This document shows positions 1 to 35,771 of a stretch of 35,771 nucleotides of DNA, one piece after another. Numbering within the stretch: the first letter of the stretch is position 1; the number at the start of each line of letters is the position of its first letter. Source of the stretch: a virus. The translations under genes and the position numbers were made by a program. The stretch lies in IMG/VR virus record IMGVR_UViG_3300046006_005879, positions 1 to 35,771 of that record, one strand, 5' to 3'. Under the pieces are notes generated by a model that was given only the letters and a program-made list of their open reading frames with translations, was not told the DNA's origin and made no database searches.

Positions 1-128
1 CTGGGAATCAACAAACTCCCCAAAACAGCCTGAAAACAATAAAATTGGAATCATTTTTAATTTAATTGAGTCTAGTATCAGAAGGAGAGTTTTATTTTCT
101 TTGTGGACCAATTGAAAGATTGAAAGTC

Positions 129-209
129 GCGGATGTGGCGAAATTGGTAGACGCACTGCTTTCAGGTGGCAGCGCCTTTGGTGTGAAGGTTCGAATCCTT
201 TCATCCGCA
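129..209 (+). tRNA. tRNA-Leu (anticodon CAG), probable prophage integration target
   Basis: A full class II tRNA can be folded. The acceptor arm GCGGATG at 129-135 pairs with CATCCGC at 202-208, followed by discriminator A209. The anticodon arm CTGCT/GGCAG encloses loop TTCAGGT, giving anticodon CAG (reads CUG, leucine). There is a long variable arm, and the T arm contains GGTTCGAATCC. CCA is not encoded. It is a host gene. A prophage starts directly after it and an integrase lies at the far end, so its 3' half is the likely attachment core. Confidence 0.96.
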
Positions 210-210
210 C

Positions 211-247
211 AAAAAAGCCCTCAATGTATATTAGAGGGCTTTTTTTC
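211..247 (+). terminator. Rho-independent terminator of the tRNA
   Basis: AGCCCTC and GAGGGCT form a perfect 7-bp stem around an 11-nt loop, followed by a run of seven T. An A-run precedes the stem, so it could act in both directions. It begins two bases after the tRNA. Confidence 0.9.
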
Positions 248-253
248 TGACCT

Positions 254-276
254 GTTGGGCAGTTTGTTGGGCAGTT
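254..276. repeat. Two 11-bp direct repeats beside the attachment region
   Basis: GTTGGGCAGTT occurs at 254-264 and again at 266-276, a 12-bp period, just past the tRNA terminator and before the first phage gene. Short direct repeats beside an attachment core are the usual form of integrase arm-binding sites. That role here is inferred from position only. Confidence 0.5.
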
Positions 277-298
277 GGATTTTTTTAACCTATCAGAT

Positions 299-682
299 TC
301 ACCTGTACATGATTCGTGCAGCCTCCCGAAGTGAGTTCAATCTGACTGTTATTACCTTGATTCCATCCACTGCCATCTTTGCCTCTTCCAGGCTTTCCAC
401 TTGTCTGAAAGCCAAAGGATGAATCTCAGGGATCTGAATTAATTTAATCAAAGGATTCTTTGGGTCGTTCCCTTTGGCCTGATCAGATAACCGGTCGTAA
501 CCCATCGAAACGAACTGATGCAAGTTGTCATGGATCTGAAGTTCCACCGCACCGTCACCTTCTTCCCCTTCGTAAATGTAATAAAAGACAGGTGAGGTGG
601 TCAAGACTTCTTCCAGCTTCTTGCTTTGAGCATTGACCCCAAATGATAAAAGCATCAATGCTAGTACTAGTAAATTTTTCAT
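299..682 (-). CDS. Secreted protein of unknown function
   Basis: A 127-aa protein that starts with a clear Sec signal peptide: MKN, a hydrophobic core rich in L, and a likely cleavage after VNAQ (about residue 19). The mature part is soluble and mixed in charge, and I recognise no family. It is the last gene before the attachment site, downstream of the lysis genes, a common position for lysogenic-conversion genes. It is preceded by an A/T-rich, Shine-Dalgarno-free leader typical of Bacteroidota. Export to the periplasm is well supported; function is unknown. Confidence 0.75.
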   Translation of the reverse strand: MKNLLVLALMLLSFGVNAQSKKLEEVLTTSPVFYYIYEGEEGDGAVELQIHDNLHQFVSMGYDRLSDQAKGNDPKNPLIKLIQIPEIHPLAFRQVESLEEAKMAVDGIKVITVRLNSLREAARIMYR

Positions 683-694
683 ATGTGTTTTAGT

Positions 695-862
695 TTAGAT
701 TCTTGTGTCTGGCATCACTGCCATTATCTTTCCGTAAGGTGTTTTCTTTGGGAGGTCCTTTCTGTCAACCTGCCTCGGGTCAAACCCATTTTCCACACAC
801 AACCTTCTCAGGCTATGGTAAACTGAGATTGACCCGTCAGGTTTGATCAGAAGATATTCCAT
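695..862 (-). CDS. Small hypothetical protein, translationally coupled
   Basis: A 55-aa protein. The frame is open further upstream to 907, but ATG at 862 shares its A with the TAA stop of the preceding gene (TAATG), which points to coupled translation from 862. It begins MEYLLIKPDGS and is basic toward the C-terminus. No family recognised. It belongs to the short accessory run downstream of the endolysin. Confidence 0.65.
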   Translation of the reverse strand: MEYLLIKPDGSISVYHSLRRLCVENGFDPRQVDRKDLPKKTPYGKIMAVMPDTRI

Positions 863-1299
863 TACTTTTTGAATAGTTTTGAGTAGACATTCTGAGCTTC
901 GATCCATGCTTCCTCAAAGCTCATTTCCCCATCAGTTAAATAGTAATTGATTCGCGCGGCAAATTCTTTCCAGAATTGTGCTTGCTCTGCCTCAGGTTTT
1001 AATTTGATCATTTCGATCAGTTGACCTACCACATCGCTTTGCTTGTCTTCTTGGAAAGCGTTGTGAGCCTTCAGCACTGATTCAGCCACTAAGGGAATGA
1101 TGCGCTCCAAAGCCTCCACGATCAAAGGCGCCCAGCCTCCCGGTATCAAAGAAGCAATTCGATTGTCCCATTGACCTGCCACTGCTTTCTTCAGCAGTTG
1201 GGTGACAGTCACAGCCACATAGCTGTTCTTCTTGATGAACCCGAAGAAGGTCTTCAGCGAGATCATAATCCACTGGCTTGCTTTTTTCATGAATGACAT
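862..1299 (-). CDS. Hypothetical protein with an N-terminal hydrophobic stretch
   Basis: A 145-aa protein. Residues about 9-33 are hydrophobic with interspersed lysines, so membrane association is possible but not certain. The C-terminal half is helical and rich in E, Q and K. It lies 10 nt downstream of the endolysin and its stop overlaps the next start. Being next to holin and endolysin it could assist lysis, but no spanin features (lipobox, or a membrane anchor with a long coiled coil) are evident. Function unknown. Confidence 0.7.
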   Translation of the reverse strand: MSFMKKASQWIMISLKTFFGFIKKNSYVAVTVTQLLKKAVAGQWDNRIASLIPGGWAPLIVEALERIIPLVAESVLKAHNAFQEDKQSDVVGQLIEMIKLKPEAEQAQFWKEFAARINYYLTDGEMSFEEAWIEAQNVYSKLFKK

Positions 1300-1309
1300 A
1301 ATAATTGGT

Positions 1310-1936
1310 TTAGATGAAGGATTGATATTTTAAAGTATTCTTGATCCTGTCAGGCATCCCGTGTGGTGTCACCTCTGACATGGCATTGCCTACGTTCACG
1401 GCTCTTGATACTTTCAGAATCGATTCGTTGCTCAGGTCTTTCGTGTATCTCCATATTCGATTGGCTTCGAAAAACCACAGAGCCGAGTCCATCGCATACA
1501 CCCCGGCAACAAGGTCAGGATGAGTCAGGATGGTAGGGTCTTTCTTCCACTGCGAAAACTTGGTATAGTTGTCCCTTCCGGTCAGTTGGATTGCACCTCT
1601 GCCAAGAAAGTGAAACCCATCATTCGGGTTGAGATTTCCCATCCTTCCACCGTACACATGATTTGCAATCACTGAAGGTTTCCTTTGGTGCTTCACCGCC
1701 AGAAGTTCATCCTGGTAATACTTTGCAAAAGTCTTTCGCAGACCTGCTGCAGAGTAGTTCAGGTTCTCATTCCAAAGCAAAAAGCCTCCCGTCTCCGCTT
1801 CGCATTGTCCCAGTAGATGGCAGAGCTGCACACCTGTGATGTTCCACTTCATCCGTAAAGCACCAAAGGTGATTCTTCCGATCACACCGTCTGGCTTGAG
1901 GTTGAGAGACTGCTGAAGAAGTTGGATAGGGTTCAT
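1310..1936 (-). CDS. Endolysin, glycoside hydrolase family 19 (chitinase-like muramidase)
   Basis: A 208-aa cell-wall hydrolase that cuts the glycan strand of peptidoglycan at lysis. Residues about 4-30 resemble a peptidoglycan-binding repeat (LLQQSLNLKPDGVIG). The GH19 core follows: CEAETGGF at 45-52 carries the probable catalytic glutamate, and GRGAIQLTGRDNY at 112-124 is a hallmark GH19 motif. The frame is open to 1984, but ATG at 1936 overlaps the stop of a small upstream gene (ATGA), and 1936 starts right at the binding repeat. No signal peptide, so it needs the holin to reach its substrate. Placed between holin and the attachment-site genes. Confidence 0.9.
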   Translation of the reverse strand: MNPIQLLQQSLNLKPDGVIGRITFGALRMKWNITGVQLCHLLGQCEAETGGFLLWNENLNYSAAGLRKTFAKYYQDELLAVKHQRKPSVIANHVYGGRMGNLNPNDGFHFLGRGAIQLTGRDNYTKFSQWKKDPTILTHPDLVAGVYAMDSALWFFEANRIWRYTKDLSNESILKVSRAVNVGNAMSEVTPHGMPDRIKNTLKYQSFI

Positions 1937-2022
1937 TTCTTTTTCTTGAATAGGTTTAGTATCGATTGAATCGGAAGCCTCCACGTGAGCGTGTTTGGGA
2001 TGTCCTTCTTTTTCTTGGACAT
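1933..2022 (-). CDS. 29-aa cationic amphipathic peptide in the lysis cassette
   Basis: A short reading frame between holin and endolysin. It starts at ATG 2022, 13 nt after the holin stop, and ends in a TGA overlapping the endolysin ATG (ATGA). Both ends are lysine clusters (MSKKKK, FKKKK) around a middle with hydrophobic spacing (LTWRLPIQSILNLF). Net charge is about +9. Its position and coupling suggest a real product. Either a membrane-active lysis helper or a mere translational leader for the endolysin would fit. Confidence 0.45.
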   Translation of the reverse strand: MSKKKKDIPNTLTWRLPIQSILNLFKKKK

Positions 2023-2035
2023 GCTGAAGCCTACA

Positions 2036-2512
2036 TCAGGAAGCTTCATCATCAGGCTTGTTCACTGTGTCCACCATTCGGCTGGCAAGCCTTGAAAAAA
2101 ATGTCATCAACGCATGGATTCCTTTTTCGATGAAGTCCACTGACTTGTGTCTGACTTTGGTCTTGATGCTGATGATACTGGCGAAAATAGAAACCAGGTC
2201 ATTCACCGCTATGATGTAGATGAATGCCTTCACCAGCCAAATGAGTTCGATTTTAAAGACCAACCCAAACCCAGCCACTAAAAAAGGAATCAGCAGGATG
2301 CCTATCTTGGCACCAATGCCCCAAATGAAAACCTGAAAGCTCAGTCCTTCATTCAGCTTCAAAGCTCTTGCCACCCCAAAGAGACTATCCACAAAAATTA
2401 AAATCAAAAGATAACCTACCTGCCCCAGTTCAATATTCAAAATGAGGAAAAGATAGATAAAGGATGTTTTGATTACAGTGGTGAGTGATTGGTCAAAGGT
2501 TTCCGTCTCCAT
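2036..2512 (-). CDS. Phage holin
   Basis: A 158-aa integral membrane protein with about four hydrophobic segments (roughly residues 15-28, 31-48, 66-86, 90-110) and a charged C-terminal tail. The layout and the motif FVDSLFGVARAL resemble the TcdE/phage holin 4-type family, which form the lesion that releases endolysin. The gene starts the lysis cassette. A copy of the late motif lies 45 nt upstream of its ATG, so it may have its own late promoter. Confidence 0.8.
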   Translation of the reverse strand: METETFDQSLTTVIKTSFIYLFLILNIELGQVGYLLILIFVDSLFGVARALKLNEGLSFQVFIWGIGAKIGILLIPFLVAGFGLVFKIELIWLVKAFIYIIAVNDLVSIFASIISIKTKVRHKSVDFIEKGIHALMTFFSRLASRMVDTVNKPDDEAS

Positions 2513-2557
2513 AGGTTTGTTCTATGGCGGTAAGTTGCAGACCTTTACACTGCAATC

Positions 2558-2579
2558 GTGTTAACAATGTTAGATTTGT
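2558..2579 (-). promoter_or_regulatory. Late motif copy 1 (upstream of holin)
   Basis: On the minus strand CTAACATTGTTAACAC (2573-2558) is followed toward the holin start. Including flanking bases, 22 bases are identical to the copy upstream of the portal gene. TAACA-T-TGTTA is an inverted repeat. No TTTG element lies 19-21 nt upstream, so a phage-encoded activator or a repressor operator are both possible. Confidence 0.55.
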
Positions 2580-2593
2580 TAGTTTGGTGTTAG

Positions 2594-2932
2594 TTACTCC
2601 AGCATCGGCACATTAAACACATAATTAATCAGCGCACCCTGACTCGCTCTCACATACGCCAGGGATCGGAAGGTCTTGTCTTTGCTGAAGGAGATCGTCC
2701 CGGTGGCATCACAGAGGATCTGCATATTTCCGTTTTCGTCGGTGTAGCCGGTGAGTGTGGTGGATGAATAGGGCGTATTTACTTCCATTCCCTCGATCGG
2801 TTTTCCGAGGCCGTTTTTCACGTTTACAAAAACAGTATCATCTGAGAAAGTGAGGATAATGCCTCTTAAACCAACAGGAACAAACTCTACTCCCTCGGAT
2901 AAAATAATTCCTTCCAGCCCTGTCAAACTCAT
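2594..2932 (-). CDS. Small virion protein with an Ig-like / carboxypeptidase-regulatory-like fold
   Basis: A 112-aa protein. Residues about 30-85 (VFVNVKNGLGKPIEGMEV, then TGYTDENGN) carry the alternation typical of bacterial Ig-like or CarboxypepD-regulatory domains often found on phage surfaces. It overlaps the upstream beta-rich tail protein by 4 nt (ATGA), so the two are co-translated and may act together at the tail tip. The fold is inferred from motifs; a receptor- or glycan-contacting role is a guess. Confidence 0.65.
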   Translation of the reverse strand: MSLTGLEGIILSEGVEFVPVGLRGIILTFSDDTVFVNVKNGLGKPIEGMEVNTPYSSTTLTGYTDENGNMQILCDATGTISFSKDKTFRSLAYVRASQGALINYVFNVPMLE

Positions 2933-4305
2933 ATCTCTCGGGTGTTAGAAAGTGTGATCAGAATATCAATGCTTCGGTAAAAGAAAGGAAGTATGGTGTC
3001 GGGATTGATGGCATTCTTGTCGGCATTGCCGTAAACTACGCCACCAAGGACGTGAAAACTAAGAGGCTGACCGTATTCCATCAAATACCATTGTCCTGAA
3101 ACTCCTACGCTATCATTATCCCAATCTGAAGGTGTTGATCTGTTAGGGTTGGTAAGTCTTGATGTCCTGATTTCGAATCGCAATCGCTCTGGTAAATCTC
3201 CAAGCGTATCTAGACTCAATAATCCATTGTAAGCATCAGGAACGTTGTTATTGAGTACTGAGGCCCCGAGTTCGTCTCCGTCAAAAAAGAAAGGGATTCT
3301 TAAATCAATTTTCTGTAAAGACATTAGAGCCTCTGAAATCTGCCCGGTAAGTCTTATTTTTCCAAAAGGCTGACCTGCTACTATTTTATAAACACCTGCT
3401 GAAACCTCATCAACGTCTGTGAAACTGATCGTAAAGTTTTCATCGTCAAAAGTCACATATTTTCCGGCTCTTGCGCCACCTACTGTTGAAATCGAATTTG
3501 TCCTCTTCAATAAATCTGATTCAGGTCGAACAACTCTTGTTGCCTCATCTATTATCATTGGATCACAGGTAAAATTCCCGTCCACATAAACGTTTGCATA
3601 AATTGAACTAATATCAGGAATTGCTCCATTTGCATCTGGTCTAGTTCCTCCGTTTATGTCTTTTTTCAACTCGTACAAAACTCCCCCAACGCTAACAGGG
3701 CCATTTATACAATTATTAGAATAATCCTTTAGGGCTGTATCAATAGCCGTTTGCAAAAGGAAAAGAGTTGTGTCTTTACTAAAATAACAATTCTGCATTA
3801 TCTGGATATGTCTAACGTTTCCACCCGAACCATTAGAGTTTACCGAAGCCCCAAAAAATGAATTGTTGTACATTCTTATTCTGTCAATCGTTACCGATAC
3901 AATTTCAACCGTGTCCAAAAAAGAGCAATCATTTATGCCTCTGGTGGTTGGATCAGTCAAAAAGAAGGAAGCTAAAATGGGTGTCTCAATTACGCATTTT
4001 CTCCAATTTGGCGCGTTCACTAAAAAATTAATATTTCTTAAAGTTAATCCTGTGTATTTATGCGTACCAGCTCCAAACCCTGCATTGCCTATGAAATCGA
4101 TAACTACCTTTCCATCTGCCTCCAATGTTTTACTTGCTGATCCTCCTGCTCCATTATAAGTTCCAGACCCTACAACTGCTATCGCCGTTGAAGATGGAAG
4201 TGCCGAAATTGAAGCTTTTGGTAAAGTTGGAGAAGTCCCTGCGTTAAGGTCGTCACCGCCCCATTGGCTCACATAATAGGTTCCTGTTTTCCTAAACTGG
4301 CTCAT
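2929..4305 (-). CDS. Tail fibre/spike protein, probable beta-helix
   Basis: A 458-aa protein. The first half has short beta-strand turns rich in N, S and G (GLTLRNINFLV, IDRIRMYNNSFFG, HIQIMQNCYFS), the texture of parallel beta-helix tail spikes. The start YYVSQWGGDDLNAGTS resembles the N-terminal edge of right-handed beta-helix proteins. The C-terminal half has longer beta-rich segments. It lies in the tail-tip block and overlaps both neighbours by 4 nt. Probable host-surface recognition; no catalytic site identified. Confidence 0.7.
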   Translation of the reverse strand: MSQFRKTGTYYVSQWGGDDLNAGTSPTLPKASISALPSSTAIAVVGSGTYNGAGGSASKTLEADGKVVIDFIGNAGFGAGTHKYTGLTLRNINFLVNAPNWRKCVIETPILASFFLTDPTTRGINDCSFLDTVEIVSVTIDRIRMYNNSFFGASVNSNGSGGNVRHIQIMQNCYFSKDTTLFLLQTAIDTALKDYSNNCINGPVSVGGVLYELKKDINGGTRPDANGAIPDISSIYANVYVDGNFTCDPMIIDEATRVVRPESDLLKRTNSISTVGGARAGKYVTFDDENFTISFTDVDEVSAGVYKIVAGQPFGKIRLTGQISEALMSLQKIDLRIPFFFDGDELGASVLNNNVPDAYNGLLSLDTLGDLPERLRFEIRTSRLTNPNRSTPSDWDNDSVGVSGQWYLMEYGQPLSFHVLGGVVYGNADKNAINPDTILPFFYRSIDILITLSNTREI

Positions 4306-4616
4306 ATCATAATTTTTTTATCGGATGAAATAGCAATTAGATTCTTAGAGTCTCCATCGCTTGAATATGCAATTACCCTTTCCACCGTGCCTTTCTCATG
4401 GATATATCGGAGCTTCGTAGCTCTCCAAAGCAGGTCAGTTCCTCGGACTGTTTCCCCAGCCACAAATTCAGCTTTCGACTCCTCCATGATCTTCGATACA
4501 GGATCTTCCTTCCAGCGGATTTGATTCTCGTAGGCTTCGACCGCTTCTTTGGCAGACTTTACCTTGCTTAGAAGGTTAAGGGCCTTCTCGTATTCCAGTT
4601 GTGTGACTTCTGCCAT
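4302..4616 (-). CDS. Small tail-region protein, possible fibre assembly factor
   Basis: A 104-aa protein. The N-terminal 50 residues are predicted helical and charged (TQLEYEKALNLLSKVKSAKE); the C-terminal half is shorter and beta-like. It sits 3 nt after the large tail-tip protein and overlaps the fibre gene by 4 nt. Small helical proteins in this position are often fibre chaperones or connectors, but there is no recognised family here. Confidence 0.6.
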   Translation of the reverse strand: MAEVTQLEYEKALNLLSKVKSAKEAVEAYENQIRWKEDPVSKIMEESKAEFVAGETVRGTDLLWRATKLRYIHEKGTVERVIAYSSDGDSKNLIAISSDKKIMI

Positions 4617-4619
4617 TTC

Positions 4620-7600
4620 TTAGGTGTTTTGGATTTGAAGCGTGACTTTATTTTCAGGGGTGTATTCGAGAAAGAACCGATTCCAGACCCCAGCGACATT
4701 GACGTAGTTGTCAAAGTTGCATTCGATCGGGCTTGCCCACATCGGCTTGTTTGTGCCATCTGCCATGAAATAGTAGATGGTTTTCTTTGCGTAAGCTGCA
4801 CCTGTCGCGTCCACGGAAAGGGAAACTGTGCCGGTGATCACATGGGAGAAAGAATAATCATCATCAAATAACAATTCGAAGTCAATCGCTCCGGTGCCTG
4901 GATTCGCAGCTCCGGAAGTATCCATGATCTGCACCACAGGATTTCCTTGAGGGCTCCATTCTATTCTGATCCGGTTCCATTCACCGTTGGTATTGTTCCA
5001 GCCATCATAGAGAATCGAGAAATTGTCTGAAGTCTTGAAAGTTGGTTTATCCACCCCGTTAGCCTTCACATACAGGACGGTGTGATTGGGGAAAGTTCGG
5101 GCAAGTGTCGTGTTAACCGAAATCTCCACCGGTCCCGCCATCTCGTGGGAATACCGATAGTTCTGGTCGAAAGGAATGACCGGAAAGCCGGTGAGTAAGG
5201 TGAGGCCGGAAGTTCCTCCGCCACCGCCTGTTGAATTGATAGTCACATTTCCAGTGCCAACCAATCTACCCGTCAAGGTTCCAGAAAGTGATACGTTAGT
5301 CCCTGCTATCAAATCCCCTTTTAAAAATTCAGGTTCTGCATTAATTTCCGCAGGTGTAGGAAAAGTAAGTATTGGATTGTCTGGATCGGTGTTATCTACT
5401 CCATCCCCTGTGACCGAAGCAATACCTCCTCCCACTCCCACATCTGCCATCGTGGCAAATGGATTGGCTGTACTTGGTGAAGCTGCTGCTGCTGCTGCGT
5501 CTGCCTGGTCTTTGGTCACATGATACCTTTCTGTTGAAGTACCACCCTGAAGACCTAATAAAGTATTGTGAGTATTAGATGAGACAGGCTGATCGACTCC
5601 GCCTTGTAGTTTTACATTATCCAAATAGAATCCTGCATGTGTGCCTCCGCCTTTCATTGCAAATCTTATTTCGATTGCTTTGATCGTAGTAGTCAGGAAC
5701 GTGAACAAAGTCAGATCCAACCCGATGAACTGGTAAGCCAAAGAAGCTCTGTTGAATTGAATTGATACAGCATTCGAAGCAGGAGCCAAAGAAGCATCCA
5801 GGAAGATCACCGAGATCAGTTGATTGTTTGCCATCGTGGCAATCAGATCAAGATCAAACCCCAAAGTCGCATCTGTCAACGTGGTCAGATCGATGGTACT
5901 CGCTCGGGTGAATCTTACTTTGTATTGATTCGCGATTTCGGTTGACTTCACGGCCTTGGTTCCGCTCTTTGGATTGTCCGTACTTGCCGGGTCCATCGTG
6001 CCTATGCCTGTCTTACTTACAGTCCACTCTGTATTTTCCAGATACACATCTTCAGTCACCACACTTGGAGGTACGGTTGCAAGTGCAGGAACCAAAACTA
6101 CCAATCCTTCGACTTCTGTTTCCGGATCTACCTGCGGAATGGTAGGAGAAGCCGCAGCCGTTCCTTTCAAATAGAAAAGTTCGGCAACTCCTGCACTCAC
6201 ATACCTCCACCCCAAGACATCGAATCTGTCAAAGCTTGCATCTGCTGCATCCAAGGTGGAAGCTGAAGCAGGTGCTGTCAATATTTCCCCTGTTGCTACA
6301 ATCGCAAGTGAAGACACATAAGAGAATCCGGTCCCTGTATATTGAATAGTCCCTCCACTGAGTAGCCCATACTGAGGAATGTTTGGCAACTGCGAAAGCG
6401 TGACAAACTCATCTGCCTCCACTCCAGGCAATCCTCTCACTGGTTTGTCAAATTGATACTGAATTATATCTTCTGCAAAATCTCGGATAGCTTTGATTCC
6501 CGAATCCTCAAACCTGCCATCCCTGATAATAGGAATCACATCATCCAAGTCTCCCAAATCAACCGGAACAGAAGGAGCCACGGGTTCGGTGCTTCCTTCA
6601 CCATCCGGACCGCCTCCACTGTTTGATCCTGTGTTGGGAGAAGAACCTGACTTCGCTTCTTGGACTACTCGGATTTCTACCGTGGTTTCGGTTTGGTTTA
6701 TTTCTACAAAGTCCGGAGACCATTCTCCGCTCTTGGCATTCCATTCACCACCGGTGAGAAGGAACTTCCGATCTGGTTCGTTTACTGTGTCTTCGTAATT
6801 AGAAAGCCGTGAAGAGTCCGCGCGGTATCTCCCACCCATCAATCGGTAAGTAGTTCGCTGGTATTGGTTGGCAAGCTCTCTGCAAAGCAACTCAGCAAGC
6901 GGAAGAGATTCCGTCACACCTGCCCGGCTCCACTCACTTGTCGGTGAATCGTTCACGATCTTGGCATTCTGACTCATGACCGTGGCCACGTCTCCAAGTT
7001 CGATCTTCAGTTCTTCGAGTGTCGAAGTATAAGTCTCGGGATTGTTGGTCTTGTAATAGACCCGCTCATTCTGAAGAGCCGGATTATCCACCAGGTTGAT
7101 CTGAACATTGTCCACGTCAAAGACATAGATCACTTTACTCACAGATCCCACTTGAACTATTTGATACAGGTAGAGACTCACGTCACCGTCTTCCGGTATC
7201 TCTACCGATGGAAGCACGATGTCTTCCCATCGCATCACTTCCGCGATCTTCCATTGGATTCGTGTTTCTGTTGGTGTCCAGGTCGCCACATCTCCTGTCA
7301 CAGATAGCCACTTGGTGCCACACTTCACCGCGATGTTGAAGTAAGCCTCCACCAATCTGTTGTCTGATCCGTACGTATTGGCACGGAAGCGGCAAGCAAC
7401 CTGAATCAAGTTGCCTACCTCTTTCTTGATCGGAAATGGTTTCGAAATCAATCTTCCCACCGGATCGCCAAAGGACCGCACGACATCGTAAATATTGATG
7501 AAGTTGTTACTTGTCTTTAAATCTATTTTTTCTGTGACCCTACGCACCCGACCCAGCGAAGTGGAGTTGGTGAATGGGAATACTTCTAATTTATCATACG

Positions 7601-8837
7601 TCCAATCTTTCAGCTTCCATCCTTGCTGATAGCCTCCGAGGATATACGGCACCCAGTTTTCCAGATCACCGTTGACGGCAAAGTTTCCATTCTCGACAAG
7701 CAGTTCTCCATTCTCCTGAGATACTGCCACGTTGGTGAAAGCTGGCTTGGTTTCCAGATTGGCACCATGTAGTTGGATTCCTTCTACTGCGAAAGTCTTG
7801 GTAAGTGAAAGTGTATCTGTTCCGATCAGGACTCCATCAGGATCATACTTCACAAATGAAAGCGAAGCCGCGTAAAGCTCCGGCTCTCGTACTATCCACC
7901 AGACATTTGACTCCTGCAGTAGTACAGCATTCCAAGACCGGAGGATCTTGGACATCACATCATAGCAGTTCAGTGGTAGGTTTTCACCTTTGGAAAGCTT
8001 CACAAAAGTCTCCATGTTCACCATCGATTCCTCCACGGGAGTGCCGGTCATTTCCCCTGAGGTCAGGTTCAAAGCCATGTGGACATTCAATCGAAGACCT
8101 ACCCGAGAGAGGCAAGCAATGATCGCATCCTTCTCAGATACCAGTCCGGTGAATCCGTTGGCATTGACATCTGGAAAAGAAAGATTCTTCAATCCTCCTA
8201 TTCCGTCGTTGAAATTCAATCCCGTCTGATAAGGTGGATTTGCCCAAGGTTCTGAGAATATATCCGGAGTGATCCATCCCGTCCAAAGAACGACTGCATC
8301 CCGCACGAATCTTCCGTAATGGTCCCGCTCGTCTCCTTCAAATAGTTCGTAGAATTTCCGGCTTACCTGTGAAGTAAGTCTCAGTGTTGCACGGCTTCCC
8401 CGAAATGGTTGAAATAGTTTGCCTTTGTTTTCATAGGAGAAAGAAAGATTTTGACCTTCTCCATCCACTTCTTCTTCTTCACCCACATAGTCTTTGCGGT
8501 AGATTTCAAACCTGCAAGTGCGCTGATCCCAGTCGGAGTATTCGTGGACGTATTTTAAACCATAAGGATCAGAAAGATCCGGTGGTACAGGTGGAACCAC
8601 CGGACCCGAACCCGCCACTTTCGTGACCGCTTCTGGTAAGTCATAAAAATACTCATCCCCTGTATCTGGATTAGTCCAGACCAGTACATTGTCTGCAAGC
8701 TCGAAAGCAGTGGAGTTGATGACCAGATTCTCCAGGATAGGACCATCCGGGTCAAGGGTATTGAAAATGTATTCCCTCCACTGGGATGTGAAGGCATCAA
8801 AATCAGCTACAAATTCCCTTTTCAACACTATAAGCAT
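4620..8837 (-). CDS. Large tail-tip / fibre protein with C-terminal repeats
   Basis: The largest gene, 1405 aa. The first ~750 residues look like the baseplate-hub/distal-tail proteins of Bacteroidota siphophages (ERDHYGRFVRDAVVLWTGWI, then receptor-like beta domains). About residues 755-790 are a Gly/Ser/Pro linker. A fibre-like region follows, with an Ala-rich stretch ending in NPFATMADVG. The last ~190 residues are two related ~90-residue modules, each running from FxxxF-[N/D]-Y-x-[Y/F]-SH to VxxQIxxT. Start at ATG 8837, with a late motif copy 31 nt upstream. The likely role is host attachment and tail tip; the exact hub assignment is inference. Confidence 0.8.
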   Translation of the reverse strand: MLIVLKREFVADFDAFTSQWREYIFNTLDPDGPILENLVINSTAFELADNVLVWTNPDTGDEYFYDLPEAVTKVAGSGPVVPPVPPDLSDPYGLKYVHEYSDWDQRTCRFEIYRKDYVGEEEEVDGEGQNLSFSYENKGKLFQPFRGSRATLRLTSQVSRKFYELFEGDERDHYGRFVRDAVVLWTGWITPDIFSEPWANPPYQTGLNFNDGIGGLKNLSFPDVNANGFTGLVSEKDAIIACLSRVGLRLNVHMALNLTSGEMTGTPVEESMVNMETFVKLSKGENLPLNCYDVMSKILRSWNAVLLQESNVWWIVREPELYAASLSFVKYDPDGVLIGTDTLSLTKTFAVEGIQLHGANLETKPAFTNVAVSQENGELLVENGNFAVNGDLENWVPYILGGYQQGWKLKDWTYDKLEVFPFTNSTSLGRVRRVTEKIDLKTSNNFINIYDVVRSFGDPVGRLISKPFPIKKEVGNLIQVACRFRANTYGSDNRLVEAYFNIAVKCGTKWLSVTGDVATWTPTETRIQWKIAEVMRWEDIVLPSVEIPEDGDVSLYLYQIVQVGSVSKVIYVFDVDNVQINLVDNPALQNERVYYKTNNPETYTSTLEELKIELGDVATVMSQNAKIVNDSPTSEWSRAGVTESLPLAELLCRELANQYQRTTYRLMGGRYRADSSRLSNYEDTVNEPDRKFLLTGGEWNAKSGEWSPDFVEINQTETTVEIRVVQEAKSGSSPNTGSNSGGGPDGEGSTEPVAPSVPVDLGDLDDVIPIIRDGRFEDSGIKAIRDFAEDIIQYQFDKPVRGLPGVEADEFVTLSQLPNIPQYGLLSGGTIQYTGTGFSYVSSLAIVATGEILTAPASASTLDAADASFDRFDVLGWRYVSAGVAELFYLKGTAAASPTIPQVDPETEVEGLVVLVPALATVPPSVVTEDVYLENTEWTVSKTGIGTMDPASTDNPKSGTKAVKSTEIANQYKVRFTRASTIDLTTLTDATLGFDLDLIATMANNQLISVIFLDASLAPASNAVSIQFNRASLAYQFIGLDLTLFTFLTTTIKAIEIRFAMKGGGTHAGFYLDNVKLQGGVDQPVSSNTHNTLLGLQGGTSTERYHVTKDQADAAAAAASPSTANPFATMADVGVGGGIASVTGDGVDNTDPDNPILTFPTPAEINAEPEFLKGDLIAGTNVSLSGTLTGRLVGTGNVTINSTGGGGGTSGLTLLTGFPVIPFDQNYRYSHEMAGPVEISVNTTLARTFPNHTVLYVKANGVDKPTFKTSDNFSILYDGWNNTNGEWNRIRIEWSPQGNPVVQIMDTSGAANPGTGAIDFELLFDDDYSFSHVITGTVSLSVDATGAAYAKKTIYYFMADGTNKPMWASPIECNFDNYVNVAGVWNRFFLEYTPENKVTLQIQNT

Positions 8838-8868
8838 GTCGCAAGATGCTCACTGTGTTAGTAACGTT

Positions 8869-8884
8869 GTGTTAACTTTGTTAG
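8869..8884 (-). promoter_or_regulatory. Late motif copy 2 (upstream of the tail-tip gene)
   Basis: The minus strand reads CTAACAAAGTTAACAC, 14 of 16 identical to the holin and portal copies; it keeps the TAAC/GTTA arms and the trailing AACAC. It ends 31 nt before the tail-tip ATG, almost the same spacing as at the portal gene (32 nt). Confidence 0.5.
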
Positions 8885-9045
8885 GATTGATTTGGGAAGA
8901 GTTTGGCAAGCCGATCGACGGTCCTTTGTAGAAACCTACCAACCCAACCCTTCATAAATTCTCTTGCAAATTTTAGCTTGGCCACTTCCAATTCAGGAAC
9001 AGTCCATTCGTTTCTTTCTTCCTGGGAAAAGATTGGTTTTTTCAT
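8881..9045 (-). CDS. 54-aa hypothetical protein
   Basis: An open frame from ATG 9045 to TAA 8881, starting MKKPIFSQEERNEW and rich in K, R and hydrophobics (one likely helix, AKLKFAREFMKGWVGRFLQR). It starts 9 nt after the stop of the preceding gene. It fills an otherwise empty gap between two genes on the same strand. No family recognised. Confidence 0.6.
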   Translation of the reverse strand: MKKPIFSQEERNEWTVPELEVAKLKFAREFMKGWVGRFLQRTVDRLAKLFPNQS

Positions 9046-9054
9046 AGCCTGAAT

Positions 9055-9657
9055 TTAGGATTGATTGAGTTGGTTCAAAAGCTTTGCCAGTTTGGATCTC
9101 ATCTTCTTCTTGATCTCTTCCAAATCATGGTCTGCCCAGTCAGCATTGGTACAGAAGGAAAGTAAAATTTCTCCGTCTGTATTTGTGAAAGCAATTGGTT
9201 TTTTGACTTCGATCTGAATCAATCCGGATGGTATTACCTTGGTTGCCCATTTGCCTTTGTGATAAATGCACCATCCAGACAATCGTAAGGAATCACTTCT
9301 TTTAATGTACTCAAATATAAGATTATGAATCATAGTGAAATCGGTTCCATTCCAATCAATAAAGGAATCCCCCTCATTAATCTCACCAAACCTTTTATAT
9401 GTTTCCTCTTTCAGTTGCTCTACATAAGCGGCTTCGGTGGATGGTTTATAATCATCTTTGTTTAATTCAACTTTCATTTGATCTATCTTAAAAATAGAAC
9501 CGGACCAGATTGATTCCACAAACTCCACACCTTCCCAGAGGTCTTTTGCTTTCTTGACTACAAATAAATTGTCTCCCTCTGTTGGCCACTCATAGCAAAG
9601 TTCAAAGCCTTCCTGCTTGCATACCTCTTTCAATCGGTCAAAATCTGATTGCTTCAT
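9055..9657 (-). CDS. Hypothetical protein (200 aa)
   Basis: A soluble acidic protein with a lysine-rich helical C-terminus (EEIKKKMRSKLAKLLNQ). No recognised domain; composition and length resemble unassigned Bacteroidota phage proteins. It has its own well-formed promoter at 9760-9791 and lies downstream of the antirepressor terminator. It may therefore be expressed separately from both the antirepressor and the late tail genes, possibly in the lysogen. Confidence 0.7.
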   Translation of the reverse strand: MKQSDFDRLKEVCKQEGFELCYEWPTEGDNLFVVKKAKDLWEGVEFVESIWSGSIFKIDQMKVELNKDDYKPSTEAAYVEQLKEETYKRFGEINEGDSFIDWNGTDFTMIHNLIFEYIKRSDSLRLSGWCIYHKGKWATKVIPSGLIQIEVKKPIAFTNTDGEILLSFCTNADWADHDLEEIKKKMRSKLAKLLNQLNQS

Positions 9658-9759
9658 CTTTGTGTGTAGTTAGTGTTTAGAAAAATTACCACTGTGAGAC
9701 ACTGGCGAACTAACAATTAAACCCAAAATAACCTGTGTAATGTTTTCCTTTGTGAGTGA

Positions 9760-9791
9760 CAAACGTAAACAATGTTTGTTTTGTTAACAAA
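9760..9791 (-). promoter_or_regulatory. Bacteroidota-type promoter for the 9055-9657 gene
   Basis: On the minus strand TTTG (9791-9788) is followed after exactly 20 nt by TACGTTTG (9767-9760), matching the Bacteroidota housekeeping consensus TTTG-N19-21-TAnnTTTG. It lies about 100 nt upstream of the start at 9657, leaving a leader of about 95 nt. An AAACAATGTTT dyad sits between the two boxes and could be an operator. Confidence 0.7.
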
Positions 9792-9800
9792 CTTTTAGAA

Positions 9801-9836
9801 TAAAAATCCCTGATTATTTTTATCAGGGATTTTGAT
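9801..9836 (-). terminator. Terminator after the antirepressor
   Basis: AAATCCCTGA and TCAGGGATTT pair around an A/T-rich 9-nt loop and are followed on the minus strand by TTTTTATTC. The stem begins a few bases after the antirepressor stop. The T-rich sequence on both sides means it may work in both directions. Its stem matches the terminator at 11420-11446. Confidence 0.85.
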
Positions 9837-9837
9837 T

Positions 9838-10641
9838 TTAGTTTCTCAGCTTCCAAAGACCGTGAAGGAACTCGCGGCCTTTCTGTGTCCAGACCATTTG
9901 AATCGTAGTCTTTACAGTTCCATCGCTTCCTGTGTAGGTGTACGTTCTGGTTTTAGTGTAGCCAAGATTCTGGATTCGTGCAACCGGTAGCCAGGTTCCG
10001 CCTTGCTTGTAGATCAGATTGTATTCATCATGCAATATTTTATTCAGAGTGATGGCACTCATACCAAGTTCCTTTGCAATGATATTGGTACCGATGGTAT
10101 TGGTGGCCTGAATCACTGTCTTGTAGTAATCCACGATCGGAGATTGGATCCGAAGCTGTGTGTCCTGCTCAGTGATCACTTCGTTCCTTACATCGATCTC
10201 ATTTAGTAGCTTGGCTTTCTGAAGTCTTTCATTCTTGAGTGAGGTAGCAAGCTCAATAATCAAATCCGGATTGGCGAGTAGATCCTCTGTCTTCTGTGGT
10301 GTGAGGTAGGCTCCGTGCTTTCGGATCGATGGAAGAACTTCATGCGTCACCCATCTTTTAAAATCCTTGGCTTCTGGTTTTTTACTTCTCAGAATTAAAG
10401 AGTAAAGACCAGATTCATTGATGAAATTAATTTCTCGATTCTGACCTGATACGCATATTGTGCGTAGCAGCTTTTCATCTTCATCCAAACCTCTGATGGC
10501 ATCACTTGCAGTTTTGTACCCGAGAATTTCAGAAACATCTTTTGCAATAAACCAAGGGTTTGAATTTTCCTGAATAACATTCAGGTTCATCTCTCCAAAT
10601 TGGAAAGGAATTGTTTTGGTAATCTGATTTGCAACTTGCAT
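9838..10641 (-). CDS. Phage antirepressor, Bro-N plus KilAC domains
   Basis: A 267-aa two-domain protein. Residues about 12-110 are the Bro-N DNA-binding domain (NPWFIAKDVSEILGY, GLDEDEKL, INESGLYSLILRSKKPEA, FKRWVTHEVLPSIRKHGAY). Residues about 140-265 are a KilAC/ANT domain with its HTH (IAKELGMSAITLNKILHD). This family counteracts repressors to trigger lytic growth. It is preceded by a long structured leader and closed by its own terminator. It lies among late tail genes rather than at the switch. Start at ATG 10641, in line with the conserved N-terminus. Confidence 0.93.
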   Translation of the reverse strand: MQVANQITKTIPFQFGEMNLNVIQENSNPWFIAKDVSEILGYKTASDAIRGLDEDEKLLRTICVSGQNREINFINESGLYSLILRSKKPEAKDFKRWVTHEVLPSIRKHGAYLTPQKTEDLLANPDLIIELATSLKNERLQKAKLLNEIDVRNEVITEQDTQLRIQSPIVDYYKTVIQATNTIGTNIIAKELGMSAITLNKILHDEYNLIYKQGGTWLPVARIQNLGYTKTRTYTYTGSDGTVKTTIQMVWTQKGREFLHGLWKLRN

Positions 10642-10669
10642 AATGTGTGAATTTTTAGCAGTGCGGACA

Positions 10670-10852
10670 AAAAATGACGGTGCCCACTTCCCGTTGCTAA
10701 GTCCTCACACGAGGGCTGATAAAACCATTACAGTAGTATCACGGGGTTAGGCACCGAGATTTTATCTATTGGGCATAAAAAATGCCCGGAAATAGAATTC
10801 GGGCGGTTACCACCCTCTGTGTATAAAGACTTAGCGTTGCTAAAGTATTCAT
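10670..10852 (-). ncRNA. Structured leader RNA upstream of the antirepressor (candidate regulatory RNA)
   Basis: About 320 bp upstream of the antirepressor has no standard gene but much structure. Stems: CGGTGCC/GGCACCG (10750-10756 with 10678-10684), inside it CCCGT/ACGGG, then TGATA/TATCA and CCTC-GTGT-GAGG. GGGCAT/ATGCCC (10771-10787) forms a separate hairpin. GCTAAGTC (10828-10835) can pair with GACTTAGC (10696-10703) inside the multiloop, a possible pseudoknot. GGGTGG/CCGCCC has a U-G pair only if read on minus, supporting that strand. A 28-codon frame (10852-10766) overlaps the 5' part and could be a leader peptide. Confidence 0.5.
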
Positions 10853-10904
10853 ATATTTTCTATTTCCAAAAACTTTTTCAAGTATTAATTACGTTAGTAA
10901 CAAA

Positions 10905-10925
10905 TGTAAGTTTCATTAACTTACA
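10905..10925. promoter_or_regulatory. Perfect inverted repeat between divergent transcription units
   Basis: TGTAAGTT and AACTTACA (8 bp each, 5-nt spacer) lie between the antirepressor leader (minus) and the plus-strand membrane gene. A second small dyad, GTTAGTAAC, lies just before it. The location between divergent genes suggests an operator for a dimeric regulator. Confidence 0.5.
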
Positions 10926-10967
10926 AACAAATGTTTTTATTATTTTTAAATCTTTTTAAATTCAGGA

Positions 10968-11339
10968 ATGAAAAAGCAAACAGTCAACACAATTGTTAAG
11001 AGTGTAATTTGGATCTCTATTTTTAGTATCATGCTTTATATGTGCGTAGGACAAGAAGAACCATTGACTCCTGAGCAAGTGGCCACAGAGTCCATTGAAA
11101 AGAATTTCAATGGATGGGATGGATCTCATATTAAACTGACTCGATTCGTTAAAGAAAATTTGAATGATCCGGATAGCTATGAGCATATTGAAACCACCTA
11201 CAAAGTAACTGGTGATTCTATCTGGCTATTTATGAATTATAGGGCAAAGAATTCATTTGGTGGAATTGTTAAGGAAGGTATTACAGCAATTGCAAATAAA
11301 GAAACAGGTGAATTGATTCAAGTAATCCCACAACAATGA
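10968..11339 (+). CDS. Membrane-anchored or lipoprotein-like protein, candidate lysogenic-conversion gene
   Basis: A 123-aa protein on the opposite strand to almost all phage genes. Residues about 9-27 form one hydrophobic segment ending LYMC, a weak lipobox; it is either a lipoprotein or an N-terminally anchored protein. The exposed domain contains FVKENLNDPDSYEH, a motif I associate with a widespread small domain of unknown function, and ends beta-rich (NSFGGIVKEGITAIAN). An orientation opposed to the structural genes, with a private control region, marks it as a moron, possibly affecting superinfection or host physiology. Confidence 0.75.
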   Translation: MKKQTVNTIVKSVIWISIFSIMLYMCVGQEEPLTPEQVATESIEKNFNGWDGSHIKLTRFVKENLNDPDSYEHIETTYKVTGDSIWLFMNYRAKNSFGGIVKEGITAIANKETGELIQVIPQQ

Positions 11340-11428
11340 ACTGGTATCTGATCCCTATATTCGCAGCAGTCTGGTTGCTTGGTCTTTGGATGTATGGACA
11401 AGTATTTGCAAAAAGAAAAAATCCCTGA
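11336..11428 (+). CDS. 30-aa single-pass membrane peptide
   Basis: It starts at an ATG overlapping the stop of the preceding gene (ATGA) and encodes MNWYLIPIFAAVWLLGLWMY followed by a basic tail. One transmembrane helix covers nearly the whole peptide. The tight coupling suggests it works with the upstream membrane protein. Its stop codon falls in the stem of the terminator for the opposing tape-measure transcript. Confidence 0.6.
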   Translation: MNWYLIPIFAAVWLLGLWMYGQVFAKRKNP

Positions 11429-11446
11429 AGCAGTACCTCAGGGATT
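11411..11446 (-). terminator. Terminator after the tape-measure gene
   Basis: AATCCCTGA (11420-11428) and TCAGGGATT (11438-11446) form a perfect 9-bp stem. On the minus strand it is followed by TTTTTTC. It lies 28 nt past the tape-measure stop and separates late tail transcription from the antirepressor island. Confidence 0.85.
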
Positions 11447-11474
11447 AAAACTAAAACACTAACACAAAATTTCT

Positions 11475-13568
11475 TTAGGTCGACCGACCTTGTACCCTTA
11501 CCACTTCATCAATGATTGCTTTTAGTTCGGTTCCTGATCCTCTCAGTGTGCCAGTGACGTGAATGCTTTGCATCCCGCCTCCACCCATTGCAGTCTGTCG
11601 CGCGTTGGTAATCCCTCCAAATCCTGAAGGAGTGAACATCTCCGGTCCTCTCTCTCCTACCAAGTAAGGAGTTCCCATCTGAACTGATCCTCCCATTGCT
11701 CGGGCTGGAGTAGAACTTGCAGGACCCAAAGGTCCACCGCCTCCACCTCCGGAACTCATCTTACCCATTCTCCCTTTGATTGTAGCCGCAAGAGCAACCA
11801 ACGCAACACCTGCTGCAATGGCAATCACTGGATTTAATGAAGTTAGTGCTACTTTAATTCCTGCTACTGCTATACCTGCTTGTATTGCCATTTCCCCAAG
11901 TCTACCCATCATGTCTGCTAAAACACCAAGCATTGACCTTCCTAAGTCTCCCATTGAAGAAACTCCTGAAAGTACACCACCTATGCCCTGAGCAAGTGTA
12001 GTAAGACCTGTTGCAATTCCTTGCTGAAGAATATTTTGAAATTCACCTGAAAGATCCACCGCTACTTTCGTGAATGCTGGGGTCAATTCCTGCAATTGGG
12101 TAATGACTCCCTTTACTTGCTCTGGTAATTTTAGATTTAAATCAAACGGACTTGCATTTCCACCGGCTGAGATTCCTTCGTCTTTGGTTCTTTTTATTCC
12201 TCCACCGCCTGTTGCGGATGCTGCGAGTGCTGCACTGGTGGCAAGTTCTTTATTTGTTTTCTCGACTTCATCCGTGGTACCCATCACAGCACCTTTGATG
12301 TCTGAGAATGTTTTCATGATATTACCGCCGATGTCTGACATCACCTGCCCAAAGGTGATGACAGGCTGAGCATCCAAAGCAGACTGGATTCCCTCTGCAT
12401 CTTTCTCCATCTTGGAGATCGTGTCGGAGAAGTCCAGACCGATGATTGAGGTGAATCGGTTGAATGCCTTCAGTGTAGTGGCCACACCCTGAATGAAGGT
12501 GAGCTTGATCTTGTCCCAGAGTTGCCCGAAGTAAGCACCGACAATGTCCCAAGAATCATACACCGCTTTGCCTACCAGAATCAATCCTGTCACGGCTGCG
12601 ACTACCGCGAGGATCTTCAAAGTCATCACTGTGAAGACTCCCTGCAAAGCAAGAAATCCAATCTTCAAAGCCGGGATAATATTAGAAATGATAAATCCCA
12701 ACCCGAAGAGAAGCGGACCGATGGCTGCGACTAATGCACCCACTACCGCGATGATTCTCTTGGTGCTGCTATCCAATTGCGTGAACCACTCCACCACACC
12801 TGTCACCACTCCGACCAGCTTGGTGGCCAAAGGAAGAAAGACCATTCCCAATTCGACTGAAATATCTTCTAATCGGGTTTTCAATAATCTGCTTTGATTG
12901 GCAAATGAATCTGAAGTTCGTGCGTAGTCTCCAATCGCGTTGCCGGATTGCTGCATAGCAAGTTGAAGTGTAGCGTGTGCCTTGGCTTGTCGCTCCGTCT
13001 CAAAGGTCATGCCCTTGGCTGAGTTCAAAGCCATCTGTCTCTTCACATCTTCTTCCATGATGGCAATGCCCAAAGACTTGAGTTCTTCTCTTTCCCCGAG
13101 TAGTGCCTTGGTCAATGCTTTGCTTGCGCCTTCTGCACCGCCCGAGTAGTTGGTAAAGGATGCGAGATCCACGGCAAGCTTCTGCACTTCCATTGAAAGA
13201 TCAAGTGCGCCTTGCTGCGAAAATCCAAATCCTGTCAGCAAGTCTCCCGTGTCTCCGAGCATCTGCTTGGCAGCCATCCCGGAAAGACCGTATTCTGATC
13301 TCAGAGTTTTGAAAGCTGACTCAGCCGAACCTTGAATGTCCCGGAAGACAGTTTCAAATTTTGAGAAGGTTTCCTGAGCATCTGAAGCGGCTTTGATAGA
13401 TGCGGCACCGAGTGCTGCGATTGGAAGGGTGACACCCAAGGAGATTGCTTTTCCAAGGGATTGCATTTTGCCGCCAATCTTTCCCATTTCACGCTCAACT
13501 TTTGAAAGCCCGGCTGTGAAGGAAGCGATGTTAACACCAAATTTTAAATTTACGGTAGCAATTGCCAT
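11475..13568 (-). CDS. Tail tape measure protein
   Basis: A 697-aa protein that sets tail length and is ejected with DNA. The N-terminal region is a helical tape-measure domain (QETFSKFETVFRDIQG; LLTGFGFSQQGALDLSMEVQ). Strong hydrophobic segments lie at about 265-345 and 565-600. The C-terminus has the common tape-measure ending GTPYLVGERGPEMFTPSG. It directly follows the tail assembly chaperones and a gp10-like protein. At about 1.5 Angstrom per residue the tail would be near 100 nm. It is short for a siphophage but complete. Confidence 0.92.
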   Translation of the reverse strand: MAIATVNLKFGVNIASFTAGLSKVEREMGKIGGKMQSLGKAISLGVTLPIAALGAASIKAASDAQETFSKFETVFRDIQGSAESAFKTLRSEYGLSGMAAKQMLGDTGDLLTGFGFSQQGALDLSMEVQKLAVDLASFTNYSGGAEGASKALTKALLGEREELKSLGIAIMEEDVKRQMALNSAKGMTFETERQAKAHATLQLAMQQSGNAIGDYARTSDSFANQSRLLKTRLEDISVELGMVFLPLATKLVGVVTGVVEWFTQLDSSTKRIIAVVGALVAAIGPLLFGLGFIISNIIPALKIGFLALQGVFTVMTLKILAVVAAVTGLILVGKAVYDSWDIVGAYFGQLWDKIKLTFIQGVATTLKAFNRFTSIIGLDFSDTISKMEKDAEGIQSALDAQPVITFGQVMSDIGGNIMKTFSDIKGAVMGTTDEVEKTNKELATSAALAASATGGGGIKRTKDEGISAGGNASPFDLNLKLPEQVKGVITQLQELTPAFTKVAVDLSGEFQNILQQGIATGLTTLAQGIGGVLSGVSSMGDLGRSMLGVLADMMGRLGEMAIQAGIAVAGIKVALTSLNPVIAIAAGVALVALAATIKGRMGKMSSGGGGGGPLGPASSTPARAMGGSVQMGTPYLVGERGPEMFTPSGFGGITNARQTAMGGGGMQSIHVTGTLRGSGTELKAIIDEVVRVQGRST

Positions 13569-13571
13569 GAG

Positions 13572-14171
13572 TTAGAATATTTGATTTGCCTTCAATTCAA
13601 TGTACTGGCTGACTTCATTTTTGAATTTGGAAACCACCGTTGGAAATGTCTTGTCAAAGGATGGCTTCATGAATGGATTTGCTCTTGCTGATCCTCTGTT
13701 TTGTCCAAAGCTGTTCACTCTGTTTCGTGTTCCAAACTCTACATTTCGACCGTGAAATCCTTTGAAGCCTCGCTTGACCCGTGGTCCCACCTGGATGTTG
13801 ACAAATTCTTTTGATCTTCCTGTGATGAATCCAATCGAGTCGTGCAGGTTTCCGGTGGATTCTCTTCCGGCTGCAATGGCTTCTGTCTCGATCCTGCTTG
13901 TCTCCCGTTTGGTTGCGTCCAAGGTTGGCTGAATAGATCTTTTTATCAAGCTGATTAATTCGCTTCTTTTCAAACTCAGACCAAAGTCCTTCATGAGTTT
14001 GGTCACCCGATCCCAATCGCTGGTGTCCAGAAATACCACTTCATTTGAAGATGACTTGTAAGACTTGGAGCCTAAGCCAAAGGAAGAAGTCTTGGGTAGT
14101 TTCTTGAGCCTACCCGCCTCTCTTCCCTTGGTGATTGCGTAGTTCTTGAGTATGTTTTCGAATCCTGACAT
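13572..14171 (-). CDS. HK97 gp10-like tail component
   Basis: A 199-aa basic protein. The C-terminal half contains the family pattern NVEFGTRN followed by ANPFMKPSFDKTF, typical of HK97 gp10/minor tail proteins at the head-tail joint. In most siphophages this gene lies before the tail tube; here it is between chaperones and tape measure, 3 nt from each neighbour's end. The assignment rests on these motifs and synteny. Confidence 0.75.
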   Translation of the reverse strand: MSGFENILKNYAITKGREAGRLKKLPKTSSFGLGSKSYKSSSNEVVFLDTSDWDRVTKLMKDFGLSLKRSELISLIKRSIQPTLDATKRETSRIETEAIAAGRESTGNLHDSIGFITGRSKEFVNIQVGPRVKRGFKGFHGRNVEFGTRNRVNSFGQNRGSARANPFMKPSFDKTFPTVVSKFKNEVSQYIELKANQIF

Positions 14172-14172
14172 A

Positions 14173-14613
14173 TCAATCTAATTTTGCAAGGTGCTGATAC
14201 TTGGTGCTGTGTCGGTACCAGTGATCCGGAATCCAGTCTTGTACTTTCCTCCCAATGGCAAATTCAATCTGCTCATCGTATGGGATAATCTTTTTCTCTC
14301 GGGTGTACACATGATCCCAAGGAAATGGGTGAAACTGTTCTTCAGTCGGGATGGCTTGCTTGGGGTCAAAGTGTGGCCTTGCAGAAATGTAATTGCTGCG
14401 CCTCCACATGATAAGCCTTTCACGTCTTTCCTCTTCGTACTCCTGAAGACCCTGGTTGAATTCGTATGGCTCCATCAGCCAGAACTCCCGAACTGAAACA
14501 CCCATCAGGATTGCTTTTCCAAGGGACTTGTCCAAATAGTCCTGATTGGTGAGTGGTCTTACTTCTTCGCCTTCTTCCCTTCGGATGTCTGATCCTCTGA
14601 CACCCTCTGAGAA
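14173..14613 (-). CDS. Tail assembly chaperone, frameshift extension (GT-type)
   Basis: There is no ATG in this frame; the first possible start is TTG at 14535. However, the frame is open upstream to 14619, overlapping the end of the preceding gene in its -1 frame, with a TGA just before a slippery A AAT TTT. It is therefore best read as the extension of a -1 frameshift product: 87 aa from the upstream gene plus about 146 aa here, total about 233 aa. The extension is acidic with an aromatic core (SVREFWLMEPYEFNQGLQ). This corresponds to gpGT of lambda, which loads tail tube protein onto the tape measure. Confidence 0.8.
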   Translation of the reverse strand, partial: FSEGVRGSDIRREEGEEVRPLTNQDYLDKSLGKAILMGVSVREFWLMEPYEFNQGLQEYEEERRERLIMWRRSNYISARPHFDPKQAIPTEEQFHPFPWDHVYTREKKIIPYDEQIEFAIGRKVQDWIPDHWYRHSTKYQHLAKLD

Positions 14614-14873
14614 AAATTTTCAGAGAATACTTTTACCGCTTTGATGACTTCCGTATAAACATCCATGTCATCAAACCATCCGATCAGAGTCTCCTGATTT
14701 ATTTCCGGTTTGTTGTTTCTCTTGTTCCAGGTATTGAATCCAATGAGAGCGGCCTTTTCAAGCTGGTCCATGAAGTCCTGATCCTCTTTCAATGGCTTGG
14801 TGAGAAAGCGGATGGCTTCGTAACCCAAGAGCATGGTCTGGATTCCTTCGGGTGTTTTGATTTCTTTGATCAT
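14559..14873 (-). CDS. Tail assembly chaperone (G-type)
   Basis: A 104-aa acidic protein between the major tail protein and tape measure, the standard chaperone position. It begins IKEIKTPEGIQTMLLGYEAIRF and ends with lysines after the frameshift site. Ribosomes that do not slip make this short form; those that do make the longer GT form. The ratio of the two matters for tail assembly in lambda and relatives. Confidence 0.82.
   Translation of the reverse strand: MIKEIKTPEGIQTMLLGYEAIRFLTKPLKEDQDFMDQLEKAALIGFNTWNKRNNKPEINQETLIGWFDDMDVYTEVIKAVKVFSENFSQRVSEDQTSEGKKAKK
14613..14619 (-). other. Programmed -1 ribosomal frameshift site
   Basis: In the 0 frame the codons are GAA AAT TTT TCT, so the heptamer A AAT TTT matches X XXY YYZ. 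The -1 frame has a TGA immediately 5' (CTC TGA AAA TTT TTC) and then stays open through the whole downstream chaperone frame. TCTGA and TCAGA flank the site as a small inverted repeat. Confidence 0.75.
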
Positions 14874-14888
14874 TGTGCGAGTGTGTTT

Positions 14889-14920
14889 TAAGGTGAAAGG
14901 TGAAGGCTAAAAGCTGAAAG
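14889..14920. repeat. Imperfect GGTGAAAGG-type intergenic repeat
   Basis: AGGTGAAAGGTGAAGGCTAA followed by AAGCTGAAAGG is a low-complexity, purine-rich series of short near-repeats in the gap between the tail protein terminator and the chaperone gene. Such runs are seen between genes in Bacteroidota genomes. No specific function is evident. Confidence 0.4.
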
Positions 14921-14924
14921 GGAT

Positions 14925-14959
14925 TAAAACCACAGAGTATCATGAATGACACTCTGTGG
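14925..14959 (-). terminator. Terminator after the major tail protein
   Basis: CCACAGAGT (14930-14938) pairs with ACTCTGTGG (14951-14959) across a 12-nt loop, followed on minus by TTTTAATCC. It starts 8 nt past the tail protein stop. A leaky terminator here would lower chaperone and tape measure output relative to the abundant tube protein. Confidence 0.75.
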
Positions 14960-14967
14960 AAATAGGT

Positions 14968-15372
14968 TTATGCTGCGATGACAGTCACTGCGAAAGTTCC
15001 TGTTGCTGTCAGGTTGTATGTGATTGTTCTCACATCGTTCTGAGGATTTGAAATAGACAGACCTGAAATCAATCCGTTGCCTGTGACTTCGATGTCTCCG
15101 ATGACTTCGGAAGAAACGATGAAGGCTTGAGCCGTTCCTGCTTTGGCTGCTGTCTGAAGTGCTACGATGGCGGCACCGTCTGCCTGTGAGACTTTGGCCT
15201 CCACTGAAAGTGTCATGCCGTTTTCTCCTGTCTCGTAGGTCTTGGACCTTGCGGTCGATGCTTTGACAGTGGTTTCAATTAGGTCGTAAGCGAAGTCCAA
15301 AGAGTTGGACACTTCTCCGACCACTGCTGAAGCACCCAATTGGGTGATGACTTTGGTTCCGTTTAAGCTCAT
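14968..15372 (-). CDS. Major tail tube protein
   Basis: A 134-aa protein with the compact beta-rich pattern of siphophage tube proteins (TP901-1-like): KVITQLGASAVVGEVSNSLD at the start, a tandem of strands with DVRTITYNLTATGTFAVTV at the end. It overlaps the preceding 57-aa gene by 4 nt and is followed by a terminator, as expected for a highly expressed structural gene. It polymerises into the tail tube. Confidence 0.85.
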   Translation of the reverse strand: MSLNGTKVITQLGASAVVGEVSNSLDFAYDLIETTVKASTARSKTYETGENGMTLSVEAKVSQADGAAIVALQTAAKAGTAQAFIVSSEVIGDIEVTGNGLISGLSISNPQNDVRTITYNLTATGTFAVTVIAA

Positions 15373-15542
15373 GGTTTTATAGTTTTATGTTTTTTAAATG
15401 GTTGTGCGATTTTGCTTTGGCACCAAAGAAAACCGAGGCTCAAAGGTGCTTTGATGATCTCACCTGGATAGAATGTTTTTCCAAGTGTTTTGCTTGTGAA
15501 TGAGACAAGCACTTCGTATGAGAATAATCCTACTTTTGTCAT
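15369..15542 (-). CDS. 57-aa head-tail region protein
   Basis: Starts at ATG 15542 overlapping the stop of the tail completion gene (ATGA) and ends in a TGA overlapping the tail tube ATG (ATGA). Both junctions indicate coupled translation. Sequence MTKVGLFSYEVLVSFTSKTL, later PGEIIKAPLSLGFLW, with a basic tail. No known family. A small structural or assembly protein is likely from position. Confidence 0.75.
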   Translation of the reverse strand: MTKVGLFSYEVLVSFTSKTLGKTFYPGEIIKAPLSLGFLWCQSKIAQPFKKHKTIKP

Positions 15543-15925
15543 GGTGTAGATATTACTTGAAAGGTGAGATCACCTGCATAGCTTTCGCGCTGTGGTTCCC
15601 AGCCGTCTTTGTAGCCTTCGAATGTGATCATTGATATTTCATTTCCTGCGATCGATCCATTGGATCGGTCAAGAGCTGCGCGGACTTCTTTGGCAATCGA
15701 GTGCATCTGATCGTAATCTTTTGCATAGACTTCGATTCCCACTTTGATCCAATCTTCCAGAGAAGCACGGTCTTTGGAGTGCTGTGGATCTTGATCGATG
15801 ATCCCATAGATCACAGCCGGTTCTTCGACACCTTGCGGAGCCTGAACCGGGTAGATCTTTGATCCAACCAGCGCGACAAGCGGAGCGTGTCCGCTAAGGA
15901 GTGAATAAAGGGATGCTCCAATCAT
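15539..15925 (-). CDS. Tail completion / terminator protein (DUF3168-like)
   Basis: A 128-aa protein. LYSLLSGHAPLVALVGSKIYP and PAVIYGIIDQDPQHSKDR are typical of the DUF3168 family, which caps the upper end of the tail for joining to the head. It overlaps the head closure gene by 32 nt and the next small gene by 4 nt. Confidence 0.85.
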   Translation of the reverse strand: MIGASLYSLLSGHAPLVALVGSKIYPVQAPQGVEEPAVIYGIIDQDPQHSKDRASLEDWIKVGIEVYAKDYDQMHSIAKEVRAALDRSNGSIAGNEISMITFEGYKDGWEPQRESYAGDLTFQVISTP

Positions 15926-16238
15926 TGTCTTTTGCTTTGGCCTCTATGAGGGTTTCCATTCTTCTTAATCTTCCTTCGCTGAGCTTCTGGAGGTCGTAGT
16001 AAATACCTTCCATCAGAATGAGGAAAGTCGCCTTGATGTCGGTTCGATGCCAGATCTTCAATTCAATCAAACTTGAAGAAACGATCTGCTTGCCTTCTTG
16101 AGATTCCTGTCCCCGTGTGAACTGGAAGTTGACCTCTGCCCAAGATTGAGGTGTGATGGCTCTGTATGTGGTGGTCTCCATGCCGGATGCTGACTTGGTC
16201 AGGACTGGCTCGTAGAATGTGATCAGTCTGTCTTTCAT
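15894..16238 (-). CDS. Head closure / head-tail joining protein
   Basis: A 114-aa beta-rich protein (LITFYEPVLTKSASGMETTT; ARVNF-like strand AEVNFQFTRGQE; LIELKIWHRTDI) fitting the phage head-tail joining family (SPP1 gp16 type), which plugs the portal channel after DNA packaging. It overlaps the connector gene by 4 nt. Confidence 0.8.
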   Translation of the reverse strand: MKDRLITFYEPVLTKSASGMETTTYRAITPQSWAEVNFQFTRGQESQEGKQIVSSSLIELKIWHRTDIKATFLILMEGIYYDLQKLSEGRLRRMETLIEAKAKDNDWSIPLFTP

Positions 16239-16819
16239 CCGAATCGTTTGTAAGCGTTCATTGCGAGAATGACTTCCGCACCCATTGGCACTTGTGTGGC
16301 TATGGTTCCGGTGACGACTTCGTTTGGATTGGAGAAGAAGTGACCGAGCAATAGTTTGATGGCTGCGGTGATGTCTTCGGGAATTGATTCACCCATTCCA
16401 AAAGAAGCAGTGATGACCAGGTAATCCACGTCTGAAAGCTGATCCATCAAGACGGTGACTTCTGCCGGGTTTGGCCAAGAATCTACTGTGAGGTAATCGG
16501 CTAAAATTCCAACCGGTCCGGTCTTGTTGTAAAGTGTCGCGGTGGTGGAACCAGTGATTGATTCAAGTTTGGTTATCTCCACAAAGTCAGGAAATGGAAG
16601 TACCAAGGTGAAGTCTTCCGGGACTATCCGGATCTGATAAACAGATTCGGTGAAGACTCTTTCCGTTCTTGTCTCTGCCCACGCGATCGCTGCTTTTTTG
16701 CATGCCTCCACCATCGTGTCCTGAGCATCGTCCAAAATACGAAGGTGATCTTTCGCAGCTTGAAGTGTCATGACATTGTCGAATGACTTTGAGATTGGTT
16801 TGGTGTAGGCGGTCTGCAT
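16235..16819 (-). CDS. Head-tail connector (gp6-like adaptor)
   Basis: A 194-aa protein with N-terminal TLQAAKDHLRILDDAQD and KKAAIAWAETRTERVF, the signature of the gp6/phiE125 gp8 connector family that forms a ring under the portal. The C-terminal helix includes AAIKLLLGHFFSNPNEV, also typical. It lies between the capsid and head closure genes as in HK97-like phages. Confidence 0.87.
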   Translation of the reverse strand: MQTAYTKPISKSFDNVMTLQAAKDHLRILDDAQDTMVEACKKAAIAWAETRTERVFTESVYQIRIVPEDFTLVLPFPDFVEITKLESITGSTTATLYNKTGPVGILADYLTVDSWPNPAEVTVLMDQLSDVDYLVITASFGMGESIPEDITAAIKLLLGHFFSNPNEVVTGTIATQVPMGAEVILAMNAYKRFG

Positions 16820-16822
16820 TAC

Positions 16823-16981
16823 TTATTTTGATCCTTTGGTGGATTCTTTCTTTTTCTCTGGAATGACTTCTTCAATCAGCTTGTGCTTCAGGAATCTTTC
16901 AACATCTACTGGCTTGATCTGTGAGGTGATGTCACCTACCAGATAGCCATATCCGTTCAATGGTTTTAGTATTTTATACAT
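16823..16981 (-). CDS. 52-aa protein between capsid and connector
   Basis: Open from ATG 16981 to TAA 16823, three bases before the connector start. It begins MYKILKPLNGYGYLVGDITS and ends in a lysine/glutamate-rich tail. Small proteins in this slot are common in HK97-like phages of Bacteroidota. No function recognised. Confidence 0.75.
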   Translation of the reverse strand: MYKILKPLNGYGYLVGDITSQIKPVDVERFLKHKLIEEVIPEKKKESTKGSK

Positions 16982-16993
16982 GATAGTGTTTGG

Positions 16994-17025
16994 TTAAAAT
17001 CGGTCCATCCGAAGACGGACCGATT
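16994..17025 (-). terminator. Second hairpin after the capsid gene
   Basis: AATCGGTCC and GGACCGATT form a 9-bp stem with a 10-nt loop, followed on minus by TTTTAACC. It is the better of two tandem hairpins between capsid and the 52-aa gene. Confidence 0.65.
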
Positions 17026-17056
17026 AGGGGGGATAGCAACTTTACTCTTTTATGAA

Positions 17057-17089
17057 AGACCTTCGGGGTTTTGGAAACCCCAAAGGTCT
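17057..17089 (-). terminator. First hairpin after the capsid gene
   Basis: AGACCTT.GGGGTTT pairs with AAACCCC.AAGGTCT (14 pairs, one mismatch) just 7 nt after the capsid stop. Only a short T tract (TTTCAT) follows, so it may be a weak terminator or a 3' stabilising structure for the capsid mRNA. Confidence 0.6.
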
Positions 17090-17095
17090 GAGGGC

Positions 17096-18409
17096 TTATG
17101 CTGTGGTGATGTCTTTGATCACCTGGAAATGACCCGGCTGAATCACGTGGAAGTCCACAAACTGAATCGGCACGTATCGGATGTTGCCAGCCAATGCCTG
17201 AGTCACTGTGTCCACGATGATTTCGGTACCGCCCCACTGAGCGTATGCGCATGATCTGAAGTCTCCCAAGATGGCAGCGGTCAAGTTTGTGCCAGATCCT
17301 TTTGCAAGGTTCTTTGGAACGTGCGTGGTAGCGATGGCTGCAATACCGTCGATGGTGTTTGCGATGCGATCCCAAACAAACTGTCCCGAACCTGAATCCA
17401 AAGTCAATGCCTTCAGCAATCTCTTTAAGATCGGAGAAGTCACCCATCTTGAGTTGTCATTCATACCGTTTGCCTCTTCCAATCTCTGAACCAATTGTTC
17501 GATCAATGACTTGGTGATGGCTCCACCGTCTGTTCCGATTGCCAAAACTGGTACATCCGAATCATTCAAGATTCCAACCGGCTCATCTGAAGCGGAGTCT
17601 CCTGTGAAAGCAACTCTGTCAAGCAACTGAGCATGACCCAAAATCAATTGATTTCTCATTCTTCCTTCTACTGAACCAGAAGTCTGAACCAGCAACTGAC
17701 GGTCTACATCCATGAAGCCTGTTGCTCTCTTTGGAGCGAAAGAAGCTTTTGACATTGTCGGGTTTGAAACCGTGGCCAATGCCTGAGTCTCTTTGAAAGT
17801 AGGCAGGTAAACTGCATTCTCTCTTGGGATCTTGAAGTCATTGGTCATTCCTGACATGTACTCTGCACCCAATTGCAAGGCAACTGAGAAAGGTCTTAAA
17901 GCCTCCACATAACCGTTGGAAGTCTCACCGTACAGATTGGCACCTGCGCCGGTAGTCGGGTCAAATGCTCTCTTGGAATACATGCGATCCATCACACCTT
18001 GAGGAATGATGATACCTCCTGAAGTAGGAAGACCATTGCTTCTCATTTCTCTTTCACCTTCCTGGTGCATCTCCAGTTCGATGCCATCCATCTTGTCATT
18101 TCTTGAAGACATGGACAGCAATGCTTTTCTCAAAGAATAATTTGAGATGTCTTTTTCCTCTTTGTCAGAGAATTGACCCTGCACACCTGAACCAGCTACG
18201 CGGGCTGCGCCCAAAGCTGCTGCTCTTTCCTGTCCCTGAAGGGTCAAGATCTCAGCATTGATTTCTCTTAGTTCGGTTTCCAAGGATTCGAACTCAGTGA
18301 GTTCAGCCGGATTCCAGTCTCTTTTTTCTGTCTTGGTGATTTGTTCCAAGGCAGCCACGCGGTCGAGCTTTGTTTTGCGCTCTTCGATTTTTGCTTTTAG
18401 CTTTGACAT
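17096..18409 (-). CDS. Major capsid protein, HK97 fold
   Basis: A 437-aa protein. I place the start at ATG 18409: the sequence from there (MSKLKAKIEERKTKLDRVAA) is the usual helical scaffolding (delta) domain, while the frame upstream to 18469 overlaps the protease. The delta domain covers about 1-90; the HK97 fold covers the rest, with GGIIIPQGVMDRMY, KIPRENAVYLPTFKET and DRVAFTGDSASDEPVGIL. It is probably cleaved near the delta/fold junction by the adjacent protease. Confidence 0.93.
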   Translation of the reverse strand: MSKLKAKIEERKTKLDRVAALEQITKTEKRDWNPAELTEFESLETELREINAEILTLQGQERAAALGAARVAGSGVQGQFSDKEEKDISNYSLRKALLSMSSRNDKMDGIELEMHQEGEREMRSNGLPTSGGIIIPQGVMDRMYSKRAFDPTTGAGANLYGETSNGYVEALRPFSVALQLGAEYMSGMTNDFKIPRENAVYLPTFKETQALATVSNPTMSKASFAPKRATGFMDVDRQLLVQTSGSVEGRMRNQLILGHAQLLDRVAFTGDSASDEPVGILNDSDVPVLAIGTDGGAITKSLIEQLVQRLEEANGMNDNSRWVTSPILKRLLKALTLDSGSGQFVWDRIANTIDGIAAIATTHVPKNLAKGSGTNLTAAILGDFRSCAYAQWGGTEIIVDTVTQALAGNIRYVPIQFVDFHVIQPGHFQVIKDITTA

Positions 18410-18413
18410 TTGA

Positions 18414-18998
18414 TTAAATTGTTTGAAGTGAAAATATTCGTGCGCGTATGCCATCGCGTGACACTGCACTTGGAGTTGTTTCTGGTTTTGGGATGGACTT
18501 GAAGACGGCCTCTTCTCCGGCTGATCTCTTCATGGCATCGGAATTGGAAGGAATGGACACTACTGACCACTCCATTAATCGGTGCTTGGTGAAATACAGG
18601 ACATCAGGATCTTCTCCAATTGATCTGTCTCCCCATCGGCCTTCTTCGATGATCGCACCGACTGAAGCCGCTCGGAGGGTTCCGTTTTTTAGCTTTCGCA
18701 GGACCTTGTCTGAAATCGGGTTGCCTTCTTCCAAATCAAGTTTGGCAATCAATTCACCGTTTTCGATTCGTAGTTCTGAGGTTCCGATGATCGTGTCCGG
18801 ATCTGGTCCGAGCGCGTTGTGATTGTAAGAAACCACCGGGTTTGCCCGGTATGCTTCAAGATCCCATCCGTCCAATTTGAAGACCGTGCGATGTGAGTCA
18901 ATGGACTCGGTGCTGATCACAAATTCAATGGACCGGCTTTCGGGATTGATTGCTCTGATCTCGGGAGTGATGGTTCGGTTTATCAGTTGACTAAGCAT
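18414..18998 (-). CDS. Prohead maturation protease (S78, HK97-type)
   Basis: A 194-aa protease that removes the capsid scaffolding domain. Visible family residues: His60 in YNHN, Ser112 in AASVGA, and Glu143 in LMEWSVVSIPSN. The length fits HK97 gp4. It overlaps the portal gene by 8 nt and is followed 4 nt later by the capsid gene. Confidence 0.92.
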   Translation of the reverse strand: MLSQLINRTITPEIRAINPESRSIEFVISTESIDSHRTVFKLDGWDLEAYRANPVVSYNHNALGPDPDTIIGTSELRIENGELIAKLDLEEGNPISDKVLRKLKNGTLRAASVGAIIEEGRWGDRSIGEDPDVLYFTKHRLMEWSVVSIPSNSDAMKRSAGEEAVFKSIPKPETTPSAVSRDGIRARIFSLQTI

Positions 18999-20289
18999 CT
19001 TGATTTGATTTGATGGAGGTGAGCTGAAGTTGATCGGCTGTTCTGTTTAGTATTTCGTCTGCCTTGGAAAGTGGCATCATGTTCATCTGAATCCAGTGTT
19101 CGTCACCACCTGCGAATGGCTCCATGTCTTCGAGTTTTAGACAATCGTTTTGGGAGAAAATACCTGCATTGATTGCGGTCCGGTAGCCTTCCATTCTGGT
19201 CTTGTAATCACCGCGAAGAAGTGCATCGACATTCCACTTGAATTTGAATTCGTTCTGCTCTTTTTCGCTTTCCGTCAGGAGCTTGTCATCACACTCCGAT
19301 TCGATTCGCTTGACCCATATGAGGAATCCGTACTGGACAAACTCAATTGCCTGGTGTTCGATGTTGTTGAATGAACTCTTGTCCATCAAAGCAATCATGT
19401 GAGGCGGCACCCGAAGGATGGCTGCGATGTCGTAGTAGCCGTTTTTCAAAGACTCCAAATACTTGGCGGCCTCTGGAGTGACGGAGATGGTTTTGTATTC
19501 CATTCCTTCATCCAAGATCGCGGTCCGTGCATTTGACCCGCCACTGTGATAGATGGCATGCCAGGATTCCCGGAGGGTTTTCAAAGCTGCCTCCTTCAGT
19601 GGCTTTGGGTGTGAGATGTAGCCTTCGAGTTTGGAGCCTGACTTGTAGAAAGTGGCTTGGTTCTTCTGAGTGGCAAGGGTGATTCCTGCGGTGGTGGCTG
19701 CATACTCAATGGCACCGACACCAATGCGGCCGTCTCCCATGCCTTTGATGTGCAGCATGTCTTCGGAAGGAATAAGCTGGTCAATTCCCTGCACCCGGTA
19801 CCAAAGTCTGGCTTCGTAGTAGATGACCTCCACGGAAATGGACTCATGCACCGGGATCATTTCGATCGGTGCTTTGTCAAGATCTCGAACGATGACGGCA
19901 AAGAAGTTTCCTTTATGAACTGCGTACTTGACGGCAGTCTCCCAAAATACATTGGCAGTCTGGAACTTGTTGGGCTTGCGGAATACCAGCCGGGACCGTG
20001 AGTCGGTGCGGAGGTTGGTGATGTTGGTGTCTGTCTCCTGGATAAATCTCCCGGAAAGAATGGCCATCGTCTCGGACAAAAGCCGAAGACCTGAGATGTA
20101 AGCGGGTATCTGCTGGATGGATTTGGAAGTGACGGCAACACCGGAGTCCTGACCCGTTGATAATCCGTTGAGGTTAAAAGCTTCCTTGAGCCAGTTGTCT
20201 GGATTGGTCAATCCGGAGATGCTGGCTGCGCTGGTGGCAGATCGTGCGATGATGTCTACTCCTTTGGAAAAGAGGTTGGTCAGGTTCAT
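18991..20289 (-). CDS. Portal protein (HK97 family)
   Basis: A 432-aa protein that forms the dodecameric DNA entry channel. Family features: VAVTSKSIQQIPAYISGLRL near residue 50, a central region with DMLHIKGMG, and PPHMIALMDKSSFNNIEHQA. It heads the portal-to-tape-measure block, with a terminator and then a late motif in the 180-bp gap upstream. Confidence 0.93.
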   Translation of the reverse strand: MNLTNLFSKGVDIIARSATSAASISGLTNPDNWLKEAFNLNGLSTGQDSGVAVTSKSIQQIPAYISGLRLLSETMAILSGRFIQETDTNITNLRTDSRSRLVFRKPNKFQTANVFWETAVKYAVHKGNFFAVIVRDLDKAPIEMIPVHESISVEVIYYEARLWYRVQGIDQLIPSEDMLHIKGMGDGRIGVGAIEYAATTAGITLATQKNQATFYKSGSKLEGYISHPKPLKEAALKTLRESWHAIYHSGGSNARTAILDEGMEYKTISVTPEAAKYLESLKNGYYDIAAILRVPPHMIALMDKSSFNNIEHQAIEFVQYGFLIWVKRIESECDDKLLTESEKEQNEFKFKWNVDALLRGDYKTRMEGYRTAINAGIFSQNDCLKLEDMEPFAGGDEHWIQMNMMPLSKADEILNRTADQLQLTSIKSNQDA

Positions 20290-20321
20290 TACCCAATGAT
20301 AATGTTAGCCTGACTGACATT

Positions 20322-20343
20322 GTGTTAACAATGTTAGATTTGT
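20322..20343 (-). promoter_or_regulatory. Late motif copy 3 (upstream of portal)
   Basis: The minus strand reads CTAACATTGTTAACAC (20337-20322), with 22 bases (20343-20322) identical to the holin copy. It ends 32 nt before the portal ATG and follows a strong terminator, consistent with a new transcript starting here. Confidence 0.6.
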
Positions 20344-20354
20344 GAGGGAGGGGA

Positions 20355-20372
20355 AGGTGGGAGGTTGGAAGT
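20355..20372. repeat. GGGAGGTTGGAAGT repeat, single copy
   Basis: One copy of a 14-bp unit found in tandem at 22293-22320 and 22510-22538. It is followed by TTCACCGCAAAGACGCAAAG, a low-complexity sequence often seen in bacterial intergenic regions. It lies between a terminator and the late motif. Confidence 0.55.
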
Positions 20373-20423
20373 TTGCTTCGCGTGCGGAGGGATTCACCGC
20401 AAAGACGCAAAGGAAAAAAGAGG

Positions 20424-20455
20424 TGAAAAAAAAGGTCTGGGATTAGCAGACCTTT
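20424..20455 (-). terminator. Terminator before the portal block
   Basis: AAAGGTCTG (20431-20439) pairs with CAGACCTTT (20447-20455); on minus it is followed by eight T. It closes the terminase/accessory transcript about 16 nt after the last accessory gene. Confidence 0.88.
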
Positions 20456-20471
20456 GAGGTGGGTGGTTTTA

Positions 20472-20669
20472 TTATTCTTTGAATCCTTGCTCGATGAATT
20501 TTCCTTTTTCATCAAAGATGATATAAGTGAAAAATCCAATCCAACCTTTTATTTTTTCATGATCTCCTGCTTCCATATTGATCACCCATTGATTGTTTTC
20601 ATTCATTGTTTTTTGGAGTTCAATCCCGAATGATTTGTAAAGCTCGATAAACTTTTCAAGATCTGTCAT
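20472..20669 (-). CDS. Hypothetical protein (65 aa)
   Basis: A small acidic protein, MTDLEKFIELYKSFGIELQK, with aromatic residues in its C-terminal half. ATG overlaps the stop of the previous gene (ATGA). No family recognised. It is the last of the accessory genes between terminase and portal. Confidence 0.7.
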   Translation of the reverse strand: MTDLEKFIELYKSFGIELQKTMNENNQWVINMEAGDHEKIKGWIGFFTYIIFDEKGKFIEQGFKE

Positions 20670-21193
20670 GGCTGTGTGTTTGGCGTAATAGGTACTTGTC
20701 TTTTGAGAGCTTCTTCGACTGTTTCAAATTCTAAATCGAGATCAATGATTTTTTTGCAATTGCTGCAAATAGTCACTGGGTATTCATTGTCTTCTGAATC
20801 GATCAAAACTTCATCTTCTATCTGATCAAGATCCGTGAAAACAAATCCACACTTAGGACATGGGATATTGATCTTTTGAAAATCATACAGGTAGTAGGGA
20901 TTATTTGTTTTGATTTCAATGAATTCATTTTCCGTTTTGAAGGAAAGGTTTTCAGATTGCATCAGAGAATCAAAAGGACCAGTCAAAAATCCAGAGACTT
21001 TTTTCTGATGGTGTCCAATAAATTCTTCAGAGGTGATTTCACAATTTTCACCAGGCTTGAGAAAATCAGGAAGTTCCATTTCTTGATCGGATTCAAATTC
21101 AAAAGAAACAGTTGATCTTGCTGGAACATAACTTTTATTAACTCCTCCTTCCGGGTTTTTTCTTAAGGTGGCTAAATCAATTAAAATTTTCAT
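20666..21193 (-). CDS. Zinc-ribbon protein of unknown function
   Basis: A 175-aa acidic protein with two CxxC pairs, CPKC at about 111-114 and CSNC at about 142-145, which would bind one zinc ion. The rest shows no recognised domain. It overlaps the following gene by 4 nt. A DNA- or protein-binding role is possible from the ribbon. Confidence 0.7.
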   Translation of the reverse strand: MKILIDLATLRKNPEGGVNKSYVPARSTVSFEFESDQEMELPDFLKPGENCEITSEEFIGHHQKKVSGFLTGPFDSLMQSENLSFKTENEFIEIKTNNPYYLYDFQKINIPCPKCGFVFTDLDQIEDEVLIDSEDNEYPVTICSNCKKIIDLDLEFETVEEALKRQVPITPNTQP

Positions 21194-21222
21194 TTGTGTG
21201 TTTGTGTAGTGTGAATTTAAGA

Positions 21223-21480
21223 TTATACTCCGAAGTAATCAGAAACAATTTTTTTATATAGTTCCCAACCTTTATTCCATGAATTGTGGAAACCTGTGGA
21301 GAAGGTGGGTCCTCCGTCTGATTTTCGCTTGTCTTTATATGGATTCACTGCTTTAATACCAAGTGTTTTGCATGCAATAAATCCACGGCTGAAGGCTCCA
21401 GGCATGGATTTCCCTTTGATACTATTGATATTGGATAGCTTTTTTTCTTCCAATTCTTTTTCGAGGTGTGGAAATAGCAT
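21223..21480 (-). CDS. Small basic protein, weakly RMF/CrpP-like
   Basis: An 85-aa protein. The second half, GFIACKTLGIKAVNPYKDK then STGFHNSWNKGWEL, resembles the G-x-NPY...W-x-x-GW layout of ribosome modulation factor and CrpP-like proteins. That likeness is by eye and based on few residues. If true it would bind ribosomes; otherwise unknown. It lies two bases after an HTH protein gene. Confidence 0.6.
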   Translation of the reverse strand: MLFPHLEKELEEKKLSNINSIKGKSMPGAFSRGFIACKTLGIKAVNPYKDKRKSDGGPTFSTGFHNSWNKGWELYKKIVSDYFGV

Positions 21481-21482
21481 GA

Positions 21483-21791
21483 TTATACCCTCTTGGTGAT
21501 CCGGTTGGTTGACTTGAGGTGGTTGATGGTTTGACGAATAGATCCGATGGGAAGGAAGAGGTCTTCGGCGATCTCGTTGGAGCTATACCCGAAATTGACA
21601 AGTACGGTGATCCGGGATGTGATCTCGGTGGAGAATGATTTCACTGGTTCGACAATCTTACTTTTGTATAGATAGTAGGCCACTCTTTCTCTTGGAATTT
21701 GTAAGATCTTTTCGATCTGTCTGGGTTTGTGTCCTGCTTCACGGAGTCTTCTGACTTCGAAATGGATGAGGTTTGGCTGTTCTTGTGTCAT
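21483..21791 (-). CDS. Small protein with two helix-turn-helix segments
   Basis: A 102-aa basic protein. HTH-like units lie at about 18-43 (AGHKPRQIEKILQIPRERVA) and about 67-92 (GYSSNEIAEDLFLPIGSIRQ). It resembles the double-HTH protein encoded at 29852-30127 in design. It overlaps the exonuclease gene by 4 nt. It may regulate late genes or act in terminase DNA recognition; neither is shown. Confidence 0.65.
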   Translation of the reverse strand: MTQEQPNLIHFEVRRLREAGHKPRQIEKILQIPRERVAYYLYKSKIVEPVKSFSTEITSRITVLVNFGYSSNEIAEDLFLPIGSIRQTINHLKSTNRITKRV

Positions 21792-22327
21792 AGTGTTAGG
21801 AATTTTTGGACGTTTAATGTTTGCGCGAGTGCGTCTGAAAGTGGATCGTGTGCGGTGGTTGGTTTGTTGAGGGGAATTTCGCGCTGCTTGAGTTTCAGAT
21901 CAGCGGTGCGGACATCGGCTTCTTCGCTATATTTCCAGAGGTTGGTTGTTTTGAAGAGGTGCTTGATAATCTCAAGATCGAAGGAGGGAGATTTTGCCCA
22001 GACGTTCTTTGGCTCCAAATCATTGTGAAAGAAATTGATCAGCTTGAAATGGCAGAAGGTAAGGCTTCTTCGTTGTTTCAGAAGGTTGGCTTCGAGCATG
22101 TGTTTGTTTTTCATCCACCAGATCAGGGTATCGATTCCGATTTTACGGCCTTTGTTTTCCTGCTCCATGAGATCCGGGAAGAGTTCGAGCGTGTCGATGA
22201 TCTCGGATTCATTGAACTTGACCACGGCAATGGATAGGACAAGGCAGTCTTTTTCCGTGCCGAGGGTTTCGATGTCGAGCATGAAGTGGGCGGGGAGGTT
22301 GGAAGTGGGAGGTTGGAAGTTGCTCAT
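21788..22327 (-). CDS. 3'-5' exonuclease, Rv2179c-like (DnaQ-fold)
   Basis: A 179-aa nuclease with the acidic motifs of the family: LDIETLGT (D17, E19), NVWAKSPSFDLEII (D near 117) and AHDPLSDALAQ (H and D near 158-163). T4 DexA belongs to this superfamily. ATG 22327 overlaps the stop of the membrane gene upstream, favouring this start. Residues 2-12 (SNFQPPTSNLP) are then encoded by a tandem 14-bp repeat. Could degrade host or competitor nucleic acid. Confidence 0.85.
   Translation of the reverse strand: MSNFQPPTSNLPAHFMLDIETLGTEKDCLVLSIAVVKFNESEIIDTLELFPDLMEQENKGRKIGIDTLIWWMKNKHMLEANLLKQRRSLTFCHFKLINFFHNDLEPKNVWAKSPSFDLEIIKHLFKTTNLWKYSEEADVRTADLKLKQREIPLNKPTTAHDPLSDALAQTLNVQKFLTL
22293..22320. 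repeat. Two tandem 14-bp repeats in the exonuclease 5' end
   Basis: GGGAGGTTGGAAGT occurs twice without a gap (22293-22306, 22307-22320). On the minus strand it reads through as S-N-x-x-P-T-S-N-L-P immediately after the exonuclease ATG. Since 28 is not a multiple of 3, gain or loss of one 14-bp unit would shift the frame. Confidence 0.8.
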
Positions 22328-22503
22328 AGCTTTTCAATCAAAGTGTCAAAGAATCCCCCCCAATAAGTGAGGGCAAGGAGTACGGTGTAGAACTTGATAA
22401 TGTCCCAGAACTTGGCTTGGTGTCCGGGTGACTGGGTGCGCTCGGAGTATGCCCGGCTGATCCCAATCAGGAGGAAAAGAAGGAAGAGGATTTGGGGGAT
22501 CAT
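22324..22503 (-). CDS. 59-aa membrane protein
   Basis: Starts ATG 22503 overlapping the previous stop (ATGA) and ends overlapping the exonuclease ATG (ATGA). MIPQILFLLFLLIGIS is a transmembrane or signal segment; a second hydrophobic stretch (FYTVLLALTYWGGFF) lies near the C-terminus. Two-pass inner-membrane topology is likely. No family recognised. Confidence 0.7.
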   Translation of the reverse strand: MIPQILFLLFLLIGISRAYSERTQSPGHQAKFWDIIKFYTVLLALTYWGGFFDTLIEKL

Positions 22504-22892
22504 GGAAGCTGGGAAGTTGGAAGTGGGAGGTTGGAAGTGAATTCCAGTTCCTGACCTGTGAGGGAGTGGAAGAGGTTTTGGAGTTGATGGACTGTTTTGA
22601 TTTTAAAGTGACCATTTCTATAAAAGGGATAATCATCTCCTTTAATCCAAAGAATATCAAAAAGCCAATCATGCGTTACGGGATTTTCACCTATAAAATA
22701 CTGAACTGAATGACCTATTGTTATCCTTGTCTTAAAACCAAAATTTAAAAGCAATTCAACTGATATTTTGACGGGCTTGATGCCTTCGCAATTGGTTGTT
22801 ATGACAGCGATTTTAAACATCTGCTTGGTGAGTTCCCGAGGGAATCCATGAAGCAGGATGAGGTTTCCAAGTCTTAGATCGGTGGATTTCAT
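22500..22892 (-). CDS. Conserved Bacteroidota phage protein of unknown function
   Basis: A 130-aa protein starting MKSTDLRLGN and containing VHQLQNLFHSLTGQELEF, a pattern I recognise from many Bacteroidota phage proteins without a known role. The C-terminus (about 118-130) is encoded by the tandem 14-bp repeat. ATGA overlap with the gene on each side. Confidence 0.72.
   Translation of the reverse strand: MKSTDLRLGNLILLHGFPRELTKQMFKIAVITTNCEGIKPVKISVELLLNFGFKTRITIGHSVQYFIGENPVTHDWLFDILWIKGDDYPFYRNGHFKIKTVHQLQNLFHSLTGQELEFTSNLPLPTSQLP
22504..22538. repeat. GGGAAGTTGGAAGT / GGGAGGTTGGAAGT tandem repeat
   Basis: Two 14-bp units preceded by a partial one (GGAAGCT). They encode the C-terminal LPLPTSQLP-type residues of the gene at 22500-22892. 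This is the second gene junction in 220 bp with this repeat. Confidence 0.75.
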
Positions 22893-23083
22893 GGGGTGTT
22901 CGGTTTAATGGTATCTTGATCCAATGATTTCGGTCCTAAATAATCAGCCAGACAAGTAGTTTCTGATCTACCATCAATCTTCAATTTCATGATCGGAATG
23001 GAACAAAGAACTGATACTAACCATATGAGTGGCTTGATGTACCACACGGTAATGACTTGGATTTCAATTGTTAGCTTTGCCAT
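22889..23083 (-). CDS. Small membrane protein (64 aa)
   Basis: One hydrophobic segment at about 12-32 (TVWYIKPLIWLVSVLCSIPI), then a polar C-terminus. Starts with an A/T-rich leader and overlaps the following gene by 4 nt. No family recognised. Confidence 0.68.
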   Translation of the reverse strand: MAKLTIEIQVITVWYIKPLIWLVSVLCSIPIMKLKIDGRSETTCLADYLGPKSLDQDTIKPNTP

Positions 23084-23087
23084 GATA

Positions 23088-23330
23088 TTATTTTGTGTTG
23101 TGTTTTAGTTTTTTGCGGTTGCGGTAGTAGATGACTGCGAAGGAGCCGTAGTCAGAAAATTTGGTTTTTCCGTAGTAGGTCTCATGCTCAGATTCTACGG
23201 TGTAGTATGCTTGCTTCATGCTGAGATTTGGTCCGACTCGGTTCTGCACTTCTTTGATGAACTCGGAAGTGTGGTGGTATTTCAAAACCCGATCCGGTAC
23301 CAGGATCATTTTGTCTGTTAAATTGCCCAT
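23088..23330 (-). CDS. Hypothetical protein (80 aa)
   Basis: A basic, tyrosine-rich protein (KQAYYTVESEHETYYGKTKF) with a KK-rich C-terminus. It overlaps the end of the large terminase gene by 13 nt. No known family. Confidence 0.65.
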   Translation of the reverse strand: MGNLTDKMILVPDRVLKYHHTSEFIKEVQNRVGPNLSMKQAYYTVESEHETYYGKTKFSDYGSFAVIYYRNRKKLKHNTK

Positions 23331-25000
23331 AATCCTCCTTCCTCCGACTCGTATCGGCTGGGTCCATCAATAGCTATTTCCATTTCTTGAGTCAAGATCA
23401 TTCCCAAGGCTCCTACCATTGAAGCGATTCCGTCAATTTTCTCACTGGATTTCTTTTTGTCGGGCTTGATATTGCCTGCAGGGTCGGTGCTTAGTTCAAC
23501 ATTTGAAAGCATCCATCTGGTGACGGGATTGTTTTCATGAAGGATTTTCAGGGTGTAAATCATTTTTTCTAATTCTTTGGTAGGTGTGGAAAGAGATACA
23601 AAGCCTTGTCTCAAAGGATGCATCTCAACTCCTTCATATGTAAGTGCTATTACTAATTGACTTGAATTCCAAGAATCATAACCTACACACTTGAGATCCA
23701 AATGAAGATGGTCATCTAATACCATCATTTTAATTGTAGTGTAATCCGTGACGTTTCCCGGAGTTAAAATTATCCACCCCGCTTCTGCCCAAACATCATA
23801 GCGAACACCGTCTCTTTTGACTCTTGCGAGCATGGATTCCTGTGGCAGGAAATAGGTGGTTTTTGAGTAGTATAATTCTTCCCGTTCGTCAATCCAGATT
23901 TTTGTATAAGCAGTGATGTCTCTGGTATTTGCCAAATCCAAATAACCTACACAGGGAAGAGTGCTTAAATATTCTTCATCTATGTGATCCGGAATGATGC
24001 ACTGCATCCACTTGCTGTCTTCGATCCAGGTGGAAGAAGAATCAGTCCACTGATTGAAATTCTTGGTCAGTAGGTTGACAAGCTGGGTCGGGTTGTTTTT
24101 GGCTTGGATGACTTCCTGCTGCAAGAACTCCAAAGAGGGTGTGTGACCCAGAGAAGGGTTGGCTTTGATCCATACTTTCTCATCCAAGTAATCATCTTCC
24201 TTGTCCAGATCGTACATGATGGCAAATTGGGAGTCATCGCTTTTGATCCCTTGGAGGATTTCTTGGCAGGTCTTCTCGTAAGTGAAGCAAGGCGAGGTCT
24301 TGTTGAAGCCAGCCGTGGTGATGGTGAGGTGCAAAGGCTGGGATCTGGAACCCATTCCCGACTTCATGACGTTGAAAACTTCGTCATTCTTGTGGGCATG
24401 ATACTCATCCACCAAGGCAAAATGAGGGTTCAGGCCATCAAGATTCCCAGCTTCAGAAGACACAGGCTTCATCGATGAAGCGTTTGCTTCGATGGTGATG
24501 GCACCTGTCCAGACTTGGACCAAGGATTTTAGGTTTGCATCTGCGTTGATTATCTCCTTCGCGTCCTTAAAACAGATCGAAGCTTGGTCTCGGGTGGTGG
24601 CTGAGGTGTAAATTTCGGCTCCTTTCTCACCATCGGCGATCAATCCGTACAGACAAATCCCAGAAGCGAGGGTTGTTTTTCCGTTTTTACGGGAGACTTT
24701 GAGGTAAGAATATCGGAAACGCCGGGTGTGATCGGCACGCATCCAACCGAAAAGGCAGTAAATGAAGAAGGCTTGCCAAGGCAAAAGGTGAAATGGCTGG
24801 CCTTGATAGCGTCCTTTGTAGTGTTTCAGGAGGGAAAAGAAGTTGACAGCTCGCATTCCTTTCTCTTCATCGAAGTACAGACCGCGCTTTTTGCCCGACT
24901 TAAGATCCCTCATGTGTCGCTCCACGGCAAGCTTCACCCATCTGCATGCGATGACTTTTCCTGATTGAACGTCTTTGATGTATTGGATTGGGAGGGACAT
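23318..25000 (-). CDS. Terminase large subunit
   Basis: A 560-aa packaging motor. Walker A SRKNGKTT at 103-110; Walker B ALVDEYHAH with D198/E199. The nuclease domain has DLANTRDITAYT and DGIASMVGALGMIL with conserved acidic residues. It cuts and pumps DNA into the prohead. It starts at the last base of the small subunit stop. Confidence 0.95.
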   Translation of the reverse strand: MSLPIQYIKDVQSGKVIACRWVKLAVERHMRDLKSGKKRGLYFDEEKGMRAVNFFSLLKHYKGRYQGQPFHLLPWQAFFIYCLFGWMRADHTRRFRYSYLKVSRKNGKTTLASGICLYGLIADGEKGAEIYTSATTRDQASICFKDAKEIINADANLKSLVQVWTGAITIEANASSMKPVSSEAGNLDGLNPHFALVDEYHAHKNDEVFNVMKSGMGSRSQPLHLTITTAGFNKTSPCFTYEKTCQEILQGIKSDDSQFAIMYDLDKEDDYLDEKVWIKANPSLGHTPSLEFLQQEVIQAKNNPTQLVNLLTKNFNQWTDSSSTWIEDSKWMQCIIPDHIDEEYLSTLPCVGYLDLANTRDITAYTKIWIDEREELYYSKTTYFLPQESMLARVKRDGVRYDVWAEAGWIILTPGNVTDYTTIKMMVLDDHLHLDLKCVGYDSWNSSQLVIALTYEGVEMHPLRQGFVSLSTPTKELEKMIYTLKILHENNPVTRWMLSNVELSTDPAGNIKPDKKKSSEKIDGIASMVGALGMILTQEMEIAIDGPSRYESEEGGLWAI

Positions 25001-25518
25001 TAGGTTCCTGACAGAAAATTGGAGAATGGATTAGAGTCTTCTTTCTTAATTACTTTCAATTTGCTTCGTGAAGAAGGTGTCAACCCGCACTCCTGAAGCC
25101 CTTTCATGATATTTGTCCAGCACTGATTGCGAGCGGTCAAGGCTGGATGGGATGTCAGCTTGGTATGTTGGACCGTTTCTTTGACTGTGAATTCTCCGGA
25201 ATCAGAGTAAATCTTTTCAACTCGCTTTCCGTAATGAAAATGACCGTCTTTTTTGAGGGTTTTTTCAAGGATTTCCAGCAGTTCAAATTCCTTTGCCACG
25301 TGAGAAAGCAAGTGGCTGTCATGTGGTGTGATCACCTTCATCTGTGACAGCTCTTTTGCAAGCTCGACAAACTTTCTTTTTGCCATTCCAGTTAATCCAC
25401 GCGGGATTTCTGGCATTCCAGGAATTACTTTTGGCTGATCAGAATTGACCCGGCAAGGCTGCAAAGTTCCCTTTGCTTTCTTTAATTCATCGGGTTGTCT
25501 TGGTCTTCCTCCTGCCAT
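25000..25518 (-). CDS. Terminase small subunit (P27 family)
   Basis: A 172-aa protein with GGRPRQPDELKKAKGTLQPC at the N-terminus and the C-terminal SHPALTARNQCWTNIMKGLQ, hallmarks of the P27/phage terminase small subunit family that recognises packaging sites. It stands directly before the large subunit. Confidence 0.92.
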   Translation of the reverse strand: MAGGRPRQPDELKKAKGTLQPCRVNSDQPKVIPGMPEIPRGLTGMAKRKFVELAKELSQMKVITPHDSHLLSHVAKEFELLEILEKTLKKDGHFHYGKRVEKIYSDSGEFTVKETVQHTKLTSHPALTARNQCWTNIMKGLQECGLTPSSRSKLKVIKKEDSNPFSNFLSGT

Positions 25519-25572
25519 TGTTAGTCTGAAAATTGGGTCCTGAGTTTTGCACGTATATTTCCTGCACTAACC

Positions 25573-25917
25573 TCAACGGTTTGTAGGAGGCTTGTTTTGA
25601 GGATTTCGACCGCCCCTCCCCTCTCGTGATGACTTCGAATTGTGACATTTTTCGCAGAGGGATTGCAGGTTAGACCACTCAAGCTCCAAGTCACATCGTT
25701 CCCTTCGTGGAATGATGTGATCAACCATACTTGCTGATGTGATGTTGCCTTGACGTTTGCATTCCTCACATAAGGGTTCATCAAAGAGCTTGGCTTGCCT
25801 GGTGTTCCTCCATTGCTTCTTTGAGTAGAATCCGGTGTCATAACCCCAAGACTTAACCTTCTTGGGCATGTTAGCCTTCCAAGGTAGCTTGGGCTGCTTT
25901 CTGTTGATGATTGGCAT
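25573..25917 (-). CDS. HNH endonuclease
   Basis: A 114-aa nuclease, LCEECKRQGNITSASMVDHI then LQSLCEKCHNSKSSREG: HNH motif with two CxxC zinc pairs. Next to the terminase, as in HK97-like phages where HNH works with the terminase in cos cleavage. It begins the late block. A late motif copy is 12 nt upstream. Confidence 0.9.
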   Translation of the reverse strand: MPIINRKQPKLPWKANMPKKVKSWGYDTGFYSKKQWRNTRQAKLFDEPLCEECKRQGNITSASMVDHIIPRRERCDLELEWSNLQSLCEKCHNSKSSREGRGGRNPQNKPPTNR

Positions 25918-25929
25918 GTGACGTTAATC

Positions 25930-25966
25930 ATGTGAACAATGTTAGTAAACAATGTTTGTAAAACAA
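25930..25966 (-). promoter_or_regulatory. Late motif copy 4 and promoter-like elements before HNH/terminase
   Basis: The minus strand reads CTAACATTGTTCACAT (25945-25930), 14 of 16 identical to the holin and portal copies. A TTTG lies 19 nt upstream of TAACATTG, close to the Bacteroidota consensus TAnnTTTG. A second AACATTGTT is 13 nt further upstream. Confidence 0.55.
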
Positions 25967-25976
25967 ACACAAATTA

Positions 25977-27386
25977 TTAAAACTTTTTCTCTACCTGATT
26001 CCAGTCGAATGATTTCTTCTCTTCTTCTTGGTTGCCCCAATCAGTGAAGTCCACATACTTGGGATGAAAGTTCATTACGAAGTCACCCACTGGACCGTTC
26101 CGGTGCTTGGCTATGTTACCAACTGCTAGGCCTTGCGTGTTAATCACACCCATGCCATCGAACTCCATCTCAGTGATCCCATAGTATTCCGGTCGGTAAA
26201 GGAAGATCACCATGTCCGCATCCTGCTCTATCCCTCCCGATTCTCTCAGGTCTGATAGTTGTGGCCGTTTATCTCCCGCGCGTGTCTCCACTGCTCTGGA
26301 TAGCTGAGAGAGTGCGATCACCGGGATGTTGAGTTCCTTAGCCAGTATCTTCAAGCCTCTTGAGATCCGGCTGATCTCCTGCTCTCGATTAGATCCTTTG
26401 ACCTCATCACCCATCAGTTGGAGGTAGTCCACTATGATCATGTCCAGTTCCCCTTTGGCTTTCATCCTGTTTGCTTTGGCACGTAAGGCTATCAGAGAGA
26501 GCCTTGCCTGATCATCGATGTTGATCTTGTAGTTAGTCAGTTGATTCACTTTGAGTGACATGGCATTGATCTCAGGCTGAGTCAGGTCCCCGCGCTGCAT
26601 TTCGGTCACGGACTTGATTCTTGTCTCTTGCGAAATCAATCGATAGGTCAACTTGGAGTGTGGCATTTCCAGTGAGAAAAACAGCACACCCTTCTTCTCC
26701 TTGGCTGCTGATCTGGCAAAAGCCAACGCAAGAGCCGTCTTTCCCATTGCTGGTCTGGCTGCCAAGATCACCAGGTCTCCATTCTGCCAGCCTCCCGTAA
26801 GTCCGTTCAGCTTGGTGATGGGTGTGGGAATACCGGTGATCTGGTTGTTATCCTTTTTGATCATATTCAGAGCCATCTCCCTGAAGACCTGCACCGTGCT
26901 GTCTTTGATGCTGATGGCTTGCTGGGATGAGATGCCACCAGTCAGGTTGATCATTTCGCGCTGGATGCTGTCCATCAGCTCAAAGATGTCTGTGGTCTCA
27001 TCATACCCGGCTTTGAGTGTTTCCTGCGAAAGCCTGATCATTTGTCGCATCAGGTACTTTTCCTGCAAAAGCTTCAGGTGAATTGCCAAGTGCGATGCTG
27101 AGGCCACTTTCGAAGTCAGTTCAGTGAGGTAATAAGCACCACCAGCCGCCTCCAATTTCCCCATACTTCGAAGCTGAGAAGTGACTGTCAAGAGATCCAC
27201 CTGCGAGCCTTCTCCGTATAGAGTTAGGATGGCTTCGCAAATCAACCCATGCGAATCCTTGTAGAATATCGCTGGCTTCATCTCTCCTGCTGCCTCTGTC
27301 AACGCGGCTGATTCCAGCATCACAGCACCCAAAACCGCTTCTTCAAGTGCAATGTCTTGTGGGGGTATTTTTCCTAAGATATTCAT
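25977..27386 (-). CDS. dnaB: Replicative DNA helicase, DnaB family
   Basis: A 469-aa helicase. The N-terminal DnaB domain begins IPPQDIALEEAVLGAVMLES; the RecA-like core has Walker A AARPAMGKTALAL and IIVDYLQLM, and the arginine-finger region EQDADMVIFLYRPEYY. It unwinds the phage replication fork and lets the phage bypass host helicase loading. It overlaps the recombinase gene by 4 nt (ATGA). Confidence 0.95.
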   Translation of the reverse strand: MNILGKIPPQDIALEEAVLGAVMLESAALTEAAGEMKPAIFYKDSHGLICEAILTLYGEGSQVDLLTVTSQLRSMGKLEAAGGAYYLTELTSKVASASHLAIHLKLLQEKYLMRQMIRLSQETLKAGYDETTDIFELMDSIQREMINLTGGISSQQAISIKDSTVQVFREMALNMIKKDNNQITGIPTPITKLNGLTGGWQNGDLVILAARPAMGKTALALAFARSAAKEKKGVLFFSLEMPHSKLTYRLISQETRIKSVTEMQRGDLTQPEINAMSLKVNQLTNYKINIDDQARLSLIALRAKANRMKAKGELDMIIVDYLQLMGDEVKGSNREQEISRISRGLKILAKELNIPVIALSQLSRAVETRAGDKRPQLSDLRESGGIEQDADMVIFLYRPEYYGITEMEFDGMGVINTQGLAVGNIAKHRNGPVGDFVMNFHPKYVDFTDWGNQEEEKKSFDWNQVEKKF

Positions 27387-28186
27387 ATTGGAGTTTGAAC
27401 TTTATTGATTAAAGTAGTCGATACGTGAGTATATATTTCGGTGGTCTTACTGGAGCTGTGACCCAATAGTTTTTGAATGATTCTCAAATCAGTTCCTGAT
27501 TCGAGCAAAGCAGTTGCGTTGGAATGTCGCAGTTGGTGAAAATGGTAATCGTTTCCCAAATATTGCTTCACGATCTGATTACATGATCTTGGAGAGTATT
27601 TGGGTTCAGATTGACCATTGAATAAGTATTCTTTGGGTCCGTAGGCTTTGAAATATTCCCTCATAGTTTCCAGATTAGTTTGACTGAGAGGAACAATCCT
27701 ATCCTTTCTACCTTTCCCCTGTCTGACCATAATCAGCATCCTTTTGGAATCAATGTCAGCTATTTTAAGATTGCATACCTCCGAAACTCGCATCCCTGTA
27801 CTGAAAGCCAACGTGATTATTGCTTTGTGCTTCAGGTTAGTGATTTTTCTGATAGATTGGAGAATATGATTTTTATCTATGATCTGAGGCAGATTCTTCT
27901 CACTCTTTGGGTATTCGATGTATTTGAATTTCAAAGGCTGCTTTCCAGTGGTGGAATAGAAAAGTTTAACAGCCGAAATCCGGTGTTTTCTTCCATTGAT
28001 AGACTTCGCCTCCAATAGCCAGGACTTGATCATTTGTTCTTTGATTTCAGAAGGCTTAGTCACCTGATCATTGAATCGTTTCAGAAATAATCCAACCTGA
28101 CTCACGTAATTAGAAATCGTATTTTCAGAGTAGTTTTTAAGTATCAAATCCTCGGAATAGCGAGATAAATAGTTTCCGATGTTCAT
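27383..28186 (-). CDS. Second tyrosine recombinase, XerC-like
   Basis: A 267-aa recombinase with a complete catalytic set: Arg133 (TGMRVSEV), Lys158 (GKGRKDR), His217/Arg220 (FHQLRHSNAT), His243 (LLGHSSSK) and Tyr252 (EIYTHV). The N-terminal 85 residues form the SAM-like core-binding domain. It is short and lacks the extra insertion of integron integrases. It is unlike the 391-aa integrase of this phage. It lies in the replication operon, coupled to dnaB, and starts close to an attC-like cassette. Roles to consider: multimer resolution, or a different site-specific recombination. Confidence 0.88.
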   Translation of the reverse strand: MNIGNYLSRYSEDLILKNYSENTISNYVSQVGLFLKRFNDQVTKPSEIKEQMIKSWLLEAKSINGRKHRISAVKLFYSTTGKQPLKFKYIEYPKSEKNLPQIIDKNHILQSIRKITNLKHKAIITLAFSTGMRVSEVCNLKIADIDSKRMLIMVRQGKGRKDRIVPLSQTNLETMREYFKAYGPKEYLFNGQSEPKYSPRSCNQIVKQYLGNDYHFHQLRHSNATALLESGTDLRIIQKLLGHSSSKTTEIYTHVSTTLINKVQTPI

Positions 28187-28238
28187 GTTTCATTGGGTTT
28201 TAAATCAGGCAGTTATAAAGTAAGTTTACATATAGTTG

Positions 28239-28475
28239 TTATGAGCCATGCCTGAAATTCCATTTAGCCAGCAAAGACTCCTTAGAGGTTCCAAGCATAG
28301 ACACAGAGCAATCAACATTAGGGCCGTGAAGTATTCTATACCAAGTGACCGTTCCGTCTTTGCTTTTTTTTGTTAAAATGTCAAGATCCGATAATCCACA
28401 AAAAGGGCACGGGCTCATAACACCACCTTGACTAGATGGGGTTTCGGAAATAGAATTTTGTTTTTCAGTACTCAT
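28239..28475 (-). CDS. Restriction alleviation protein, Lar-like
   Basis: A 78-aa protein with CPFCG at residues 22-26, a central WYRILHGPNVDC, and C-terminal LLAKWNFR, the layout of the Lar family. Lar of the Rac prophage lowers type I restriction of incoming DNA. The first 20 residues are polar and likely disordered. The second zinc pair is incomplete: C at about 56 is single. Early position suits an antirestriction role. Confidence 0.75.
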   Translation of the reverse strand: MSTEKQNSISETPSSQGGVMSPCPFCGLSDLDILTKKSKDGTVTWYRILHGPNVDCSVSMLGTSKESLLAKWNFRHGS

Positions 28476-28537
28476 AGTATTTTTATTTAAGTTGTAAGAT
28501 TTATTTACAAGTTCCCCACCTCGTCAAGCTGTCGGAC

Positions 28538-28566
28538 GTTATAAAACATTAAAACGATTTTATAAC
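28538..28566. repeat. Palindrome with GTTATAA ends
   Basis: GTTATAAAA (28538-28546) and TTTTATAAC (28558-28566) form a perfect 9-bp inverted repeat with an 11-bp spacer. Its right arm is also the outer arm of the attC-like repeat. Confidence 0.6.
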
Positions 28567-28690
28567 ATGGTATATAAAGCAAGTGGGCGAGTGGTGCGCA
28601 GCCTTTCAACTGTAAGCCTATTTTCACACTCTTGTAAACTTGCAAGTCTTCCTTCTTAACCCACCTGCTTATATACCAATACCGTTATAA
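28560..28690. repeat. attC-like inverted repeat 1
   Basis: Outer arms TTATAAC (28560-28566) and GTTATAA (28684-28690); inner arms GGTATATAA.GCA.GTGGG (28569-28587) and CCCAC.TGC.TTATATACC (28660-28677), with one extrahelical A and one mismatch. Spacers of 2 and 6 nt separate outer and inner arms. A 72-nt centre holds further small palindromes. Total 131 nt, similar in size and arm order to large integron attC sites. It begins 13 nt past the P-loop gene stop. No CDS is seen in it. Confidence 0.5.
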
Positions 28691-28703
28691 GAAATAAAAA
28701 ACA

Positions 28704-28991
28704 CTACCGTTTGCGTTTCTTATTAGCTTTTCGTTCCTGTTCACGTCTTTTCCTACGCTGCTCTTTGCCCGAAGGTGGTGTTCCTAATATCATTGGTTGC
28801 TCCATTATTGGCGGTGCTGTTATCTTGTAGCTTGGTATGTTTCCGAAATCCTCGGGCTTTAATCCCTGCACCTTCGCTTCTTCGGGTGTTACCAATACAA
28901 TATCATCACCGTATTTCTCTTTCATAGCTTGTAGCATCAAGGCACTTTTACCCCCACCACCGCTTCCTATTATTAAAATTTTCTGTGTCAT
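28704..28991 (-). CDS. Small P-loop protein in a cassette-like unit
   Basis: A 95-aa protein with a Walker A motif GSGGGGKSAL at about 9-18, immediately after a beta strand KILIIG, and a C-terminal tail of mostly K and R (last 20 residues). There is no Walker B and the length is too small for a full NTPase domain. The tail may bind nucleic acid or ribosomes. The gene is framed by GTTATAAGAA (28684-28693) and TTCTTATAAC (29008-29017), so gene plus left repeat could move as one unit. Confidence 0.65.
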   Translation of the reverse strand: MTQKILIIGSGGGGKSALMLQAMKEKYGDDIVLVTPEEAKVQGLKPEDFGNIPSYKITAPPIMEQPMILGTPPSGKEQRRKRREQERKANKKRKR

Positions 28992-29010
28992 ATCCGTGTT
29001 TTTTACATTC

Positions 29011-29074
29011 TTATAACAGCACCTTAGCGTCAGCTTCGTTCCTCAGCCGAACGCCAAGCTGCAAACCGTTAGAA
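29011..29074. repeat. attC-like inverted repeat 2
   Basis: Outer arms TTATAAC (29011-29017) and GTTAGAA (29068-29074) differ from perfect by one pair. Between them CAGCTT-CGTTC (29031-29041) pairs with CGAACG and AAGCTG (to 29061). The bases just before each right arm are alike in both units: CAATACC-GTTA and CAAACC-GTTA, and GAAAT follows shortly after both. Confidence 0.45.
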
Positions 29075-29094
29075 AGAAATCCCTTCGGGCTTCC

Positions 29095-29826
29095 TTAAAT
29101 CAAATTACCTCCCATCACTCGACTTGGCACCGGAACAAATCCTGTTTTGCCTCCACTTCCTTTTGCATGCGCAATGAATTTATTGAAGGAATTCCGAAGA
29201 TGCTCTTTCGTTTTGAACTCAGTCGCAAGAGCCTCATTTTTTCGAAGCCATTCACCGTGAAATCTGTTGACCTCCACATCCGAAACCGAATGCAAATGTT
29301 TCATCTTTTCAAAGAAAACTCCCGCCACTCCGGCCTCTGAAAAAATTGATTTACTATCCTTCAAAAGAGACACATAGTCAGCCGTCGCATGACTCTCTTT
29401 CTCATTCTCTTTCTTATTCTCTTTCTTATTATTATTACGATACACCTCAGATACCATATCGATACCATATACATACTGTATCAGGTGAAAATCCTTCACA
29501 GTAGATAATTCTTTATCGACCAGTGTTTTTATCTTGGGTGAAGAATTAAAATTATACTTTGCCCAATTTTTCAGTGCAATCTCCTGAGAATCCTCCGATA
29601 CCTTGATTTTCTCGTATTCCTGAAATCGCTTGATGAGTTTTTTAACCGTGTCTTCGTTGTAACCTGTCTCCATGCACATGATTTGAACCGGAAGTTCAAA
29701 GATCCCACACTGTTTTGTGGATGGATTGGTCATCAGATACAGGTAGAAAAACTTCTCTTCAGGTGTCAGTTTCAGTACGAAACCATCCCTCCAAAACTCT
29801 GTAAAAACTTGTCTATATTTTGCCAT
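29095..29826 (-). CDS. Replication initiation protein, DnaD-like
   Basis: A 243-aa protein resembling phage replisome organisers: N-terminal winged helix (FWRDGFVLKLTPEEKFFYLY, then IFELPVQIMCMETGYNEDTV), a linker rich in N, K and E (about 132-145), and a C-terminal helical domain. It would bind the phage origin and load the DnaB encoded downstream. Confidence 0.78.
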   Translation of the reverse strand: MAKYRQVFTEFWRDGFVLKLTPEEKFFYLYLMTNPSTKQCGIFELPVQIMCMETGYNEDTVKKLIKRFQEYEKIKVSEDSQEIALKNWAKYNFNSSPKIKTLVDKELSTVKDFHLIQYVYGIDMVSEVYRNNNKKENKKENEKESHATADYVSLLKDSKSIFSEAGVAGVFFEKMKHLHSVSDVEVNRFHGEWLRKNEALATEFKTKEHLRNSFNKFIAHAKGSGGKTGFVPVPSRVMGGNLI

Positions 29827-29851
29827 TTGCGTCGTTTTTTAGTCTTTGTTT

Positions 29852-30127
29852 TTAATCTACCAGACAAAGCTTTTTGAGCTGATACTGCACCTGCCTCTTG
29901 TCCAAATCCATCTTGATGGCAATCTGTCCAAGTGACAGCTTGTCCCTCCAATGTGTGACCATTTCCTCCACCATTTCATTGGTGAATTCAATGTGCCTGT
30001 TAGCCAGTTTTTGCCTCCAAATCCGTTTGCTGACACTCGCTTCCTCTATTCCGATTATCCGGGCTATTTCCTTCAATCGGACTCCTTTGAGGTAAAGAGT
30101 TTTAAACAATTCATTGTCTTTTTTCAT
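29852..30127 (-). CDS. Small double helix-turn-helix protein
   Basis: A 91-aa basic protein from ATG 30127 (an upstream in-frame ATG at 30154 would enlarge the overlap with the lipoprotein gene). HTHs: VRLKEIARIIGIEEASVSKR and LSLGQIAIKMDLDKRQVQYQ. It could regulate early genes or act at the origin. Similar in plan to the protein at 21483-21791. Confidence 0.7.
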   Translation of the reverse strand: MKKDNELFKTLYLKGVRLKEIARIIGIEEASVSKRIWRQKLANRHIEFTNEMVEEMVTHWRDKLSLGQIAIKMDLDKRQVQYQLKKLCLVD

Positions 30128-30341
30128 ACTTCTCCGGATCTGGGTATTTGTCACCTCTCACATAGCTATGTCCAGGACAGTGAAACCAGTTGAAAGCTGA
30201 ATCACTCCTATGCTCTGAGACCACTTCGAAAGCCACAAAGACCTCATCTCCATCCGTGGAGATTACCACACCATCTGCACTGGTCACCGGCATTTGAACT
30301 TTGCAGGAGACCAAAATCAAAACAAGCAGGATCGCTCTCAT
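30111..30341 (-). CDS. Small lipoprotein (76 aa)
   Basis: MRAILLVLILVSC gives a lipoprotein signal with lipobox LVSC (Cys13). The mature part is about 64 residues, acidic and basic mixed. ATG overlaps the stop of the upstream lipoprotein gene. Two lipoproteins in a row within early genes may be superinfection-exclusion proteins or an unrecognised pair. Confidence 0.7.
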   Translation of the reverse strand: MRAILLVLILVSCKVQMPVTSADGVVISTDGDEVFVAFEVVSEHRSDSAFNWFHCPGHSYVRGDKYPDPEKYEKRQ

Positions 30342-30631
30342 TGTATTTTGGATTTAATCGATTCTACTTTCTTCAGAATTTTATCTTCTTCTTTTTTCTT
30401 TTCCTTTGCCCAAATTGAGTTTGCAACTTCCACCTCTGCCTGGATCACTCGAACGTCTTTTGATTTTTTACCAAATACCTTTTGCCAGGCGGTCAATTGA
30501 GACCGTTCCCAGAAAGCATATTCTCTTGGTTCCTGATACTTCGCTGTTCTCGCAGCCGGTGAAATCGAGCCACACGAAGAAGTGGCTGTGATCATCAAAA
30601 TGATCAAAAATGTGCTAAATAGATTTTTCAT
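30338..30631 (-). CDS. Small lipoprotein (97 aa)
   Basis: Signal MKNLFSTFLIILMITATSSC with lipobox ending at Cys20. The mature chain is helical and rich in K and E (KEKKKEEDKILKKVESIKSK), a possible coiled coil. It overlaps the NinG-like gene by 17 nt and the second lipoprotein by 4 nt. Confidence 0.7.
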   Translation of the reverse strand: MKNLFSTFLIILMITATSSCGSISPAARTAKYQEPREYAFWERSQLTAWQKVFGKKSKDVRVIQAEVEVANSIWAKEKKKEEDKILKKVESIKSKIQ

Positions 30632-31043
30632 GTGTTTTGTGTTTGTTTTTGTACCTGATGATAATTTCGATTAATGCGTAGCGATCCCACTGGAAGCCTC
30701 GCATCTGTGACTTGATTTCGAGTGCCTTCACGGCCTCCGCTCCTATCTTGCGCTCCAATCCCTTTGCATACCCGAGCAAATGCCCTGATAGATGCGTATT
30801 GCAAGCCGAGCATTGCCCGTGGACGTTTCGCTCGTCAAACCTCACAGCTCCGTGGTGTCCTGCACTCAGGTAGTGGCCAGCGTGCATCATTTCGCGGTGC
30901 TTGGTATGGTTGCAAGAAATGCAGGTGAAGTAATCCCCGTTCAGATCTCTTGCCCGGATGAAAGCATTGAAGTGCTTCCCAGCCAGCTTGATCAGCTCTT
31001 GGATTGTTTTCTTCTGGTAGCGTTTTAGGTCTGCTGAAGTCAT
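30615..31043 (-). CDS. NinG/Rap-like recombination nuclease
   Basis: A 142-aa protein with zinc pairs CISC and CSAC, the motif MMHAGHYLSAGHHGAVRF and SGHLLGYAKGLERKIGAE, the pattern of lambda NinG (Rap), a Holliday-junction/structure-specific endonuclease. Starts TGATG-coupled to the upstream gene. Confidence 0.88.
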   Translation of the reverse strand: MTSADLKRYQKKTIQELIKLAGKHFNAFIRARDLNGDYFTCISCNHTKHREMMHAGHYLSAGHHGAVRFDERNVHGQCSACNTHLSGHLLGYAKGLERKIGAEAVKALEIKSQMRGFQWDRYALIEIIIRYKNKHKTHEKSI

Positions 31044-31261
31044 CAGTCAAGTCTTCTTGCTTCTGTAATAAATCCAGATCCAAGACCATCCCCTCCAATC
31101 GCTTTCAGAAAGTCTACTTCCACTTTTGCTGATGCCACAATCACGGAGGCCAAGTCTGCCACTGCTTTGGCACGTTCTATGTCCAATGGGTCTTCCGTAT
31201 CGAGTAGCCCTTCAAGAGCTGCGAAAAGGTGATTTCTAAGGTCCTCTATTTTATTTTTCAT
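31043..31261 (-). CDS. Conserved small phage protein (72 aa)
   Basis: DLRNHLFAALEGLLDTEDPL then AKAVADLASVIVASAKVEVD: a helical protein that I recognise as common in Bacteroidota phages but without known function. It overlaps neighbours by 11 and 1 nt. Confidence 0.72.
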   Translation of the reverse strand: MKNKIEDLRNHLFAALEGLLDTEDPLDIERAKAVADLASVIVASAKVEVDFLKAIGGDGLGSGFITEARRLD

Positions 31262-31859
31262 TTATTTTTCGTTTGAGTTTTGCTAATACTTTGATTGTTC
31301 TTGTTAGTTCCGGTGGAAAGCGATAAATCGAATTCTGAAGCATGTTTTCACCCCTGCTAATCAGTTTCCAGTTTTCTGGCACTGTATTCTTGATGTTTCC
31401 ATCAATACACTTCAGGCAATGACCTGCTTGAATAGGTCCGTTTACTTTCTCCCACTCGTTTTTGTGCTTCAGCACGTATTTACCCTTTCTGATTCTGATC
31501 ATGATGTAGCCATCTTTGGTGATTCGCTCATGCCCGTCGTACTGGGTATTTTTGGGTAGGCTTCCTTTCTGAAACATCGTCTGCTTGATCTTCTCATAGG
31601 TTTCAGCAGATACCTTTTGCCCCTTGTTATAGCCACCCTTCAACCGGGTACCAGCACCGACCACTTGTAGCCTGTCACCCTGAATTTTTAATTCCTTTTG
31701 GAAGAAAGCTGCTGATTTATTCAATCCAAGTGCAGCCGCTTTGTTGTACACCTGACTCACTGTTCTTCCCAGTGAGATCGCGATGTCACCCGAATAGGAA
31801 TCAGGATAAACAAGCCTCATATAGGCCACTTCCTCATCAGTCCAAAATTTCTTTTTCAT
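31251..31859 (-). CDS. HNH-fold protein with N-terminal HTH, catalytic site altered
   Basis: A 202-aa protein. N-terminal TWTDEE-like domain (FWTDEEVAYMRLVYPDS) with HTH; middle linker; then an HNH_3-like segment KHKNEWEKVNGPIQAG HCLK CIDGN. The position usually holding a second His before IDGN is Cys here, so metal binding or cleavage may be lost or changed. Resembles phage homing-type HNH proteins, but could be a DNA-binding relic. Confidence 0.72.
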   Translation of the reverse strand: MKKKFWTDEEVAYMRLVYPDSYSGDIAISLGRTVSQVYNKAAALGLNKSAAFFQKELKIQGDRLQVVGAGTRLKGGYNKGQKVSAETYEKIKQTMFQKGSLPKNTQYDGHERITKDGYIMIRIRKGKYVLKHKNEWEKVNGPIQAGHCLKCIDGNIKNTVPENWKLISRGENMLQNSIYRFPPELTRTIKVLAKLKRKINEK

Positions 31860-32113
31860 GTGTGTTTATTCAGGATCTCAAGTATCTCTTCCTTTTTCTT
31901 GTCAAAGCTTCCTTCCGTCCTTGGGAGGATCAGAAGTACCTCTTCTTTGATTCCCTGCACCCAGCCGCACCCCTTCGAGTCTTTGAAGTAGTCGCACTTG
32001 CTCAGGATCTTGGTGATGGCCGCACTCTTCTCAGCAGTCATGGCTTTCTTGATCCTGTATGCAGTATCTCTGCCTCTGGCAAAAGATCGAAGTGTCGATG
32101 CGATCGGGTTCAT
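31856..32113 (-). CDS. Hypothetical protein (85 aa)
   Basis: MNPIASTLRSFARGRDTAYR: a basic helical N-terminus; middle C-DYF-C pair (KCDYFKDSKGCGW). ATGA overlap with the downstream gene. No family recognised. Confidence 0.65.
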   Translation of the reverse strand: MNPIASTLRSFARGRDTAYRIKKAMTAEKSAAITKILSKCDYFKDSKGCGWVQGIKEEVLLILPRTEGSFDKKKEEILEILNKHT

Positions 32114-32114
32114 G

Positions 32115-32270
32115 TTAGGTCAGCTTGATTTGTTTCCTAACCTTGTTAGAAAAACTAACCCAATACCCCAAAAATAAAGCGGTCAGCGTGGTTCTTGCCT
32201 CCACTTCCTCAGCAATGTGCAAATAATGCACTTTCGTTCCGTCTCGTCTGATTGTTGATTTTAGGTTCAT
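32115..32270 (-). CDS. 51-aa hypothetical protein
   Basis: Open from ATG 32270 to TAA 32115, one base before the next start. MNLKSTIRRDGTKVHYLHI at the N-terminus; basic. It contains a GTTAG-AAAAA-CTAAC palindrome at 32145-32159, which then is coding. It overlaps the alternative frame at 32209-32349. Confidence 0.5.
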   Translation of the reverse strand: MNLKSTIRRDGTKVHYLHIAEEVEARTTLTALFLGYWVSFSNKVRKQIKLT

Positions 32271-32349
32271 TTGTTTGTTGGATTTTGGTTAAAAATTCAA
32301 TTTCTTGATTAAGTAATCTTTTGATCTGCCTGTTCCGTTTATTCGACAT
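32209..32349 (-). CDS. 46-aa possible protein, overlapping frame
   Basis: ATG 32349 lies in the last 11 bases of the upstream gene; MSNKRNRQIKRLLNQEIEF is plausible for a small basic phage protein. It overlaps the 51-aa frame by about 60 bases. One of the two may be spurious. Confidence 0.3.
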   Translation of the reverse strand: MSNKRNRQIKRLLNQEIEFLTKIQQTNEPKINNQTRRNESALFAHC

Positions 32350-32548
32350 CTGATTTCACAAGTGAGATCCCTTTCTCTTTCGCAGTTACTTTCAATTTAC
32401 CAATCAATTGGTCCACCTTCATTTCACACAGCTTTGATTTTGCCAGCAGAAGTTTACTCTTCGTTTTCGATTTGTAAAAGTCCTTTTGGTGCTGTCTCAT
32501 TTCCTCCACTTCCAGGAAGAACTCTACCCAAGGATTCAGACCAGCCAT
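32339..32548 (-). CDS. Hypothetical protein (69 aa)
   Basis: A lysine-rich helical protein (LLLAKSKLCEMKVDQLIGKL). Overlaps the 43-aa membrane gene by 13 nt. No family recognised. Confidence 0.62.
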   Translation of the reverse strand: MAGLNPWVEFFLEVEEMRQHQKDFYKSKTKSKLLLAKSKLCEMKVDQLIGKLKVTAKEKGISLVKSDVE

Positions 32549-32667
32549 CTGAGAGCCATGCTTGCCAGATAGAGGATAGTTGCAGTGCCTACCATCGATA
32601 ACACCACCATCACTGCCAGCACCGCCACGATTGGCTTGTGAGATTCATCCGTTTTTTGATTTTCCAT
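32536..32667 (-). CDS. 43-aa single-pass membrane peptide
   Basis: ATG 32667 to TGA 32536. Polar N-terminus MENQKTDESHKP, then a continuous hydrophobic helix VAVLAVMVVLSMVGTATILY. It overlaps its neighbours by 23 and 13 nt, typical of packed early phage genes. Confidence 0.6.
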   Translation of the reverse strand: MENQKTDESHKPIVAVLAVMVVLSMVGTATILYLASMALRWLV

Positions 32668-32899
32668 TATTATGTTTAAATAAAGATTTGATTTGACCTA
32701 AGTTTCTTTGTTCCCACTTATCCAGATTCTCATTGATCTGTCTGTTTGATTTGGTGGTCAGGTGGTAGAGTCCGCACTTGTGGCATTGATACCCTCTGAA
32801 CACCTTCCCGGACTCAGCCGTAAGTTCATCCGATCTGATCGTGGCGCGTTGCAAAGTCTTGAAGACCCGCTTTCCGCATAGGTGATGTTTGACAGCCAT
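32645..32899 (-). CDS. Small zinc-ribbon protein
   Basis: An 84-aa basic protein with a CxxC (CHKC at about 39-42) and a lone upstream C8 within HLCGKRVF; possible zinc site with H45. Probable nucleic-acid binding. No named family. Confidence 0.65.
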   Translation of the reverse strand: MAVKHHLCGKRVFKTLQRATIRSDELTAESGKVFRGYQCHKCGLYHLTTKSNRQINENLDKWEQRNLGQIKSLFKHNNGKSKNG

Positions 32900-32906
32900 C
32901 TTGGAT

Positions 32907-33344
32907 TTAAGATTGAGGATTTATGATTTCAGATTTGGTCAATCCTACCAATTCCGGGTTATCGTGGATGTTTCCTTTAATTAAACCTATGTCATTCTCA
33001 AATTCTGCTTGATATAAATCTAAAAATGGAAATTGTACTGTATAATTTCCATATCCAGCTAAATAAACTATATCCCCCTCAAATATCTTCTTTCCGTTCT
33101 TGTCTAATAGTCCTGTGAATTGGCCTACTGTTTCTGGGTCTACATTAATAAAACCTCCTAATGCAACTTCATCTTCTAAAATCGGATTGCCTTTTTTATA
33201 TTGTCCTCCAAAATCTCTAGTACCAAAGAAGCATCTAGGCATAATCATTGAGTTTTTAGGATTGTCAAAAAAGAATGCAATCATTCCTTCAACCCATTGA
33301 CCGTTATCAGTCCGCTTTCCTCTAAATAATATTTCTCTTTTCAT
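32907..33344 (-). CDS. YopX family protein
   Basis: A 145-aa protein with the family signature: RGKRTDNGQWVEGMI, DPETVGQFTGLLDKNGKKIF, FEGDIV, and GNIHDNPELVG. YopX proteins are frequent in phages of Firmicutes and Bacteroidota; the biochemical role is unknown. Confidence 0.9.
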   Translation of the reverse strand: MKREILFRGKRTDNGQWVEGMIAFFFDNPKNSMIMPRCFFGTRDFGGQYKKGNPILEDEVALGGFINVDPETVGQFTGLLDKNGKKIFEGDIVYLAGYGNYTVQFPFLDLYQAEFENDIGLIKGNIHDNPELVGLTKSEIINPQS

Positions 33345-33345
33345 C

Positions 33346-33609
33346 TCAAAGACGATTATACTTCTTCACCTCACTCACCTTGGCGGCAAGCTTTCCTTTG
33401 GTGCCGATCTTCTGGCCATACTTATTATTCCTGATCTGCTCCCGTATCCGGTAAGCACTCATCACCGGTAGTTTCTCCGCTAGCTGCTCAGGTGTCATCA
33501 CCGGATCTTCGTCCGACTTCATGAGGCATTGCTTCAGTAGAGGTGCAAGAGCTGCCGCGAGTTCGGGCAGGTTCTTACTGTCAATTATGATGAATCGGTC
33601 TCCGTGCAT
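33346..33609 (-). CDS. Small DNA-binding-like protein, possible excisionase
   Basis: An 87-aa basic protein. MTPEQLAEKLPVMSAYRIRE resembles the winged-helix/HTH start of excisionase-like proteins, with a basic tail GTKGKLAAKVSEVKKY. It lies about 1 kb from the integrase in the first early genes, a fitting place for a recombination directionality factor. Tentative. Confidence 0.6.
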   Translation of the reverse strand: MHGDRFIIIDSKNLPELAAALAPLLKQCLMKSDEDPVMTPEQLAEKLPVMSAYRIREQIRNNKYGQKIGTKGKLAAKVSEVKKYNRL

Positions 33610-33895
33610 AGAGGATGATTTTAGAGCGTTCGCTGATTGAGTTGGATTTGATTTGACCTTCCTGATCGATGTAGATCACGGTAAAAGGATTGAGGCTCTG
33701 ATGATCCTCCATTTCGTGCATGTTGGTGCCGAGTGCTTTGGCCACTTGCCTCACTACCTCCACTGCCGAGCAGGTGATCTGAATGAATACTGACTCCGCT
33801 ATTTCTTTGATATGGTTAATCAAATCGACAATCTCTTGGAAAGTTTGCGGGCAATGGTGACAAACATTGTTTGAATTTCTAACGCTATTGGGCAT
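33581..33895 (-). CDS. Hypothetical protein (104 aa)
   Basis: VCHHCPQTFQEIVDLINHIK includes a CxxC; the rest is mixed alpha/beta. Starts 2 nt after the RHH gene and overlaps the following gene by 29 nt. A copy of the AAACAATGTTT motif lies in its first codons. No family recognised. Confidence 0.65.
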   Translation of the reverse strand: MPNSVRNSNNVCHHCPQTFQEIVDLINHIKEIAESVFIQITCSAVEVVRQVAKALGTNMHEMEDHQSLNPFTVIYIDQEGQIKSNSISERSKIILYARRPIHHN

Positions 33896-33897
33896 AA

Positions 33898-34068
33898 TTA
33901 TAGTTTAAGTGATTCCAAACCTTTGGTCAGAATCATGGTGTAAAATTCCGAATTGTTCATTCTGGTGTTGCCCGTATTGGCTTTTAACACGTGAATTGAG
34001 TCATAAAGATCCAAACTTACCTTGATGGGTAGGGTTTTTCCCGACTTGGGTGATTTAATTGCTTTCAT
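33898..34068 (-). CDS. 56-aa ribbon-helix-helix-like regulator at the switch
   Basis: ATG 34068 to TAA 33898. LPIKVSLDLYDSI looks like the beta-ribbon plus first helix of Arc/MetJ-type proteins, NNSEFYTMILTKGLESLKL the second helix; N-terminus basic (MKAIKSPKSGK). It is the first gene of the leftward early operon and divergent from the XRE repressor, the place of cro. It may bind the shared control region. Confidence 0.65.
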   Translation of the reverse strand: MKAIKSPKSGKTLPIKVSLDLYDSIHVLKANTGNTRMNNSEFYTMILTKGLESLKL

Positions 34069-34167
34069 TTGAAATATATTTTAATGAATTTTGAACTGTT
34101 AGTATTATAAGTACGTAAAGCTAACATATTAAACTTACAAAACACTAACGCACTAACAAAAAAAACC
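34069..34167. promoter_or_regulatory. Divergent control region of the genetic switch
   Basis: 99 bp between the RHH gene (minus) and repressor (plus). It contains GTTAG (34101-34105) and CTAAC (34121-34125) as an inverted pair, then direct CTAAC copies at 34145-34149 and 34154-34158. These are good candidates for operator sites. No full consensus promoter could be fixed. Confidence 0.6.
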
Positions 34168-34599
34168 ATGAATGAGAAAAGATTTTTTTCAGAAGCCTTA
34201 AAGGACTGGAGAAAAAACAAAGAGTTGACTCAAAAGGACGTTGCTGATAAGATAGGTCTAACCAGGACAATCATTTCATTCCTTGAGAATGGACTGCAAA
34301 AACCGCAACTCCATCACCTCAATTTATTAAAAGAGAAATTCAACGTGGACTTCTTTGATACCGTCTTGGATCTTCCCCAATCGGAGCAGAATCACTTTGG
34401 CCCTCCACGCGAATCCGATCTTTCCACAGCCACCTTTGTAGAGATGTACAACACTTTAAAGGAGGTTAAGAAAGATTTAATCCAAGTAAATAATTTACTT
34501 GACGAACTCTTTAAATCTTATGATGACACGCCATTTGAAGTGATCAAAGGCTTAAAAGTCATTCAAAAGGTAGTCGGTGATTCAATCAAGAAATTTTAA
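34168..34599 (+). CDS. Phage repressor, XRE/HTH type
   Basis: A 143-aa regulator. Residues about 8-62 are an XRE HTH (LKDWRKNKELTQKDVADKIG then RTIISFLENGLQKPQ). A linker precedes a helical C-terminal (about 90-140) likely for oligomerisation. No peptidase motif, so induction may depend on the antirepressor rather than RecA. Only this gene and the 10968-11428 pair are phage genes on plus. Its stop interlocks with the integrase stop. Confidence 0.88.
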   Translation: MNEKRFFSEALKDWRKNKELTQKDVADKIGLTRTIISFLENGLQKPQLHHLNLLKEKFNVDFFDTVLDLPQSEQNHFGPPRESDLSTATFVEMYNTLKEVKKDLIQVNNLLDELFKSYDDTPFEVIKGLKVIQKVVGDSIKKF

Positions 34600-35771
34600 C
34601 CCATGATCCTCATCATCTCATCATTTGCTTCTTCGTTTTCTATCCCGATGTAAAGCTCCGTCACGGCAATACTGGAATGTCCCAGGTACTTGCTCAGCAT
34701 CAGCAGCGATCCACCCATATCAAACCACCTTCGAGCAAAGGTCCTTCTAGCAGTGTGGCTTGAGATCATTTTGTAGATAGGCTTCATTTCAGCCTTCACT
34801 CTATTTCCAGAGTGTCGCACTTTTTGAAATGGCTGAGTCAGTCCCGCAAGTTCCCCCACATCTTTGATCATCCAGTTTTCAGTCTGTTGAGCCATCACAG
34901 GAAGCATGAAGCTATATTTTTTTGCAAGAGCCTCGGCTTTCGGGTTCAGCTGGATTGATTTGGGTTTCTTCCCCTTGATGTCCTGGTACTTCAGGAAGAC
35001 TTTGCCTCCACGGCTTGAGAAGTGTTGCGGTAAAAGTTGATTCAGTTCTCCCTCCCTCATCCCGGTATAGCATCGGAAAAGAAATCGATCCCGAACTTTG
35101 TCAAGCATTCCTTCGAGTTCGATCTGTTCGATCTGCGAAAGCTGAAGATCCCAATCCAAGTAGAAAGGATTGTACCTGCGTTCCTTGATTTTGAAGTCAG
35201 TGTATTCGACATGAATCGTGAGACCTATCCTTCTGGCAAAATTAGCCACCGCCCGGATCTCCCGCATCTTCCTCACAATCGTATTGTGCAGCAACTCTTC
35301 GTCAATCAGATAGTCTGTGAGGTCCTGATAGAATTGCGTATTGAGCGCGTCAAACTTCATCAAAGGATAATTATCTTTGAAGAGTTGGCCAAGACTCTTG
35401 AAGTTCTTCAGGTGCGATTGCTCCTTGGTGTTTTTCATCCGGTCCCGGTACAGCTCCACCACCTCCCAGATAAATATAGGATCATTGCTTTCTACCTTCT
35501 GATTTGGGTTGCAGACCTGCTTGACAAAAGCCTCCAAGAATACCCGGTCAGGCATCACCCCCTCCACCTTCGCTTTCACTTTGATTCGTTCTTCCTCGCG
35601 TTCGATTTTATCGAGCTTGCTGTTTTTCTCCCATGCAAAATCCTCTACTTTAGAGACGCGCTGCTCCTTAGGCACCCAGTGAGAAGTTGTGATTCCGGTG
35701 GAAATTTTAAACCGTTTGCCAAGTGCAGACACCTGCCAGATAATTGAATTTCGAGAGAGCGAGAAGGACAT
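34596..35771 (-). CDS. int: Phage integrase (tyrosine recombinase)
   Basis: A 391-aa integrase typical of Bacteroidota: N-terminal arm-binding domain (WQVSALGKRFKISTGITTSH), SAM-like core-binding domain (about 90-200) and catalytic domain with CYTGMREGELNQL (Arg), SSHTARRTFARRWF (His, Arg), and YLGHSSIAVTELYIG (His, Tyr). It recombines the phage with tRNA-Leu. The start lies at the last base of the window; a few upstream residues cannot be ruled out. Confidence 0.93.
   Translation of the reverse strand: MSFSLSRNSIIWQVSALGKRFKISTGITTSHWVPKEQRVSKVEDFAWEKNSKLDKIEREEERIKVKAKVEGVMPDRVFLEAFVKQVCNPNQKVESNDPIFIWEVVELYRDRMKNTKEQSHLKNFKSLGQLFKDNYPLMKFDALNTQFYQDLTDYLIDEELLHNTIVRKMREIRAVANFARRIGLTIHVEYTDFKIKERRYNPFYLDWDLQLSQIEQIELEGMLDKVRDRFLFRCYTGMREGELNQLLPQHFSSRGGKVFLKYQDIKGKKPKSIQLNPKAEALAKKYSFMLPVMAQQTENWMIKDVGELAGLTQPFQKVRHSGNRVKAEMKPIYKMISSHTARRTFARRWFDMGGSLLMLSKYLGHSSIAVTELYIGIENEEANDEMMRIMG

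Follow-up and report, generated by a model that had tools for sequence, protein, structure and literature searches.

How does a phage come to carry, between a DnaD-like initiator gene and dnaB, a row of short genes set apart by hairpins that resemble the attC sites of integrons? This is the question raised by the window, the whole stretch of 35,771 nucleotides analysed here (positions 1 to 35,771 of IMG/VR record IMGVR_UViG_3300046006_005879), which stems from a virus whose hosts are probably Bacteroidota bacteria. The answer we favour is that the module is very likely a phage-encoded, integron-like platform for gene capture, the recombination being inferred from comparison of sequences. An earlier note had read an integron-like cassette array in the phage early region at this place. 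That reading is supported, though it was incomplete: missing from it were the adjacent recombinase at 27383-28186, on which it was silent, the attI site, a third hairpin, the orientation of the genes, which is reversed relative to attC, and the fact that the recombinase is not IntI.

The module region reads on the minus strand, towards smaller coordinates. It begins with the DnaD-like initiator gene (29826-29095), followed by hairpin C (29011-29074; 33.4 bits and E 1.2e-4 with the covariance model R1 described below, single-stranded DNA fold z -3.73), whose outer end, TTCTAAC, closes the array on the phage side. Hairpin C and the gene for a 95-residue P-loop protein (GSGGGGKS; 28704-28991), a cargo of unknown function, make up cassette 1 (28685-29068). 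Cassette 2 (28539-28684) is gene-less and structured, consisting of hairpin B (28560-28690; 50.3 bits, E 6e-8, single-stranded DNA fold -21 kcal/mol, z -3.67) and a conserved 29-nt tail, GTTATAAAATCGTTTTAATGTTTTATAAC (28538-28566). Cassette 3 (28239-28538), proximal to attI, joins hairpin A (28415-28544; 68.3 bits, E 2e-11) to the gene for a Lar-like restriction-alleviation protein (28239-28475). The attI-like site (28186-28245) comprises CTCATAAC (28238-28245), then AACTATATGTAAAC and an inner TTTATAAC (28212-28219), and ends at the start codon of REC, a tyrosine recombinase of 267 residues (27383-28186) that we presume to be the cassette recombinase; dnaB (27386-25977) comes last. The phage's own integrase is a separate gene with a SAM_5 domain at 34596-35771, one end of the window. 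At the other end, a tRNA-Leu gene lies at 129-210, and the two together might denote a prophage with a tRNA attachment site.

The five exact GTTATAA/TTATAAC heptamers that the earlier note had placed at 28212, 28538, 28560, 28684 and 29011 are indeed there, as are the GTTAGAA variant at 29068 and two hairpin units (28560-28690 and 29011-29074) with a CAA(T)ACC lead and a GAAAT trail in common; on the minus strand the folding of both units clearly surpasses that of shuffled sequence (z -3.7 each). The number of heptamers was rejected as evidence, as it is not significant alone: five are seen and 2.23 expected, and 12 of 100 shuffles hold five or more. All five lie inside 806 nt, where about 0.05 would be expected by proportion, an unusual clustering. 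GTTATAA was likewise rejected as a family-wide mark, the outer bases differing at other loci. The count of two units was incomplete, and the unit at 28415-28544, the best-scoring of the three, had been overlooked because its inner core is GTTATGA. The heptamer at 28212 lies inside attI and bounds no cassette, the junction between cassette and attI being the CTCATAAC octamer at 28238-28245. The P-loop gene between two units, read as one cassette, also needs correction: 28560-28690 belongs to the next, gene-less cassette, and the gene's own hairpin is 29011-29074, on its 5' side. Three outcomes had been named as refuting the reading and none came about. The repeats do not occur only here but in dozens of other phages, the P-loop gene is not always accompanied by these flanks (another phage has it without them), and the score of a covariance model, built here from relatives rather than taken from IntegronFinder or HattCI, is far above background.

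Our site detector seeks the order AAC, spacer, stem, then stem, spacer, GTT, and complementarity of cassette ends is not among its criteria. It found 96 sites in the 99.8 kb upstream of REC, whereas the 131 kb downstream gave 4 and shuffled sequence 1. Among the 195 sites retained after filtering, the cores are TAACG (G in 192/195) and TGTTA (T before GTT in 194/195), the spacers are mostly of 5 and 1-2 nt, and lengths are mostly 115-130 or about 85 nt. The covariance model R1, built from 50 sites of other loci, all in other phages and with the window left out, gave exactly three matches in the window (E 2e-11, 6e-8 and 1e-4; the next stands at 2.7). With three sites inside 660 nt, the array also passes the test for integron membership that asks for two or more attC sites spaced by under 4 kb, each a hairpin with R and L boxes. 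Covariation in the stems reaches 0.628 versus 0.161 in shuffled alignments, 88.5% of stem cells are paired (60% in shuffles, 37-50% when slid), and double changes number 313 versus 117 in shuffles. Both the architecture of the sites and the covariation are shown by sequence. One stem pair is G.T in 46 of the 50 sites, leaving a C.A mismatch on the opposite strand, and on inspection the three window sites carry it too. A T-A pair of the stem is also nearly invariant (47/50; columns 19-153 of alignment A3), and it is possible that the recombinase makes contact there. In 180/195 sites it is the gene-sense strand whose single-stranded DNA folds better. Integrons choose the strand by extrahelical bases and an unpaired central spacer; here the features that could guide the choice are the asymmetric spacer and the conserved G.T pair, a consistent bulge being present in some sites only. 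Applied to the class 1 site in L082, R1 gave no match. On canonical IntI loci the detector gave isolated matches only, owing to the shortness of these loci and its own tuning to long stems, and R1 was taken as the control there. A search of 28100-29200 against Rfam gave no match.

In an integron, closing a cassette into a circle brings its two outer ends into pairing. In the present family GTTAxxxx opens a cassette and yyyyTAAC closes it; five bases beyond the core were tested, and every one of them is complementary in 156/246 pairs of neighbouring sites and in 42/57 pairs of a site and an attI, where chance would give 1/1024. Although some sites break this rule, all three window cassettes follow it, with the end pairs GTTATAAG/CTTATAAC in cassette 1, GTTATAAA/TTTATAAC in cassette 2 and GTTATGAG/CTCATAAC in cassette 3.

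The place of entry is equally well marked. A pattern scan of viral contigs yielded 176 relatives of REC, the best 80 of which, 49-75% identical, were kept, and in the related viral loci, about 80 in number, an array of attC-like sites and a conserved attI precede the same recombinase. The site that precedes REC reads TAAC-TA[CT]TATATGTA across 60 different sequences, with a median of 54 nt from its AAC to the REC start codon, and leftwards of its TAAC nothing is conserved except a T. Such a site is shown by sequence, and the membership test of an attI beside the recombinase gene that serves as the entry point of cassettes is met by its conservation, by its variable left side and by a new cassette found at attI in L061 compared with L063. 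Three contigs (L018, L020 and L042) begin exactly at the attI TAAC and two more (L044 and L047) within 3 nt of it; inferred from sequence alone, this fits assembly stopping where the population varies.

Comparison of near-identical phages shows that they diverge only outside attI, with breakpoints at TAAC, and the replacement of cassettes at exact positions is likewise shown by sequence. L060 and L063 are 100% identical over 2651 bp from the exact attI TAAC and unrelated to its left; L070 and L071 repeat the pattern over 1229 bp, and L012 and L013 are 99.98% identical across 5.7 kb from a TAAC. In L034 and L035 both flanks are common (96% and 92%), and the difference is confined between two TAAC cores. 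In L061 a different cassette occupies the attI position, and the end of the attI-proximal cassette of L063 (118 bp, 100%) is found there one position farther from attI; L067 holds a duplicate. A stretch of 1027 bp that adjoins attI in L037 is found inside the array in L002 (93%). Cassette 2 of the window recurs in L194 and L202 with other neighbours on both sides, ending at the same core, and its 29-nt tail occurs exactly in 39 viral-contig stretches, in several of them directly at an attI. Finally, L270, a collinear relative at the DNA level (integrase 64%, dnaD 77%, dnaB 72%), is without the entire 1.7-kb module: in blastn against the window, similarity runs at 77% up to 29099 and resumes at 72% from 27367, leaving 27368-29098 missing, and in L270 dnaD and dnaB overlap (ORFs 5001-5735 and 5732-7144). 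R1 found no site in L270. Its dnaB relative was reached via dnaD, a pattern scan of the viral contigs having returned no relatives of dnaB. Since no second version of the window's own array is present in the collections, the activity of this array is inferred from relatives, from cassette 2 and from L270. Metagenomic contigs are assemblies, but one-sided identity of 100% with different genes beyond it, seen in several pairs, is hard to obtain by error.

What moves is a hairpin and, as a rule, one gene. Upstream of the viral RECs, beyond attI, lie runs of short genes pointing towards REC, and in 128/132 complete cassettes (median 412 bp) the longer ORF faces REC, and 13 nt typically separate its stop codon from the core. 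Since the last gene and REC have no hairpin between them at attI, each hairpin travels on the 5' side of its gene. The membership test of one ORF and one attC as the typical cassette is met, one window cassette being gene-less; that of genes leading away from attI and read from a promoter near it is not, as the genes point to attI. In 72/195 sites the start of an ORF lies within the site itself (antisense control: 5), and in 91/195 it lies up to 60 nt beyond the site. The Lar-like ORF opens within the loop of hairpin A, where its start codon lies, and its TAA stop codon is itself the recombination core. It matches NCBIfam TIGR03655 at E 1.1e-5, below the cut-off, and PHROG 599 at E 2.8e-4, and a pattern scan of the viral contigs returned no Lar relatives. 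The P-loop protein matches NTPases only weakly, and its relatives (70%) lie in three contigs of another phage type (L228-L230), without flanking sites. Few of 131 cassette proteins match Pfam, and those that do include DNA methyltransferases, Mom, GNAT, PAPS reductase and Lar. The cargo consists mostly of small proteins without known function, and the few recognised genes include some for anti-restriction and DNA modification. Gene-less cassettes form a class of their own (28538-28566 in the window; L189, L192, L199 and L212), with a common 29-nt tail and a hairpin and no known function. The 80-nt loop of this hairpin has strong structure of its own, in many cases including two T-arm-like GGTTCGATTCC hairpins; a tRNA was considered and rejected, as ARAGORN calls none at the tail despite the T-arm-like loops.

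The recombinase itself is XerA- or IntI-like by profile, under every curated cut-off. REC matches Pfam PF00589 (6.8e-40) and, both below their cut-offs, NCBIfam XerA (3e-56) and integrase_gron (1e-39), and its catalytic residues R133, K158, H217, R220, H243 and Y252 are complete and invariant among its relatives. It is 29% identical to IntI1, with a gap across residues 186-216. The distance from KGxxDR to HxLRH is 53 residues in REC, 53-54 across phage RECs and 53-59 in chromosomal relatives, versus a median of 100 in IntI, and the IntI model TIGR02249 matches the chromosomal relatives in two pieces, with positions 182-237 unmatched. Our tree separates three groups: IntI is a clade (100/100), so are the Xer proteins of the same genomes (100/98), and RECs from phages and chromosomes make up the third (88/92), within which the phage RECs are together (98/94). 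This tree neither supports nor excludes a shared integron ancestor of REC and IntI. Of the membership tests on the recombinase, REC fails that of the IntI-specific additional domain near patch III, which is treated as defining for IntI (PMC9668308), that of grouping with housekeeping XerC/XerD, and that of being the sole prophage integrase beside attP, the other integrase lying at 34596-35771. Thus, although the system appears to work like an integron, membership of IntI is not met, because the additional domain is absent and REC lies outside the IntI clade. A structure model of REC (pLDDT 88.8) has XerA and then IntI4 as its nearest solved structures, and was left out of the argument because the packing of its domains is uncertain (pTM 0.65).

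The site family extends well beyond phages. Bacteroidota chromosomes encode recombinases about 40-47% identical to REC, many with an N-terminal extension, and have arrays downstream of these genes in which the genes run forward relative to attC and the R1 matches lie on the other strand from these genes. In L133, L143, L100 and L124 the arrays of this site family are long and stand behind such an extended REC-like recombinase. R1 finds sites at E 1e-5 or better in 140 of 296 sampled Bacteroidota genomes, and their association with REC-like genes is shown by sequence: 63/71 genomes with such a gene have sites, versus 77/225 without (odds ratio 15, P 1e-16). The sites do not co-occur with IntI (32/85 with, 108/211 without; odds ratio 0.58). 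At the strict limit used, 77 of the 140 site-bearing genomes have no REC-like match. Among 114 Gammaproteobacteria genomes R1 found no sites in 113, the sole exception being the genome used as centre, and IntI is matched in 74/185 sampled genomes of that class. Of cultured phages, Polaribacter phage Leef_1 (L164) has the recombinase, an attI-like site and three sites by the detector. Its gene Leef1_38, annotated 'integrase', is a distant relative of REC beside attI-like and attC-like sites, and possibly not an integrase of lysogeny. Cellulophaga phage phi17:1 (L188/L269), also cultured, has at least two strong R1 sites in the stretch examined; its annotation has no recombinase, leaving the array without an integrase. 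In a Dehalococcoidia contig (L157, 8609-10350), a REC-like gene is followed by short hairpin sites of about 80 nt with phage-type spacing.

The scenario that we propose is one in which REC, whose part as the actor is inferred, would recognise the folded, single-stranded attC-like hairpin of a circular cassette and join it to the double-stranded attI-like site directly upstream of its own gene. The exchange would fall within the TAAC core, probably at TAA|C, mirroring the G|TTRRRY of integrons; the single-strand mechanism and the exact bond cleaved are inferred. New cassettes would be inserted beside attI and may exit again, each hairpin moving along 5' of its gene, and all genes run towards attI and REC. 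Since the cassette genes face attI and REC, they would be read from the phage early operon and not from an attI promoter, although expression is inferred. Many hairpins supply the start codon of their cassette from the loop, and the well-folding strand is the gene-sense strand, marked by the G.T pair, which is C.A on the other strand.

Could the module simply be an ordinary integron, IntI and canonical attC sites, that a phage acquired? Integrons and CALINs are reported in phages, and IntI1 uses several phage attC sites (Qi et al., 2023; PMC9892861): of two attC sites of Polaribacter phage P12002L tried with IntI1, one gave a sequence-verified junction. The logic of attI, attC and cassette is the same, and in P12002S, the sister phage, the geometry of the sites is similar. 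However, REC lacks the additional domain of IntI (53-54 versus 100 residues) and lies outside the 100/100 IntI clade, the sites track REC-like genes rather than IntI, they are absent by R1 from 113/114 genomes of the Gammaproteobacteria, where IntI is matched in 74/185 sampled genomes, and their spacers are of 5 and 1-2 nt, not the 5 and 6 of the class 1 site. We consider this explanation very unlikely. Very unlikely as well is the idea that REC is a Xer/dif recombinase or an integrase of lysogeny, with hairpins that have nothing to do with it and serve as terminators or other RNA elements. XerA does provide the closest solved structures, and intergenic hairpins can be terminators, but the phage has a separate integrase at 34596-35771, the hairpins, though variable in sequence, retain invariant TAACG/TGTTA cores, the G.T pair and complementary cassette ends, none of which a terminator needs, and changes of gene end exactly at the cores.

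Homologous recombination, or exchange of modules at conserved repeats without any site-specific event, is all but excluded. Phage genomes are mosaic and the sites resemble one another, which speaks for it; yet the breakpoints fall at some 4-5 shared bases, the hairpin stems on either side share little sequence, identity drops from 100% to none at the core, and the complementarity of ends within a cassette is not explained by homologous exchange. The reading that we retain is that of a phage-encoded, integron-like capture platform.

A bolder reading, for and against which we could argue with equal conviction, is that cassette capture had its origin, or was rebuilt, in a lineage of Xer-like recombinases distinct from IntI. 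On this reading the lineage is widespread among the chromosomes of Bacteroidota and includes a phage branch whose cassettes are turned round, bring a translation start of their own within the attC hairpin, and have a conserved G.T pair instead of extrahelical bases for the choice of strand. The accessory genes of phages, those for anti-restriction among them, change very fast, and the module would be a dedicated and testable machine for this, although the benefit to the phage is inferred. If our reading is correct, integron-like capture is not tied to IntI, surveys that require IntI can overlook such systems (sites being present in 140/296 Bacteroidota genomes), and a phage may have a second 'integrase' gene that is no sign of lysogeny. 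Sites with start codons and a mark for the strand would offer a new handle on how tyrosine recombinases choose folded single-stranded DNA.

How does the module compare with known systems? Neither the phage nor the chromosomal system was found described in the open-access literature searched; subscription papers and preprints were outside this scope, and priority is not established. IntegronFinder 2.0 (PMC9024848) names Salinibacter ruber as the complete integron found within Bacteroidetes. The elements of Qi et al. (2023) are attC-like arrays in phages as well, including a Polaribacter phage with attC in divergent directions, but they came from searches for IntI and canonical attC, and are not known to include a phage-encoded non-IntI recombinase with its own attI. 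Archaeal XerA and bacterial XerC-XerD share fold and catalytic residues with REC and are closest to it by sequence and structure search, whereas the Xer proteins of the same genomes form a clade separate from REC. A housekeeping Xer generally works on one dif site, not on cassette arrays. The Bacteroidota chromosomal arrays have the same site family by R1 and related recombinases (about 40-47%), but there the recombinase is N-terminally extended and reads towards the array, and the genes run forward relative to attC, with R1 sites opposite to them. From the integrons of class 1 and of Vibrio chromosomes (IntI/attI/attC), the phage system differs in a recombinase that is not IntI and lacks the additional domain, in cassette genes that face attI, in a hairpin body that lies 5' of the gene and often bears its start codon, in spacers of 5 and 1-2 nt versus 5 and 6 at the class 1 site, and in the conserved G.T pair of the stem. 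It resembles them in the recombinase gene adjoining attI, in the array of one-ORF cassettes and their insertion at attI, in hairpin sites with conserved outer cores AAC...GTT and stems variable in sequence yet conserved in structure, in the complementarity of R'' and R' within a cassette, and in that the bottom strand of the site is the one that folds better.
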